A stretch of 64,000 nt of DNA from assembly GCF_016765775.1 (NCBI RefSeq), contig NZ_JAESVN010000007.1, forward strand, positions 56,875-120,874, read 5' to 3'. Under the pieces are notes generated by a model that saw nothing but the letters and a program-made list of their open reading frames with translations, was not told the DNA's origin and did no database searches. The stretch's first letter is position 1; the number at the start of each line of letters is the position of its first letter. Of this stretch, positions 1 through 64,000 are shown piece after piece. Made by a program: the position numbers and the translations under genes. The DNA comes from Szabonella alba (GTDB taxonomy: Bacteria > Pseudomonadota > Alphaproteobacteria > Rhodobacterales > Rhodobacteraceae).

Positions 1-52
1 CCGGCGGCAGAAAGCCATCGCACGCCTCGAAGACGATTCAAAGTCCGAAGCC

Positions 53-1081
53 TCAGGCCAAGAGCTCTCCTCTGACGATTGCCGCGCCCGCACCCAGTGC
101 TGCAAGCTTGCCTTTGGCCACGCGCCGCGACAGCGGCGCCATACCGCAGTTAGTGCAAGGATAGAGCTTATCGGCATCGACAAATCGCAGCGCCTTGCGC
201 AACGTGTCTGCCACCTGCTCCGGGGTCTCGATGGTCTCGCTCGCGACATCAATGGCGCCGACCATCACCTTCTTGCCACGCAGAAGTTCGATCAGATCCA
301 TTGGTACATGGGAGTTGTGGCACTCCAGCGAGATCATGCCGATACCGGATTTCTGCAGCTTGGGGAAAGATTCCTCATACTGGCGCCATTCCGACCCCAG
401 CGTGTTTTTCCAGTCGGTGTTGGCCTTGATGCCGTAGCCATAGCAGATATGGACGGCCGTTTCGCATTTCAGGCCCTCGATGGCGCGTTCAAGCGTGGCA
501 ACACCCCAGTCGTTCACCTCGTCGAAGAAGACGTTGAAGGCGGGCTCGTCGAACTGGATGATATCGACACCGGCGGCCTCCAGCTCCCGCGCCTCCTGGT
601 TGAGGATCGTGGCGAATTCCCAGGCCAGTTTCTCGCGGCTTTTGTAATGGGCGTCGTAGAGCGTATCGATCATGGTCATGGGACCGGGCAGCGCCCATTT
701 GATCGGTTGCTGGGTCTGCTGGCGCAGGAAGCGCGCATCTTCGACAAACACCGGGTTCGGGCGCTCGACGGCGCCGACAACGGTGGGCACGCTCGCATCA
801 TAGCGGTCGCGGATCCGGACGGTCTCGCGTTTCTCGAAATCCACGCCGTCGAGATGCTCGATGAAGGTGGTGACGAAGTGCTGCCGGGTCTGCTCGCCAT
901 CGCTGACGATATCAATCCCGGCCTGTTGCTGATCCATCAGTGTCAGACGCAGCGCATCCTGCTTGCCTTCGACCAGCGCCTCTACTTGCAGCTTCCAAGG
1001 CGACCAGAGCTTTTCCGGTTCTGCAAGCCAGGAGGGTTTGGGCAGACTGCCGGCAGTCGAGGTGGGGAGCAGTTTGTTCAT
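53..1081 (-). CDS. mesD: MesD: core-MetE-type methionine synthase
   Basis: 342-residue protein corresponding only to the C-terminal catalytic barrel of cobalamin-independent methionine synthase (full MetE is ~750 residues). It methylates homocysteine to methionine in the cytoplasm. The zinc-ligand pattern of the family is visible: His and Cys in VHICYGYG, Glu in SLECHN and Cys in PCTNCGM. The ATG at 1081 is preceded by AAGG about 9 bases upstream. It lies 27 bases downstream of a DUF1852 (MesX) gene in the same orientation; that pairing defines the MesD family of folate-independent methionine synthases described in aerobic bacteria. The methyl donor cannot be read from sequence. The MesD assignment over a generic short MetE rests mainly on the MesX neighbour. 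Confidence 0.85.
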   Translation of the reverse strand: MNKLLPTSTAGSLPKPSWLAEPEKLWSPWKLQVEALVEGKQDALRLTLMDQQQAGIDIVSDGEQTRQHFVTTFIEHLDGVDFEKRETVRIRDRYDASVPTVVGAVERPNPVFVEDARFLRQQTQQPIKWALPGPMTMIDTLYDAHYKSREKLAWEFATILNQEARELEAAGVDIIQFDEPAFNVFFDEVNDWGVATLERAIEGLKCETAVHICYGYGIKANTDWKNTLGSEWRQYEESFPKLQKSGIGMISLECHNSHVPMDLIELLRGKKVMVGAIDVASETIETPEQVADTLRKALRFVDADKLYPCTNCGMAPLSRRVAKGKLAALGAGAAIVRGELLA

Positions 1082-1108
1082 CGTCGGAGACCTTGTGTTC
1101 TGGTGTCG

Positions 1109-2095
1109 TCAGAGCGCGTAGCTGGCGGACCAGCGCTCGAGGATAGCATGATACGGCTTGATGAAATGCTCTTCCGTGAACCTTCCCTGTTCGACAGCCA
1201 GCCGACTACGTTCCTCCCGATCATAGTCGATGCGGGTCGGCGAGAAGTCCTGGTGTTTCAGGTTGGGCTGGTAGACATTTCCGGCTGCGGAGTTTGCATT
1301 GTATATCTCGGGGCGATAGATCTTCTGAAAGGCCTCCATCGTGCTGATGGTACTGATCAGCTCGAGATTGCTGTAGTCGTTCAGCAAATCGCCGCTGAAG
1401 TAGAAGGCCAGGGGGGCAACACTGCCCGGAGGCATGAAGAAGCGCACCTGCAATCCCATTTTTCTGAAATACAGATCGGTCAGGGAAAGCGCATCCTGCT
1501 GGTATTCGGCGCCAAGAATCGGATGGCAATTATCGGTACGCCGATAGGTCCTGCTGCTTGAGGCACTGAGACAGATCACCGGGGCCTTGCTGAAATGCTC
1601 CCTATAGGCATCCGAGTTCACGAAATGCCGGAAAAGCTTGCCGTGCAGATCGCCAAAACCGTCCGGAGCACCGAAATCATTCCGATTTTTGTTGTGCTCG
1701 GGAAGAACAACGCTGAAGTCATAATCCCGCACGTAGGAAGAGAAGTTGTTTCCGACGATCCCCTCGATCCGGTTCCCGGTATTCCGGTCGACGACAACGG
1801 TTTTCAGGATTTCGATTAGCGGAAAGGCGTCATTCCTGCCTGCTGCCGCCAGGCTCATTTCGACCGAAATGATCTCAAGCTCGATAGAGTAACGTTCCGC
1901 TCCGGCATTGTCCCAATGCGCCAGCGCATTGAAGCGATTGTCGATCATCCTCAACGCATTGCGAAGGTTTTCCTGACGGGTTTCCCCCCTCGCCAGATTG
2001 GCGAAATTGGTTGTGAGCCGCGTATTATCCGACGGACAATAGTCCTCGTTGAACGCAGTGCTTCTGATCGAGAATGCGAAGTTTTCAGCGGTCAT
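1109..2095 (-). CDS. mesX: MesX, DUF1852 protein
   Basis: 328-residue DUF1852 protein, first gene of a two-gene unit with mesD. Members of this family are found next to core-MetE proteins and are reported to be required for MesD-dependent methionine synthesis; the chemical role is not evident from the sequence. It is a soluble protein with no signal peptide and no membrane segment visible. Start chosen at the ATG ending at 2095, which keeps the conserved N-terminal stretch (MTAENFAFSIRSTAFNEDY); the ribosome-binding site is weak. It is likely co-transcribed with mesD. No SAM riboswitch could be recognised in the 268 bases upstream. Confidence 0.85.
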   Translation of the reverse strand: MTAENFAFSIRSTAFNEDYCPSDNTRLTTNFANLARGETRQENLRNALRMIDNRFNALAHWDNAGAERYSIELEIISVEMSLAAAGRNDAFPLIEILKTVVVDRNTGNRIEGIVGNNFSSYVRDYDFSVVLPEHNKNRNDFGAPDGFGDLHGKLFRHFVNSDAYREHFSKAPVICLSASSSRTYRRTDNCHPILGAEYQQDALSLTDLYFRKMGLQVRFFMPPGSVAPLAFYFSGDLLNDYSNLELISTISTMEAFQKIYRPEIYNANSAAGNVYQPNLKHQDFSPTRIDYDREERSRLAVEQGRFTEEHFIKPYHAILERWSASYAL

Positions 2096-2269
2096 GATCA
2101 GGCTTTCTGAGTATCCGGAATGGCCTGAACCCCGTCTCCGGTATTCAGACCTTCCTGCGTTCTTGCATCATTTCTCAATCAGCAGCCGCCATACCGCCTG
2201 TCTTCATGAGCAACTCAGCCTCTATGCCTGAGCAGTCGGATGAGGAAAAATGATCTTATTTCATCAACG

Positions 2270-2286
2270 CATGACCCTCGGTCATG
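2270..2286. repeat. Perfect 7-bp inverted repeat between acnA and mesX
   Basis: CATGACC-CTC-GGTCATG lies in the 268-base stretch (2096-2363) between the acnA stop and the mesX start. It is about 175 bases upstream of mesX and 77 bases downstream of acnA. It is not followed by a T-run on the minus strand, so it is more likely an operator or a weak 3' end than a classic terminator. I see nothing else in the stretch. Confidence 0.4.
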
Positions 2287-2363
2287 TGTTTGCCGAGGAT
2301 GTGGCGTGTCCAGTCGCAAGCGGAGCAGCGCTGATGCGGTTTGATCCGGCGATCATCCTCCGC

Positions 2364-5135
<2,772 letters not shown>

Positions 5136-5194
5136 GATAGCTTATGGGCTTTCAGGGAATAAGTCTGGAAAGGCGGCAAACCCGCCAAAGCGAT

Positions 5195-5211
5195 ACCGCC
5201 GCCCCGGCGGT
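5195..5211. repeat. GC hairpin between acnA and prpB
   Basis: ACCGCC-GCCCC-GGCGGT can fold into a 6-bp stem in the 101-base prpB-acnA spacer. A second, shorter stem-loop (GGCGG/CCGCC, about 5172-5186) sits beside it. No T-run follows on the minus strand, so it could be a processing or attenuation site rather than a full terminator. Confidence 0.35.
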
Positions 5212-5236
5212 TCAGGACGGGGCGACGATGATTGGA

Positions 5237-6145
5237 TCAGGGCGCGACCGACAGGGCGATGCTGGCGTCCAGCGCCTCGAAGGCGTTGAGGCCGATGGTG
5301 TCGTAGAGCTCAGTCCTCGTCTGCATCTCGGGGATCATCGCCGTCGTCGCGCCGTCGCGAGCCAGCGCGGCATAGAGCTTCGCCTGCGCCTTGTTGGCGA
5401 CGCGCAGCGAGGAGACCGGCCAGATCACCATATCATAGCCGAGATCCTCGAACTGCTGTGCGGTCAGCGCGGGCGTTCGGCCGAATTCTGTCATGTTCGC
5501 CAGCAGTTTCACACCCGGCAGCGCCGCGCGGACCTCCTTGAACATTTCCACGCTCGTCAGCGCCTCGGGGAAGATCGCGTCTGCCCCGGCCTCGACATAG
5601 AGTTTTGCGCGGGCGACGGCCCCTTCGATCCCCTCTGAGGCCGCAGCATCGGTGCGGGCGATGATCACCAGATCGCGGCGCGCGCGGGCGGCAGCGGCGA
5701 CCTTGGCGGCCATATCCTGTGCAGCGGCCAGTTTCTTGTCGTTCAGATGGCCGCATTTTTTCGGAAGCAGCTGGTCTTCCAGATGCACCGCCCCTGCCCC
5801 GGCTTCCTCGAAGGTGCGCACCATGTGCATCACATTCAGCGCCTCGCCATAGCCGGTATCACCATCAACCAGGAGCGGCAGGCCGGACGCTCGTGCGATC
5901 TGGCGGATGAAGAACGCCACTTCATCGACCGTGATGATGCCAAGGTCCGGCAGGCCCATCGAGGCGGTCATCGCGGCGCCGGAAAGGTAAAGCGCATCAA
6001 AGCCCGCAGCCTTGGCCTGAAGCCCGGCCTGGCCGTTATGGGCACCCGGAAGGCGCAGGATGCCGGGGCGCGAGAGAGCGGCGCGGAAACGTTGCCCGGC
6101 GGGCGCCAGGGGCAGGTCGTCGGCGATCAAATAGGGCATGGTCAT
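5237..6145 (-). CDS. prpB: 2-methylisocitrate lyase
   Basis: 302-residue enzyme of the isocitrate lyase/PEP mutase superfamily. It cleaves 2-methylisocitrate to pyruvate and succinate, the last step of the methylcitrate cycle. The catalytic-loop signature KKCGH is present ([11 protein letters not shown]) and the length matches PrpB (~295) rather than isocitrate lyase. The ATG at 6145 overlaps the prpC stop codon (ATGA), indicating translational coupling; a second in-frame ATG two codons later is possible. Confidence 0.95.
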
Positions 6146-7311
6146 GCCTCCGAGGGCGGGGCGAGCAGCCCGCGTTTTTCGATGGGGGTGAAGGCGCGAT
6201 TGTCCGGCCCGATGTAGTTGGCCGAGGGGCGGATGATCTTGTTGTCCTGCCGCTGCTCGACCACATGCGCGCCCCAGCCCGAGGTGCGGGAGATCACGAA
6301 GATCGGCGTGAACATCGACGTCGGCACCCCCAGCAGATGGTAGGACACCGCCGAATACCAGTCCAGGTTCGGGAACATCCGCTTCTCGTCCATCATCACC
6401 GTCTCGATCCGCTCGGCAATATCGAACATTTTCAGACTGCCGGCGGCATCGGAAAGCTGTTTCGCCACCCGCTTGATCACCACATTGCGCGGATCGGCGA
6501 TGGTATAGACCGGGTGGCCGAAGCCGATGATGACCTCTTTGCGGTCCATCCGGGCGCGGATGTCGGCCTCGGCCTCATCCGCGTTTTCGTAGCGTTTCTG
6601 GATCTCGAACGCGACTTCGTTGGCACCGCCATGTTTGGGGCCGCGCAGGGCGCCGATGGCACCGGCAATGGCGGAGTAGACGTCCGACCCCGTGCCCGCG
6701 ATGGTCCGCGCCGTAAAGGTCGAGGCATTGAACTCATGCTCGGCATAGAGGTTGAGCGTGGTCTGCATCGCCCGCACTTCGGCCTCGCTGGGGGCGATGC
6801 CATGCAGCAGATGCAGGAAATGCCCGGCGATGGTGTCGTCTTCTGTCTCGACCTCGATGCGGCGGCCGTTCTGGGCGAAGTGGTGCCAGTAGAGCAGCAT
6901 GGACCCCTGCGCCGCCATCAGCCGGTCAACGATATCGCGCGCGCCGGGGATGTTGTGGTCATGCGCCTCGGGCAGCACGCATCCGAGCGCCGAGACGCCC
7001 GAGCGCAGCACATCCATCGGATGCGCGGCGGCCGGGATCGCCTCCAGCGTCTCGCGCACGGCTTTCGGAAGGCCCCGCAGGGCCTTCAGTTTCGCTTTAT
7101 AGGCCCGCAGTTCGGGCGCGGTCGGCAATGTGCCATGCACCAGCAGATGAGCGACCTCCTCAAAGGTGCAGGCCTCGGCGAGATCGAGGATGTCATAGCC
7201 CCGATAATGCAGATCGTTGCCCGACTGGCCCACCGAACAGAGTGCGGTATTCCCGGCCACCACGCCTGAAAGCGCGACGGACTTCTTGGGTTTCAGAACA
7301 GTGCCGCTCAT
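6142..7311 (-). CDS. prpC: 2-methylcitrate synthase
   Basis: 389-residue citrate-synthase-family enzyme condensing propionyl-CoA with oxaloacetate to 2-methylcitrate. The family landmarks [24 protein letters not shown] and the C-terminal [13 protein letters not shown] segment are present. The start was set at the ATG at 7311 because GGAGGG lies 6 bases upstream and the protein then begins [11 protein letters not shown]; a longer in-frame extension lacks a ribosome-binding site and reads into prpD. It follows prpD by 10 bases and overlaps prpB by 4 (ATGA). PrpC rather than GltA is chosen from operon context and length. Confidence 0.95.
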
Positions 7312-7321
7312 CTTTCCCTCC

Positions 7322-8830
7322 TCATTTCCAGTCGAAAATGCCGCTCGGGCGGGGGGCGCCAAGGCGATCCGCCCCGACAGTAAAGTTCAGGGCCGCCAGA
7401 TCGCCGGCCTTCAGGGTCGCCAGCGCCTCGGCCGCTTGCAGGAAGCGGGTCTGCTCACTGCTGGCGATGATGCCGTCCGAGAGGGTCAGGAACTTGTTGA
7501 CGTAGTTCTCGCGGACAAACGGGCGGGCGCCGTCGGGATGCGCGTCGGCCAGCGCCAATTCGTCAGTAATGGTCCTGCCGCCCTTCAGCTTGACCTCGAC
7601 CCGACCGCCGAAGGCTTTCACCTTCGGGTCCTGCGCATGGTAACGCCGGGTCCATTCCGGGTCCTCGGTGGTCGAGATTTTTTGCCACAGGGCGACCGTT
7701 TCCGGGCGATTGGCGCGCTCGGGTGCATAGGATCTTTCGTGGTGCCAGCCGCCATCCTCCAGCGCGACCGCGAAGATATACATGATCGAATGGTCGAGCG
7801 TTTCACGGCTGGCCTTGGGATCCATCTTCTGCGGGTCATTTGCACCGGTGCCGATCACATAATGGGTGTGGTGGCTGGTGTGGATCACGATGCTCTGAAT
7901 CTGGGACAGATCGCCGATCTGCGGCCCCATCCGGCGGGCAAGGTCAATGAGGGCCTGCGACTGATATTCCGCCGAATGTTCCTTGGTATAGGTGTCGAGG
8001 ATCGCACGCTTGGCCTCGCCCTTGCCCGGCAGCGGCACCTGATAGCGGGCATTCGGACCGGACAGAAGATACGCGATAAACCCGTCCTCGCCCTCCCATG
8101 CCGGGCTCGGCGCACCTTCGCCCCGCATCACGCGGTCAACGGCCTCGATGGCCATTTTACCCGCGAAACTGGGGGCGAAGGCCTTCCACGACGAGATTTC
8201 GCCCTTGCGGCTCTGCCGGGTGGTGGTGGTGACATGCAGGGCTTGTTGCACGGCCTGATAGATCGATTCCGTGGGTAGGTTCAGCAAAGTGCCGATGCCG
8301 GCGGCCGCCGACGGCCCGAGATGGGCGATATGGTCGATCTTGTGTTCATGCAGGCAGATGCCGCGCACCAGGTTCACCTGAATCTCATAGCCCGTTGCCA
8401 ACCCCCGGATCAGATCGGCACCGGATTTGCCGACATGCTGCGCCACGGCGAGGATCGGCGGGATATTGTCGCCGGGGTGCGAGTAGTCGGCAGCGAGGAA
8501 GGTGTCGTGGAAGTCGAGTTCGCGCACCGCCGTGCCATTGGCCCAGGCCGCCCATTCGGGGCTGACGCGGTCACTGGAGAGGCCAAAGACGGTCGCCCCC
8601 GGCTTCATCGGATGGGCCAGCGCCTGCGCGCGGGCCGAGGCCACGGGGTGCCGTGCGACCGAGGCGGCGGCCACCGCCGCATTGTCGATGATCCGGTTGA
8701 TGATCATCTCGGTCACCACCGGTTCCACCGCCACCGGATCGGCGGCGACCTCGGCAATCTTCCATGCTAGCTGGTCTTCGCGCGGCAGATGTTCGGCGGA
8801 TTTGTAGGTCCGCACTTCATGCGTGATCAT
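7322..8830 (-). CDS. prpD: 2-methylcitrate dehydratase
   Basis: 502-residue MmgE/PrpD family enzyme that dehydrates 2-methylcitrate to 2-methyl-cis-aconitate. Start taken at the ATG at 8830 ([16 protein letters not shown]), with AAGGA upstream; the longer in-frame reading to 8932 overlaps the preceding thioesterase gene. Length matches PrpD (~480-500). It lies 13 bases after the thioesterase gene and 10 before prpC, so all are one transcription unit running leftwards. Confidence 0.95.
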
Positions 8831-8843
8831 TTCTTTATCCTTT

Positions 8844-9224
8844 TCATGAAACGTCCGGGCCGACAGGCCGGGGACGTCCCTCGGCATCGACGGCCACCAT
8901 CTCGAACGCGCCCGACAAAGCGATACGCTCACGCGCGCCGCCGATGCTGCGGGCGGTGCCCTGCACCTCGACCGTCATCGACGACCGCCCGGTGCGGCTG
9001 ACGTGGGCCACCAGTTCCAGCATCTCGCCGACCTTGATCGGGGTCGCAAAATCCACCCGCTCGGACCGCGCCATGACGACCGAGCTTCCCGCGTGGCGCG
9101 TGGCGGCGACAAAGGCCGCCTTGGCCATCAAGGCCAGCGCATGGCCACTGAACAGCGTGCCGTAATGGTTCGCCTGTTCGGGAAAGATCATCTCGATCAT
9201 GCGGGTCTCGGACTCGATGGGCAT
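8844..9224 (-). CDS. Hot-dog acyl-CoA thioesterase (YciA-like)
   Basis: 126-residue hot-dog fold acyl-CoA hydrolase. It has the central helix stretch [19 protein letters not shown] and the [15 protein letters not shown] segment typical of YciA/ACOT-type short-chain thioesterases. It is the first gene of the prp operon, 13 bases before prpD and directly downstream of the divergent promoter region. A role in hydrolysing excess propionyl-CoA or methylcitrate-pathway CoA esters is inferred from position only; the substrate is not determined. Confidence 0.8.
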
Positions 9225-9342
9225 CGGGACAGCCTTTGCAAGATTGGCAATCCTGTCTTCACACAGGTCGGATACGCAGATAAACTACTGAAAATGCGAC
9301 GACCTGTGAACGAATGGCTTGCGAATTGCGAAGGTTGCAACG
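9225..9342. promoter_or_regulatory. Divergent prp operon / regulator promoter with TTGCRAA repeats
   Basis: 118-base spacer between the thioesterase-prpDCB operon (left) and the ScfR-type regulator (right). Near the regulator start there are two adjacent copies of TTGCGAA (9319-9325, 9326-9332) followed by TTGCAA (9335-9340). Near the operon start there are TTTGCAAG (9235-9242) and TTGGCAA (9244-9250). These resemble the TTTGCAAA-type boxes bound by RamB/PrpR family regulators and are likely its operators. No precise -35/-10 assignment is made. Confidence 0.5.
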
Positions 9343-10725
9343 ATGAGCAAAACCTATCTTGGCGTCCGGTTGCGCCGCCTGCGTGAGGAACGCGGGTTGA
9401 CACAGGCCGCGCTGGCTCGCGCGCTGGAGATCAGCCCCAGCTATCTGAACCAGATCGAACAGAACGCCCGGCCGCTGACCGTGCCGGTTCTGCTGAAGCT
9501 GAACGCGGCCTTCGGCCTCGATGTGCAGCTGTTCTCCGAGGCGGATGAGGCGCGGCTGATCACCGAATTGCGCGGCGCCTTTGCCGAACAGGGCGCCGGC
9601 ATCGCCATGGCAGAGGTGCGCGAGCTTGCCTCGGCCATGCCCGATGTCGCCCGTTCGATCATCGCCATGCAGCGCCGCCTGCGTGAAACAGCAGACCGCG
9701 CCGATCTCTTTGCCGGCCATATCACCGAAGGACCCGGCCAGTCCCCAGCAGCCTTCGAGGCCGTGCGCGACTGGTTCTACGAGCGTCGCAATCATGTGGT
9801 CGATCTCGACATGACGGCCGAGGCCATCGGCGACAAGCTGCCCCCCGGACGTATGGCACCCGGGCTGATCGACCGCCTCGCCGGGCGGCACGGGATCCGC
9901 ATCGCGCAGAGCGCGGGAGAGGCGTTGCGTCGCTACGATCCGTCGACGCGCATCCTGCACCTGGCCGAACATCTCGATCCCGGACAGATGGCGTTCCAGA
10001 TTGCCACGCAACTGGCCTTTCTGGAGCAGGGCGAAACCATCGCCCGACTCTCGGAGGATCCGGCGCTGTCGACGGATGCCCGCACGCTGCTGCGCATCGG
10101 CCTTGCCAATTACTTTGCCGGTGCGCTGATCCTGCCCTATCGCACCTTCCTGGCGGCGGCCGAGGCCGCGCGCTACGATATCACCCTGATCGCTCGACGC
10201 TTCGGCGTGGGGTTCGAGACCACCTGCCACCGCCTCTCGACATTGCAGCGACCTGATGCGCGCGGCGTGCCGTTTTTCTTCATCCGGGTGGACCGGGCGG
10301 GAAACATCTCGAAGCGCCAGTCTGCGACCGATTTCCACTTCTCGCGCATCGGCGGCTCCTGCCCCCTGTGGAACATCTATGAGGCCTTCGCTCGCCCCGG
10401 AGAGATCATTCGTCAGGTGGCGCAGATGCCCGATGGACGCAGCTATCTGTGGATCGCGCGACAGGTGCAAAGCGGTCAAGGCGGCTTCGGCGCGCCGGTG
10501 AAGACTTTCGCTGTCGCCCTCGGCTGCGATCTGACCCATGCCGAGCGGCTGGTCTATGCCCGTGGCCTCGACCTTCGAAATCCTGAAACGGCAACGAGGA
10601 TCGGCCCTGGCTGCAAGGTCTGCGAACGGGCTGCCTGCCCGCAACGTGCCTTTCCGATGGTCGGACGGCCTCTGACCGCGCGTCACGAGGAGGCCCGCTT
10701 CGCACCCTATTCAGGCACCGGCTGA
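9343..10725 (+). CDS. ScfR/PrpR-type XRE regulator of the methylcitrate operon
   Basis: 460-residue regulator. It has an XRE helix-turn-helix at about residues 5-60 (LRRLREERGLTQAALARALEISPSYLNQIEQ), then an ImmA/IrrE-like (DUF955) segment around WFYERRNHVVD, and a C-terminal short-chain fatty acyl regulator domain (DUF2083). The C-terminus has cysteines spaced CKVCERAAC; relatives such as mycobacterial PrpR bind a 4Fe-4S cluster and acyl-CoA, so the same is plausible here. Start at ATG 9343; an upstream TTG at 9319 lies inside the putative operator and is disfavoured. It diverges from the prp operon, which it most likely controls, and its 3' end overlaps convergent metR by 19 bases. Confidence 0.85.
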   Translation: MSKTYLGVRLRRLREERGLTQAALARALEISPSYLNQIEQNARPLTVPVLLKLNAAFGLDVQLFSEADEARLITELRGAFAEQGAGIAMAEVRELASAMPDVARSIIAMQRRLRETADRADLFAGHITEGPGQSPAAFEAVRDWFYERRNHVVDLDMTAEAIGDKLPPGRMAPGLIDRLAGRHGIRIAQSAGEALRRYDPSTRILHLAEHLDPGQMAFQIATQLAFLEQGETIARLSEDPALSTDARTLLRIGLANYFAGALILPYRTFLAAAEAARYDITLIARRFGVGFETTCHRLSTLQRPDARGVPFFFIRVDRAGNISKRQSATDFHFSRIGGSCPLWNIYEAFARPGEIIRQVAQMPDGRSYLWIARQVQSGQGGFGAPVKTFAVALGCDLTHAERLVYARGLDLRNPETATRIGPGCKVCERAACPQRAFPMVGRPLTARHEEARFAPYSGTG

Positions 10726-11600
10726 GCGCCGTGCTGACGCGCAAGTGAAAGAAATCCGGCAATGTAATCCGTTTCCTCCTCGCCCTTGCGCACGCCGATA
10801 TGCAGTGCTTTCGAGATCCCCTGCCCCAGCCTGACCGTACGGATCGGCAGTCCACCCCCTTCCTCGCGCAGGATCCAGTCCGGTACGGCACTGACGCCGC
10901 GTTCGGCGGCGACAAGTTGCAGCATCATCTCGGTCGTCTCAACCGTGCGATGGCGTTTGGGAAGGCAGTGCCCGGGCACCAGGAATTGCGTAAATACGTC
11001 AAGCCGCTCGGGAGAGACCGGATAAGTGATCAGGGTTTCACCCGTCAGGTCCTGCGGCCGCGCCACGGCACCGATGAGATGTGCTGCTGGCACCGCAAGC
11101 ACCAACTCGTAGTTGAATACCCGCGTGTAGTGGATCCCCGGCAGATCAAGCGGGTCGGGAGTAATCAGCAGATCGATCTCGTGCCCGAGCAGCGCGCCTA
11201 TCCCACCGAAACGGAAGGCCGTGTGCAGATCCAGATCCACATCCGGCCAAGCCTTCAGATAGGGCGCAATCACCCGCATCAGCCAGTGCTGGCAGGGATG
11301 GCATTCCATACCGGCTCTGAGGGCACCGCGATGACCTTGCGCAAACTCCGCCAGAACCTGCTCTGCATGGTCGATCTGTGGCAATACACGCTGTGCCAGC
11401 GCCAGCAAAAACGCGCCCGCCTGTGTGAAACGCAGCCCCCTGCCTTGTTTTTCCCAGACTTTCACGCCGAAGCGGTCCTCGAACTTGCGCATCGTATGCG
11501 AAGCGGCTGACTGGGTCAGGTTGAGTCGGTCGGCTGCAAGGGTGAGCGAGCCGAGGCGGTCGATCTCACGCAAGATGGCCAGGTGTTGACGGTCAATCAT
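10707..11600 (-). CDS. metR: MetR-like LysR-family regulator of methionine synthesis
   Basis: 297-residue LysR-type regulator with an N-terminal winged HTH (residues ~1-60, SLTLAADRLNLTQSAASHTMRK) and a C-terminal effector domain. Segments such as GMECHPCQHWLMRVIAPYLKAWP and LITYPVSPERLDVF closely resemble E. coli MetR, whose co-inducer is homocysteine. It is divergent from a MTHFR-like gene with a 155-base spacer (11601-11755), the usual LysR arrangement. It may also act on mesXD 9 kb away, which is inference. The 3' end overlaps the convergent ScfR gene. Confidence 0.8.
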   Translation of the reverse strand: MIDRQHLAILREIDRLGSLTLAADRLNLTQSAASHTMRKFEDRFGVKVWEKQGRGLRFTQAGAFLLALAQRVLPQIDHAEQVLAEFAQGHRGALRAGMECHPCQHWLMRVIAPYLKAWPDVDLDLHTAFRFGGIGALLGHEIDLLITPDPLDLPGIHYTRVFNYELVLAVPAAHLIGAVARPQDLTGETLITYPVSPERLDVFTQFLVPGHCLPKRHRTVETTEMMLQLVAAERGVSAVPDWILREEGGGLPIRTVRLGQGISKALHIGVRKGEEETDYIAGFLSLARQHGAQPVPE

Positions 11601-11755
11601 GCGTTGCCCTCATATCTGCGGTGACGTGGGTTTCTCACTGCGATCGCACCATCCGAAGACTGCTGCGGCGTAGAAAATGCGGGCATCACAGCTGTTTCGT
11701 CTGGACCCAATCGGCAGGCCGTCATAGCACCGGATTGATCCGCCGAAGGCCGACC

Positions 11756-12652
11756 ATGTTCACAACAGACCAAACCCCGATTGACGTGCAGCCGCGCGGA
11801 CTGCTTTCCTCGGCTTCTTTCGAGGTGACCCCGAAAAGCTGGTACAAATTCAGGACGTCCCGGCCGGAGGATGTCTCGCGGATCGCCGCAGGAACGAAAG
11901 TCTTCATCGCATCTATCCCAAGGACGCCCATGGTGCAGATGGTCGAAACCGCGCGCGGATTGCGGGCGCTCGGCCTGGAGCCGGTTCCGCATATCCCTGC
12001 GCGACTGATCGACAGCAAGAGCCAGCTCAAGGATATGCTTTCCGCCTTGCGCTCGGAGGCTGATGTGTCCGCGGCGCTGGTCATTGCGGGTGGCGTGAAG
12101 GAGCAGGCGGGCCCGTTCAGCTCTTCCATCGACCTCGTGGCCACGGGGCTCTTTGACCAACTCGGCTTCACAGAGATCGTTTTCGCCGGCCACCCGGAAG
12201 GCAATCGAGATATCGATCCCGACGGTGGCGTAACCCAAGCCGATGCAGCCCTGCGCTGGAAGCAGGATTGGAGGCATCGCAGCGGAATGGCGGCCTCGCT
12301 GCTGACCCAGTTCCTCTTTTCCAGCGCTCCGGCCCTCGACTGGGCAAAGCATCAACGCAAGGCAGGGATCGAGCTGCCAATCACCATAGGCCTTGCCGGC
12401 CCAACGCGGCTGACAGAGCTGATCCGTTATGGGATCAGTTGCGGCGTAGGCCCGTCTCTTGCCATCCTGCAACGCAAAGCGCTGGATGTCAGAAGGCTTC
12501 TGCATCTGATCGCACCCGACGATCTCATCGCGGAGTTGGCAGCAGGTGTCGATCACACCGGAACCCCTTTGATTGCTGGCGTGCATGTCTTCCCGTTTGG
12601 CGGCATTGCCGATTTTCTCGACTGGCAGAGGATCGCTTTGTCTTCTGGCTGA
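11756..12652 (+). CDS. Methylenetetrahydrofolate reductase-like protein
   Basis: 298-residue protein with the general layout of the MTHFR/MetF TIM barrel. It has an N-terminal SFEVTPKSW stretch, the IPARLIDSKSQL and FAGHPEGNRDI segments, and a C-terminal half resembling MetF (GIELPITIGLAGP). It would reduce 5,10-methylene-THF to 5-methyl-THF, or act on a related C1 carrier. Start placed at ATG 11756 with a weak GAAGG upstream; the longer upstream extension is basic and unlike the family. It is divergent from metR, which probably regulates it, consistent with a role in methionine supply. It is a divergent member, so the exact reaction is less certain. Confidence 0.7.
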   Translation: MFTTDQTPIDVQPRGLLSSASFEVTPKSWYKFRTSRPEDVSRIAAGTKVFIASIPRTPMVQMVETARGLRALGLEPVPHIPARLIDSKSQLKDMLSALRSEADVSAALVIAGGVKEQAGPFSSSIDLVATGLFDQLGFTEIVFAGHPEGNRDIDPDGGVTQADAALRWKQDWRHRSGMAASLLTQFLFSSAPALDWAKHQRKAGIELPITIGLAGPTRLTELIRYGISCGVGPSLAILQRKALDVRRLLHLIAPDDLIAELAAGVDHTGTPLIAGVHVFPFGGIADFLDWQRIALSSG

Positions 12653-12684
12653 GCGTCCCGGAAGCGGTCGAACGCGCGCGCAGA

Positions 12685-13344
12685 TCACGAAGCATCATCC
12701 GGCCGGTAGTAAAGCTTGCCGATCTCGATTTGAGGGCGCCCTACCTCACGGCGATGACGGTTGGTGTCGCGCAGGGAATAGACACAACCGCAATATTCCT
12801 GCTGGTAGAATTCCTCGCGCTTCGAGATCTCGATCATGCGATTGGCACCACCGCCCTTGCGCCAGTTGAAATCCCAGTAGTCGAGGCCCGCATAGGGTGC
12901 GACGGCCCGGGCCCCGCAACCGTTGATCTGGTTCATATCCTTCCACCGCGAAATACCCAGCGACGAGGTCATCACCGGAAAGCCATGTTCATGGGCATAG
13001 AGCGCGGTGCGCTCGAAACGCATATCGAAACACATGGTGCAGCGGATGCCGCGCTCGGGTGCCCATTCCATGCCTTTCGCGCGGGCGAACCAGTTGTCCT
13101 TGTCGTAATCGGCATCGACGAAGGGCACGCCTTCCTTCTCGGCGAAGCGGATGTTCTCATCCTTGCGCAGAAGGTATTCCTTCTCGGGGTGGATGTTTGG
13201 ATTGTAGAAAAAGATCGTGTAGTCGATGCCTGACGCGGTCATCGCCTCCATCACCTCGCCCGAACAGGGGGCGCAACAGGAATGCAGCAGAACCTTTTTC
13301 TCGCCATTTGGCGGGGTCAGGACGGGGCGTTTCAGATCAGACAT
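12685..13344 (-). CDS. queH: Epoxyqueuosine reductase QueH
   Basis: 219-residue QueH (DUF208) enzyme performing the last step of queuosine tRNA modification, reduction of epoxyqueuosine. Cysteine motifs that hold the iron-sulfur cluster and second metal are visible: HSCCAPCSG near the N-terminus, RCTMCFDMR mid-protein and [13 protein letters not shown] near the C-terminus. Length is normal. It lies 10 bases downstream of a TRAP permease remnant and may have been the terminal gene of that unit. Confidence 0.92.
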
Positions 13345-13354
13345 TTTCTGCCTT

Positions 13355-13597
13355 TCAGCGTGTGGCGGTGCCCATCACCCAATCCGGGAGCACTGTTGCG
13401 ATGGAAGGGAAGGCGGCGAGGAGGACCACGTCTGCCAGCATCGCCTCCCAGAAGGGCGTAACGCCGCGATAGATCGTCGATTGCGGAACGTGACGCGCGA
13501 CCGAATGGACGATGAAGACATTCATGCCCACCGGCGGCGGGAATAGCCCCATTTCCAGCACCACCATGGCAATGACGCAGGGCCGACTGATTGACAC
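13355..13597 (-). pseudogene. 3' remnant of a TRAP transporter large permease (DctM)
   Basis: About 75 residues encoded here match the extreme C-terminus of the DctM large membrane subunit (MVVLEMGLFPPPVGMNVFIV, then a last hydrophobic helix around MLADVVLLAAFPSIA). The rest of the gene, normally ~430 residues, is missing. Reading 5'-wards on the minus strand, homology stops near 13597. The sequence then joins a short unrelated reading frame starting at an ATG near 13641 (MTTEARSRRRAP) downstream of a cobalamin riboswitch. This looks like a deletion junction. The fragment is not expected to be functional. Confidence 0.75.
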
Positions 13598-13809
13598 CCA
13601 ATGGCGCGCGGCGGCGGGATCGGGCTTCGGTGGTCATCGTGGCATGCCTTATGGGCGACCTGCGCAAACAGGCCGGAAAAACGGAAACAGCCCCGCGACG
13701 GATGTCGCGAAGCCGACCCGCACGACCGGAGGTCGCACAGGCTTGTGCCGTCACCTTTGCGGAACTGCCGCTCCCGACGCGCCCACCGCGGCCGGAACAG
13801 GTGATGGAT

Positions 13810-14001
13810 CCAGGCAGGTTTCCTGACTTGCGGGTCACAGCCTTGTCCGGCCTTCCCGGCGCATGGGGCGCCAGTGGCATGTCGGACAGGCTCTCCGCCT
13901 ACAGTTGCGGGGGCAGCTCCGGATTGAGGATCACCTGCATGTCGCAGATCCACCCTGACCGGATTCCCTTTTACCCGGGGCTTCCCCCGGCACCTGAATC
14001 A
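13810..14001 (-). ncRNA. Cobalamin riboswitch (copy 1)
   Basis: On the minus strand the stretch contains the ordered elements of the AdoCbl aptamer. A GGTGCC-rich 5' stem comes first, then AAAGGGAATCCGGT, then GCTGCCCCCGCAACTGTA, a GCCACTGG segment, and the B12 box AGTCAGGAAACCTGCC at 13813-13828. It should repress the gene downstream (leftwards) when cobalamin is bound. Downstream, after ~170 bases, is only a truncated frame fused to the DctM remnant, so the riboswitch appears orphaned. It shares extended similarity with copy 2 beyond the B12 box, indicating duplication. Confidence 0.88.
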
Positions 14002-14096
14002 AATGTCAAAATTCTCCGCCGCCTCGAAAGTGTCAATGGCTCTCACGTTGAAAATCCCTCATGTAAAACATGAGCCAAAAGGGGGAGCCGACAACT

Positions 14097-14681
14097 CTAT
14101 TGAAACGCCAATCCCTTACCCGGGTTGAGCAAAGCCGCAATCATGGACTGCATCCTGATCACATCGGAAACGGCAAAGACGGCATAGCTGTAGCTTCTGC
14201 CGTGCCTGCTTGCCGGGATTCGTTCGCTGGGCTCGATCCCGATTTCCTTACGCAAGTGTCGAAACGCTTTCTTGTCCAACCCGAGGAACCCTGCCGCCTC
14301 CCGCCCGGACAGCGGCCGATACAGGCGCATGCAGAGTTTTCGGTCGAGAGCCTGAAGAAGAGTTGACCGGACCGTTACCGGCAATCGGATCGCGGATGCA
14401 TCAGCCCGAGATTCTCGACAAACCTCATGCTCCATGTCCTTGAAATAGCGCAGGAAACTGTTTCGGGCTTCCCTGGCCCGTTCGGGAAAGAACCGCAGCA
14501 GCTCCGGTTCCATATGCAGCCGAACAATTGTCCCTTCAAAATGGACAGAAACCTCGATCACACTCCTGCGCTGAAGAGGGCGGCGGCATTCGCCAGTGTG
14601 ACGGACAAGTGACAATACAGGCCCTTGTGCAACCTGCTTCCGATATTCCGGATCAGCGGGGAACCCGCTTACCTGATCCAT
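14097..14681 (-). CDS. Hypothetical protein with possible HTH segment
   Basis: Reading frame of 194 codons with an ATG at 14681 and a weak AAGGG upstream, about 135 bases after cobalamin riboswitch copy 2. The first ~40 residues are low-complexity and may not be translated. The C-terminal half (LSGREAAGFLGLDKKAFRHL, then RHGRSYSYAVFAVSDVIRMQ) resembles excisionase-like or RepA N-terminal helix-turn-helix regions, which is a weak by-eye match. It is not a recognised cobalamin gene, so its location behind a B12 riboswitch may result from rearrangement. It could be a decayed gene. Confidence 0.45.
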   Translation of the reverse strand: MDQVSGFPADPEYRKQVAQGPVLSLVRHTGECRRPLQRRSVIEVSVHFEGTIVRLHMEPELLRFFPERAREARNSFLRYFKDMEHEVCRESRADASAIRLPVTVRSTLLQALDRKLCMRLYRPLSGREAAGFLGLDKKAFRHLRKEIGIEPSERIPASRHGRSYSYAVFAVSDVIRMQSMIAALLNPGKGLAFQ

Positions 14682-14814
14682 GACGACCCTTTCGCCGGTA
14701 TCGCTCCAGCATGTCGAAAAGCACCGGACGGATGCCCCGCCGGTTTCCTGTTGTCGTCACCCTACGGTCTTGCCGCTCCCGATACGCCCACCGCGGTCAG
14801 AACAGGTGAGCGTC

Positions 14815-14996
14815 TCTGGCAGGTCTCCTGACTTCAGAGTGTGGCGAACCGGCCTTCCCGGGCATTCAGCCCAGTGGCGCCATATGGTCCGCACTCCCTT
14901 CACAGTTGCGGAGGCAGTCGTGGCTTCGGATCAGGTGACCCGCCCACAGTTCCCTATTCTCCGACATCCCTGCCGGCACCAAAGACAACCTATCAG
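14815..14996 (-). ncRNA. Cobalamin riboswitch (copy 2)
   Basis: Second cobalamin aptamer on the minus strand. It has GGTGCCGGCAGG at the 5' end, the CTGCCTCCGCAACTGTGAAGG segment, GCGCCACTGGGC, and the B12 box AAGTCAGGAGACCTGCC at 14818-14834. Sequences after the box (CCGCGGTGGGCG, TCGGGAGCGGCA) are also found after copy 1, supporting a duplication. The next reading frame downstream is the hypothetical protein ending at 14097. Confidence 0.88.
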
Positions 14997-15039
14997 TCCA
15001 ATATCCCACATCTGAAAGTCAAGACTCGGCAAGCAGAAC

Positions 15040-15064
15040 GCCGCCCCCCTTGCGGGGAGCGGCG
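15040..15064 (-). terminator. Candidate terminator after aceA
   Basis: CGCCGCCCCCC-TTGC-GGGGAGCGGCG forms a strong GC stem about 100 bases downstream of the aceA stop on the minus strand. Only a short T-containing stretch follows, so a factor-assisted 3' end is possible. Confidence 0.4.
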
Positions 15065-15160
15065 CTGCTGGCCGGATGATTGGCGAATCCACCAGTCAAG
15101 CACGACCGATGTTTCCGGCCAGACGCCGCCGAAGGGACGGGGCGATTGGAGGCGCCCCGG

Positions 15161-16768
15161 TTACTCGGCCGCGAACTGGTTCATCGTATTGGCATGACCG
15201 CCGGCCTTCAGCGCGCGTTCGCCCGAGACCATTTCCTTGAAGGTGTCGCCCAGATCCGAGCCGACCTCATGCTGGTGCTTCACCGCCGAGACCCCGCGAC
15301 GGATTTCCTCGCGCTGCACGGTTTTGACATAGGCCAGCATCTTGTCCTCGCCGAAATAGCCGCGCGACAGTTCATCCACCGACTTGGCGGTCAGGTGGAA
15401 GGTCGGCAGCGTGATCAGGTTGTGGAACACACCCGCGCGGGCCGCGATATCGGTCTGGAAGCGGGCAAGCCGGGCGTCGGCCTCACGACCCAGGTCGGTA
15501 TCGTCGAATTCCACCCGCATCAACTCGTTGCCCTCGGGGAAATCGGTCTCGGGCACCGCCTTCGACTTCACCCATTCCGCACGCACCTGTTTGCGCAGGT
15601 TCAGCGTCCAGTTGAAGCTGGGCGAGTTGTTGTAGGTCAGCTTGGCGTTCGGAACCACCTTGCGCACCTCGGCCACCATCGCGGCGATCTCATCGACATT
15701 CGGGGTATCTGTCTCGATCCACAGCAGATCGGCGCCACCATCACGGAGGCAGGCGATGCAATCCTCGATGACCCGCGCCCGACCGGTGCCTTCCTTGAAC
15801 GGGAAGAGGCCATTGGGCAGCCGAACCGGCTTCACGAACTCACCACCCTGGTAGAGCGCGAGTTCGCCCTCCTGGATCGGATTGGCTTCGGTGATCGGCT
15901 CAACCTTCAGCCATTTGATATACTGGCTGGCATGGTCCCCGGGTCGGGCCGAAACCGGCACCTTCTGCGTCAGACCCGCGCCAAGGCTATCGGTGCGCGC
16001 CACGATGACACCCTGATCAACGCCGAGTTCCTCAAGGGCCAGACGGCAAGCGCGCAGTTTTTCGATGAAATCCTCGCGCGGGACGGTGACCTTGCCGTCC
16101 TGGTGACCGCATTGCTTGGCGTCCGAGACCTGGTTTTCGATCTGAAGGCAGCAGGCACCGGCCTTGATCAGTTCTTTCGCAAGAAGGTAGGTCGCGTGTT
16201 CATTGCCGAAACCGGCGTCGATATCGGCGATGATCGGCACGACGTGGGTTTCAAACCCGTCGATGGCAGCGATGGCGGCCTTGCGCTCTGCCTCGGTCTT
16301 CGCGGCCTTCAGGTCCTTGAACAGATCGTTCATCGCCACCTCATCCGCCTGGCGCAGCGAAGTGTAGATCTCGGCGATCAGATCGGCGACGGCGGTCTTT
16401 TCGTGCATCGACTGGTCGGGCAGATGGCCCCAGCGGTTACGCAGGCCGGCGACCATCCAGCCCGACAGATAGACATAGGTGCCCTTCGCCGTGCCGCGCA
16501 TCCGCTTCACGGATTTGATCATCTGCTGGGCATGGAAGCCCGACCAGCAGCCAAGACTTTGCGTGAACTTCGACGCATCGGCATCATAGGCCGCCATATC
16601 GGCGCGCATGACCTTTGCCATATCGCGGGCGATATCGAGATGCGTGTCCCAGGTGTTCTGCAGCCGCAGTTGGACGATATCATCGACCGAGACGCCGCCG
16701 GCAGTCTGACCAGACGGATAGCGCGCCGAGATCTCGGCATGAAGTTCATTATAGGTCTTGCGGGCCAT
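15161..16768 (-). CDS. aceA: Isocitrate lyase
   Basis: 535-residue isocitrate lyase, first enzyme of the glyoxylate shunt, cleaving isocitrate to glyoxylate and succinate. The catalytic signature KQCGH is present (SDAKQCGHQDGKVTVP). It belongs to the long ICL type, as in Pseudomonas, rather than the ~430-residue E. coli type. Start set at ATG 16768 (MARKTYNELHAEI) with AAGGA 7 bases upstream; a longer in-frame reading to 16849 abuts aceB and lacks a site. It lies 80 bases downstream of aceB in the same direction. Confidence 0.95.
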   Translation of the reverse strand: MARKTYNELHAEISARYPSGQTAGGVSVDDIVQLRLQNTWDTHLDIARDMAKVMRADMAAYDADASKFTQSLGCWSGFHAQQMIKSVKRMRGTAKGTYVYLSGWMVAGLRNRWGHLPDQSMHEKTAVADLIAEIYTSLRQADEVAMNDLFKDLKAAKTEAERKAAIAAIDGFETHVVPIIADIDAGFGNEHATYLLAKELIKAGACCLQIENQVSDAKQCGHQDGKVTVPREDFIEKLRACRLALEELGVDQGVIVARTDSLGAGLTQKVPVSARPGDHASQYIKWLKVEPITEANPIQEGELALYQGGEFVKPVRLPNGLFPFKEGTGRARVIEDCIACLRDGGADLLWIETDTPNVDEIAAMVAEVRKVVPNAKLTYNNSPSFNWTLNLRKQVRAEWVKSKAVPETDFPEGNELMRVEFDDTDLGREADARLARFQTDIAARAGVFHNLITLPTFHLTAKSVDELSRGYFGEDKMLAYVKTVQREEIRRGVSAVKHQHEVGSDLGDTFKEMVSGERALKAGGHANTMNQFAAE

Positions 16769-16848
16769 TGGGTTTCCTTTTGAGGGAGGATTGAGAGGGC
16801 TGGCGGGCAGTGGCCCGCCAAAGGGTGAAAGCATGCGGATGGGGTCCA

Positions 16849-18471
16849 TCAGTCGAGTACGTTCAACACGTCATAGGCGGGTGCGGTGATGAAATCGGGC
16901 AGGGTTTCGGCCGTCACCGCCTCCTGCACGATGCGGGCGGCACTGGCGTAATGTCCCCGGTGGAAGCCGGTCGGCCCAAGACGGCCAAGGATCGCGACAA
17001 TCTCTTCCTGGATCAGCGCGCCCAGCCATTCCGTGGTCAGCCTGGTGCTGTCGCCATCTGCCAGTTCAACCGCCGCACCATGGCGCAGCCATTGCCAAAG
17101 CTGGGCCCGGCTGATCTCAGCGGTCGCGGCATCCTCCATCAGATTGTGGATCGGCACCGCGCCGCGACCGGACAGCCAGTTTGCCAGATATTCGATGGCG
17201 ACCGAGATATTGGTGCGCACGCCGGCCTCGGTGATGCGGCCGTCATGCGGTTTCAGCAACATCGCCGGCACGATCCGCGCTTCCTGCCGCTGCTTGCGGA
17301 TCTGGTTGGCCAGCGGCATCTCGGCGTCAAACACCTCCAACGCCACCGGAACCAGATCGGGATGTGCGACCCATGTGCCGTCATGGCCCATACGGACCTC
17401 GCGCTCTTTGTCGGCCCGGACGCGGGCGAAGGCGGCAACATTGGCGGCGGAGTCGCCCTTGACCGGGATCGCCGCAGACATGCCGCCCATCGCATGGATG
17501 CCGCGCCGGTGGCAGACCTTGACCAGCCGCGCCGCATAGACGGCAAGGAAGGCACGATCCATCGTCACCTCGGCGCGGTCGGGCAGAAGATAAGCGCCAT
17601 GATTGCGCAGGGTCTTGATATAGCTGAAGATATAGTCCCAGCGACCGCAGTTCAGCCCGGCAATATGGTCACGCAGCTGCCAGATGATCTCGTCCATCTC
17701 GAACGCCGCCGGCAATGTCTCAATCAGCACCGTGGCCTTGATCGTGCCCTTCGCCAGTCCGACCTTCTCCTGCGCGAACAGGAAGATGTCGTTCCACAGC
17801 CGCGCCTCGTCATGGCTCTCGATCTTGGGCAGGTAGTAGAACGGGCCGCGTTCGGTCGCCGCCAGTGCCCGGCCGCAATGCCAGATCGTCAGCCCGAAAT
17901 CGAACAGCGCCGCCGAGACCGGTTGCCCGCCGATCAGCACATTGGCCTCGGCCATATGCAGCCCGCGCGGGCGGACGATCAGCAGCGCCGGATCGGGGCC
18001 AACGCGGTAGTTTTTCCCGGTTTTCGGATCGTCGAACGCCAGCAGGCCGTCGCGGTAGTCGATCATATTGCCATGACCGGCGATTATATTCGCAAAGCTC
18101 GGCGCGGTCGCATCCTCGAAATCCGCCATGAAGACCTTCGCACCCGAGTTCAGCGCGTTGATCATCATCTTGCGCTCGACCGGGCCGGTGATCTCCACCC
18201 GGCGGTCGCGCAGCACCTGCGGCACCGGCGCCGCCTCCCATATACCCTGGCGGATGTCCTTGGTTTCGGGCAGGTAGTCGGGCAGTTCGCCGCGGTCGAT
18301 GCGTTCTTGCCGCCGCGACCGGGCGATCATCAGGGCATTCAGCCGCAGACCAAAACGCCCCTGCAATTCGGCGACAAAGGCGAGAGCATCGGCGGTCAGC
18401 ACCCGATCCACGTCCGGCGCGGCGCGCAGGATGACGGGCGGCAGGCTGGCGGCAGGGCGGTCGAGCGGCAT
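16849..18471 (-). CDS. aceB: Malate synthase A
   Basis: 540-residue malate synthase A, condensing glyoxylate with acetyl-CoA to malate. The family signature KTLRNHGAYLLPDRAEVTMD is present, as are the acidic FMADFEDATAPSF segment and the C-terminal catalytic region. Length is typical of the A isoform (~530), not the 720-residue G form. ATG at 18471 with GGAGAAT upstream. It is first in the aceB-aceA unit, divergent from a RamB-like regulator across 132 bases. Confidence 0.95.
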   Translation of the reverse strand: MPLDRPAASLPPVILRAAPDVDRVLTADALAFVAELQGRFGLRLNALMIARSRRQERIDRGELPDYLPETKDIRQGIWEAAPVPQVLRDRRVEITGPVERKMMINALNSGAKVFMADFEDATAPSFANIIAGHGNMIDYRDGLLAFDDPKTGKNYRVGPDPALLIVRPRGLHMAEANVLIGGQPVSAALFDFGLTIWHCGRALAATERGPFYYLPKIESHDEARLWNDIFLFAQEKVGLAKGTIKATVLIETLPAAFEMDEIIWQLRDHIAGLNCGRWDYIFSYIKTLRNHGAYLLPDRAEVTMDRAFLAVYAARLVKVCHRRGIHAMGGMSAAIPVKGDSAANVAAFARVRADKEREVRMGHDGTWVAHPDLVPVALEVFDAEMPLANQIRKQRQEARIVPAMLLKPHDGRITEAGVRTNISVAIEYLANWLSGRGAVPIHNLMEDAATAEISRAQLWQWLRHGAAVELADGDSTRLTTEWLGALIQEEIVAILGRLGPTGFHRGHYASAARIVQEAVTAETLPDFITAPAYDVLNVLD

Positions 18472-18603
18472 GACGATTCTCCGGTGACTGAACTCATGTC
18501 ACACTAGTAATGTCATGCTGTATGTGCATTATAATCCTGAAAACAAAGGGTATTACTGTAACTTATGTCAGTGTTCCCCTGCCACCTTGTCAGGATTTGT
18601 CAC
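18472..18603. promoter_or_regulatory. Divergent aceB / RamB-like promoter region
   Basis: 132-base, relatively AT-rich spacer between divergently transcribed aceB and the RamB-like regulator. It includes TATGTGCATTATAATCC and TATTACTGTAACTTATG, plausible promoter and operator material. Family knowledge suggests the regulator binds here to control aceBA and itself. Individual sites cannot be fixed by eye. Confidence 0.45.
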
Positions 18604-20043
18604 ATGGCGCCGCGCGCGGAAAAGCTCATCATCGGCCCGCGCCTGCGGGTGCTACGCAACTCGCTGGGGCTGACCCAGGGCCAGATGGCGGCCGAGCTCG
18701 GGGTCTCTCCGAGCTACATCACCCTGATCGAGGCCGATCAGCGCCCCGCTTCGGCTCGCTTCCTGATGAAACTGGCCGAGGTCTATGATCTGAACATCTC
18801 GGAACTGGCCCCGGCCAGCGATGCCCAACTGGCTGCGGATTTCGGGGCGGCGCTGAAGGATCCCGCGCTGGAATTGGCGGGCGTCAGCCGCAGCGAGATT
18901 GCGGCGGTACTTCAGGCCTCGCCCAAGCTAGCTGCCGCCTTTGTCAGGCTGCATGACCGCTACCGTGAAACGGTGCTACGCCCGCAAGCCGATGACAACC
19001 CGCTGACCGACCGCGACAAGGTTGAGGTTCTGGCCGAGACCTCGCGGCCAGTCGATGGGGTGCGGCAGTGGTTCTACGAGCACCGCAACCACGTTGCCGG
19101 GCTCGACCGCGCCGCCGAAGCTCTGGCCGACGAATTGCAGCTGCATCGCAGCGAGCCGCATATCGCCCTGTCCGGGCGCCTGTCGGCGCATGGCATCCGC
19201 ACCCGCATCCTGCCCGCCGAGGTGATGGGCGACCAGTTGCGCCGTTTCGACCTGCACCGCAAGGAACTGATGCTTTCCGAGCTTCTCAGCCAGTCCAGCC
19301 GCCGCTTTCAGATCGGCGTGCTGCTGGCGCGCCTGGAGCAGGAGGCCGCCATCGCGGATCTGGTGCGCGATGCCGGGCTAAGCGATCCGGCGGCGGTATC
19401 GCTGATGCGGGTCAGCCTGGCCAACTACTTCGCGGCGGCGCTGTTGATGCCCTATGGCCGCTTCCTCGCCGCCTGCGAGTCCACCCGCTACGATGTCGAA
19501 CTGCTGAGCCACCGTTTCGGCTCTAGTTACGAGCAGACCGCGCATCGCATGTCGACCTTGCAGCGCGAGGGCGCGCGCGGCATTCCCTTCTTCTTCGTGC
19601 GCGTAGACCGCGCCGGGAACATGACCAAGCGCTTCAGTGCCGGTCGCTTTCCATTCTCGCGCTTCGGCGGCACCTGCCCGCTGTGGAATATCCACGCCGC
19701 CTTCGATACGCCCGATCAGGTGCAGACCCAGGTCATCCGCATGCCGGAAGGGGCGAGCTATTTCTCGATCGCGCGCACCGTGACCCGCGCCGGCGGCACC
19801 CATGGCGATCCGGCCCAACGACTGGCGATCGGGCTGGGCTGTGATGTCGCCTATGCGCCCCGGCTGGTCTATGCCGACGGGATCGACCTTGGCCGGACGC
19901 GACCTGTCGATGTCGGGCTGAACTGCTATCTGTGCGAACGCCCCAACTGCGCCGCGCGGGCCAACCCGCCCATCAACCGCCGCCTGCAAGTCAACGAGCG
20001 CGAGCGCAGCCTGGCGATCTTCAGTTTTGAAAAAATAGCTTAA
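18604..20043 (+). CDS. RamB/ScfR-type XRE regulator of the glyoxylate shunt
   Basis: 479-residue paralogue of the regulator at 9343. It has an XRE HTH at about residues 8-65 (LRNSLGLTQGQMAAELGVSPSYITLIEADQ), an ImmA/IrrE-like segment near WFYEHRNHVAG, and a C-terminal short-chain fatty acyl domain ending in cysteines spaced CYLCERPNC. Start at ATG 18604 with AGGATTT upstream. It is divergent from aceB-aceA. RamB proteins regulate glyoxylate-cycle genes in corynebacteria and in Paracoccus denitrificans, so control of aceBA is well supported by context. Whether it activates or represses is not shown by the sequence. Confidence 0.85.
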   Translation: MAPRAEKLIIGPRLRVLRNSLGLTQGQMAAELGVSPSYITLIEADQRPASARFLMKLAEVYDLNISELAPASDAQLAADFGAALKDPALELAGVSRSEIAAVLQASPKLAAAFVRLHDRYRETVLRPQADDNPLTDRDKVEVLAETSRPVDGVRQWFYEHRNHVAGLDRAAEALADELQLHRSEPHIALSGRLSAHGIRTRILPAEVMGDQLRRFDLHRKELMLSELLSQSSRRFQIGVLLARLEQEAAIADLVRDAGLSDPAAVSLMRVSLANYFAAALLMPYGRFLAACESTRYDVELLSHRFGSSYEQTAHRMSTLQREGARGIPFFFVRVDRAGNMTKRFSAGRFPFSRFGGTCPLWNIHAAFDTPDQVQTQVIRMPEGASYFSIARTVTRAGGTHGDPAQRLAIGLGCDVAYAPRLVYADGIDLGRTRPVDVGLNCYLCERPNCAARANPPINRRLQVNERERSLAIFSFEKIA

Positions 20044-20346
20044 TTGCTGCGGGCCGAGCGCGGAAAAATTTCATGCTTGCGGACACCAGTTTGTCCGCGC
20101 TCCCGTTGGTCGCTGCAGGAACATGACGGCGCGTAAGGACCCACTAAAACTGCTCAGGTCAAGTTGCCGGTCTGAATGCCGATACGGAACATTCACTGCC
20201 CGCGAAACCAAAAAATCGGTGTTAGATAAGCCACAATTTCAACGAGCGGCTGCTCTGGGCCGGGTTTTCCGCTACGCAAGCGAACGGCTTTCTGTGCCGC
20301 ACTCCGCATGAATATCGCTAAAAGGTTCAAATTTACGGATCCGAAA
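20044..20346. other. Gene-free junction between core genes and mobile element
   Basis: 303 bases with no convincing gene. It contains a GCGGACA/TGTCCGC stem with a 6-base loop at 20079-20098, which could end the RamB-like transcript. The stretch then becomes AT-richer (20195-20350). The left boundary of the integrative element must lie in or near here, but no copy of the right-end att sequence is visible. Confidence 0.5.
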
Positions 20347-20787
20347 TTATGTCTCGCCTGCTCGATCAGCTTCTTGAACATCCTCCGGCACCTCCTGACG
20401 AAGCTTCGGCCCCTGGACTAGACGCCGCCCGAGGGCCGTGATGAAGGCCTCATATCGCTCACCCGCCTTGGCGCGGGCGGCTTTCGCAGCGGGCTCGGGC
20501 AGTGCCGGGGTCGTCGCAAGCCAGAAGCGGATGAATACCGCCATGGTTTCGACCGAGATCCCGACATCTCGTTCAACACGTGCGAGACGTCGATCAATCT
20601 GATCGAGGCGCTTGGCGACAATGGCCTCTCGCCGCTCGGCATCATCGGGCGAGAGGAAAGATGCGATAGCGGCCTCGGCGATCATTGACTGTGATCGGTC
20701 CCGGCGCACGGCAAAGTCCGCGAGGGCCATCTCGACCTCAGGATCAAGATAGACGGTGAACTTCCGCTTCTTCGGACGGATGGCCAT
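20347..20787 (-). CDS. Ribbon-helix-helix (CopG-like) conjugal accessory protein
   Basis: 146-residue protein with an N-terminal ribbon-helix-helix pattern (KKRKFTVYLDPEVEMALADF) and a charged, coiled-coil-like middle (AKRLDQIDRRLARVERDVG). A protein of this type normally sits directly beside traG in alphaproteobacterial conjugative modules and is thought to act in mobilisation or relaxosome regulation. Start at ATG 20787, 4 bases after the traG stop. In related elements the trb mating-pair genes follow here; in this window they do not. Confidence 0.75.
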   Translation of the reverse strand: MAIRPKKRKFTVYLDPEVEMALADFAVRRDRSQSMIAEAAIASFLSPDDAERREAIVAKRLDQIDRRLARVERDVGISVETMAVFIRFWLATTPALPEPAAKAARAKAGERYEAFITALGRRLVQGPKLRQEVPEDVQEADRAGET

Positions 20788-20791
20788 GGCG

Positions 20792-22777
20792 CTAGAGATC
20801 CATGCCATCGTTGGGGTCCATCGAGACCTGGCGGGCGATGCTCTGGACATGACGGACCATACGCCGGTTCTGGACCGCCTCCTCGTCGATGTCATCGCCG
20901 AGACCAGCCTCGAACTCGTTCTCGATGGGCCTTTTCTTCTCGACCGGCTTCACGCGATTGAGCTCCGGTTGCAGCCTCCGCTCAGATTCGGTCGGGTCTT
21001 CATCCTCGGCCTCCCCTGGCATGGAATCCTCCGTCGCTACCGGTCGTGCCGGCACCGGCAGGCTAGTCCAGTCGTCGGGGCGCGGATCCGCTAACCGTTT
21101 AAGGGCCGGAGGTGGCAATAGCCGCTCGCGGAACCGCGCATCCTCGAAGTACCGCGCCTTCTTCGCCTTGATCGGCGGGATACCCGCGACCATGACGATC
21201 TCTTCGTTCGGCGGAAGCTGCATGATCTCGCCGGGCGTCAGCAACTGGCGGGCAGTTTCCGACCGAGACACCATCAGATGGCCGAGCCAAGGCGACAGCC
21301 GGTGCCCCGCATAGTTCTTCATCGCCTTCATCTCGGTCGCGGTCCCGAGCGCGTCGGACACCCGTTTGGCGGTCCGTTCGTCATTCGTCGCAAAACTGAC
21401 CCGCACATGGCAGTTGTCGAGGATTGAGTTGTTCGGCCCATAGGCTTTTTCGATCTGGTTTAGGGATTGCGCGATCAGGAAGCTTTTCAGGCCGTAACCG
21501 GCCATGAATGCCAGGGCCGTCTCGAAGAAGTCCAACCGCCCGAGCGCCGGAAACTCGTCGAGCATCATCAGAAGTCGATGCCGCCCGGCATTGGCCTGAA
21601 GATCCTCCGTCAGACGCCGACCCACCTGATTGAGCAGCAATCGCATCAGCGGCTTGGTGCGGTTGATGTCGGAGGGCGGCACGACGAGGTAGAGGGTGGT
21701 CGGCTCTTTGCCGCTGACAATATCACTGATGCGCCAGTCGCAGCGGCGCGTGACCTCGGCCACGACCGGATCGCGGTAAAGGCCAAGGAACGACATGGCG
21801 GTCGACAACACGCCTGATCTTTCGTTCTCGGACTTGTTCCTCAACTCGCGCGCGGCGCTGGCGACGACCGGATGCGGCCCGGCCTCGCCCAGATGCGGGG
21901 TCCTCATCATCGCCCGGAGCGTGGAATCCACCGGACGTTTCGGATCGGACAGGAATTTCGCGACGCCTGCCAGTGTCTTGTCGCGTTCGGCATAGAGAAC
22001 ATGCAGGATCGCGCCGACCAGAAGCGAATGCGAGGTCTTTTCCCAATGGTTGCGCTTGTCGAGGCTACCTTCCGGGTCAACGAGGATGTCGGCGATGTTC
22101 TGGACGTCCCGCACCTCCCATTCGCCGCGGCGCACCTCAAGGAGCGGATTATAGGCCGAGGATTTCGGATTGGTCGGATCGAAAAGCAGCACGCGGCCAT
22201 GGCGCGCCCTGAATCCAGAAGTCAGCTGCCAGTTCTCGCCTTTGATGTCATGGACAATAGCAGAGCCGGGCCAGGTCAAAAGTGACGGCACCACCAGACC
22301 AACGCCCTTGCCGGATCTGGTCGGAGCGAAGCACAGCACATGCTCCGGCCCGTCATGTCGCAGATAGTCCTGATCGTAACGGCCCAGCACGACACCATCG
22401 GGATCGAGCAGCCCCGCCGCCTTGATCTCGGGCCGCTCCGCCCATCGCGCCGAGCCATAGGTTGCGACGTTCTTTGCTTCCCGTGCCCGCCAAACCGACA
22501 TGCCGATCGCGACGGCGATGGCGATGAAGCCACCCGATGCCGCGATGAGGCCGCCCTTGGCGAATATCGTCGGTGCATAGGCTTCATAGAAATACCACCA
22601 CCAGAAGATTGCCGGCGGATAGTAGATCGGCGTGCCGAAGAGCTCGAACCAGGGCGGGCCGAGCTGGGGCTGATAACCGAGGCTCCAGGCGACATATTGC
22701 GTCGCGCCCCAGGTGGTCGCGAGGATGATCAGGAAGACGATGGAAATCTGTCCCCAGAGGATCTTTGTGGCGGACAT
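20792..22777 (-). CDS. traG: Conjugal coupling protein TraG/VirD4
   Basis: 661-residue type IV coupling protein linking the relaxosome to the transfer channel. The N-terminus holds membrane helices (ILWGQISIVFLIILATTWGA, a further hydrophobic stretch around IYYPPAIFWWWYFY, and one near GFIAIAVAIGM). Walker A is CFAPTRSGKGVGL and Walker B is LMMLDEFPALGRLD. Start chosen at ATG 22777 with AAGGAA upstream. It lies 25 bases downstream of the relaxase gene. Confidence 0.93.
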   Translation of the reverse strand: MSATKILWGQISIVFLIILATTWGATQYVAWSLGYQPQLGPPWFELFGTPIYYPPAIFWWWYFYEAYAPTIFAKGGLIAASGGFIAIAVAIGMSVWRAREAKNVATYGSARWAERPEIKAAGLLDPDGVVLGRYDQDYLRHDGPEHVLCFAPTRSGKGVGLVVPSLLTWPGSAIVHDIKGENWQLTSGFRARHGRVLLFDPTNPKSSAYNPLLEVRRGEWEVRDVQNIADILVDPEGSLDKRNHWEKTSHSLLVGAILHVLYAERDKTLAGVAKFLSDPKRPVDSTLRAMMRTPHLGEAGPHPVVASAARELRNKSENERSGVLSTAMSFLGLYRDPVVAEVTRRCDWRISDIVSGKEPTTLYLVVPPSDINRTKPLMRLLLNQVGRRLTEDLQANAGRHRLLMMLDEFPALGRLDFFETALAFMAGYGLKSFLIAQSLNQIEKAYGPNNSILDNCHVRVSFATNDERTAKRVSDALGTATEMKAMKNYAGHRLSPWLGHLMVSRSETARQLLTPGEIMQLPPNEEIVMVAGIPPIKAKKARYFEDARFRERLLPPPALKRLADPRPDDWTSLPVPARPVATEDSMPGEAEDEDPTESERRLQPELNRVKPVEKKRPIENEFEAGLGDDIDEEAVQNRRMVRHVQSIARQVSMDPNDGMDL

Positions 22778-22802
22778 GGGCGGTGTTCCTTTCCGGGTAC
22801 TG

Positions 22803-24542
22803 TCAGAGGCCGAGGCCGCGCTTACGACCGAACTCCCAATCGACCCCGCCATCGTCGCGGGCGACGCCGGAGACGTGGCGGCCAATCTGTTTGTCGAGAG
22901 AGAGCGACCAGGGCACGAGTTGGAAACCGAGGCCGTCATCGATCATGGCAAAACGGCCCGAGGCGAGCGCGAAGCGCTGGCGATAGCTGCCAGAGACATA
23001 TTCCCCGCTGCCAGCGCGGTTGAACGGCAGACCGGTCTCGGCTGCAAGTTTCTCGCCGAGGGCATCGACCTCGCGCTGGCGCAGGGCGGTGAGAAGACGG
23101 CGGGCAAAGACGACCCGCCCGCCCTGCCGCTTGGCATAGCCCTCCCCGATCAGGGTCTCGGCGCGCTCATCCATGGCCTGACGGACCTCGGCGCCGAAGC
23201 CGCTGTCGGAAAGCGCAATCGGATCGCGGGCGATGGCCTGCCGGTCGAGCCAGGTCGCGCCCGAAGCCGACACTTGCGCGCCGAGATCGAGATCGGAACG
23301 AACCGCGAGCGCCACCCGGCGCGTGCCCTGCCCGTCTTCCCAGGCGCGCAGCTCGACGATGGAGCCCGGCGGGCTGTCTCCGGCGGCATCCAGATGCGAA
23401 AGCCTGATGTGGTGACTGCGCCCGTCCACGCCATCGACGACCGCATAGGCCGTGCCCTTCAACTCGTCATCAAGGCCGCGCTCAACCAGACGGCCGATGA
23501 CGGGAACGTCGAGGCTTTCACCCGCAAGGACATAGCTGCCAGAGCCGCGCTCAATGCCGCGTTCGGTCAGGGCGCGGTGCATGCGCTTGATGATATCGCC
23601 GCGCTCACCCAACTCGCGCAGGACTGTCTCGGCCTCGGGTCTGATCACCCATTGCGCCGGGGCGAACTGATCGGCGAGTCCGAGGACTTCGAGGGTGCGA
23701 AGCCGGCCGACCTTCAGCGTCTGGAACTCGTCCTGTGGTCGGTCGGCATGGGGCGCGAGATCGACAACACCAGACTTGCCGGCATCGCGGACAAGCTGCC
23801 GGTCGATTTGTGTCCAGCGCTCGGCCTCGACCTGCCGTTCCAGATTGCGGTGAATCTCAATGTCGGTGCGCGGACCGAGTTCCTGTGTGACGAGATCCTG
23901 AGCGCGGGCGCGCATCCCTTCCTTGATGTAGTCCCGCGAGATCACCAGGTCCTGGCCATCATCCGTGCGGCCGCGCAGGATGATATGGGTATGGGGGTTG
24001 TCGGTGTTCCAGTGATCGACCGCGACCCAGTCGAGCCTGGTGCCCAGATCCTTTTCCATCTGCGCCATCAATTCGCGGGCATGCTCGCGCAGTTCGATCA
24101 TCTCGACGGCATCCTCGGGCGAGACAATGAAGCGGAAATGGTGCCGGTCATCCTTGCAGCGTTCGGCGAACGCGCGGGCGTCCATGTCATCCCCCTCGGG
24201 GCCGAAGAGATGCGCCTTTTCCCCGTCACGGGTCACACCGTCACGGCCGAGATAGTTCAGATGCGCCGCGAGAGGTGCAGAGCGCGCCGTGTGACGCACC
24301 ACGCGGGTTTTGATTACGACATTGCGCGACCGCCCGGTGAGCATGCGATTGGCCTGAATGCTGGCGCGTTGTCCCCGGCCAAAGTGCGAGCGGTTGCCGC
24401 CGGTCACCTTACCCGAACGCGAAACCCGCCCACCGGCCTTCTGCACCGCCGCCAATGCCTGGGCGATGAAGGGACGCGCCTGCTGTGCGCGGGTTGAGCG
24501 AATGCGCCCCGGGCGGATACGGAACTCGCTGTCATCGGCCAT
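22803..24542 (-). CDS. Relaxase (VirD2-like, DUF3363)
   Basis: 579-residue relaxase expected to nick the transfer origin and pilot the strand. The histidine-rich metal motif is present as DHWNTDNPHTHIILRG. N-terminal basic residues (GGNRSHFGRGQ, NVVIKTRVVRHT) are typical of the family, and the C-terminal two thirds corresponds to DUF3363. ATG at 24542. It belongs with traG and the lytic transglycosylase to the conserved mobilisation block. The region upstream contains palindromes that may include oriT. Confidence 0.9.
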   Translation of the reverse strand: MADDSEFRIRPGRIRSTRAQQARPFIAQALAAVQKAGGRVSRSGKVTGGNRSHFGRGQRASIQANRMLTGRSRNVVIKTRVVRHTARSAPLAAHLNYLGRDGVTRDGEKAHLFGPEGDDMDARAFAERCKDDRHHFRFIVSPEDAVEMIELREHARELMAQMEKDLGTRLDWVAVDHWNTDNPHTHIILRGRTDDGQDLVISRDYIKEGMRARAQDLVTQELGPRTDIEIHRNLERQVEAERWTQIDRQLVRDAGKSGVVDLAPHADRPQDEFQTLKVGRLRTLEVLGLADQFAPAQWVIRPEAETVLRELGERGDIIKRMHRALTERGIERGSGSYVLAGESLDVPVIGRLVERGLDDELKGTAYAVVDGVDGRSHHIRLSHLDAAGDSPPGSIVELRAWEDGQGTRRVALAVRSDLDLGAQVSASGATWLDRQAIARDPIALSDSGFGAEVRQAMDERAETLIGEGYAKRQGGRVVFARRLLTALRQREVDALGEKLAAETGLPFNRAGSGEYVSGSYRQRFALASGRFAMIDDGLGFQLVPWSLSLDKQIGRHVSGVARDDGGVDWEFGRKRGLGL

Positions 24543-24785
24543 GGATCAAGCCTGCACCGTGTAAAACAGAAAATAAAAACAACAAGATAACGGCGAATCG
24601 CACAGTGCGCATCAGCGCTGCACGGTGCGAAACGCGCCAGAAATCCCTGCAAAAACAACCGCCTGACCGTCGCGCACCGTGCGCCTTTTTATCTCGCCAT
24701 CCTTCGGTCGTGGTGCCCGCCGCGACCCTCTGCGCCCTCCATGACACGCCAGCACCCGAGATCATGCGATATGTGCCCAACTGGC
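24543..24785. other. Candidate oriT / operator region upstream of relaxase
   Basis: 243 bases between the relaxase start and the transglycosylase stop. An AT-rich tract (24562-24590) is flanked by repeated GCACCGTG-type dyads: GCACCGTG (24554-24561), CGCACAGTGCG (24599-24609), GCACGGTGCG (24620-24629) and the perfect dyad GCGCACCGTGCGC (24672-24684). Position beside the relaxase, the AT-rich tract and the repeats suit an origin of transfer or a relaxosome-protein operator; the nic site is not identified. Confidence 0.45.
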
Positions 24786-25556
24786 TCATGGCTGAGGTCC
24801 ATCGGTTGCGCGCGGCACGAAGAGCCCCTCCGGCTGCAAGGCGGTGAGGGCTTCCGATGCCGCCGGGACGAGCGAAGGGGAATCCTCCGGCGTGCGGTCG
24901 AGGGCGGTGGGATCGGAAGTGGAAGCGCCGATCTGCTGCGCCACGAAGATCGCGGCCTCGCGCCAGTCGCGCGGCGGTGCGACAGCCAATCCGCCATCGG
25001 GAAGCTCTTCACCGAGCAGGATCGGCGTCAGTACCGCGACATAGCTGCGGGTCTCGGCCGGAAGCGGGCGTGCGGTCGAGAGGTAGTCATCATAGCGCCC
25101 GGGGCCGGCATTATAGGCGGCAAGCATCGCCGCGACATTGCCGTAGCGATCCCACATCTCGCGCAGATAGGCCGTGCCCGCGAGGATATTGTCGCGCGCA
25201 TCATAGGGATCGGTGCCGAGTCCATGACGGATGCGCAACTCCGCCCAGGTCTCGGGCATGACCTGCATCAGGCCCATCGCCCCGGCGGAGGAAAGCGCCT
25301 GTAGATCGCCCGCGCTTTCGACGCGCATCACCGCGATGATCCAGGCGGCCGGGATGCCGAACCTCTGCGCTGCCTCGGCGATAAGGGCACCGTGAGGATG
25401 CGAGACGGTGGCGGAATGCTGTGGATCGGTCTGCGCCAAACCCTGCTGTATCGCGGTGGTTGCCGTCAGCAGGCCGGAAAGAAGGAAGAGGAGGATGCGG
25501 CGGCTTGAGCCACATCTCCCGATCATCTGGCGGGAACAGGGCATGACAATAGTCAC
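24786..25556 (-). CDS. Lytic transglycosylase, conjugation-associated
   Basis: 256-residue periplasmic lytic murein transglycosylase (SLT family). It opens peptidoglycan for the conjugation machine. A signal-peptide-like hydrophobic stretch lies at about residues 20-42 (ILLFLLSGLLTATTAIQQGLAQ region). The catalytic Glu is in AVMRVESAGD, followed by GAMGLMQVMPETW and AAYNAGPGRY, all SLT landmarks. The ATG at 25556 overlaps the DUF736 stop (ATGA). Confidence 0.88.
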   Translation of the reverse strand: MTIVMPCSRQMIGRCGSSRRILLFLLSGLLTATTAIQQGLAQTDPQHSATVSHPHGALIAEAAQRFGIPAAWIIAVMRVESAGDLQALSSAGAMGLMQVMPETWAELRIRHGLGTDPYDARDNILAGTAYLREMWDRYGNVAAMLAAYNAGPGRYDDYLSTARPLPAETRSYVAVLTPILLGEELPDGGLAVAPPRDWREAAIFVAQQIGASTSDPTALDRTPEDSPSLVPAASEALTALQPEGLFVPRATDGPQP

Positions 25557-25888
25557 TCCTGCTCGTCGTGCTTCTTCGCGCGGGTCCAGCGCAGGTTCCA
25601 GTCGCGGCCTTCCTCATTCGACTGGAACAGCCGGGCGCGGATCGGCTGCGGGAACACCGGATCATCGAGCACGACAGAGATATACGGACCCGCGCTTTCG
25701 CCGGTGTGTTTCCAGCCCGCGCCGACCTCCGGCCCGTCCTCATCGCCGAGATGGATACGATAGGCGGGCGCCTTCTCGGAGTCGGGGTTGTCGGTCGGAA
25801 CGAAGGTCAGCTCGACGTCGAGCAAGAGGGTGCGAACCTGCCCGGAGTAGCCGGAGGCGGTGCGGGTAAACTGGCCGATCTGTGCCAT
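25553..25888 (-). CDS. DUF736 family protein
   Basis: 111-residue DUF736 protein of unknown function, common in the same position of alphaproteobacterial conjugative elements. It begins MAQIGQFTRTASGYSGQVRTL and contains AYRIHLGDEDGPEVGAGW. It is soluble, with no signal peptide. ATG at 25888 with GGAGCC upstream; the 3' end overlaps the transglycosylase start by 4 bases. Confidence 0.85.
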   Translation of the reverse strand: MAQIGQFTRTASGYSGQVRTLLLDVELTFVPTDNPDSEKAPAYRIHLGDEDGPEVGAGWKHTGESAGPYISVVLDDPVFPQPIRARLFQSNEEGRDWNLRWTRAKKHDEQE

Positions 25889-25956
25889 TGGAGGCTCCTT
25901 TCAAATGCGGTGGAGAAGATGCGGGACGGCGCAATCGCCCCGCTCTAGACGCGCCG

Positions 25957-26502
25957 TCACCGCATCGGCGCGCGCCAGACAAAGCGGCCATCGCCGTCTT
26001 CATCGGTGTAAAGCGGGGTGGCCCGACCGATCACCGCCGAGACGGGAAACGGGCCGAAGTAGCGACCGTCGAGGCTGTCGCCGACATCCGGGTTCATCAG
26101 GAAGACCTCGCCCCCGGCGATGATGCGGCAGCCCTGCCAGACCGGCAGGTCGCGGCCGGTTCTGTCGCGATCACGCGCCTCGCCGAGCGGAACACCGTCG
26201 ACGGTGATGGCGCGGCCGTCGCGGCATAGCCGCTGTCCGGGCAGGCCGAGGACGCGCTTCAGAAGCGGCACGTCGCGGGCGACGTAGCCGCGCTCGACCA
26301 TGAAGGAAGCAAGGGGTTCTGGCGGAAGGACCGCGACGAGATCGGAGAGGTCGATCCGCTCGGCGAGCGCGACAGTGTAGAAGCCGATCGGCACGCTGGC
26401 CGAAGCGTTCCAGATCAGCCGTGGCGCGGTCGGAGCGATTCCAGCGATGGCGATCCCGAGCACGGAGACCGCGGAGACCATGACATAGCGGATGCGGGTC
26501 AT
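25957..26502 (-). CDS. traF: TraF-like S26 signal peptidase
   Basis: 181-residue S26-family peptidase of the TraF type, which processes or cyclises pilin in conjugation systems. It has an N-terminal membrane helix (VMVSAVSVLGIAIAGIAP). The catalytic Ser lies in SASVPIGFY and the Lys in LLKRVLGLPG, with GDSLDGRYFGPFP near the C-terminus. Start at ATG 26502, which overlaps the DUF2840 stop (ATGA). With no pilin genes in the window its substrate is absent here. Confidence 0.85.
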   Translation of the reverse strand: MTRIRYVMVSAVSVLGIAIAGIAPTAPRLIWNASASVPIGFYTVALAERIDLSDLVAVLPPEPLASFMVERGYVARDVPLLKRVLGLPGQRLCRDGRAITVDGVPLGEARDRDRTGRDLPVWQGCRIIAGGEVFLMNPDVGDSLDGRYFGPFPVSAVIGRATPLYTDEDGDGRFVWRAPMR

Positions 26503-26984
26503 GGAGCGATCTCCCGCCGCCGCAGCCATGCGCGATGGCGCGCGACCGTATAGGGTCGCGGCGCTTCGCTTGCGCTCATCCAGTGGCCAACGTGCCGCCA
26601 GTGATCGGAATCGACCTCGGCCAGATCGATGCCGCCGGCCTCGATCCCATCGATGTGGCGAAGGACGGCTTCGACCTTTGGCCAGCCGTCGATCTTCAGG
26701 AGAATCTCGCCGCCGGGATGGACGCAGGGCAGCGTCTGGCAGGGTGCGCCCGGTGCCACCGCGCGCAGGATGTGGAGGCGCGACGTGATCGTCCCAAAGT
26801 CATTCGCCGCCCAGCGAACGAAGGCGAAGATCGTGCCAGGAAGGAAGAAGACATGGCGGCGATTGTTGTCGAGGATCTGCGAGCCGGCCTTCTGGCCGAA
26901 CCTGATCCAGTATTCGGTCCGGCCTTCGATCCAGGTCAGCTCCACCCGGGTCAAATCGGCCATATGCGCGTCGATGGCGATCAC
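26499..26984 (-). CDS. DUF2840 family protein
   Basis: 161-residue DUF2840 protein of unknown function, a standard member of this conjugative gene string. Its start (ATG 26984) overlaps the preceding stop by ATGA and its stop overlaps traF in the same way, which supports both starts. It is soluble, with segments RTEYWIRFGQKAGSQIL and HVFFLPGTIFAFVRW. Confidence 0.8.
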   Translation of the reverse strand: MIAIDAHMADLTRVELTWIEGRTEYWIRFGQKAGSQILDNNRRHVFFLPGTIFAFVRWAANDFGTITSRLHILRAVAPGAPCQTLPCVHPGGEILLKIDGWPKVEAVLRHIDGIEAGGIDLAEVDSDHWRHVGHWMSASEAPRPYTVARHRAWLRRREIAP

Positions 26985-27235
26985 GGGCGTTCCCCCGCTC
27001 CATCGGGAAACTCGCGCGCCAACAGGTCACGCAGCATCGCGGCGACAGTGATGCCGCGCCCGAACGCAGCGATCTTGATCCGCCCGCGCAGTTCAGGCGT
27101 GATGTCCACGGTGAGCCGGGCGGAGTAAAACGTCGCGACACCATCGCACTCGGGCCGCGCGTCGCCGGCCTTGATCCAGCCATCGGGATCGGCTGGGCGA
27201 GTCGCGAAACCACGCTTGTCAGACCCTCCGGTCAT
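26981..27235 (-). CDS. Small ribbon-helix-helix-like partition accessory protein
   Basis: 84-residue protein whose C-terminal half (SARLTVDITPELRGRIKIAA, then TVAAMLRDLLAREFPDG) looks like a ribbon-helix-helix DNA-binding domain. It sits immediately after parA with ATGA overlaps at both ends, so it is probably the centromere-binding partner of ParA. The start at ATG 27235 (MTGGSDKRGF) is supported by the overlap with the parA stop. Confidence 0.7.
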   Translation of the reverse strand: MTGGSDKRGFATRPADPDGWIKAGDARPECDGVATFYSARLTVDITPELRGRIKIAAFGRGITVAAMLRDLLAREFPDGAGERP

Positions 27236-27885
27236 GACGATGCCCTCCCGATGTACAGGCGCAGGATCTCGGCGGCCAGTGCCGCGATCTCGCACGCCGC
27301 AGGCGACTGGTCATCGATTTCGCGGGCCAGCCTCCCGGTCTGCGCGGAATCGGTGAAGACGACGCGCTGGCCGATGGTGCTGGCGAGCAGCCGTGGATCC
27401 TGGTCCGCCAGCATCTCGGCCGTTTCACGGGCGATGACGGTGCGCGCCCCGCAGCGGTTGAGTACGAACCGGGCAGCGAGTTGGGGCCGGTAGATACGGG
27501 CCTCCGCCAGGAGGGCAAGCATTTCGGCCGAGGCCCAGCCGTCGAGGGGTGACGGCTGCACCGGGATCAGCACGAGATCTGCGGCGAGCAGCGCGGAGCG
27601 CATCAGGCCAGCAACACGCGGCGGGCCGTCGATGACGATATGATCTGCGTCACGGGCCAGATCAGGGGCTTCACGGTGCAGCGTGTCGCGCGCCAGGCCG
27701 ACCGTAGCGAAGGCACGGGGATGGCCTTCCCTTACGCGTTGCTGCGACCAGTCGAGGGCAGAGCCTTGCGGATCGGCATCAATCAGGGTGACGCGCTGGC
27801 CATCCCGCGCGAGTTCACCAGCAAGGTGCAGCGCCAGGGTCGTCTTGCCAACGCCACCCTTCTGGTTGAGGAGCGCGATGATCAT
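27232..27885 (-). CDS. parA: ParA-family partition ATPase
   Basis: 217-residue ParA/MinD-like ATPase that segregates the element when it is extrachromosomal. The deviant Walker A (KGGVGKTT) is near the N-terminus, then LIDADPQGSALDW and VIDGPPRV (Walker B region). The length is that of small type Ib ParA proteins without an N-terminal HTH. It overlaps repA upstream and the RHH gene downstream by 4 bases each. Confidence 0.92.
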   Translation of the reverse strand: MIIALLNQKGGVGKTTLALHLAGELARDGQRVTLIDADPQGSALDWSQQRVREGHPRAFATVGLARDTLHREAPDLARDADHIVIDGPPRVAGLMRSALLAADLVLIPVQPSPLDGWASAEMLALLAEARIYRPQLAARFVLNRCGARTVIARETAEMLADQDPRLLASTIGQRVVFTDSAQTGRLAREIDDQSPAACEIAALAAEILRLYIGRASS

Positions 27886-29057
27886 CGGTCCCCTCCCGGC
27901 AGATCGACGGGCAGAGGGGAAGTGTTGGGATCGTCAAACCGCAATTCATTGCCCGGATCGGCTGCCGGTTTGCGGGCCGATTCCGGCTGCAATGCGCCCT
28001 TCTTTGCAGAAATCCGGAGGCTTCTGGCGGTGTCGCGGATGAACTTTTCCACATCGCCCGCGCGCCCTTCAATGTTAGACTCTTTGTTAGACTCTAAGTT
28101 AAGGGCACGATTTTGCGTGTGGCCACGGTGGGTTAATCCCGGTTTCGGTTCCGCATAGCACGTGACCCCGGTTCCTGATGGCACGTCCCTCCGGGTTCCT
28201 GATGGCACGACGGCATTCACAGGTTTCCCACAAGACGGAGCGGGCTCGAAAGCCAGGAGAACGCGACCGCCGATCTCGACTTCCAGAAAGAGGGTGTATC
28301 CGGGCAGCGGCTGGCGACGGATGATGTCGCGCAGCTCGAAGGAAAAACGCTTGAACGGCGATAGGCTACCCGATTTCTGATGCAGATGCCGGAAGTCGAA
28401 CCGCCATCCAGCTTTCTGGCGACCACCATGCTTGCGCACGATGCGGTAGAGCCAGCGTTCCAGGCCCCCGGTCAGGTCGAAATAGGCCGGGTCGATGGTC
28501 AACACGAGGGCGTCGTCCAGAACGGCCTGATAGAACCAGTCCGGCACGATCAACTCGATCCCGTCGGGGCGACCATCACGCCCGCTGCGCTCCTTCCATT
28601 CGTTGATCCAGGAAAAGCGATGACGCCTGCCTTCCACCAGCTGGCGGATCGTAGTGCTGACCGTGGTGGATTGCAGGCGGTCGAGTGCTGCTCTCAAGCG
28701 CTGGTAATCGCGCTTCGAGGTGCCGCGACCGATGAAGCGCAGGATTTCATAGGGGGTCGCGGCCATCAGCCGCGATGTCCGCAAGCCGGCATCGCGCGCC
28801 TCGACAATCTGACTCGCCGCCCAGATCAGGATATCGGCGTCCCAGATCGTGGCCATGCCATGATCGGGAACCGCTTCGACCCGGATGGTCACATTGCCAG
28901 CGGCAAAATCGATCGGCGCGATGCGTCGGGATTTGGCGAGGGAGAAGAACGGATAGGCCATGAGATCCTGTGCATCTCTGGGGGCGAAATCACCGGGCAG
29001 CGCCCTGAAGAGGTCGAGCTGCCCGCGCTCGGAAGGGGACCCGCGTCGCGCTGCCAT
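27882..29057 (-). CDS. repA: Replication initiator protein RepA
   Basis: 391-residue initiator of the RPA family found in alphaproteobacterial integrative elements. The conserved core covers roughly residues 1-265 (FFSLAKSRRIAPIDF, TPYEILRFIGRGTSKRDY, PAYFDLTGGLERWLYRIVRKHGG). The C-terminal 120 residues are variable and contain a repeated VPSGT phrase, because the DNA there holds three iteron-like repeats (28147-28209). It lies in a tight repA-parA-RHH series. It probably allows replication of the excised circle. Confidence 0.88.
   Translation of the reverse strand: MAARRGSPSERGQLDLFRALPGDFAPRDAQDLMAYPFFSLAKSRRIAPIDFAAGNVTIRVEAVPDHGMATIWDADILIWAASQIVEARDAGLRTSRLMAATPYEILRFIGRGTSKRDYQRLRAALDRLQSTTVSTTIRQLVEGRRHRFSWINEWKERSGRDGRPDGIELIVPDWFYQAVLDDALVLTIDPAYFDLTGGLERWLYRIVRKHGGRQKAGWRFDFRHLHQKSGSLSPFKRFSFELRDIIRRQPLPGYTLFLEVEIGGRVLLAFEPAPSCGKPVNAVVPSGTRRDVPSGTGVTCYAEPKPGLTHRGHTQNRALNLESNKESNIEGRAGDVEKFIRDTARSLRISAKKGALQPESARKPAADPGNELRFDDPNTSPLPVDLPGGDR
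28147..28209 (-). repeat. Three iteron-like repeats inside repA
   Basis: A 16-base unit occurs three times in the plus-strand reading: GGTTCCGCATAGCACG (28147-28162), GGTTCCTGATGGCACG (28170-28185) and the same again (28194-28209). Unit-to-unit spacing is 23 and 24 bases, close to two helical turns. This is the geometry of initiator-binding iterons, here placed within the coding sequence of the initiator itself. Confidence 0.6.
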
Positions 29058-29073
29058 GGAAATATGCGAAGGC

Positions 29074-29355
29074 TCAGCGGGCGAAGCTTCGGGCCTGGTG
29101 GCCGGGCAACTGCGGATGACGCTTGGCGGGCAGAGCCGAGCCGCGCGGATCCGAGGTGGAGGTCACCGCGCCGCGTTCGGTCCAGGCTTCCAGATCGTCG
29201 ATGGCGTAGACGACGCGCCCGCCAAGTTTGCGATAGGCCGGGCCGGTCCCATAGGTGCGGTGCTTTTCAAGGGTCCGCGCAGAAAGGCTCAGGAACTTGG
29301 CGGCATCCTTGGTGCGCAGAAAGCGCGGCGGCAAAAGGATGGGATCTTGCGGCAT
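29074..29355 (-). CDS. AlpA/excisionase-like helix-turn-helix protein
   Basis: 93-residue protein with a MerR/AlpA-type HTH (FLRTKDAAKFLSLSARTLEK, then GTGPAYRKLGGRVVYAIDDLEAW) and a basic tail. In these elements it precedes repA, here by 16 bases. It is likely a regulator of the replication or partition genes, or an excisionase; the sequence does not decide. Confidence 0.8.
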   Translation of the reverse strand: MPQDPILLPPRFLRTKDAAKFLSLSARTLEKHRTYGTGPAYRKLGGRVVYAIDDLEAWTERGAVTSTSDPRGSALPAKRHPQLPGHQARSFAR

Positions 29356-29496
29356 GGGGCATACCTCCGTGGTGTTGGGGACGGTCGCTGCGGATCAGCG
29401 ACGGGCAACGACCACGGTGGCGAACAAGACGCGGCGATATGCAGGGCGAAGTTGGAGGGTATCGAAATCGCCCACCGCCCGAGGCTGTAAACTGCG

Positions 29497-30268
29497 CTAG
29501 CGTGGGCGGCGATGACGCAGCAGCTTTCGATATCCGCCCGCAATCATAGAGCGGGCATCACGCAGCAACGCCTTGACGGTGTGGCGGGCCGAGGAGGCCT
29601 GCCATTCATCCCTGTCAAACGGACCGGAATGCAGGATGACCTGCGCGATTTCCTTTTGGGTGGCACCTGCGCGGTGACCGTCGAAGGCCCGCAGCATGCG
29701 CCGCAACCTTGCGCGCTGCTGCCGGGTCATTCGAGTGTCAGGAGGGATCGAGCGCCCGTGCAGGGCAGCGAGAAGCCGCTCCACTGCCTCGATCCGGTCA
29801 AAACCGTCGAGGCTGAGGGGAATGATCGCAACGGCAACCCTGTCGCCACCACTGGTGCCGTCCAGGATCTGGAGGGCCTGCCCGTTGCCGAGTGCGAAGC
29901 GGAACGCAACATCGATACTGTCTGGTGCGACGTCCCCACGCCTGATCGGCGGCGTGGTGCCAGGCGTGTCACCGAGCTCCACAAGGGTGTCGGCAAGCAC
30001 GACGACACTGCTGTCTGCCTGCGGAAGCCAGAGCACCGGCGCTTCTGGAGGCGACAGCAGAGGATCAACCGGGAAATCGCAACCCCCACCGCTGCCGAAT
30101 ACGTTCGGTCAGCGGGTCGGGGTCTCCTCGCGCAGAGGCTACGGATTCAAAATCGGCATCGTACTCATCATTCCGACGCAACCATTCCCATGCCATATCG
30201 GATGCCGTCAGTGCATCCAGATGGTCGTAGTCAGCCGAAGAGCGCCATGTCGAGGCATCCGGAATCAT
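29497..30268 (-). pseudogene. DUF6499-DUF2285 transcriptional regulator, frameshifted
   Basis: Two adjacent frames look like one gene. The first (30268 to 30065, 67 codons, MIPDASTWRSSADYDHLD to QRWGLRFPG) has the DUF6499 N-terminal signature and stops prematurely. The second, ending at 29497, carries the DUF2285 part, including a run that continues the protein (VDPLLSPPEAPVLWLPQADS) directly after the stop in another frame. Removing one base near 30067-30072 (run CCCGG) would restore a ~255-residue protein of the usual layout. It is therefore a frameshifted gene, a sequencing error, or less likely a recoding site. Confidence 0.65.
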
Positions 30269-30380
30269 CGCAACCTCCCGAGTGTTTTACTGGGAATTTC
30301 GGATGTTCAGCATTCCCGGGGAAGTTGAGCCAGGGAAGTCAGCTTCAGGTTGACAGGTGATGCGTGGCACGCATCACGGG

Positions 30381-30656
30381 TCAGGTCTTGCGCTGGCTCT
30401 CAGCGACCAGCTGGCGATAGCCCTCTTCCGTCATCCACCTTGCGCGCGCCAGGTGGGCATCATGAACCGAGCGACAGTGCACAGGGTCCTGTTCAGGATC
30501 CAGTCCGAACAGGACCTGCACAGCTTCACGCCAGTCAGCGCCATCGCGCTCTGCATCAAGCAGGCGCATATAAAGCTTCATGTGGTCCCGGTCATAGGCC
30601 GTGAGCCTGTCGCTGGCCGGTGGTTCGTCAAGAAACTCCTGAAGGACTTTCCCCAT
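30381..30656 (-). CDS. Small DUF2285 protein
   Basis: 91-residue protein with the DUF2285 pattern (LTAYDRDHMKLYMRLLDAER, DGADWREAVQVLFGLDPEQD, LARARWMTEEGYRQL). Start at ATG 30656 was preferred because upstream codons in frame overlap the HTH gene and are unlike the family. It follows the XRE gene at 30754 by ~97 bases; in related elements the pair is adjacent and is thought to regulate transfer genes. Function unknown. Confidence 0.75.
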   Translation of the reverse strand: MGKVLQEFLDEPPASDRLTAYDRDHMKLYMRLLDAERDGADWREAVQVLFGLDPEQDPVHCRSVHDAHLARARWMTEEGYRQLVAESQRKT

Positions 30657-30753
30657 CACGTTCTCATCACCGCTGGTAACGCATTTGTTAACCACCTCCG
30701 TAGAGAGATAGCCATTCTTTTTGACGAGATCCGTCGTCGCCACGATGGTGACG

Positions 30754-31002
30754 CTACGGTCTTGTGCTGCGGCTTTCGTGAAGCAACAACACGCCCTCGC
30801 CCTTGTCGGTTGCCAGAAAAACGATCCCCGCTGCCTCGAGAGCCCGGCGCACCTCATCGCGCGTAGACTCGAACACCTCGAGTCCATTTTCGGATTCGAG
30901 GCGCTTGAGCGCGGTAAGTGATACTCTGGCCTTGTCAGCGAGCGTCTCCTGCGTCCAGCCCAAGAGCGCACGCGCGGCCCGTGATTGGCGAGCGGTGATC
31001 AT
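30754..31002 (-). CDS. XRE-family transcriptional regulator
   Basis: 82-residue helix-turn-helix regulator (MITARQSRAARALLGWTQET, then LADKARVSLTALKRLES) with a short C-terminal tail including IVFLATDKGEGVLLL. ATG at 31002 with a very strong GGAGGTGATC upstream. Probably controls the adjacent DUF2285 gene and the element's backbone promoters; this is inference. Confidence 0.85.
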   Translation of the reverse strand: MITARQSRAARALLGWTQETLADKARVSLTALKRLESENGLEVFESTRDEVRRALEAAGIVFLATDKGEGVLLLHESRSTRP

Positions 31003-31310
31003 ACATGATCACCTCCCATCCGGACCTGCACACGCTCCAGAACTACGACTATAATAGTCGCTTTATGCTGTGGCGCAAATCAGAAACCATCTCGGAGGCA
31101 TGGTATTTATGGATTCTCGGCTGGGCACACGGCAACTGATTCGGTTGCCGCGAACTGAGGCGCAGGCCCTGTATCCAGGAGCAGGATCGGCACAGCAGGC
31201 CAGAGTCGGGGGCGCATCGGCCTGCACCTCTCGCGCTGAGATATCCGCTGCGTCCGGCGCGAGCATGGGAAAACCCGGCGGCCTGCGCCGCCGGGTTCCG
31301 GGCTTCCCGC

Positions 31311-31712
31311 TCAGAACGGGATGTCATCGTCGTCGATGAACTTGCCGTCGTCGGTCTCGGTCTGTTTCGCCCGGCTCAGGAAATCGACCGTCTCGGCGAT
31401 GATCTCGCAGCCGTAGCGGTCAACGCCTGCCGCATCGGTCCATTTCGTGTAGTGGATACGGCCGCGCACCAGAAGCTTCATGCCCTTTTCGCAATGCTCC
31501 TGGACCGTCTTGCCGAGGCCGTTGAAGCAGGTGATGCGGTGCCATTCGGTGTCCTGCACCCGATAGCCGTTCTCGTCGCGGACCACACGGCCTTCTGCGT
31601 AGCGGGGGCGCGAGGTGGCCAGGGTGAAGCGGGTGATGCCGGTGCCGCCCTGGGTGGTGATGGTTTCGGGGGCTTGGCCGATGTTGCCGGCGAGGATGAC
31701 GATGTTCTGCAT
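31311..31712 (-). CDS. ssb: Single-stranded DNA-binding protein
   Basis: 133-residue SSB with the OB-fold start MQNIVILAGNIGQAPETITT, and the ITRFTLATSR and TEWHRITCFNGLGKTVQEHC landmarks. It has the acidic tip DDDDIPF that recruits partner proteins. Start at ATG 31712 with GGAGAC upstream; the longer in-frame reading is spurious. In a mobile element it coats incoming single strands after transfer. A strong hairpin precedes it (31732-31752). Confidence 0.95.
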   Translation of the reverse strand: MQNIVILAGNIGQAPETITTQGGTGITRFTLATSRPRYAEGRVVRDENGYRVQDTEWHRITCFNGLGKTVQEHCEKGMKLLVRGRIHYTKWTDAAGVDRYGCEIIAETVDFLSRAKQTETDDGKFIDDDDIPF

Positions 31713-31731
31713 TATAAGTCTCCGTTGCTTC

Positions 31732-31752
31732 TCGGAGGGACCATCCCTCCGA
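31732..31752. repeat. Perfect 9-bp stem-loop upstream of ssb
   Basis: TCGGAGGGA-CCA-TCCCTCCGA lies 19 bases before the ssb start codon, so it would be in the 5' leader or promoter. The remainder of the 696-base gene-free stretch (31713-32408) holds no convincing gene; the open frames there are unlike any family I know. Confidence 0.6.
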
Positions 31753-32408
31753 CGAGACCCGGCCAAGGCCGTCGGGAGCGACCCGCAACTGCCGCCCTCG
31801 CGGCTGCTTGCCCCCAAGGCCCGGAGTGGTGCGGGCAGGCGCGCCTCGCGCGCCAACACGGTCCGGAGCCGCGGGGGTTGCTGGTGGAAACCGAACGGAC
31901 TTAGGGGATCAGTCAGGCGGAGGGAGTGGTGCGTTCGAGTGCTCTTCGGAGACACAGAGCAGAACTGGCATCCCATGCGGGTATCAGCATCGCTCCCCTG
32001 AAACTGGCACCAGAGAGGACAGGTCAATCAGCTCACTTCGCGGCCCCCCTGCCCTTCCCGCCGGAAGGCCTTTTGGTTCGGGACGAGGACACCCAGGCTA
32101 TCGGATGCAGATACAGATCCGCTCAGCCATGCCTGCGCAGGCCGAGGCGCGGGCCAACATCATTGCAGAAAGGTGCCATGAAGATGGCGCGGCCTACTTG
32201 ACGAAACAGCATGGACCGATTGGCCGATTTCGACCGCCGGCTGTACAGGGATCATGCCGACGCAGATTTCCCATAACGGGCGATGACGGCCAGGAACGGA
32301 GAACGACTGGCCCACGATGGGCATCGTGTCCCGTTACACTGAGGGTGCCCGGATCCCGGCGGCACAAGCCGGCGGGTTCTCCTGAGAGCGCCGTCCCCAG
32401 CCAAAGCC

Positions 32409-32825
32409 TCAGCGCGAAAACACCGACTCGCCGAGAGCATTCAGATGCACGATGGCCGAGATGCCGATGATGAGCCCGCCGATGCCACCGAGCAAATTGA
32501 GGACAAGGCCAGAATCTAAGGCGTTTTTCGTGATGCCATAGACCAGCGCATAGCCTGCGATGGTGGCGGGCACGGCGAAGAGAGCAAGGGCGATCAGCCG
32601 CAGCGCGGGATTCCGCGCAAAGCCGAGAACCATGATCACCGCTGCAACCGACAGCAACGCGGCACCGAGGGCAGCGAGGCCGGACATCAGGATACCCGCC
32701 CCTGCGCCCCAGGCAAATTGTACGGCAGAGATGGCGGCCATTACAGGCAGCGCATAGATCGCAAGATTCCAGGCGATCACACAGGCAGCAATGGTCAGCG
32801 CAATGGCGAGAATGATCAGTGTCAT
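32409..32825 (-). CDS. Small inner-membrane protein, four predicted helices
   Basis: 138-residue, strongly hydrophobic protein with about four transmembrane segments (MTLIILAIALTIAACVIAWN, AGAGILMSGLAALGAALL, LALFAVPATIAGYALVY, LNLLGGIGGLIIGISAIV). ATG at 32825 with GGAGG upstream. No family recognised. It is isolated from neighbours by about 160 bases upstream and 700 downstream. It could be an entry-exclusion or stress protein, but nothing shows this. Confidence 0.65.
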   Translation of the reverse strand: MTLIILAIALTIAACVIAWNLAIYALPVMAAISAVQFAWGAGAGILMSGLAALGAALLSVAAVIMVLGFARNPALRLIALALFAVPATIAGYALVYGITKNALDSGLVLNLLGGIGGLIIGISAIVHLNALGESVFSR

Positions 32826-32989
32826 GGAGACCTCCAGCGAACGAATGTGGGAATCACGTCAGGCTGCCGGGAGCGAGGCTCGGCTGCGACTATGTTCATT
32901 CACCGGTTCTGCAAGGATGTCTTATCTGACCGTGAAACCGGCCTTCCGTCAAGTAAAGGCAGCTGGACCAGCCGCCTGTCGGCGGCGCT

Positions 32990-33925
32990 TTACGCGCCGC
33001 CGTCGAACTTCATGACCGGGATGCCGAGCTTACGAGCCTTGTCCGCCAGGTTTTCCTGAATCCCGGAGCCGGGGAAGACCATGACGCCGATCGGCAGGGT
33101 GTCGAGCATGGCGTCGTTGCGTTTGAAGGGCGCGGCCTTGGCGTGCTTCGTCCAGTCGGGCTTGAAGGCGACCTGCGGAACCTTCCGGTTGTCTGCCCAG
33201 CGGGAGGCGATCAGTTCGGCGCCCTTGGGTGAACCGCCGTGCAGCAACACCATGTCCGGGTGCTTGGCTTGGACCTGATCGAGCCGCGCCCAGATCAGAC
33301 GATGGTCGTTGAAGTCCGCACCGCCAGTGACGGCGACCTTGGGGCCGGCGGGCAGCAGCACCTCGGCCTCGGCACGGCGTTTCGCGGCCAGGAAGTCGCG
33401 GCTGTCGATCATTGCCGAAGTGAGGTTGCGATGGTTGACCATCGAGCCGGACCGCGGCCGCCAGGCGCTGCCGGTGTGGTGCTCGAAGGCGTCAGCGGAG
33501 AGGTCACGAAGCAACTCCATTGTGTTCCGCCGTTCGATTAGAGTCTGCCCCTCCGCCGTGAGGCGTTCGAGTTCGACGCTTTTGACCTCACTGCCATCCT
33601 GTTCCCGCTGAAGGCGGCGCTGCGCCTGCTCGTTGTCGTCCAGATTGCGCTCCACCCTGTCGTTGGCGCGGTGGAAGAGGTTGACAGCCCCCCAGAGCAG
33701 ATCTTCGAGATCGGGTTCAAGGCGGGTATCGGACAGCGTCGAGACGAGGGCATCGAAGATATCTGCGACGGCGGAGGCGACGATGTTGCCCTCGGGCAGC
33801 GGCCGGGGATCGGGTTCATCCTGGAAAGGGCGCCAGCCGTAGAGCTGGAGTTCGGTGAGGGCGTGATCGGTCTGGGAAGAGGTGTGGATCGGCTCGTCGC
33901 CTGCAGTGTGGGTTGCCTTCATCAT
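32990..33925 (-). CDS. DUF2493 (SLOG/YpsA-like) domain protein
   Basis: 311-residue protein. Residues ~1-170 are charged and helical. The C-terminal ~120 residues are a DUF2493 Rossmann-like domain of the SLOG superfamily (KVAVTGGADFNDHRLIWARL, VLLHGGSPKGAELIASRWA, and the ending IGVMVFPGSGIQENLADKARKL). Such domains bind nucleotide-derived ligands, and the gene is a regular member of this element backbone. Start at the double ATG 33925/33922 with a weak GGACG upstream. The ligand is unknown. Confidence 0.82.
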   Translation of the reverse strand: MMKATHTAGDEPIHTSSQTDHALTELQLYGWRPFQDEPDPRPLPEGNIVASAVADIFDALVSTLSDTRLEPDLEDLLWGAVNLFHRANDRVERNLDDNEQAQRRLQREQDGSEVKSVELERLTAEGQTLIERRNTMELLRDLSADAFEHHTGSAWRPRSGSMVNHRNLTSAMIDSRDFLAAKRRAEAEVLLPAGPKVAVTGGADFNDHRLIWARLDQVQAKHPDMVLLHGGSPKGAELIASRWADNRKVPQVAFKPDWTKHAKAAPFKRNDAMLDTLPIGVMVFPGSGIQENLADKARKLGIPVMKFDGGA

Positions 33926-34039
33926 CGGGAGCGTCCTTCGTCTGGAGACCGCGCCCATCGCGGCCTTCGCAGGCGTCGAAGCGCACGGGCAGGACGGGTT
34001 GGCAGCCCTCGCCCGCTCCGCGAGGGCCTTGATGGCCAA

Positions 34040-34106
34040 GGCCGACTATTTTGTCTTTCGCGATGCAAAGGCGGGGCTCGCCCCCGCCGGCGGAAAATAG
34101 TCGGCC
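34040..34106. repeat. Nested inverted repeat between DUF2493 and Toprim genes
   Basis: A perfect 13-bp outer stem (GGCCGACTATTTT at 34040-34052 with AAAATAGTCGGCC at 34094-34106) encloses a second stem (GGCGGGG 34070-34076 with CCCCGCC 34082-34088). It sits in the 338-base spacer 33926-34263, which has no gene. The inner stem followed by TTT on the minus strand could terminate the Toprim transcript; the outer arm could extrude as a cruciform or fold in single-stranded DNA. Confidence 0.65.
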
Positions 34107-34263
34107 GCCGCCATTGCCTGCCCGGCCCCGCTTGTGCGCCGATCGCCCTCTCAAGTAGGCCGTGGGTGCGGGACTCTCCGACGCAGGATGCAGCTGCCGA
34201 TGGCGCGCGAAGGCAACCGGCGGGCGACAGAGCCACACCGCGCCTCCAAGATCGGACCCGCCC

Positions 34264-35304
34264 TCAGCCCATGAGGAAACGGCGCATGTCATCGGGATGA
34301 AGCTGATCTTTCAGGACCGCCCGTAGAGCATCGGCACCGTGCAGCCGCAGATCGTCGTTGAAATCACCCTCGACCGGCGTAAGCGATATCGCCTCGATTC
34401 CGAGGCTCGCTGCTCTGGCAATCAAGCTGTCTCTCGCACTGTCCCCGGCCGGGTCGCGATCCCGGATGACATAGAGCCGGCGCAGCGTTGCCGGGAACAG
34501 GGTGGCGGCGAGATGAGCGGCCGAAAGCGCTGCCAGCATCGGCATGTGGGGCAGAACCTGACGGGGCGACAGAACTGTTTCGATGCCCTCTCCGGCGGCG
34601 AGCACGTCACCGGCGGCACCGAAGCGGACGCCGTGGCCGAGAAGGTCGCCCATTGCTCGCCTCGGTGTTTCGACAGGTGCCTTGGCTGAACCGTCGAGGG
34701 CAAGCCAGGTGCGGTGCGCGCCGGTCTGTCGTCCGCTGAGATCGGTGACGGCAGCGACCATCGCCGGCCAGATCTCTGTGGGGGAATGCTCGTCAGGCCG
34801 GTAATAGCACCGGGAATGGTAGCGCAGTGCGGTGATGCCCTCGAGCGACGTGATCGCCCGCCCGCTAAGGTAGATCGCCGCAAGGGTGCTCGGGAGCGGC
34901 TTCGACATGGCGAAGAGCCGCCGAGACGCTTCAGGCGAACCGACCGCCATGCCCGGCACCCGGCCGGTGGGCATTCTGGTTTTTTCCGGCTCGGGATGCG
35001 GGAGCGAGAGGAAACGGTGCGCTTCCTCGGCCACATCCTTGAACTCGACGAGGCCAAGCGCCTCGCGGATTACATCCAGCAGATCGCCATGTTCAGCCGT
35101 GGCGCTGTCGGTCCATTTGCCTGCCGGGCCTTTGGCGCTGTCCTTCAGCCGGACATAGAGGGATCGGCCGGAGGTGTTCCGCACATCCCCGACCAGCCAG
35201 TAATTGCCTGCCCGCCGCCCGGCGGAGAGGTATTCGCGGCAGACCGCCTCGGCCTCGCGGCCGAGACGATGCGCCAGTTCCGATGCCTGGCGCGGTGCCA
35301 TCAT
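34264..35304 (-). CDS. Toprim domain primase-like protein
   Basis: 346-residue protein with an N-terminal DUF7146-like/zinc-free primase region (ELAHRLGREAEAVCREYLSAG). Its C-terminal Toprim domain has the catalytic Glu in LAAGEGIETVLS and the DxD-type motif in LYVIRDRDPAGD. This points to primase or topoisomerase-type nucleotidyl chemistry on the element's DNA. Start at ATG 35304 overlaps the methylase-helicase stop by ATGA; another ATG follows directly. Confidence 0.85.
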   Translation of the reverse strand: MMAPRQASELAHRLGREAEAVCREYLSAGRRAGNYWLVGDVRNTSGRSLYVRLKDSAKGPAGKWTDSATAEHGDLLDVIREALGLVEFKDVAEEAHRFLSLPHPEPEKTRMPTGRVPGMAVGSPEASRRLFAMSKPLPSTLAAIYLSGRAITSLEGITALRYHSRCYYRPDEHSPTEIWPAMVAAVTDLSGRQTGAHRTWLALDGSAKAPVETPRRAMGDLLGHGVRFGAAGDVLAAGEGIETVLSPRQVLPHMPMLAALSAAHLAATLFPATLRRLYVIRDRDPAGDSARDSLIARAASLGIEAISLTPVEGDFNDDLRLHGADALRAVLKDQLHPDDMRRFLMG

Positions 35305-38300
35305 GCAGCCTCCCGCTCGCCGATGCGCTCGACCGGCCAGCGGTCGAATATCCGGGCGAGGACAGCCACGCCGGAGGCATCGGTGGGCACGAACATCTTG
35401 AGCTTCCACGAGATGATCTCGTGGAAGAGGCCATACGCCGTCAGCCGTTCGCGCATCGTGTCGGTGAAACCCGACAATTCGATGCGCAGCGCACCCATCA
35501 CCCGGACCCGGCGAAGCTGGAGGCCCTCTTCAAGATCGAGGATTGTCCGCCCGTCCATCAGCGCCGTGTAGGCATCCTCCGGCGTCAGCAAGGTGGTGCC
35601 GGCCACGGTCACATGGGCGACCCAAGCTGGCGACACGCGGCGGCCGATGATCCTTTCACCCGTATCGGTCTGGAGACGATAGACACGGGTGGACTCGTTC
35701 GGCAGCCGTTTCCAGATCGGCAGCAAGAGGCCTGTGACCATGTGCAGGGCGGCATCCGTGAACTCCGGTACATCCGCCACCTCAGCATTCCAGGCCGAAG
35801 CGAAGTCCTCCCGGTCGGCCTCAACCCAATAAGTCTCGGGCATGGCCTTTACGGGTACATTCTGTGCCTCCATCGGCCGGATCAGCCGGACGCGGCGCTC
35901 GATCTCGCCGTCATCCAGCATAACGCTGGTGGTCGGCACCTGCACGGCGGCACGGCCCGACCGATCATTGACCATCAGGACTGCACGCGGATCGTCCAGA
36001 TACGCCAGCGCATCGGCCAGTGTGTCCGGATGGTTGCGCCTGCGTTCGGTGATGGTCAGCAGGCGGGTTTCGGCGCCAGTGCGCGGGTGGGTGTAGATCG
36101 TCCGGCGGTCGGTGACGATGAAGCTCTCGGCCGTCAGTGTCTCCAGCCCGGCGTCATAGTTGCCGGACGCGATGGCGCCTTCGATCTTCGCCGTCAGGAG
36201 CTGCTCGAAGGCGGTAAACAGGATGCCCTGAAGCTCGATGGTCAGCGCCAGCATCCGGTTGAGGAAGGTCGTGATGCCGGGAAGTTCATCCTTGATCCCG
36301 TTCGAGTCCATCAGCTTCAATCCGGTCGCCGCCTCGAAGCGCTCGAGCGAGCATCCCTCGACCTTGCCGCGCACCAGCAACAGGTAAAGCTGGCGCAGCG
36401 CGTCGCGCGCATAGTGAGATTCCAGATTATCCTCGGGACGGAACAGGCCCTGGCCGCCGGTCTGGCGCTGGCCGCGGGTGATTGCCCCCAGCGTGTCGAG
36501 GCGGCGGGCAATGGTCGAAAGAAACCGCTTCTCAGCCTTCACATTGGTCGAGATCGGTCGGAACAGCGGCGGCTGCGCCTGATTGGTGCGGTGAGTGCGG
36601 CCAAGGCCCTGAATGGCCGTATCCGCTTTCCACCCGGCTTCGAGCAGGTAATGGACGCGCAGCCGGGTGTTCCGCGCCGACAGTTCGGCGTGATAGCTGC
36701 GCCCGGTGCCGCCGGCGTCGGAAAACACCAGGACACGCTTGCTATCATCCATGAACGCCTGCGTCTCGGCGAGGTTGGCGGAACCGGCACGGTTCTCGAC
36801 GACAAGCCGGTCCATGGTGACGCCATTGCCCGGCTTGCGGATGATGCGGCGCGAGCGGCCCGTTACCTCAGCCACCGTATCCGTCCCGAAATGCTGGATC
36901 ACCTGGTCCAGCGCACCGGGCACCGGCGGCAGGCTGGCGAGATGGGCGAGCAGTTCGTCACGCCGGGCGACGGCCTCGCGGCACTCAATCGGCTGACCGT
37001 CGCGCATGACCGGCCGCGACGACATATTGGCCTCGCTGTCCGTAAAGGGCTCGTAGAGCTGAACTGGAAAGGAATGGGCGAGGTAGTCCAGGACATACTC
37101 GCGCGGCGTGATGTCCACGCGCACGTCGTTCCATTCCTCAGTGGGCAGTTCCGCCAGCCGCCGTTCCATCAGCGCCTCGCCGGTCGAGACGATCTGGATG
37201 ACGGAGGAACGGCCTGCTTCCAGATCGGCCGTGATCGAGCGGATCAGCGTCGGGGTTTTCATCGACGTCAGCAGGTGACCGAAGAACCGCTGCTTGGCCG
37301 ATTCAAAGGCGCTGCGGGCTGCGGATTTGGCCTGACGGTTCAGAGTGCCGGTACTTCCGGTGATGTTTGCGGCCTCCATCGCCGCGTCCAGGTTGTTGTG
37401 GATGATGGCGAAGGCCCCGGCATAGGCATCGTAGATCCGGGTCTGCTCTGGGGTCAGCTCATGGTCGACCAACTCGTATTCGACGCCCTGGAACGACAGC
37501 GACCGGGCGGTGTAGAGGCCGAGCGCGCGAAGGTCACGGGCTAGGACTTCCATCGCTGCAACGCCGCCGCCCTCGATGGCCTCAACGAACTCGACCCGCG
37601 TGGCGAAGGGGAAATCCTCACCGCCCCAGAGGCCGAGCCGCTGGGCATAGGCTAGATTGTGAACCGTGGTGGCCCCCGTCGCCGAGACATAGACGATGCG
37701 AGCATCCGGCAGGGCATGCTGCAGACGAAGCCCTGCACGACCCTGCTGCGAAGCGGCGACATCCCCACGATCTCCCTTGCTGCCAGCAGCGTTCTGCATT
37801 GAATGCGCCTCGTCGAAAACCACCACCCCATCGAAGTCGGTGCCCAACCATTCGACGATCTGCTTGACCCTGGAAACCCTTTCTCCACGGTCGTCGGAGC
37901 GTAGCGTGGCATAGGTCGTAAATAGGATGCCCTCCGTCAGCGTGACCGGCTTGCCCTGTGGGAAACGCGACAGCGGCGTGACCAGCAGCCGTTCCATGCC
38001 GAGGGCCGACCAGTCCCGCTGGGCGTCTTCCAGCAGCTTGTCGGACTTGCTGATCCAGACGGCCTTGCGACGGCCCTGCATCCAGTTATCGAGGATGATG
38101 GCGGCGGATTCCCGGCCCTTGCCCACGCCGGTGCCGTCGCCAATGAAGAAACCTTGTCGGAACCGGACGGCATTCTTCGCGTCCTCCGGGGCGGCGCTGA
38201 CAACATCGAACGTATCGTCCACCGTCCAGGCCCCAGCGAGATGATCAGCGTGGGCCTGTCCGGCATAGATTACCGTCTCAAGCTGCGCATCGGACAAGAG

Positions 38301-39647
38301 GCCGTGGATGGTCTTCGGCAGATGCGGCCGGTAGCTGGGCTTCGGTGGCGCCACGCTCGCCATCGCGGCCGACTGGACGAGCTGCGTCGGATGCGCCTGC
38401 GCGCCGGGAATACGGATGACCTGAAGCCCGTATTCCTCATAGATGGCGTCGGAGATATTGCCGTCCTCAGCGGGCAGCCAATCCACGGCTTCGTAGTCAA
38501 GCGGCGCGGCCTCCGGCTCGGCCAGCGGCGCGAGCCGGGTGGATTTCGACGCGCGGTTGACATGGCCGCGCACAGTGCGTGGCGCGGGACCGGCCGGAAC
38601 CACGGCAGCATCGGCGGGCATCTCGACCGGCAGCCGGGCCGGAAGATCGGCAAGCCAGCACATCAGCGTAGCGGTGTCAGGCGCGACGCCCAGCGCTGCG
38701 GGAAAGACAGCGGGATCTTCTGCGGGCAGCTTATCGATGACGGTCAGCCGCGTCGGGATGGTCGCGCCATGTTTGGCATAGACCGAACCGTCGATGGCGG
38801 CGGAGAAGACGACGCGGCCGCGCTGCTGCAACCGAGTGAAGGCATCCCGCCAGGTGGCATTGTCGGAGGCGAAATTCGCGCCGGTAATCGTCACTAGCCG
38901 CCCGCCGGGCGCGAGACGCGCCAGCGCCGAAGCGACATGGCGATAGGCGGCATCGGCGACGCGGCCCTCGACATTGGCCAGCACCGAGAACGGCGGGTTC
39001 ATCAGAACGACGCTGGGGATCTGGCCGGGATCGAGATGGTCGTCGATCTGCGCCGCGTCGAAGCGGGTGACGGGAAGCGCCGGAAAGAGGGAGGAGAGCA
39101 GCGCTGCGCGCGTCTCAGCCAATTCGTTCAGAACCAGCGTCCCACCGGCGATTTCGGCCAGAATGGCGAGCAACCCGGATCCCGCCGAGGGTTCCAGCAC
39201 CCGGTCAGCGGGCGTGATGGCGGCGGCCGTGGTGGCGATCAGGCCGAGGGGGATTGGCGTCGAGAACTGCTGAAAGGTCTGGGCTTCCTCCGACCGGCGC
39301 GTATGCGTCGGCAGAAGCCCGGCGATCATCGTCAGCATCAGCAGGCTCTCGGCCGCAGAGCCGGATTTACGGAGAAGCGCCTTTCCGTATTTGCGCAGGA
39401 ACAGGACGGTCGCGGCTTCGCAGGCATCATAGGCGGTTTTCCAGTCCCAGGCGCCGGTGGCGTCGGAGGCGCCGAAGGCCGCTTCCATCGCGCCGCGCAG
39501 CGTGGCGGCGTCGATGCGCTGGCCACGTTCGAGACGGGGCAGCAGCAACCCCGCCGCAGCGAAGATGGACGCAGCGGTATCGCGGTCGGAGGCAAGCGGA
39601 AGCGGCGCGGTGGCCCGAGCCGTCGCGGATGCGGAAATCATGTTCAT
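35301..39647 (-). CDS. Giant methylase-helicase (strawberry-notch type)
   Basis: 1448-residue protein combining an N-terminal N6-adenine DNA methyltransferase (SAM site around VLEPSAGSGLLAI, catalytic LMNPPFSV) with an SF2 helicase. The helicase has Walker A IGDGTGVGKGRESAA, DEAH box VVFDEAHSMQNAAG, motif III VSATGATT and motif VI-like GLGRTHRTNQAQPP of the strawberry-notch family. It likely methylates and remodels incoming element DNA to escape restriction. Start at ATG 39647 (a second ATG at 39641) with GAGG upstream. It is a hallmark gene of this element family and is coupled to the Toprim gene. Confidence 0.92.
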   Translation of the reverse strand: MNMISASATARATAPLPLASDRDTAASIFAAAGLLLPRLERGQRIDAATLRGAMEAAFGASDATGAWDWKTAYDACEAATVLFLRKYGKALLRKSGSAAESLLMLTMIAGLLPTHTRRSEEAQTFQQFSTPIPLGLIATTAAAITPADRVLEPSAGSGLLAILAEIAGGTLVLNELAETRAALLSSLFPALPVTRFDAAQIDDHLDPGQIPSVVLMNPPFSVLANVEGRVADAAYRHVASALARLAPGGRLVTITGANFASDNATWRDAFTRLQQRGRVVFSAAIDGSVYAKHGATIPTRLTVIDKLPAEDPAVFPAALGVAPDTATLMCWLADLPARLPVEMPADAAVVPAGPAPRTVRGHVNRASKSTRLAPLAEPEAAPLDYEAVDWLPAEDGNISDAIYEEYGLQVIRIPGAQAHPTQLVQSAAMASVAPPKPSYRPHLPKTIHGLLSDAQLETVIYAGQAHADHLAGAWTVDDTFDVVSAAPEDAKNAVRFRQGFFIGDGTGVGKGRESAAIILDNWMQGRRKAVWISKSDKLLEDAQRDWSALGMERLLVTPLSRFPQGKPVTLTEGILFTTYATLRSDDRGERVSRVKQIVEWLGTDFDGVVVFDEAHSMQNAAGSKGDRGDVAASQQGRAGLRLQHALPDARIVYVSATGATTVHNLAYAQRLGLWGGEDFPFATRVEFVEAIEGGGVAAMEVLARDLRALGLYTARSLSFQGVEYELVDHELTPEQTRIYDAYAGAFAIIHNNLDAAMEAANITGSTGTLNRQAKSAARSAFESAKQRFFGHLLTSMKTPTLIRSITADLEAGRSSVIQIVSTGEALMERRLAELPTEEWNDVRVDITPREYVLDYLAHSFPVQLYEPFTDSEANMSSRPVMRDGQPIECREAVARRDELLAHLASLPPVPGALDQVIQHFGTDTVAEVTGRSRRIIRKPGNGVTMDRLVVENRAGSANLAETQAFMDDSKRVLVFSDAGGTGRSYHAELSARNTRLRVHYLLEAGWKADTAIQGLGRTHRTNQAQPPLFRPISTNVKAEKRFLSTIARRLDTLGAITRGQRQTGGQGLFRPEDNLESHYARDALRQLYLLLVRGKVEGCSLERFEAATGLKLMDSNGIKDELPGITTFLNRMLALTIELQGILFTAFEQLLTAKIEGAIASGNYDAGLETLTAESFIVTDRRTIYTHPRTGAETRLLTITERRRNHPDTLADALAYLDDPRAVLMVNDRSGRAAVQVPTTSVMLDDGEIERRVRLIRPMEAQNVPVKAMPETYWVEADREDFASAWNAEVADVPEFTDAALHMVTGLLLPIWKRLPNESTRVYRLQTDTGERIIGRRVSPAWVAHVTVAGTTLLTPEDAYTALMDGRTILDLEEGLQLRRVRVMGALRIELSGFTDTMRERLTAYGLFHEIISWKLKMFVPTDASGVAVLARIFDRWPVERIGEREAA

Positions 39648-39799
39648 GGGGAAGACCTCGGGAGAGCGTGACAGGATCGTGCCGCGCGGCGCTCTCTCTC
39701 GACCGCACCAGCTCAAACCCTTCCCGGCCTCCCTCTGCCTCTCAGGAGGAAGGCATGGACGACATGACAAAAGCGCCCCCGCAGGGGCGCTTGTCGGGA

Positions 39800-40444
39800 T
39801 CAGCCGAAGCGGCGACCGGCCTCGGTGAAGGTGTATTCGTTGGCAGCGATGGTTTCGTCCACCGCCTCATCCGAGGACAGATAGTCGTATTCCCGCTCAA
39901 GCTGCCGGTAGAGCCAGCGGGCGAGATCGCGCAGCGCCTCGGTCACAACTTCCTCGGCATCCTCGGTCATGTCCTGCCAGGTCGGACTGTCGCGCTCGAC
40001 CGAGATCGACATGCAGTATTCGTGATAATAATGGCCGCGATGGCTGGCATCGGCGCGAAGCTGGTAAAAGTTGCGGCGCTGGACGGACTGAAGCGCATCG
40101 GCGATGCCGTGCAGGGTCGTGTCCTGCGGTGCATATTCCCTGATCCGGCGCGGGGCTTCCTTGCGGTAGGAGTAGAAAGTCTCGAAGCAGGCGCCGTCTC
40201 CCTGGCTCCAGAACCCGCGAAACCAGATGCGGGGTTCATGGCGGGTGCCGCCGCCCATGAGGCGCACGGCACGAGTCTTGAGGCGCAACCCGAGGATTTC
40301 CGCGATCCGCTGGAAATCCTCATAGACCGCATCGTACCAGTCATAATCGAAGCCGCCTTCGCGATACCAAGCACGGGCCTTGTCCTTTGCGGCGTCCGAA
40401 AGTTCATCCAGTCGATAAACGGTGGTTTCGATGACTTTACTCAT
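39800..40444 (-). CDS. Conserved hypothetical protein (phage/antitoxin-like family)
   Basis: 214-residue soluble acidic protein starting MSKVIETTVYRLDELSDAAK with an exceptionally strong GAAGGAGGTGATC site 5 bases upstream of ATG 40444. It contains the conserved AWYREGGFDYDWYDAVYEDF segment found in phage and conjugative-element proteins sometimes labelled 'antitoxin of toxin-antitoxin stability system'. No toxin partner is evident. Its start overlaps the preceding stop by 8 bases. Confidence 0.7.
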   Translation of the reverse strand: MSKVIETTVYRLDELSDAAKDKARAWYREGGFDYDWYDAVYEDFQRIAEILGLRLKTRAVRLMGGGTRHEPRIWFRGFWSQGDGACFETFYSYRKEAPRRIREYAPQDTTLHGIADALQSVQRRNFYQLRADASHRGHYYHEYCMSISVERDSPTWQDMTEDAEEVVTEALRDLARWLYRQLEREYDYLSSDEAVDETIAANEYTFTEAGRRFG

Positions 40445-40853
40445 CGGGATCACCTCCTTCGAGAACCTGGGCGAACCAGCCGTCGGTATAGGTCCACGCA
40501 ACCGTCTTGCCGGTGGCGAGATCGAGCACATGCGCCCCGCCTCCGAAACCGTCCAGCCGCGGTCGTGAACAGGTATTGGCGTATTGGAAACCCCACAATC
40601 CGGTCAGGCCGAACGCGGTGGCGCAGCGTTTGACGAACTGGATCACATGCTCAGGATCGCCAGTGGTATCGTCGCGTATCCAGAGTTGGGTGCCGCCATG
40701 TTCGGGCTGGATAGACAGCTGGAAGCCTTCCGAAGGCGGGTCTTCGGCAGCGTTTTCCGCAGACAGCGCGTTGTAGAGATCGAGCGCGCGGGCGGCATTT
40801 TCGGAGGTGCCCACATCGAGCAGGCATGAGAAATGGGTGAAATAGTTGACCAT
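40437..40853 (-). CDS. Conserved hypothetical element protein
   Basis: 138-residue soluble protein (MVNYFTHFSCLLDVGTSENA, later GGTQLWIRDDTTGDPEHVIQ). Start at ATG 40853 with AGGAG upstream; the longer frame overlaps the next gene antiparallel-like and is not credible. No motif recognised. It is co-transcribed with the gene at 39800. Confidence 0.65.
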   Translation of the reverse strand: MVNYFTHFSCLLDVGTSENAARALDLYNALSAENAAEDPPSEGFQLSIQPEHGGTQLWIRDDTTGDPEHVIQFVKRCATAFGLTGLWGFQYANTCSRPRLDGFGGGAHVLDLATGKTVAWTYTDGWFAQVLEGGDPDE

Positions 40854-40920
40854 GTCAGGCTCCTGAAAAGAGAAAGCCCGGCGCGAGGCCGGCCCGGATG
40901 GACGGGGATGTGGTGGAAGA

Positions 40921-41463
40921 TCAGGCAGCCTGCGGCAGCGCGAGCAACTCGGCCGCAACCTCGCGCCAGAAGGTATCGACCAGTCGGACCTCACACAGGC
41001 TGGCGCGATGGCGCAGTTCGCGTGCCGGTCCTTGATCGGGCATATTGAAAGCCATGCCGCGCAGGCGGCTGGCCTCCAGCACGACCCTGCGCGCCTCGGC
41101 ATCGGAGGCGACCGGCTGTTGCCAGAGGATGACCCCGCCGCGGATTTCTCCGGCAAGGACCAGGCCGAGTTCCCGGTCCTGAATGACGACGAGACGCGGA
41201 CGAAAGCGCAGCGTATCGCCCGAACCGGCGCGGATGTCGCAGCGCGACACGCGCAGGGTGGCAAGGCTCATGGCCTCTTCGGGGGACTGGCCTTCGCCAA
41301 GCGGGGTGGAATGGTCGAAACCACGGGCATCGACATCAAAGCTGGCGGTGCCAATGCAGGATATGCGCAGCGGGAGCTTTTGCGCGAGGTGGAGCCGAGG
41401 AAGCACCTCGGCTGCGAGGATCTGGCCAACCGGCCGGAAGCTGTCATGACGAGCAAGGGTCAT
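40921..41463 (-). CDS. Conserved hypothetical element protein with structured leader
   Basis: 180-residue soluble protein of unknown family (MTLARHDSFRPVGQILAAEV). Start at ATG 41463 with GGAG 8 bases upstream. Immediately upstream lies one copy of the structured leader shared with the ParB-like and ArdC genes, suggesting co-regulation with those early-transfer functions. Confidence 0.65.
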   Translation of the reverse strand: MTLARHDSFRPVGQILAAEVLPRLHLAQKLPLRISCIGTASFDVDARGFDHSTPLGEGQSPEEAMSLATLRVSRCDIRAGSGDTLRFRPRLVVIQDRELGLVLAGEIRGGVILWQQPVASDAEARRVVLEASRLRGMAFNMPDQGPARELRHRASLCEVRLVDTFWREVAAELLALPQAA

Positions 41464-41476
41464 CGGAATCACTCCA

Positions 41477-41520
41477 TGACGGGCGCCGGGAGCCTCTCTC
41501 TCCGGCAACCAACCCGTCAC
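41477..41520 (-). promoter_or_regulatory. Shared structured leader, copy A
   Basis: Lies between 14 and 57 bases upstream of the ATG at 41463. Outer stem TGACGGG/CCCGTCA (41477-41483 with 41513-41519) encloses a second stem GGGAG/CTCTC around a CCT loop. The same element precedes the ParB-like (45134-45175) and ArdC (46609-46648) genes. Confidence 0.65.
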
Positions 41521-41659
41521 GGCCGAAAGGCCCGCACTTTCACTCTCCCTTGCCGGGACATGACCCGGCGCAATCTCCGGCGATGGGCAACCATCGCAGA
41601 TCGGAAGGCCCGGCCGCGTCTTGCGCGATCCGGGCCTTCGGCGGAGGCGCGTTTGCGCC

Positions 41660-41824
41660 TCAGGCGTATGGATCTACTTCCAGCTTCACCATATCCTCGT
41701 CGCCGTCGAACTCGGCGGCGGGACAAGCGGCATGGGTGCCATCCCCGGCTTGGAACACGACGATCTCGACCATCAGCGTGGCGGCGAGGCTGGCGGCGAA
41801 GGCGGTGGCATCTGCATAGGACAT
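41660..41824 (-). CDS. Small acidic hypothetical protein
   Basis: 54-residue protein (MSYADATAFAASLAATLMVE, then DGTHAACPAAEF and an acidic end DMVKLEVDPYA). ATG at 41824 with AGGAG upstream. No family recognised. A decayed inverted copy of its central and 3' parts lies at about 42095-42205 on the plus strand. Confidence 0.55.
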   Translation of the reverse strand: MSYADATAFAASLAATLMVEIVVFQAGDGTHAACPAAEFDGDEDMVKLEVDPYA

Positions 41825-42094
41825 GGGTTCCGGCTCCTGTCTTGAGAAGCGGAGGACCACCCCCCGCGCGACAGGCGCCCGAAGTGTCTGACCGGATCTG
41901 CAATCACCCGAGGGCGTTCGGGCTTGTCTCGAATCCCCGAGGGCGGCACGCTCGCGTAAGCCGACCCCTCTGGGGTTGATTGAGTAGGAGACGGTCAGAC
42001 CAAGGTTTGCGAATGGAAGCGGGGTGGTACTTTGCATCTGACAGGTGCCGGAGCCCCGTCGCAGATGCTTCCGTCCCGCCAGCCTCGTTGTCAT

Positions 42095-42205
42095 ACGGTG
42101 ATCTGGATAGTGTTCCTTCAGGCCCCTCGGGGGGTGGAACCCATGCCGCTTGTCCCGCGATGAGAGGGGAAGGTGCCGGGGTGAAGCTGGAACTTGATCC
42201 GTCGC
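42095..42205 (+). pseudogene. Inverted, decayed copy of the 41660-41824 gene
   Basis: Read on the plus strand this stretch resembles the small gene's coding strand. ACCCATGCCGCTTGTCCCGC is identical in both, and GTGAAGCTGGAA followed by TTGATCC near the end also matches. The frame is broken: one frame gives VIWIVFLQAPRG (compare MVEIVVFQAGDG), another gives GGTHAACPA. It occupies most of the otherwise gene-free 41825-42252 stretch and forms inverted arms with the intact gene. Confidence 0.5.
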
Positions 42206-42252
42206 GGCCATTGCCGTGACCATGACGGCCTGCGCAAGATGCTCCCGGCTCT

Positions 42253-42549
42253 TCAGTCCCAGAGCCCATCGGCGATCTCGCGCGCGATCATGGCCCTGGC
42301 TGTCATCATCACATCGTCGCCGGATGTGTCGATGTGGCCATAGAACCGTGTCCGGCCGCCATCGGCGGTCCAGTCCGCATAACGGCAATATTCGCGGGCA
42401 TCGACACGGAAGACCCGCATATCCTCGGCCCAATGGGGCTTCGGCTCCACAACGACGGTTATGCCATCGCGGCTTTCCTGCCAGGGCAGAGAACGCTCCG
42501 ACGGCGGATTTTCGAGGTCATCGGCAAAGATTTCGTCGACGCTCAGCAT
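42253..42549 (-). CDS. Conserved hypothetical element protein
   Basis: 98-residue soluble protein (MLSVDEIFADDLENPPSERS, later GITVVVEPKPHWAEDMRVFR). Start at ATG 42549 overlaps the preceding stop by 7 bases, indicating coupling. No family recognised. Confidence 0.6.
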   Translation of the reverse strand: MLSVDEIFADDLENPPSERSLPWQESRDGITVVVEPKPHWAEDMRVFRVDAREYCRYADWTADGGRTRFYGHIDTSGDDVMMTARAMIAREIADGLWD

Positions 42550-42881
42550 AATGCACCTCCGCTGTCGCTGCGCAGAGTTGGCAGGGGCGGATCGGCGGAA
42601 GCGTGGTCGCCGGCGTCCAAGTCACAGAGCTGTATCGAGAAAAACTCGTCGCCACGGTCCAGCATTCGGTTGAAATACTCCTCTCCGATCTCCTCGTCCG
42701 GCGGGGGATCATCGTCCCAGGCGTTACTCCACCATTCCCTGGCGATGCCTGTGCGCCAGTTCAGAGCCCCATCCCTGTCGAGAAACACACGGACATCCGT
42801 GCCATGGGGATGATCATAGATGGCGACATGAACGATCTGCGCGATGTGCTGATCGCCCGGAGTCATGGTCTCGGACAGCAT
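42543..42881 (-). CDS. Conserved hypothetical element protein
   Basis: 112-residue soluble acidic protein (MLSETMTPGDQHIAQIVHVA, later WDDDPPPDEEIGEEYFNRML). ATG at 42881 with AGGAGA upstream. It is first of a two-gene pair with 42253-42549 and lies ~100 bases downstream of the ParB-like gene. No family recognised. Confidence 0.6.
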   Translation of the reverse strand: MLSETMTPGDQHIAQIVHVAIYDHPHGTDVRVFLDRDGALNWRTGIAREWWSNAWDDDPPPDEEIGEEYFNRMLDRGDEFFSIQLCDLDAGDHASADPPLPTLRSDSGGALC

Positions 42882-42983
42882 GGTCTTCTCTCCTGAAACA
42901 AAAATGGCCCGGCGAACTGCCGGGCCTTGAGGTAGAGCGTGAAAGAGAACGGGGCGGCTTTCACCGCCCCGTCGGGGTTCGTG

Positions 42984-45119
42984 TCATTCCGCCGCAATCA
43001 TCCCGTTGGCCTCAGCTCCGGGGTCTTCGGCGGCTTCCTCCTCATCGTCACCGGCGAGGAAGGCCGGAAGCGCAGGGACGGCTTCGCTGTCCTGGGTGTC
43101 GGACGCGGCGGGCTCATCGCCATCCACCATGCGCAGCGGCTCGGGCAGCCAGCCGGTATCGGCCAGCAGGCGTTCGGCCTCCTTGGCCATGTCACCCTTC
43201 TTGAGATGCCCGATGAGATCGGCGGCCCGGTCTCCGGCCCCTTCGCGCACTGCTTCCAGGATACGCGGCTTGGTCACGCGTCCGAGATAATTGCCGAACG
43301 TCGGCCGCCAGCCCACCGCCACCATGTCGAGACCGGTCGAGCGCGCCAGCCGGTCGGCCTGCGACAGGCGGACGTCGAGGCCATGCGGGCTGACGCCCAT
43401 GCCGCTATAGGGGTTGGGCTTTTCATAGAGCGCGTTCACGCCGAAGCTTACGCAATGGGCGAGCAGGTCCATGCGAGAGCCATCGTCCAGATCGACGAGC
43501 CAGTCCCAGAGCGCGGCATCATCGGCAGGGACATGATCGCCCCAGCGTTCATGCCGGTCCTGGATCGCCTTGGCCGAGGCGCTGTCGCGCAGGTCCTCGG
43601 CCTGAGCGGGAAGATGAACCTCGCGCACCTGCGCCTCGAGGCAGCCCTTGCTGGAATGCGGCATGAAGCAATCCGTGACCAGCCGATGCAGCAGCGCCGT
43701 CATGGCGACATGCGGATTGACCGCGACGGCATCGCGAAGCGCCAGAGTACGATGCGCCGTCAACTCGCTGACCAGCCGGTCGGGCAGCGGTTTGATGGTA
43801 TCCGCCTCGTCTTCCTCCTCCGGCTCAGGGGACTGGCCGCCGAGCGTGATGATCGCACGATAGGCCGGAGCATCGGGATCGCGCGCGGTCGCGTCGGCCT
43901 CGACGCCATCCGCACCGTCCGGTTCAGCGACTGCCTCATCCTCGGGACGGACATAGCCGCGCTCGACCAGCAGGGAACCATCGGAGTCGATGCTGACGAA
44001 GACACCTGCCTTGCCGATCTGGTCCGGCTCGAAGGACATCGGTCGGCGATCGAACGCTTCCAGCGCCTGTTCGATCTCGCCCAAGCGGGCGTCGATCTCG
44101 TCAGGCAGTTCGTTCGTCTCGCCATATTCAGCTTCAAGACGGTCATGTTCGTCGCGCAATGCCTCGCGGGTCGCGCGTTCATCTTCGGTCAGATCGACCG
44201 TCGTGCCGACAGTCTGGCGCAGGCCATGGTCGTGACCATAGGGAAAGGTGATGGCGACCTCGATCCACTTCCAGCCTTCGGCGGCGATGGCTTCGGCCTC
44301 GGCCTTCAGCTTTTCTCCGACCAGCCGGTCGAGCAGCACCGGATCTTGCAGCCAGCCGCCATCGTCCTGCTGGAAGAGATCGCGCAGCACGCAACCGCCA
44401 GCCTCCTCATAGGCCGCAATACCGACAAAAACCGCCCGCTTGTCGGCGGCGCGGACCGTGGTTTCGGTCAGCAGGCGGCGGATGTAATAGGGTTCCTTCT
44501 GCCAGCCATCTTTGATCGCGTCCCAGACCTGTTCCTGCCGGGCGTGGTCATCCGAGACGGTGAAGGCCATCAGCTGTTCGAGCGTCATGCCGTCCTCAGC
44601 ATAGACGTCGAGCAACACGGGCGAGACGGTGACCAGACGGAGACGCTGTTTGACCACCCTGGCATCCACGAAGAACGCGGCGGCGATGGCTTCCTCGGTC
44701 ATGCCTTTTTCGCGCATGGCCTGGAAAGCGCGATACTGATCCAGCGGATGCAGCGGGGCACGCTCGATGTTTTCGGCGAGCGACACCTCGTCGATCAGCA
44801 CTCCGGCGCTGGCCTCCGAGACGACGCAGGGGACTGGCGCAACCTTGGCGAGACGCTTCTGCTTGACCAGCAGTTCCAGCGCCCGGAAACGGCGGCCGCC
44901 GGCGGGCACCTCGAACATGCCGGTTTCCTTGCCCTCGGCATCCATCACCGGCCGGACATGCAGGGACTGGATCAGCCCACGCCGAGCGATGGACTCGGCC
45001 AGTTCTTCGACCGAGATCCCGGCCTTGACGCGCCGGACGTTGGACTGGCTGAGTACCAGCTTGTTGAAGGGAATGTCGCGCGAGGACGACAGGGTAATCT
45101 TCTGGGCGGCAGTAGCCAT
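42984..45119 (-). CDS. ParB/RepB-like nuclease-fold protein, large
   Basis: 711-residue protein. The N-terminal ~200 residues are a ParB/Spo0J-like domain (FNKLVLSQSNVRRVKAGISV, VPAGGRRFRALELL and SLAENIERAPLHPLDQYRAF, which carries the CTP-binding-type box). A KorB-like HTH follows (MTEEAIAAAFFVDARVVKQRL). The long C-terminus is acidic and of unknown role. Start at ATG 45119; a longer frame runs through the structured leader upstream and is rejected. Such proteins are typical of the element's leading region, where a role in establishment or anti-SOS function has been suggested. Confidence 0.85.
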   Translation of the reverse strand: MATAAQKITLSSSRDIPFNKLVLSQSNVRRVKAGISVEELAESIARRGLIQSLHVRPVMDAEGKETGMFEVPAGGRRFRALELLVKQKRLAKVAPVPCVVSEASAGVLIDEVSLAENIERAPLHPLDQYRAFQAMREKGMTEEAIAAAFFVDARVVKQRLRLVTVSPVLLDVYAEDGMTLEQLMAFTVSDDHARQEQVWDAIKDGWQKEPYYIRRLLTETTVRAADKRAVFVGIAAYEEAGGCVLRDLFQQDDGGWLQDPVLLDRLVGEKLKAEAEAIAAEGWKWIEVAITFPYGHDHGLRQTVGTTVDLTEDERATREALRDEHDRLEAEYGETNELPDEIDARLGEIEQALEAFDRRPMSFEPDQIGKAGVFVSIDSDGSLLVERGYVRPEDEAVAEPDGADGVEADATARDPDAPAYRAIITLGGQSPEPEEEDEADTIKPLPDRLVSELTAHRTLALRDAVAVNPHVAMTALLHRLVTDCFMPHSSKGCLEAQVREVHLPAQAEDLRDSASAKAIQDRHERWGDHVPADDAALWDWLVDLDDGSRMDLLAHCVSFGVNALYEKPNPYSGMGVSPHGLDVRLSQADRLARSTGLDMVAVGWRPTFGNYLGRVTKPRILEAVREGAGDRAADLIGHLKKGDMAKEAERLLADTGWLPEPLRMVDGDEPAASDTQDSEAVPALPAFLAGDDEEEAAEDPGAEANGMIAAE

Positions 45120-45133
45120 ATTCTTCACTCCGC

Positions 45134-45175
45134 GACGGGCGCCGAGAGCCTCTCTCTCAACCTCAAACCCGTCAC
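45134..45175 (-). promoter_or_regulatory. Shared structured leader, copy B
   Basis: 15-56 bases upstream of the ParB-like start. Outer stem GACGGG/CCCGTC (45134-45139 with 45168-45173) and inner stem GAGAG/CTCTC separated by CCT. Compared with copy C, three of the five inner pairs change on both sides, preserving pairing. Confidence 0.65.
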
Positions 45176-45240
45176 GAAGCGAAGCGCCGCCCTCCTCCTC
45201 TAAGAGAGCGACGCCAGCCGTGGAACCGGAACGCCGGAAA

Positions 45241-45636
45241 TCAGTTCTTCCGGTTTTCTGTATCGGCGGATGTGCGGGTGAAGTTTGCACCTACGCGGTA
45301 AAGCAGACGCTCGGCCGCGCGGATGTTGCCGGTCTCGCGCGCGGCATCTGCCCAGACCGAGATGGGGAAATCCCCGGTGAACAGCAGGTCGCGCTCGATG
45401 CTCATGCCGAAGGGCAGACGTACCGAGGACAGTTCCTCAAGGCTCCAGGAACCCAACTCGGGATAGCCGAGATCGGCCAGGCCGAACATGACTTCGCCAC
45501 CCTCATCCAACTCGGTGGCGAGCCACACCCCCGCGCCGAAGGGGTTGAAGAACTTCACGACCGGGATGTGATCCTGATCGCGCTGACGCCCATTGGCCAG
45601 CAGCCGGTCGCGTTGTGTGCCGGTAAGGAGGATCAT
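45241..45636 (-). CDS. DUF2958 family protein
   Basis: 131-residue DUF2958 protein (MILLTGTQRDRLLANGRQRD, VKFFNPFGAGVWLATELDEG, LADLGYPELGSWSLEEL). It is found in conjugative elements and plasmids and is functionally uncharacterised. Its ATG at 45636 overlaps the ArdC stop by ATGA, so the two are co-expressed. Confidence 0.85.
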   Translation of the reverse strand: MILLTGTQRDRLLANGRQRDQDHIPVVKFFNPFGAGVWLATELDEGGEVMFGLADLGYPELGSWSLEELSSVRLPFGMSIERDLLFTGDFPISVWADAARETGNIRAAERLLYRVGANFTRTSADTENRKN

Positions 45637-46592
45637 GCCACGGCCCTCCGGTCGGTAGCCGCAGCATCCGGCGCGGTGCCCTCTGCGTCAGGCAGATATG
45701 ACAGCAACCAGTCTGCCGCCTTGCTGGCCTGTGAGGCTGCGTGGACAATGGCACGATTGTCTTCGCGCAGCACTTCCAGCCAGGATCCGATGTAATCGGC
45801 ATGACGCACCGTCGGTACGATCCCGAGCGAGGCGCAGCAGAAGGCCGCATTCATCTCGGCCACCAGTTCCTCGAAGGCGTATTTCTTCGTGCCAAAGCCG
45901 CCCGAGAAATCCCGCGCGAGCCGCGAGGCATGGCCTGTGGCGTGCCCCATCTCGTGCAGTGCCGTCCGGTGCCAATTGATCGGCTCGAAATAGGCCTGCG
46001 GAGGTGGCACCTGCACATAATCCAGCGACGGCATATAGAATGCGCGATCGCCGCCGGTGCGGAAATCGATGCCGGTGGCACGGATCAGCGCCTCGACCCT
46101 TGGCTCGATCAGCCCGGGTGGCGGCGGCGGGGCCTCAACGGCAATGTCCTCGGGCAACCCCTCGCATTGCGCGGCATTGAACACGGTGAACCTCTTCAGG
46201 AACGGGATGCGCCCCGGTTCATCGCCCATCTCCCGCGCCCGACGCTTCTCGTCCTCGGGCGTAAAACGGTCGGCATAGACAACGGTGGTGCCACGCTCGC
46301 CCTTCCTGACATTGCCGCCGAGCGACAGGGCCTGGCGGAAAGTGAGCCAGTGCTGGGTCGGATAGCCATGCTGGATGACTGCGCCCCAGAGGATCAGCAC
46401 GTTGATCCCGGAATATTGGCGGGCCGTCGCCGCGTTCCGTGGCATGGCAAGGGGAGCCTTGGCCGCCGCCGTCCCCCAGGGCTGGACCCAAGGCAGTCGC
46501 CCTTGCTCCAGTTCGGCGATGATCTTACTGGTGATGTCGTCGTAAAGGCTGCTGCGCGCGCCGCCGTCAGCAGCACGATCCTGTCTGGCCAT
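45633..46592 (-). CDS. ardC: ArdC-type antirestriction protein
   Basis: 319-residue ArdC family protein. The N-terminal single-strand-DNA-binding region (DITSKIIAELEQGRLPWVQPW, YSGINVLILW) is followed by a zincin-like metallopeptidase domain with HEMGHATGH and the downstream glutamate segment AFEELVAEMNAAF. ArdC-type proteins protect incoming DNA from restriction. ATG at 46592, preceded by GGAGATCATCCCG and copy C of the shared leader. It is followed by DUF2958 with an ATGA overlap. Confidence 0.88.
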   Translation of the reverse strand: MARQDRAADGGARSSLYDDITSKIIAELEQGRLPWVQPWGTAAAKAPLAMPRNAATARQYSGINVLILWGAVIQHGYPTQHWLTFRQALSLGGNVRKGERGTTVVYADRFTPEDEKRRAREMGDEPGRIPFLKRFTVFNAAQCEGLPEDIAVEAPPPPPGLIEPRVEALIRATGIDFRTGGDRAFYMPSLDYVQVPPPQAYFEPINWHRTALHEMGHATGHASRLARDFSGGFGTKKYAFEELVAEMNAAFCCASLGIVPTVRHADYIGSWLEVLREDNRAIVHAASQASKAADWLLSYLPDAEGTAPDAAATDRRAVA

Positions 46593-46608
46593 CGGGATGA
46601 TCTCCACA

Positions 46609-46648
46609 ACGGGCGCCAGAAACCTCTTCTCCAGCCATCAACCCGTCA
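46609..46648 (-). promoter_or_regulatory. Shared structured leader, copy C
   Basis: 17-56 bases upstream of ardC. Outer stem ACGGG/CCCGT (46609-46613 with 46642-46646) and inner stem AGAA/TTCT. Beyond it, 46649-46953 holds no gene. That stretch does contain a nested inverted repeat (GCGTTGC 46682-46688 with GCAACGC 46718-46724, enclosing GGGG/CCCC), marking the edge between element backbone and cargo. Confidence 0.65.
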
Positions 46649-46953
46649 CGGAAAACCCGTCCGCACTCTCCCTCTCAGGGGGCGTTGCGGGGTCTCCCCG
46701 CTGAAGGGGGTGCGTCGGCAACGCAGTGCCGGCTAGGGGGAAGGCTTTCCCCCATTTCATCCACTGGCACCCCTGGCGAGCAAAACAATCAGACAAGGAC
46801 AACACCTGCGGCATCACCAACGCCTGTGTGGTTGTAATCCACCAATGATATGCGTTTATCTGTCGGGCAGTTGCAGCTCCCACGATCCAGAGCATTGCGC
46901 ACACCGTCAAGAACGCCCCGGATATGACCCGCCGAGTAATCAAAGAGGACAAT

Positions 46954-47271
46954 ATGGCCGATATCGATCTCAACGCCCTGTCACTCGCCGAGCTGAAGCA
47001 ACTGGAAAAGAATGTTGCAAAGGCCATCACCAGCTTCGAAGACCGTCGCAAGGCGGAGGCGCGTGCCAAAGTCGAGGAACTGGCCCGCGAACTGGGCTTC
47101 AGCTTTGACGAATTGGCCGAAGCTGCTCCGACCCGCAAGCGTGCAGCGTCAGCGCCGAAGTATCGCCACCCCGAGAATGCCGAAATTACCTGGTCGGGCC
47201 GGGGCCGCAAACCGGCGTGGATTGCAGACGCGCTTGCTTCCGGGAAATCCCTCGAGGATTTCGCAATCTGA
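46954..47271 (+). CDS. H-NS/HvrA-family nucleoid protein
   Basis: 105-residue H-NS family protein. The N-terminal coiled coil (LSLAELKQLEKNVAKAITSF) mediates oligomerisation. The C-terminal DNA-binding motif has the alphaproteobacterial form (YRHPENAEITWSGRGRKPAW). Start at ATG 46954 with AGAGGA upstream. It is likely a xenogeneic silencer for AT-rich cargo genes next to it. It is the first plus-strand gene after the minus-strand backbone. Confidence 0.9.
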   Translation: MADIDLNALSLAELKQLEKNVAKAITSFEDRRKAEARAKVEELARELGFSFDELAEAAPTRKRAASAPKYRHPENAEITWSGRGRKPAWIADALASGKSLEDFAI

Positions 47272-47287
47272 TCGGGAGGCACCCGCC

Positions 47288-47905
47288 ATGTACCAGCCGG
47301 TGAACACCGTCCGTCTGCATGTCTCCCTGGCCGACATTGATCCGCCGATCTGGCGGCGCCTTGTCGTGCCAACGGACTGGACGCTCGACAGGCTCCATCT
47401 GGTGCTTCAGGCAGCGTTCAGCTGGACCGACAGCCATCTGCATGAGTTCCGGATCGGCGGCTTGCGCTATGGCGACCTCGATCAGTTCGAGGATGGTTTC
47501 GGCGGGACGCGTGTCTTTGACTACACAGAGGTCAGGCTGGCGGATTTCACCGGACAGGATCTGACCTTCAGCTATCTCTACGATTTTGGCGATGACTGGA
47601 CCCATGTGATCCGGATCGAGGAATGGCTGTCCTTCGATCCCCTGCCCCGTCATGCCGAGTGCATCGAAGGTGCCCGCGCCCGACCGCCCGAGGATGTCGG
47701 AGGCCCGTGGTCATACGCAGATTTCCTCGAGACGATCCTGGACCCGGAGCATGAAGACCACAAAGCCCATCTTCGCTGGGCAGGCGGACATTTCGATCCC
47801 GAGTGGTTTGACCGCGATCTGATCAACAAAGATCTGCGCAATACCTTCCGCACCAACGCCAGCAGACGTCTGCACCAGCCAAAGCCTAAAACTCTCAGCC
47901 GGTGA
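47288..47905 (+). CDS. Plasmid pRiA4b ORF-3 family protein
   Basis: 205-residue protein of the pRiA4b ORF-3 family (LHVSLADIDPPIWRRLVVPT, LVLQAAFSWTDSHLHEFRIG, YDFGDDWTHVIRIEEWL). This family is widespread on plasmids and genomic islands and its function is unknown. ATG at 47288 with GGGAGG upstream, 16 bases after the H-NS-like gene, so probably one operon. Confidence 0.88.
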   Translation: MYQPVNTVRLHVSLADIDPPIWRRLVVPTDWTLDRLHLVLQAAFSWTDSHLHEFRIGGLRYGDLDQFEDGFGGTRVFDYTEVRLADFTGQDLTFSYLYDFGDDWTHVIRIEEWLSFDPLPRHAECIEGARARPPEDVGGPWSYADFLETILDPEHEDHKAHLRWAGGHFDPEWFDRDLINKDLRNTFRTNASRRLHQPKPKTLSR

Positions 47906-47924
47906 AACAACCGACACTTAGGGC

Positions 47925-48120
47925 GGAAAGCTGCCTGACGGTAGCGCGGCATTGCGGCCGCAGCAACTTGCAGGAGCAGGCGTTCAGGCAGGCCGCAGCA
48001 AGATCACGGCTGGTTCAGCCGAAGGACGGAAAGCCGCCTGACGACACTGCGGCTTGGCCGCCGCAGCAAGTCGTAGGAGCGGTCGTTCGGGCGAACTGCA
48101 ACGAGATCACAGTCAATTCC
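47925..48120 (+). repeat. Imperfect ~100-bp tandem repeat
   Basis: Two copies, about 47925-48025 and 48027-48120, share GGAAAGC-GCCTGACG, CGGC-GCAGCAA, GGAGC-G-CGTTC-GGC and AGATCAC in the same order. Together with the AT-rich tail to 48247 they fill the gene-free stretch before the large ATPase gene. They resemble the alternating CTGC-rich intergenic repeats seen in many alphaproteobacteria. Confidence 0.55.
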
Positions 48121-48247
48121 GAAACATTGATGCTATTGTGCTTGATGCCACGCGCTAGTCCAAAATTCACTTGATATTTATGGACGAGATCAAACGCGTG
48201 ATGAGATAAAGAGGATCAGCTGGAACTATATTAGAGCAGGATACATT

Positions 48248-51200
48248 GTGGACGGTTCATCAGCACCGCGAGATATTCATCTACTAACAATTGACGCCTT
48301 GCTTGCAGATCTGATTGGCGGGCGGGCTGTGGCTCTCGGCGGTGGTGAAGAACTCGCGATGGCTTCGGATGACGTGCGGGCGGTCCTCGACTGGTATCGG
48401 CAAAATCGTGGCAGATGGCAGGCAAATCTGTCGGCCGGAGATACCGAGGCGATCATAGACATGATCGGCACGCCCCCGCCGACGATCGAAGCATCGGTCG
48501 AGGGCGGTGGCAGCCGCGCCATCAAGACTTTGCGTCTGGTGAAGGTCGAGGCGCACCGCTTCGCGGGATTACACGCCTATGGCCGACCAAGCGCCCCGCC
48601 GGCATCTTTCGTATTTGAACCGGAAAAGCCCGTGACGCTGCTGGAGGGCGTGAACGGATCGGGCAAGACATCGATCGCCAATGCGATTGCCTGGTGCCTG
48701 ACCGGCCACCTGATCCGGTCGCAGCGGCCGCCAGAAGAGGGGCCGCTAGATTTTGCATGTGAGGTTTTGCGTGACGATGGCGCGACCACGACGCACCCTA
48801 TGTCGGCGATCACCCCGTTGCCGCCCAAATCGGCCGAGCTTCCCGCGGATGGCCAACCTATCCCCGCAGATAGCTGGGTCGAACTGACATTTTTGGATTC
48901 GACTGGCACCCCATTGCCACCGCTACGTCGTTCACAAATCCGCACGACTCGCGGCAAGATCAACGAAACGCCTCCTGATCTGGGTGCTACGGGAATCGAT
49001 CCTATCGCATGGCGGATCGCCACAATCATGCCCGCATTGCTGCCGTTCCTTTCGGTCGGTTCGACATCGCAACTGGGCGAAGCGGTGGCACGACTGACTG
49101 GTCTGGCTGACCTCGTGGACCTCGCGCGGCACGCCGAAAAGATGGCCGGCCGTGTCGCTAAAACCGCGACTCCCGAGCTTGAAAAGCAGAGAGTGGAGAT
49201 CGCGGGCCGCTATCAGCAAGCGGCCGAAGACCTCGCCGCGATCCTCACCGAAACACCGAGTATCGCATTTGAAGGAGATCGGCCGACGATAGATGCCGAA
49301 GGCGCACAAGAACGCATCGCTGAAATCGCGAAGCATTTCGTCGAACTCAAAGCCAAGGCATTGAGCGAAGCGCAAGAGGTGCTCGGTAAAGGGTTCGACG
49401 CGGAGAACAGGCAGGCCCGCGACGATCTTGAAGCCAGCATTCGCCCGGCAATCGAAGGGCTGAAGGTCATCGGCGATTTGCCGTCGATTACCCGCCTTAC
49501 CGCGCTGAAGGTGGACGCTGCTGAGACCGCCAAGGTCGTTGAATTGCTGGCTCAGGTGGAGACTGAAGCCGCGACGCTATCGACGTTGGCTGCCGATCCC
49601 GGTCGGGCGCGTCGTGCGCAGCTCTATGCCAAGGTATCGGCTTGGATGCACGATCATGCCCATGTCGACGACGGTACTTGCCCCGTTTGCGTCGGTCAGC
49701 TTCACGGCGCGTGCGATCCGGTGACAGGGGTGCCCGTAACCGATCATCTCGTCGAGGCGGCACGCGACCGGGAGGTGATTGCGAGGACGATCGCCGAATG
49801 GTCGGCGCATTGGAGCGGTCGCCTCCTTCAGGAACTGCCGCCGGCGATAAGTGGCGAACTGCGCCGTGACCTGCCCACTTCTCCTGCCGCGCTGCTTAGG
49901 GCTGGTCTGGCTGACGATCTTTTTGCAACGGAACCGTTCCGCGGCACCTTGGCGACGTTACGCACTGATGCCGTTGCGTTGATCGACGCACGCCTTGCCG
50001 CGCTTCCAGAATTTCAGGAACCGGCGGGTCGATCGCTGCCCGCTGCTTTGCAAGCAGGCTCTGCCCGGCTGCAAGAGATGATCGTTCGCATCGTGCGTGT
50101 ATTGGCTTTCGCTGAATGGCGGGATCAGAACAGGATCGCGCTGACAGCCTTTGTGCACGTGGTGCGACGCGGCGACGATGGGGATGCAGACGCAGATCGG
50201 GCGATTGGCAGGCGCTTGGCCTCGCTTCTTCGGATCGTGGAAGGGGTAGCCCCGCTCAGTTCAGCAAGTGAACAGGCGCGCCGAATGGAAGCCGCGCGCA
50301 AAGACTATAACGCCAAAAAAGACCGTATCGCGGCTTGCGCGCGAGCGGTCACGGCGCTCAACCTTCTCGTCCCGCTCGGTGGTTTGGCGCAGACGCAGGT
50401 CGACACGCTGCGCCGCAAACTCCACAATCGGTCTGAACACTGGCGCCGCGCGATCTATCGCAATGCCACGACCTTTGCGCCCGACCTAATCGGTACGGAC
50501 ATGAACGCGCGAGGTTTACTTGACCTCAAGGTCGGCCGCGAGGGTGTCACCGCGCCAGCGCAGCACATTTCCAACGCCTCCGCTCTGCGTGGTGCACTGT
50601 TCGGCTTCTTTCTCGCTTTCCGGGAGCATGTGCTTGCAACGCGTGGCGGGCTTTCGCTGCTCATTCTCGACGATCCGCAGGAGTTGCTCGATCACGACAA
50701 CCGTCAGAGGCTGGCGCATGGGCTTGCCGCAGTTGCCGAGGCGGGCGCCCAACTGCTCATCACCACCCATGATCGTCGTTTCGCCCGCTCGGTCGTTGCG
50801 GAGAATCGTGCGGCCGATCGGGTCCAGCATCTATCTGTTCACGCGGTCAACAGCGTGCATCCGACTCTGAGCCTGTCGCCAACCATAGAGGAGGTCGACC
50901 GGCGTCGGCAGTCATTCCTCAACAATCCCGATTCAGCGGTCACGGCGCAGGAATATGCTTCAGATCTGCGCGTTTTCATTGAAGCACGTCTGGGCGATCT
51001 GTTCGATGATATGGCGGAGCCGGCCCATGCGACATCGACGCAGGCGCTCACCCTCTTCCCTCTGCTTGACCGACTGCGCGCGCTGATAGCCAATGGCAGC
51101 GGCGAGTTATTCTCCAATCCGGTGCTAAGGCGTTTCGTCGATGACCCTGGAATGATCGATGGAGCTGCGCCTCGGCGCATCCTGAACAAGGCTCATCACA

Positions 51201-52162
51201 GCGAACGGGCCTCCATCACGTATGTCGATGTTAAAGACGTTGAAGCGGCATTCGTTCGCCTGCGAACCGGGATCGAGAAGGTACACGAGCAGTTCCGGCT
51301 GCATCGCTGGCGTGAACCGCTCGCGTCTGCCGCTGCCTCGGAAACCACTGTCGTCTCGTTGCCGATGATGTTTCGGCCAACATTTTCTGTGCCGATCTGC
51401 CCAGACATTGCAGCTTTCTCTCGCTCGATCCCGTCGGGTGGCACTCAAGACATTGCTACCGAACAACTCAAAGGTGAATGGTTCGAGGGAAAGTCACTAT
51501 TCTACGTTCGGGGCGAAACACTGGGCTTCGCTGTTCCCTCTGGAGCGGTCGCCATCGTGGAAGCGGAAGCCTATCCTGGCCGCGATCGAAATCTTGTGAT
51601 CGCCCGGCATCAGGGTAACGTGCTGGCGCGGCGGCTACTCAAGGCGCCCGGCTCACTTGGTATTTCGCTGGCCGCACAAACACCCGATCCCAGAACTCCG
51701 CGTCCGACAGTGACCTATGAGGAGAGCAAAGTTCGGCTTTTCCGCATTGTCGGTGCCCTTTTCACCGAAATGGCCCCACCACCTGGCGGCGGCGAGGCGA
51801 CAACAATCGACACTGCACCGGAACTCGGTCAGATCGAGGTCGCCTATCGTGTCCGCGAAGAAAGTGCCGTGCCCCTCGCGCTGCCCGGTCAAATCCTGCT
51901 GGGCGGTGCGGAACTGACCCCAAGTGAACTCGACGCTTGGGAAGGCAAACTCGTCGCAGTTACGCTCGACGATGGGACGAGCATCTTCAAGCGCGTCGGC
52001 GCGAGGCTTCCAGGCAGCCTTGCTGGCCTTCGTCAGTTCGAGACGATCGGCGGCCTTGGGTCATCCATCGTGGTCGCTATAGAGGCGCTTGATGCTCCTG
52101 CCAGACTGCCAGCGATAGTTTCTGCTCGCCGGATTTTGGGAGTGCTGTATGATACCCATTAG
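48248..52162 (+). CDS. SMC-like ATPase fused to two tandem S24/LexA-like domains
   Basis: 1304-residue protein. Residues ~1-95 have no recognised fold. An ABC/SMC-type ATPase head starts at ~96, with Walker A GVNGSGKT (134-141) and Walker B LLILDDPQE (D808, D809). Helical arms between them carry a zinc-hook-like CPVC (C478, C481). The C-terminal ~230 residues look like two S24/LexA β-domains. The first (VRGETLGFAVPSGAVAIVE to NVLARRLL) has T1091 and R1128 at the catalytic positions. The second (VREESAVPLALPGQILLGG to GTSIFKRV, ending RILGVLY) keeps an apparent Ser1206-Lys1248 dyad. GTG start with AGGAT upstream. It converges on the HerA operon. No known named system matches by eye; a DNA-damage- or phage-sensing role is inference. 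Confidence 0.75.
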   Translation: MDGSSAPRDIHLLTIDALLADLIGGRAVALGGGEELAMASDDVRAVLDWYRQNRGRWQANLSAGDTEAIIDMIGTPPPTIEASVEGGGSRAIKTLRLVKVEAHRFAGLHAYGRPSAPPASFVFEPEKPVTLLEGVNGSGKTSIANAIAWCLTGHLIRSQRPPEEGPLDFACEVLRDDGATTTHPMSAITPLPPKSAELPADGQPIPADSWVELTFLDSTGTPLPPLRRSQIRTTRGKINETPPDLGATGIDPIAWRIATIMPALLPFLSVGSTSQLGEAVARLTGLADLVDLARHAEKMAGRVAKTATPELEKQRVEIAGRYQQAAEDLAAILTETPSIAFEGDRPTIDAEGAQERIAEIAKHFVELKAKALSEAQEVLGKGFDAENRQARDDLEASIRPAIEGLKVIGDLPSITRLTALKVDAAETAKVVELLAQVETEAATLSTLAADPGRARRAQLYAKVSAWMHDHAHVDDGTCPVCVGQLHGACDPVTGVPVTDHLVEAARDREVIARTIAEWSAHWSGRLLQELPPAISGELRRDLPTSPAALLRAGLADDLFATEPFRGTLATLRTDAVALIDARLAALPEFQEPAGRSLPAALQAGSARLQEMIVRIVRVLAFAEWRDQNRIALTAFVHVVRRGDDGDADADRAIGRRLASLLRIVEGVAPLSSASEQARRMEAARKDYNAKKDRIAACARAVTALNLLVPLGGLAQTQVDTLRRKLHNRSEHWRRAIYRNATTFAPDLIGTDMNARGLLDLKVGREGVTAPAQHISNASALRGALFGFFLAFREHVLATRGGLSLLILDDPQELLDHDNRQRLAHGLAAVAEAGAQLLITTHDRRFARSVVAENRAADRVQHLSVHAVNSVHPTLSLSPTIEEVDRRRQSFLNNPDSAVTAQEYASDLRVFIEARLGDLFDDMAEPAHATSTQALTLFPLLDRLRALIANGSGELFSNPVLRRFVDDPGMIDGAAPRRILNKAHHSERASITYVDVKDVEAAFVRLRTGIEKVHEQFRLHRWREPLASAAASETTVVSLPMMFRPTFSVPICPDIAAFSRSIPSGGTQDIATEQLKGEWFEGKSLFYVRGETLGFAVPSGAVAIVEAEAYPGRDRNLVIARHQGNVLARRLLKAPGSLGISLAAQTPDPRTPRPTVTYEESKVRLFRIVGALFTEMAPPPGGGEATTIDTAPELGQIEVAYRVREESAVPLALPGQILLGGAELTPSELDAWEGKLVAVTLDDGTSIFKRVGARLPGSLAGLRQFETIGGLGSSIVVAIEALDAPARLPAIVSARRILGVLYDTH

Positions 52163-52292
52163 GTGGCTGAAGCATCCGTTTACGCTGAAAAGAGCGAATT
52201 TTCGGTTGCGGGTCGGCTGTAGATCGGTTGTGTTGGGCGTGGATATCCGCAGACCAGCATAACGCTTGAGAAATCGATTTAAGTGCGATGCA

Positions 52293-52502
52293 CTAGAGCT
52301 TCGCCTCCGGGTAGTGGCCTTTAATTTCTTTATTGAAATAGCGACCAAGTGAGTCCGCCGACATGAGACGCTCGTACATTACGGCAGTCACGTTGAAGTA
52401 CTGATAAACGCCGCCACTCTTGAATTGGACTTCGAGAGTTTCCAGCTCCGGGTCATATCCAACCTCGGCCAAATTGCTCGATGTTACGGGGTATCTATCC
52501 AT
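52293..52502 (-). CDS. KTSC-domain small protein
   Basis: 69-residue protein consisting of a single KTSC domain (MDRYPVTSSNLAEVGYDPEL, LEVQFKSGGVYQYFNV, SADSLGRYFNKEIKGHY). KTSC domains occur alone or fused to nucleic-acid enzymes and their biochemical role is unsettled. ATG at 52502 with GGAG upstream, 26 bases after the herA stop, so it is the last gene of the WYL-SIR2-HerA unit. The 130-base stretch to 52163 has no gene. Confidence 0.8.
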   Translation of the reverse strand: MDRYPVTSSNLAEVGYDPELETLEVQFKSGGVYQYFNVTAVMYERLMSADSLGRYFNKEIKGHYPEAKL

Positions 52503-52528
52503 AGTATTTCTCCACTTCTCTTTTGTGT

Positions 52529-54310
52529 CTATTCTGGCTTCCACTTTGGCTCCTGCGCGCGCCATGCTGCGACAAGATGATCATAGTCTTCAGGCCCTCG
52601 AGTGCGCTTCCAGCTGTCTGCGACAAGTGGATCTGCGCTGCTCGGCCGACGGTTTTCAGGTGGTAGGGTGACGCGGCAGCGCACTGGCAACTGCGCAGCT
52701 TCACCAGTTATTATGGCTTCCCCTGTTCTAAGAACTGAGAGGCTGTCGGCTATACCGCTCAAATTATCGGGCAAAGCGGCTTGTACTTTGCTCCGGTCGG
52801 TCGAATTGGTGAGGCGTAACGCAATAAAAGTGCCGCACTGCGAGAGAATGGTATCGTCAATTTCAGAAGGGCGTTGGCTGACAATCATTGCGCCGATACC
52901 GAACTTGCGCCCCTCTTTCGCGATTCTCTGAACCATCTCGCGCGCGGGATTATCGGCTTCTCGACCAAGATACCGGTGCGCCTCTTCCATGACCACAAGT
53001 TGTGGTCGACTTCTACCACCCTCGTTGCGCTCGCGACCCCAGAATAGTGCCTCATAGATAATCGACAGGATAGCACCGATTAAATCTAGAAGGACGGTGC
53101 TGGGGATGCCCGAAAGGTCTAGAACGGTTATTGCCTTCTCGTGGCCGATCCAGCTTTCGAGAAGGGCGGGAAGATCACTGGCTACATGGCCGGTCAGGTC
53201 CGGCTCCCATTCGCCGGGCTTTAGCAAGAACTCGAACTGACGATCGAGCATGCGTGATCTCATGCGATCAAGCTGTTTGCGGATGCCGAGCACACCGATG
53301 TTATTTTGGTATGGTGCCGAATTCGTCGTCGTGTGCGGCTGATAGGTTGGGGGGCGCAAAGTAGCCGCGTCTCCGGGGAGCACGATCGCTGGCTGCGTCT
53401 TTGCCTGATCGAGCCAAGTCTTGACCTCTGGATCGATCAATTCCAGCCAAAGGCTACTCAAGCTATAAGGAATCGGGGTGTCGACGGTCATCGAATTCGC
53501 GTCTACGCCAGGCAACTTGTCTGTCTGCGCTATTGTGCTTTTTGCGGCGAAGATCTTGTCGAGAATTGCGGTTGTCGCACGATCGTCCATCTTCCCGCAT
53601 AGAAAGTTGAGGATTTCGGTTGGTCGAAGTGCCCAATACGGAATGGCCAGCTTCTTCTCTCCGTCTCCGGGCGTGATCCGGAAGACCTCAGCATTGTCCC
53701 TTAGCGCACTGGCATATTCGCCATGGATATCGAGAAGCAGAATGCGCGCGCTCGGAAATCCCATTTCGCCCGGCGCCGAGATCGACCGTAACAGGCTTGC
53801 GACAGTTGTGGATTTGCCCGATCCGGTTGAGCCAAGCACAGCGCTATGACGCGTGACTAGTTTGTCGAGATCTAGCCGAACCGGGATGCTCTCGGCGTTG
53901 GCAAGCCGCCCTACGACCACCTGACCCGCAAACTCCGCGCCATAGATCTTCGCCAGATCCTCCTCGGTGACGAGATGCACCTCATCGTTCACGTTGGGAT
54001 ATTGGCTGATGCCGCGCTCGAATGAAGCTTCGACAATCTCCCCGACAAGTTGAATGGTTAGCCATCTTTCTCCACGGTCGATCGCATCGGTCAGAGCCGC
54101 GGGTGTCGCACTTGCACCGACCTCAGATATGATTGCGTAGAGGTCATGATAACCCTGAGGAATCCGCACGAAGCTACCGACCTGACCGACCCGGTAGCTC
54201 CTTCCCCCAATGATCGCAATGCCCGAGGCCACGCCCTCGAACTGCCGAACACTTACGGTTGAGCCTGCGACAGAGCCTACGTGGCCGAGGAGGGTCGGAG
54301 CACTCATCAT
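52529..54310 (-). CDS. herA: HerA-like FtsK/HerA-superfamily ATPase
   Basis: 593-residue DNA-translocase-type ATPase. It has an N-terminal HAS-barrel-like β region (residues ~1-150), Walker A LGSTGSGKST (159-168), Walker B PQLVVMEEAHRYLG and a C-terminal arginine-finger region (IVSQRPSEIDDTILSQCGT). The start overlaps the SIR2 stop by ATGA. HerA paired with a SIR2 protein forms the SIR2-HerA antiviral complex, in which HerA assembles as a hexamer with SIR2 NADase subunits. Confidence 0.92.
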   Translation of the reverse strand: MMSAPTLLGHVGSVAGSTVSVRQFEGVASGIAIIGGRSYRVGQVGSFVRIPQGYHDLYAIISEVGASATPAALTDAIDRGERWLTIQLVGEIVEASFERGISQYPNVNDEVHLVTEEDLAKIYGAEFAGQVVVGRLANAESIPVRLDLDKLVTRHSAVLGSTGSGKSTTVASLLRSISAPGEMGFPSARILLLDIHGEYASALRDNAEVFRITPGDGEKKLAIPYWALRPTEILNFLCGKMDDRATTAILDKIFAAKSTIAQTDKLPGVDANSMTVDTPIPYSLSSLWLELIDPEVKTWLDQAKTQPAIVLPGDAATLRPPTYQPHTTTNSAPYQNNIGVLGIRKQLDRMRSRMLDRQFEFLLKPGEWEPDLTGHVASDLPALLESWIGHEKAITVLDLSGIPSTVLLDLIGAILSIIYEALFWGRERNEGGRSRPQLVVMEEAHRYLGREADNPAREMVQRIAKEGRKFGIGAMIVSQRPSEIDDTILSQCGTFIALRLTNSTDRSKVQAALPDNLSGIADSLSVLRTGEAIITGEAAQLPVRCRVTLPPENRRPSSADPLVADSWKRTRGPEDYDHLVAAWRAQEPKWKPE

Positions 54311-55530
54311 ACTACCGGCGCACCAGTTGCTGTAGGCAGCGGTGCTACCGCTGGTGGTGTCGGCACAGTTTGTGTGGGAAACGCTTGAACCGACCGCGAT
54401 GCCGCGAAGAATCTGGCAAAGGGCTCTATTGCTCCGAGCATGAAGCTGCCGTCTTTGTCGAGATAGGTCGACCTTATCGGCCCCCAGTCCTTGTTAGGTA
54501 GTTCAACTGGCGCCTTCCATGCACCGCGAATGCCATTAACCTTGGCCTGGTCTCGCGCATACACGCTGAAGTTTGGCAGGCGGCGAGCGAGATCGCACGC
54601 CGGCCCTTCTTCTTCTAGAGTTTTGAACTGGAAAGCAAAGACGCTGGAGGATGGATTCGCTGCGAGTGCCTCGTCCAGTCGGGCAGCAATATGTGCGTCC
54701 GCAAAGGAAAAGCCGATAGAGATCAGTAGTGTGTCGGGTGTGAGCAAGAACGCACGAAGACGATCAAGCAGCGCAGCATAAGGGGCCTTCTGAGTTTGAT
54801 CGTATTTCAGATGTTCGGGGAAGACGAGGTGACTTGCCGAACTTTGGCCCGTTCGGATCACTTCCCCTTTCTCGCTCGCACGCCAGCCGAGCGAGCCATG
54901 AAGCTTCCAGAGCCGCGTCCATCGCGCGGGAAGATCGCTGCGCGACACCGATACGGGGTCAAAGAAAGGTTCGCGACCGCCCGTGAAGCCATCAAAGTAC
55001 GGTGCTCGAACGGACTCAAACGCCTCTTCGAACAGCAGGTCGTAATTCGTCGTGAAAATTTCTACCGGATAGTCACGCATAGTGCCGGTGATCCAGTTCA
55101 CGAGATCTGCATAGGCTGAACCGGTACCCGGCAATCGGACGTCCACTATCTTGCCGATCTCTGAACAGATTGCTTCGCCGAAAGTGGCGAAGCCGAGGCC
55201 ATCGAGATTGTGAACTTTCGCCACGCCGATCACTTGGCTCAGAGAGCGAACCCGCGAAAGCATAGTCTCGATGTCGTGCTTGTCGAGTTCTGATTTCAGG
55301 CCATCAATCTGTTGCTGATAGGTTGGTCCAAGCGTTGTGAGAACCTTATCAGTAAGGCCCGCCACCGCTGGGATAAGCGGATAGGTACCATCAGGCTTGG
55401 CCATGCCAGCAGAAGCTCCGGCGCCAACCAACAGCCCGATCCGCTTGCGGCCCTGGGCAATAATCGTCCTCAGCGCCGCCATATACTGATCAGGATTGTG
55501 AACACTGACTGTCAATTTACGCTTCTCCAA
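54307..55530 (-). CDS. SIR2-family NADase of a SIR2-HerA defence system
   Basis: 407-residue SIR2-fold protein with NAD-binding GAGAS (36-40), FTTNYDLLFEE (TNYD 161-164) and the catalytic-type His in KLHGS (H211), plus LISIGFSFADAH. Such proteins deplete NAD during phage infection. The C-terminal ~80 residues are Pro/Ala-rich. The start is a TTG, either at 55530 or at 55515, where a GGAG lies 9 bases upstream; the SIR2 core is unaffected. It follows the WYL gene by 57 bases and overlaps herA by 4. Confidence 0.92.
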   Translation of the reverse strand: MEKRKLTVSVHNPDQYMAALRTIIAQGRKRIGLLVGAGASAGMAKPDGTYPLIPAVAGLTDKVLTTLGPTYQQQIDGLKSELDKHDIETMLSRVRSLSQVIGVAKVHNLDGLGFATFGEAICSEIGKIVDVRLPGTGSAYADLVNWITGTMRDYPVEIFTTNYDLLFEEAFESVRAPYFDGFTGGREPFFDPVSVSRSDLPARWTRLWKLHGSLGWRASEKGEVIRTGQSSASHLVFPEHLKYDQTQKAPYAALLDRLRAFLLTPDTLLISIGFSFADAHIAARLDEALAANPSSSVFAFQFKTLEEEGPACDLARRLPNFSVYARDQAKVNGIRGAWKAPVELPNKDWGPIRSTYLDKDGSFMLGAIEPFARFFAASRSVQAFPTQTVPTPPAVAPLPTATGAPVV

Positions 55531-55587
55531 CGTTCGCTTCGACGTCCTTGCTTCGACCTATCAGTGCTACGTCCCACTCAAGGCCCT

Positions 55588-56379
55588 TCACGTTACCACT
55601 TCCTCGATCTTTTCCAACTCTAGCCTAGATTGCTCATCAGTGAGGCGCCATCGCTTGATGACGTAAAATACGAGTGCTTTTCTAGTTTCTAAGGTAATGC
55701 GTGTTCGGTCTTGAAAGCCGTACTCTAGCCGGACGACCCGCGCCTGTGCGTCCGAGAGATCTGAACGCGGACATATCCACATGCGCACGAAACTATGCCA
55801 GTCAGTGTCGAAAGGAAGGGGTGACACTCTATCCCGTGTTCCAACTGGGCCTTGGTTGGCCATTCTGATCGGAAGATAATCCCGGTAAGCCCCATGCTTA
55901 TGGCTCCAGGCCCGAAGATGGATCGCCTCTCCATCGTAATGAAACCGAACCGGGCTGATCCATTGCGGCTCGGAAGCACCGCTGCTCATGGACGTATAGC
56001 TGATCTGGATGTCCCGCTCGCCTCTCATTGCGCGGTAGAGTTGAGCAATGACGGCGCAGTTCATCACCCGATTGGGCAGTGGGATGCTTGCGCCAAGGCA
56101 GTCTGTGCCCTCGCTGAGCAAGTCGAATACCTGTTCGGGGCCGGCATCGGACAGTGCCCTGTGGTCGCTCCCAGAAAAATAGGTCTTCTCCGTCGCGTCA
56201 TACACCGGAGGTGTCTGCGTTAGCGACAGATAGGTGCGGAAGTCTACGGCCGCCTGCGCCATGGAGATGTCGAAGCGCTGCCTTAAGTCCCGACGATTTG
56301 CCTGACCTCTCCATGTAAGACATTGATCCAAGAACAGGATCCGTTCGCGCTGCGCATGTTTCAGAGATTCAAGGTTCAT
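55588..56379 (-). CDS. WYL-domain transcriptional regulator
   Basis: 263-residue regulator with an N-terminal winged-HTH region (RANRRDLRQRFDISMAQAAV) and a WYL-type ligand-binding domain (RDIQISYTSMSSGASEPQWI, YDGEAIHLRAWSHKHGAYRD). WYL regulators such as BrxR and CapW sit at the head of defence operons and repress them. It is first in the leftward SIR2-HerA-KTSC unit and divergent from sbcD across 72 bases, so it may control both. ATG at 56379. Confidence 0.85.
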   Translation of the reverse strand: MNLESLKHAQRERILFLDQCLTWRGQANRRDLRQRFDISMAQAAVDFRTYLSLTQTPPVYDATEKTYFSGSDHRALSDAGPEQVFDLLSEGTDCLGASIPLPNRVMNCAVIAQLYRAMRGERDIQISYTSMSSGASEPQWISPVRFHYDGEAIHLRAWSHKHGAYRDYLPIRMANQGPVGTRDRVSPLPFDTDWHSFVRMWICPRSDLSDAQARVVRLEYGFQDRTRITLETRKALVFYVIKRWRLTDEQSRLELEKIEEVVT

Positions 56380-56393
56380 GCGAGGAAGACTAC

Positions 56394-56421
56394 TTGACTC
56401 GTCGCCCCTCGTCCATACAGT
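56394..56421 (+). promoter_or_regulatory. Candidate sigma-70-type promoter for sbcD
   Basis: TTGACT (56394-56399) and TACAGT (56416-56421) separated by 16 bases, 30 bases upstream of the sbcD ATG at 56452, in the WYL-sbcD divergent spacer. The spacer is markedly AT-richer than its surroundings. Confidence 0.45.
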
Positions 56422-56451
56422 AACAACACGTATAGAAACTGGATGCCATAG

Positions 56452-57588
56452 ATGCGATTACTTCATACCGCTGATCTTCACCTAGGCCGCCAGTTCATGG
56501 GGCTCAGCCTTGAAGCGGACCACGAGTACGTTCTGGGCCAGATCGTTGATGCCTTGGTGGCGGAGCATGTGGATGTGCTGGTGATCGCTGGCGATGTGTT
56601 TGATCGCGCCTCGCCTCCCAATTCGGCGATCCGTCAGTTCAACCGTTTCCTGAAGCGCGTGGCAGAAGAGACTGCAGCCGCCGTCGTGATGATTTCTGGC
56701 AACCATGATTCCGGTGACCGGATCGAGGCGATGTCTGTCTTCTCGACTGCGTCGCGGGTGCTGGTGCGCGGGATTGCGACTGCGGCAGAGGTCCCATTGG
56801 TGCTAAGTGACGCGCATGGCGATGTCGCCTTCTCCGCGCTGTCCTTTTCCTATGAGTACGCAGCGCGTGAAGTGTTCGGGGATGAAGGCATAAGCACGCC
56901 TGCCGACGTTATCACGGCTCAGATCGCTGCAGCGAGAGCGTATGTGCCGAAGGGCGCGCGGTGGGTCGTGGTAGCCCACGCCTTCGTCGCAGGAGGGGCG
57001 GCTGGAGAAACTGAGCGCGCCCTGACCCGGGTCGGCGGTATTGAAACCGTTCCCGCCGAAGTCTTCGCCGGGGCGACCTATGCAGCGCTGGGGCATTTGC
57101 ACAAGCCGCAAGAAGTGAGCGCGTCCCATATCCGGTACTCGGGATCTCCCCTCGCATTTGGTTTCGACGAGGCAGGCGCCGAAAAGTCCATGATCATTGT
57201 CGATCTGAACGCGGAGACCGTCGATATTCGCACCTTGCCGTTCCGACCGCTGCGGCAGGTGCGCTCGCTGACCGGGGCCTTTGCGGACCTTCTGGCGGGT
57301 ACCCCCTCGGAGGATTTCATCCAGGCTATCCTGACCGATGCGAGCCCTTTGATCGATCCGATGAAGCGGCTGCGGGTTACCTATCCGAATGCCTGCCATC
57401 TGGCCTATGCCAAGCAAGCGCGAGCGCAGGAAGTCAAGACGCTTGGTACGGGGTCGGCAGTGGTCACACCTGTCGAAATGATCGGTGACTTTCTAAAGGT
57501 AGTGCGCGGTCGGGACGCGAGCGGTCCGGAAATGGCGATCCTCGCCGACAAGCTGCATGTGGCCGTGTCCGCGGAAGATCGAACATGA
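56452..57588 (+). CDS. sbcD: SbcD/Mre11-like nuclease subunit
   Basis: 378-residue Mre11-type phosphoesterase, nuclease half of the SbcCD complex that cleaves DNA hairpins and protein-blocked ends. Metal-binding motifs are present in order: ADLHLGR, GDVFDRASPP, GNHDSGDR, VVAHAF and GHLHKPQ. Start at ATG 56452. Its stop overlaps sbcC by ATGA. Its presence in a mobile cargo region beside a defence operon may mean an accessory, not housekeeping, copy. Confidence 0.92.
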   Translation: MRLLHTADLHLGRQFMGLSLEADHEYVLGQIVDALVAEHVDVLVIAGDVFDRASPPNSAIRQFNRFLKRVAEETAAAVVMISGNHDSGDRIEAMSVFSTASRVLVRGIATAAEVPLVLSDAHGDVAFSALSFSYEYAAREVFGDEGISTPADVITAQIAAARAYVPKGARWVVVAHAFVAGGAAGETERALTRVGGIETVPAEVFAGATYAALGHLHKPQEVSASHIRYSGSPLAFGFDEAGAEKSMIIVDLNAETVDIRTLPFRPLRQVRSLTGAFADLLAGTPSEDFIQAILTDASPLIDPMKRLRVTYPNACHLAYAKQARAQEVKTLGTGSAVVTPVEMIGDFLKVVRGRDASGPEMAILADKLHVAVSAEDRT

Positions 57589-60500
57589 GACCTATCCGCC
57601 TTTCCCTCCAGGCCTTCGGTCCCTTCGCCGCGAAGGAGGTCGTCGATTTCCGGTTCGCGTTGGAGTCCGGTCTGTTTGGCGTCTACGGCCAGACCGGGGC
57701 AGGCAAATCGACCCTGTTCTCGGCTATTTCCTTCGCGTTGTTCGGGGAGCCGACAAAGGCCGAACAAGAGCCACGGTCGCTGCGCTCGGACCACGCCGCC
57801 GCGGATCTTCCCACCGAGGTCGAACTGGTCTTCGAGCTTGGCGCCAAGACCTATCTGATCCGCCGTCGTCCGGCGCAGGAACGTCCGAAGGCGCGTGGAG
57901 AAGGGATGACGGCAGATGCGGCCGAGGCCTCACTGTTCGATGTCACCGGGATCGCGCTTGATGCGTTGGGATCGGGGCAGTCAGGCCGGGTCATCGCCGA
58001 AAGGAAGGTCTCTGTCGTCGGGCAGGAGATCGAGAAGCTGCTGGGCTATGGCGCGGATCACTTTCGCCAGATCGTGCTTCTGCCCCAAGGCAAGTTCGAG
58101 ACGTTCCTCGCGGCCAAGACCGATGCCCGCGTCGAGATCCTTCGAGAATTGTTCGACGTGAAGGTCTATCGCGACCTAGCCGCCCGTCTGAAGGAAGAGG
58201 CCGCTCAGGCTGAGCGCAACTTGCGGGAACAGCGCGCGCTTTACATCGTCCGTCTCCAGGAACGGGGCTTTGAAAGCATCGAGGCGCTGGAACTGGCGAT
58301 GGAGGGCGCCGCGGCGCAGGTCGGTGAAAGGCAGCAAGCTCAGGGCATCGCGGATGCTGCGGCAGAAGCCGCTCGCCAGGCTTTGACCAAGGGCGAGCAG
58401 GTCGAAAAGGCCTTCGCCGCCGTCGATGCCGCACGCCAGGCGCTGGACAGTCTAGAGACGAAGACGGTTGAGATTGACGCTTTGGCGAAGCGGGTAGAGA
58501 CGACCGGGAATGCCTTGCAGGCGCGCGATATTGAAACGGCATGGCAAGAGGCGGAGCGGGACCTGAGGGATGCGGCGAAGGCCGTGACCGGCACCGAGAC
58601 GGATCTGGGAACCGCGATCCAGGCACGGCAGGACTCCGAGCGGGACTTGGCCGAGGCCAAGGCGGGTGATGGAAAGAGGCAGGCGGTTCAGGCGGATCTG
58701 ACGCGGCTGGAGGAGATCGAGCAGAGAGTCGGGCAGGCCGCGCTGCTGAAAGCCTTGTTTGAAGATGCCGCGAAGGAGGAGGGCAGGGCGAAACGCGCGC
58801 TGGCCGAGACCGAAAGGGCGCACGAGACGCTCCAGTCGCGACGCGACGCGACCGATACGGGGCTTGAACAGGCGCGCAAGACCGAGGCGTCCCGCGGCAA
58901 GCTGACCAGCGACTTGGCCGAGGTGGACCGGGAGCTGAGTAAATCCGGGGCGCTTACCAGGGCAGAACAGGCGGTCTCAGAGGCCGAAGAAAACGTTGAG
59001 GCCGCATCGGATGCGCTGGCGGCGAAGACGAAAACGGCCGAAGCTGCCGAGTTGGCGCTGACCGAGGCCGAGGCACGCCTTACACGCACCCAGGCGATCA
59101 TCCTGGCGGAGAAACTGACCGAGGGTGCCCCATGTCCCGTCTGCGGATCCCCCGACCATCCCGCGCCGGCCGAAGGCACGCCAGAGCAGTCCGGCCTGAC
59201 CGAGGTGTTCCGGCAGGCGCAGGCGGACGCGAGGGCTGAATCGGAGGCCCATATCCGGGCCGAAAGCGCGTTGGGCCATTGCCTGACGCGGCTTGACGAA
59301 AGGAAACGAGCTCTGTCCGAACAGGACCGGCCAGCGCGCTCAGTCGCCAGTCTCGAGACCGACAAGTTGCGGCTGGAGGGGGAGCTTGCTGCGATTGGGG
59401 ATACCGTCGACATTGACGCGATGGCAGAACGGCTTGACCGGCTGAAGCAGGATCTGAGGGATGCCGAAGCTGCCGCGGCCACGGCGCGGACCAGAGCAGG
59501 CAGGGCTGAGACAGCCTCGGCCACGGCAAGAGCAAAGCACGAAGCGGTGGTCGGGTCCTTGCCCGAGGAGTTGAGATCGCCCGAGGCGGTCGCGGCCCGG
59601 CGTGATCTTCTGCTCAGCACCCGGAAGCAGCTGTCCGAAGCGCTTGACCGGGCGGAACAGGGTGACCGAAAGGCGAGCGAGGTGCTGACCAGGACGCAGG
59701 AGCAGCTTGAGGCCGCAAGGCGCGCAAGCGAAACGCAGCTGCGGCGCGCGGAAAAGGCGCGCAATGACTTCACCGCCCGACTGGAAGAGGTTGGGCTGGA
59801 TGAAGCGACATACGCGGCCTGTAAGGTGCATTTCCCGACGCTCGTCGAGGACCGAGAGACCGTACGCGCCCATCGCGAAAAGCTAATTGCGGCGCAGACG
59901 ACCTGGCAGGATGCCGCGGTCGCCTGTGCGGAGCGTGAGCGGCCAGACCTCGCCCCGCTCGAGCAAACACAGGAAAGTACTGCGCATGCAGTAAAGGCGG
60001 CCAACATCGCCTTGGCCGAGGCGCAAACGGACGTCGACGCATTGATGCATTTCAAGCGGTCATTGGCCGAGGCGCTTGCCAGAACCGAAGAACTCGAGGC
60101 CAAAACAGGGCCGCTCCGGGGTCTGGCCGATCTAGCCAACGGCAAGAACGAGCTCAGCATGACGCTCGAAACTTTTGCCATCGCGGCCATGTTCGATCAG
60201 GTGCTTGAGGCGGCGAACCTGCGGCTCGACCTCATGATGCGCGGACGCTATCGGCTCGAGCGCGGGGTCGAGGCATCCGGCGGACGCGGCAAGCGCGGGC
60301 TGGAGATCGAGGTCTTCGACGTCAATACCGGCAAGGCACGCCCGACTGCAACCTTGTCGGGCGGCGAGACCTTCATCTCCGCACTGGCCCTGGCGCTAGG
60401 GCTCGCCGATGTGGTCGAGAGCCTGTCCGGCAAGATACGGATGGACACGATCTTCATCGATGAAGGCTTCGGCAGCCTCGACACCGAAAACGGTGCGGGC

Positions 60501-60665
60501 ACGCTCGACCAGGTCCTTCAGGTTCTTGCGGCATTGACCAAAGGCAGCCGGGCAGTGGGACTGATCTCGCACGTAGGACTGGTGCAGGAGGCCATCCCGC
60601 AAGGTTTCTACGTTCGGTCGACTCCGGGCGGCAGTAAGGTCGAGGAGCGGAGGGGGCTGTCGTGA
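57585..60665 (+). CDS. sbcC: SbcC/Rad50-like ATPase
   Basis: 1026-residue Rad50-type ATPase: Walker A GQTGAGKST (35-43), long coiled-coil arms, zinc hook CPVCGSPDHP (C517, C520), signature ATLSGGETFISALAL and Walker B TIFIDEGFGSLD. It forms the SbcCD exonuclease/endonuclease with the preceding gene. Overlaps of 4 bases with both neighbours show tight coupling, including to the small zinc-ribbon gene downstream. Confidence 0.93.
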   Translation: MRPIRLSLQAFGPFAAKEVVDFRFALESGLFGVYGQTGAGKSTLFSAISFALFGEPTKAEQEPRSLRSDHAAADLPTEVELVFELGAKTYLIRRRPAQERPKARGEGMTADAAEASLFDVTGIALDALGSGQSGRVIAERKVSVVGQEIEKLLGYGADHFRQIVLLPQGKFETFLAAKTDARVEILRELFDVKVYRDLAARLKEEAAQAERNLREQRALYIVRLQERGFESIEALELAMEGAAAQVGERQQAQGIADAAAEAARQALTKGEQVEKAFAAVDAARQALDSLETKTVEIDALAKRVETTGNALQARDIETAWQEAERDLRDAAKAVTGTETDLGTAIQARQDSERDLAEAKAGDGKRQAVQADLTRLEEIEQRVGQAALLKALFEDAAKEEGRAKRALAETERAHETLQSRRDATDTGLEQARKTEASRGKLTSDLAEVDRELSKSGALTRAEQAVSEAEENVEAASDALAAKTKTAEAAELALTEAEARLTRTQAIILAEKLTEGAPCPVCGSPDHPAPAEGTPEQSGLTEVFRQAQADARAESEAHIRAESALGHCLTRLDERKRALSEQDRPARSVASLETDKLRLEGELAAIGDTVDIDAMAERLDRLKQDLRDAEAAAATARTRAGRAETASATARAKHEAVVGSLPEELRSPEAVAARRDLLLSTRKQLSEALDRAEQGDRKASEVLTRTQEQLEAARRASETQLRRAEKARNDFTARLEEVGLDEATYAACKVHFPTLVEDRETVRAHREKLIAAQTTWQDAAVACAERERPDLAPLEQTQESTAHAVKAANIALAEAQTDVDALMHFKRSLAEALARTEELEAKTGPLRGLADLANGKNELSMTLETFAIAAMFDQVLEAANLRLDLMMRGRYRLERGVEASGGRGKRGLEIEVFDVNTGKARPTATLSGGETFISALALALGLADVVESLSGKIRMDTIFIDEGFGSLDTENGAGTLDQVLQVLAALTKGSRAVGLISHVGLVQEAIPQGFYVRSTPGGSKVEERRGLS

Positions 60666-60967
60666 CGGACCGTTGGTACTACCGCAAGGCCCACACCCGC
60701 CGACTGTGGACAGGGCTGACAGTCTCTGTCCGCGGCAATTGGGTTCTCCGGAGCGAAAAAACAAGCAGTAAGAGCCCGACGTTCAAGCGCGTGTGCCCAA
60801 TATGCGGTGCGCCGATCGTGAGCATTGGTATGCCGAAAGGTGGCTGGGTACATTTCGAGGGGGGTAAAGGTCTGACACGCATAAAACACCCATGCTTGCA
60901 TCTCGGCGAAGGGCTGAGCAGTCGGCGGGATGCGACTACGCCAGATCTATTTGAAACACGCCGATAG
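60662..60967 (+). CDS. Small zinc-ribbon protein coupled to sbcC
   Basis: 101-residue basic protein with CPICGAPIVSIG and a later HPCLHLGEG, suggesting one zinc ribbon with Cys/His ligands. The start is GTG at 60662, overlapping the sbcC stop (GTGA); no better start exists. Translation is therefore probably coupled to SbcC, and the protein may be a partner or DNA-contact factor of the complex. No family recognised. Confidence 0.6.
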   Translation: MTDRWYYRKAHTRRLWTGLTVSVRGNWVLRSEKTSSKSPTFKRVCPICGAPIVSIGMPKGGWVHFEGGKGLTRIKHPCLHLGEGLSSRRDATTPDLFETRR

Positions 60968-61059
60968 TGCTAAACTTCTTCCTCACGAAGCTTGCGAATA
61001 ACTTAGTCCGACACCAAATATAGACGAGCAACACAAAAAAATACCACATGGAGGTAAGA

Positions 61060-61308
61060 ATGGCGACCAATCGTAAAAGCACTTCAAATGGCGTTGCATC
61101 GCTTGCGGCGGACACTCTATTCAAGCCAGGTTCCTCGCATATTGCCCGTAAACTTGCGGGCTCGGCGTTGTCGCAGTCCAATACAAATAGACAAACGGGT
61201 GCAAAGATGGAGGATCTTGCTTCTAAAGTCCTTCGCAGTGATCGTTACTCTGAGAGAACCAAAACGCTTGCTGGTTCGGTCTTGTCCCAGTCGAACAAGA
61301 AACGCTGA
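61060..61308 (+). CDS. Small protein of two tandem AGS-L-SQ repeats
   Basis: 82-residue basic protein built of two ~30-residue repeats: VASLAADTLFKPGSSHIARK with LAGSALSQSNTNR, then LASKVLRSDRYSERTKT with LAGSVLSQSNKKR. Start at ATG 61060 with a good GGAGGT upstream, preceded by an AT-rich, promoter-like 92-base stretch. Similar single-repeat small proteins are scattered in bacterial islands without assigned function. Confidence 0.65.
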   Translation: MATNRKSTSNGVASLAADTLFKPGSSHIARKLAGSALSQSNTNRQTGAKMEDLASKVLRSDRYSERTKTLAGSVLSQSNKKR

Positions 61309-61948
61309 GATTGAACAGTGAAGGGTTAGACTTGGCTGGCAGTGGATCTGATACTATCGCTGATCAATACTGCCGGCCTGCGACCGCCTCACACATTATA
61401 GAAATTCAATCATCAACTCAAGTATCCGGTAAGTGCCAGCCGTCTAACAAACGCTCAGCCGCAGATCGCATGAGCCACAGCTTTGGTGATCCCGATGCGC
61501 TTGCCCTGCCGCAGCGCCGTCAGACCGCTTTGCGCCCGTTGGGAACAATACTGGTTGAGTGTTTGCTGCGGAGCAAAACGAACGACAGCTTCCGGGTATG
61601 CGGCAGTGCAGCATATGTCGAGATCGATCGGCGGCTTTGGGCCGAACTTTGCGAGCGTCGCTCAGATCACCTGCGCGAGGATGGGCTTGCATGATGCACG
61701 GCATCCGCGTTAGCCTTTGATCAGGATCTGGCTGGAACGTCTTGCTGTGCGAGCAGATGTTCATATCCCCTGTGAGCCGCACATTCGCACAGCGTCGCGC
61801 CATTATTTGCGCTACGCCATGCTGCTCAGGACTACGCCAATGCCCTATTCTGTACGCTGCCAACATCCGAACGCCGCCATGCGCTTCTCTGTAACGCTTT
61901 GGAATTGCTTCGTAGAGTTCGTGCATCCCCAAAGGTCACGGCACGACG
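61309..61948. other. Gene-free stretch with no recognised content
   Basis: 640 bases between the repeat protein and the recombinase region. Open frames on both strands (for example 61444-61932 minus) lack ribosome-binding sites and recognisable motifs. It may hold a decayed gene; I see no complete feature. Confidence 0.4.
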
Positions 61949-62134
61949 ATGGCACGGCAACCGAACACCATTCACAAGGCGGAAGCGCAGAGCGGCAAAC
62001 CCGAGCTGACGCTGATGACCGCGTCGGATGGCCGCGATCCTCGGCTGGTCGCTCTGGTCCGCCTTCTCGCTCGCCGGGCCGCGCGCGGCCTCTACGAGCA
62101 ACAGCTGAAGGATCACCGGCCGCCGCACCCTTGA
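61949..62134 (+). CDS. Small basic protein preceding the recombinase
   Basis: 61-residue protein ending 19 bases before the recombinase (MARQPNTIHKAEAQSGKPEL, then RLVALVRLLARRAARGLYEQ). Short proteins with an L-V-R-L-L-A-R-x-A-A motif often sit just before large serine recombinases in alphaproteobacterial islands; a helper or excision-factor role is a guess. The ribosome-binding site is weak. Confidence 0.55.
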   Translation: MARQPNTIHKAEAQSGKPELTLMTASDGRDPRLVALVRLLARRAARGLYEQQLKDHRPPHP

Positions 62135-62153
62135 ACACTCTGGAGGCCTGACC

Positions 62154-63950
<1,797 letters not shown>

Positions 63951-64000
63951 ACTTGGCGCTTTGTTTTGCGCGGATTTGATATCGTTCGGAGATCTGGCTT

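Follow-up and report, generated by a model that had tools for sequence, protein, structure and literature searches.

Known S24 peptidases cut themselves. In LexA, the cleavage site is located about 35 residues before the serine, and enzymes of the S24 and S26 families usually have alanine at P1. Rad50 ATPases carry SGGE as their ABC signature. In Lamassu systems, a Rad50-like protein of this kind, LmuB, which often contains a zinc hook, is thought to unleash variable effectors, predicted proteases included (PMC10586767). We characterized a gene of Szabonella alba whose product joins an SMC/Rad50-like ATPase to a C-terminal tandem of LexA/S24-like domains, an architecture that we regard as near certain. 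The gene was analyzed within a stretch of 64,000 nucleotides, here called the window (GCF_016765775.1, contig NZ_JAESVN010000007.1, positions 56,875-120,874), and all coordinates below refer to this window. The papers listed by a literature search, which had one relevant survey outside its reach, include no description of an ATPase-LexA peptidase fusion.

The gene (48248..52162, + strand) starts with GTG and encodes 1304 amino acids. A preliminary description of this DNA had placed SMC-like ATPase motifs at residues 134-141, 478-481 and D808/D809, and all three were recovered at those positions in the ORF translation after rechecking the codons. To gauge conservation, we used an alignment of 110 full-length sequences, namely the proteins longer than 1250 residues out of 121; the homologue search listed the best 120 of 298 hits. 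The Walker A motif GVNGSGKT (residues 134-141; 48647..48670, +) has G134, N136, G137, G139, K140 and T141 each conserved in 110/110. The same holds for both cysteines of the zinc-hook-like CPVC motif (residues 478-481; 49679..49690, +) and for D808, D809 and P810 of the Walker B motif DDP (residues 808-810; 50669..50677, +). The ABC signature position was assigned by eye to SNAS (residues 775-778; 50570..50581, +). Among the 57 locus pieces with a letter there, N776 and S778 are each found in 56 and S775 in 47. Pfam analysis yielded AAA_23 at residues 122-162 (E 1.4e-9), with SMC_N and AAA_21 scoring below their own cut-offs, and a search of the whole protein found no further enzymatic domain. 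The N-terminal region (residues 1-95; 48248..48532, +) is without Pfam match in the window protein. Rad50-type ATPase chains head the sequence matches to solved structures (best E 1.2e-4; 5da9 and 5dac we take to be Rad50 structures).

The fold of the C-terminus had been set beforehand as a test of the S24 reading, and AlphaFold modelled both halves as LexA folds. S24-like domain 1 (residues 1036-1176; 51353..51775, +) and domain 2 (residues 1180-1304; 51785..52159, +) have pLDDT values of 87 and 86, respectively. Structural matches to LexA, UmuD and CI reached Z scores of up to 10.6 for domain 1 and up to 9.3 for domain 2, and the domain 2 serine and lysine align in register with the LexA/UmuD/CI dyad. 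In the window protein, Peptidase_S24 (PF00717) matches residues 1072-1135 with E 0.086 and 13 bits, and the C-terminus alone gives E 0.0027 and 17.8 bits, both below the cut-off of 23.3. Among homologues, 18 of 22 diverse proteins match at E<=1 (best 4.8e-7), as do 37 of 46 C-termini (best 1.4e-6). Sequence searches of solved structures, with either the whole protein or a C-terminal profile as query, did not find LexA chains. An S24 profile was built from 48 of 50 sequences, with L072 and L102 left out since they had been taken from the wrong strand. Based on the Pfam matches of homologues, the LexA-fold models of both domains and the two invariant residues described next, the S24 reading, as judged from sequence and models, exceeds chance.

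Residue conservation separates the two domains. We compared 49 C-termini, consisting of 46 sequences (45 kept of 54 plus that of the window) and the remote L111, L112 and L114; L060, L053, L033, sequences with lengths outside 230-300 residues and redundant rows were dropped. Identity ranges from 26% to 85%, with the three remote members at 26-27% across the C-terminal region. Conservation of Ser1206 and Lys1248 among homologues had likewise been put forward as a test. Ser1206, the predicted nucleophile of domain 2 (51863..51865, +), and Lys1248, its predicted general base (51989..51991, +), are invariant in 49/49 and in 110/110. Because only 12 of 269 columns are invariant in the 49 C-terminal sequences, two named columns would both be invariant by chance in about 0.2% of cases. 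In domain 1, the nucleophile position is occupied by Thr1091 (51518..51520, +), which varies among the 49 C-termini (T24/N18/S7) and among the 110 full-length homologues (T78/S32), whereas Arg1128 at the lysine position (51629..51631, +) is found in 49/49 and 110/110. The spacing of 37 between T1091 and R1128, that of 42 between S1206 and K1248, and the RILGVLY segment near the C-terminal end all agree with what had been described. The loci also yielded 64 ORF pieces. In those with a letter at the respective position, K1248 is lysine in 57/57, R1128 arginine in 59/59 and S1206 serine in 56/58, the two exceptions (one C, one T) being frame-broken pieces of L047 and L060. The dyad, the domain 1 arginine and a Glu-Ala pair in the linker are seen again in the plasmid members L117-L119, which were viewed separately, outside the 49-sequence set.

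Since position 1091 drifts between T, N and S while R1128 is invariant, domain 1 is a pseudo-peptidase whose dyad has been lost rather than as a variant active site, with domain 2 as the partner that retained its dyad. The earlier assignment of T1091 and R1128 in place of nucleophile and lysine is correct as to the residues, and the arginine is invariant, but 1091 holds no kept nucleophile. Likewise, the suggestion of a pseudo-S24 pair applies to domain 1 and fails for domain 2. Catalysis by domain 2 is likely. Both LexA-like folds might instead act as scaffolds or ligand sensors, with Ser1206 and Lys1248 kept for binding or structure. The maintenance of a dead domain 1 with an invariant arginine throughout the family would fit such a role, but even sequences with 26% identity retain precisely the two catalytic residues of domain 2, whereas the nucleophile site of domain 1 has drifted, and we consider this explanation improbable.

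The linker between the domains contains a conserved pair, Glu1183-Ala1184 (51794..51799, +), with the glutamate in 49/49 and the alanine in 48/49 C-termini. Residues 1173-1192 are otherwise variable, the next best being Gly1180 (41/49) and Pro1178 (36/49). The alanine is located 22 residues ahead of the serine in 47/49 sequences, and the pair also occurs in L117 (Pseudomonas veronii), L118 (Mesorhizobium) and L119 (Bradyrhizobium), all plasmid-borne. It precedes domain 2 near the location of the LexA cleavage loop, but closer to the serine. Glu1183-Ala1184 is a candidate scissile or docking site; the pair begins a confident model strand and may thus also have a structural role. The classic Ala-Gly/Cys-Gly dipeptide was not found in residues 1036-1205 of the window protein. 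Nor do the relatives conserve it: of the 49 C-termini, 12 have it no more than 40 residues from the serine, and 2 have it at a distance of 32-40 residues. As the classic self-cleavage dipeptide is missing, we call the domains LexA/S24-like and do not class the protein as an S24 self-cleaving repressor.

These observations bear on what domain 2 would cut and what would trigger it. One explanation is a trans-acting protease effector: upon DNA sensing by the ATPase, domain 2 would cleave one or more host or invader proteins, in the manner of the stand-alone LmuA effector of Lamassu, while its own chain stays uncut. The missing dipeptide, the lack of another enzymatic Pfam domain or conserved partner gene, and the pairing of LmuB with diverse effectors including predicted proteases (PMC10586767) are in line with this explanation. 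On the other hand, the Glu-Ala pair at constant spacing offers a site within the protein itself, and self-cutting is the habit of known S24 peptidases. Overall, we regard cleavage in trans as a possible but rather doubtful alternative, and self-cleavage is slightly favoured over it. Another explanation would have RecA-ssDNA filaments provoke domain 2 cleavage, so that an SOS signal switches the ATPase on or off. RecA-bound LexA, UmuD and CI structures (8gms, 8gmt, 8gmu) are among the structural matches. However, no exact LexA box (consensus GTTC-N7-GTTC) is present in the window, a result bearing on SOS transcription only, and the absent dipeptide speaks further against RecA-triggered cleavage, which we judge to be unlikely.

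We analyzed the genomic surroundings of the gene across its homologous loci. No recurrent neighbour of more than 70 residues was found across 60 loci, the commonest neighbour clusters being present in 4/60, and clusters mostly within 3 kb occur in at most 3 of 60. Homologues of the window's SbcD, SbcC and WYL genes are found in 2, 2 and 1 of 68 loci, respectively, and those of its SIR2, HerA, H-NS and pRiA4 genes in 0/68. We then compared 90 neighbours (from 250 candidates; at least 300 residues, nearest first, one per cluster) with 90 control proteins from 20 arbitrary stretches in 12 genomes of the same class. The neighbours matched 44 PADLOC models at 1e-50 and 147 at 1e-15, compared with 3 and 7 for the controls, where one protein can match several models and the controls represent the genome average, not other islands. 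Neighbour matches listed include Drt1a, SngC, Hhe, CBASS cyclase, JetA, PtuA, BrxHI, DndC, DpdF and ThsB models. This excess over the control agrees with the defence context claimed in the preliminary description, and we consider it likely, with good confidence, that the ATPase-LexA protein serves defence. The gene had further been located between an H-NS pair and a SIR2-HerA operon. SIR2-HerA genes do adjoin it, but only a single H-NS domain (47155-47268, within the gene 46924-47271) is present in the window and no pair; the sole other H-NS domain of the genome lies on a different contig. The next upstream gene in the window is pRiA4b ORF-3-like according to Pfam.

Here, the gene is apparently carried on an integrative element. 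The window encodes a coupling protein, a relaxase, a RepA-type initiator, ParB and ArdC, and a serine recombinase overlaps a tRNA-Met gene at the right end. A genome scan identified 59 loci, mainly in Alphaproteobacteria, with other hosts including Pseudomonas, Achromobacter, Ralstonia, Acidovorax, Granulicella and a Nitrospira bin. A single uninterrupted ORF, matching from residue 30 or earlier to at least residue 1295, is found in 42/59 loci; in 13 the ORF is broken or truncated, and another 4 run into the end of a contig. The gene is rare, occurring in 1/41 relatives, 3/289 genomes of the class and 2/398 of the phylum, each figure including its own genome. Of 72,556 plasmid records, 17 carry the gene (7 predicted conjugative, 7 predicted mobilizable), and a search at 1e-10 of 50,697 phage records gave no match. 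Relatives with 90-92% identity occur, among the matches listed, in Paracoccus, Kaistia, Pannonibacter and Thalassospira, and this sequence similarity suggests horizontal transfer. Its occurrence on conjugative plasmids and apparent position within an integrative element, together with its Rad50-like motor, would also be expected of a plasmid or integrative-element maintenance factor, or a repair factor, with no defence function. Such a role has little probability in our view, as the genes nearby match defence systems of many unrelated kinds, in excess of what the control proteins give, and no recurrent element gene is found alongside.

The defence neighbourhood, the Rad50-like ATPase and the presence of one broken and one strictly conserved LexA-like centre make it likely that the gene product is a one-protein alarm directed at invading DNA, which once triggered would cut a protein and perhaps its own chain. 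As a tentative model, we propose a one-protein immune switch where invading DNA bound by the ATPase turns on the domain 2 peptidase. The zinc hook would pair two molecules, and the ATPase heads would close on phage or plasmid DNA, whether at ends, at forks or on structures of another kind. This closure may then shift the fused S24-like pair, which would resemble a LexA dimer built from a single chain, one half of it dead and the other live, and allow Ser1206 to attack a peptide bond. Most likely the protein would cut itself, in the linker between its S24-like domains at Glu1183-Ala1184, with another protein as the main alternative substrate. A cut in the linker might free a fragment of ca. 13 kDa or lock the ATPase in an active state, and the infected cell or the invader would be stopped. 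The fully specified version, with a DNA-reading ATPase firing an asymmetric one-chain LexA-type dimer that is cut at the linker Glu-Ala and a DNA motor replacing RecA, is more speculative and we put it forward with considerable doubt. If true, a complete sensor and effector would be contained within one chain, and the protein would represent a second RecA-free way of firing the LexA fold. It would also offer a tractable model for how Rad50-like sensors such as that of Lamassu relay a DNA signal to an effector. The pairing of a pseudo and an active domain with a conserved linker motif leads to sharp single-residue predictions.

Compared with known systems, the protein shares its Walker A, CPxC hook and Walker B motifs with SbcC/Rad50 but differs in the SNAS signature position, the N-terminal extension and the LexA-like tail, and it has no conserved SbcD/Mre11 partner, the SbcD homologue being found in the 2 of 68 loci noted above. 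With LexA, UmuD and CI it shares the predicted fold of both domains and the in-register serine and lysine of domain 2, whereas its fusion to an ATPase, the tandem copies of which one lacks the dyad, and the absent Ala-Gly cleavage dipeptide set it apart. The LmuB profile gives a weak match (E 3.5e-15, 54 bits, best stretch 348-854), and other SMC-like profiles match too. In both Lamassu and the protein described here, a Rad50-like sensor ATPase would be coupled to an effector, which in Lamassu can be a predicted protease (PMC10586767). Lamassu consists of two or three genes in contrast to one gene here, no recurrent LmuA- or LmuC-like neighbour was found across 60 loci, and LmuB has about 650 residues (PMC10586767) compared with 1304 here, where the effector-like part is the C-terminal tandem LexA-like fold. 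By analogy, Lamassu is likely the closest working model, with the difference that sensor and protease would here be one molecule. The system joins the known theme of a Rad50-like sensor combined with an effector, here in the form of an ATPase-LexA peptidase fusion.

The SMC-LexA ATPase carries SNAS at the assumed ABC signature position (window 50570-50581), in place of an SGGE-like motif, and N776 and S778 within this tetrapeptide are nearly invariant. Its N-terminal 95 residues (window 48248-48532) were without a match to any Pfam family. The gene is interrupted or truncated in 13 of the 59 loci found to hold homologues (L012, L019, L022, L033, L034, L040, L043, L047, L050, L052, L053, L057 and L060). 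Going by these broken copies, keeping the gene may be costly, while assembly errors may also lie behind the interruptions and truncations.

The window's right-hand two thirds (20792-63950) look like an integrative mobile element, with genes for a TraG-type coupling protein, a relaxase, a RepA-type initiator, ParB, ArdC and a serine recombinase, the last of which (62154-63917) overlaps a tRNA-Met gene (63874-63950). A 1489-residue Strawberry-notch-type helicase with AAA_34 and Helicase_C_4 domains (35301-39770) is also encoded inside this putative element.

A block encoding a WYL regulator, SbcD and SbcC (window 55588-60665) lies next to the ATPase gene, and a corresponding block (L115:10895-15948) lies next to that gene's relative on a Croceicoccus plasmid, with approximately 41-56% identity between the respective proteins. 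These three genes possibly constitute a separate WYL-SbcCD module. The SIR2-HerA pair (window 52529-55530) strongly matches PADLOC models (SIR2: 4.4e-180, HerA: 2.8e-161).
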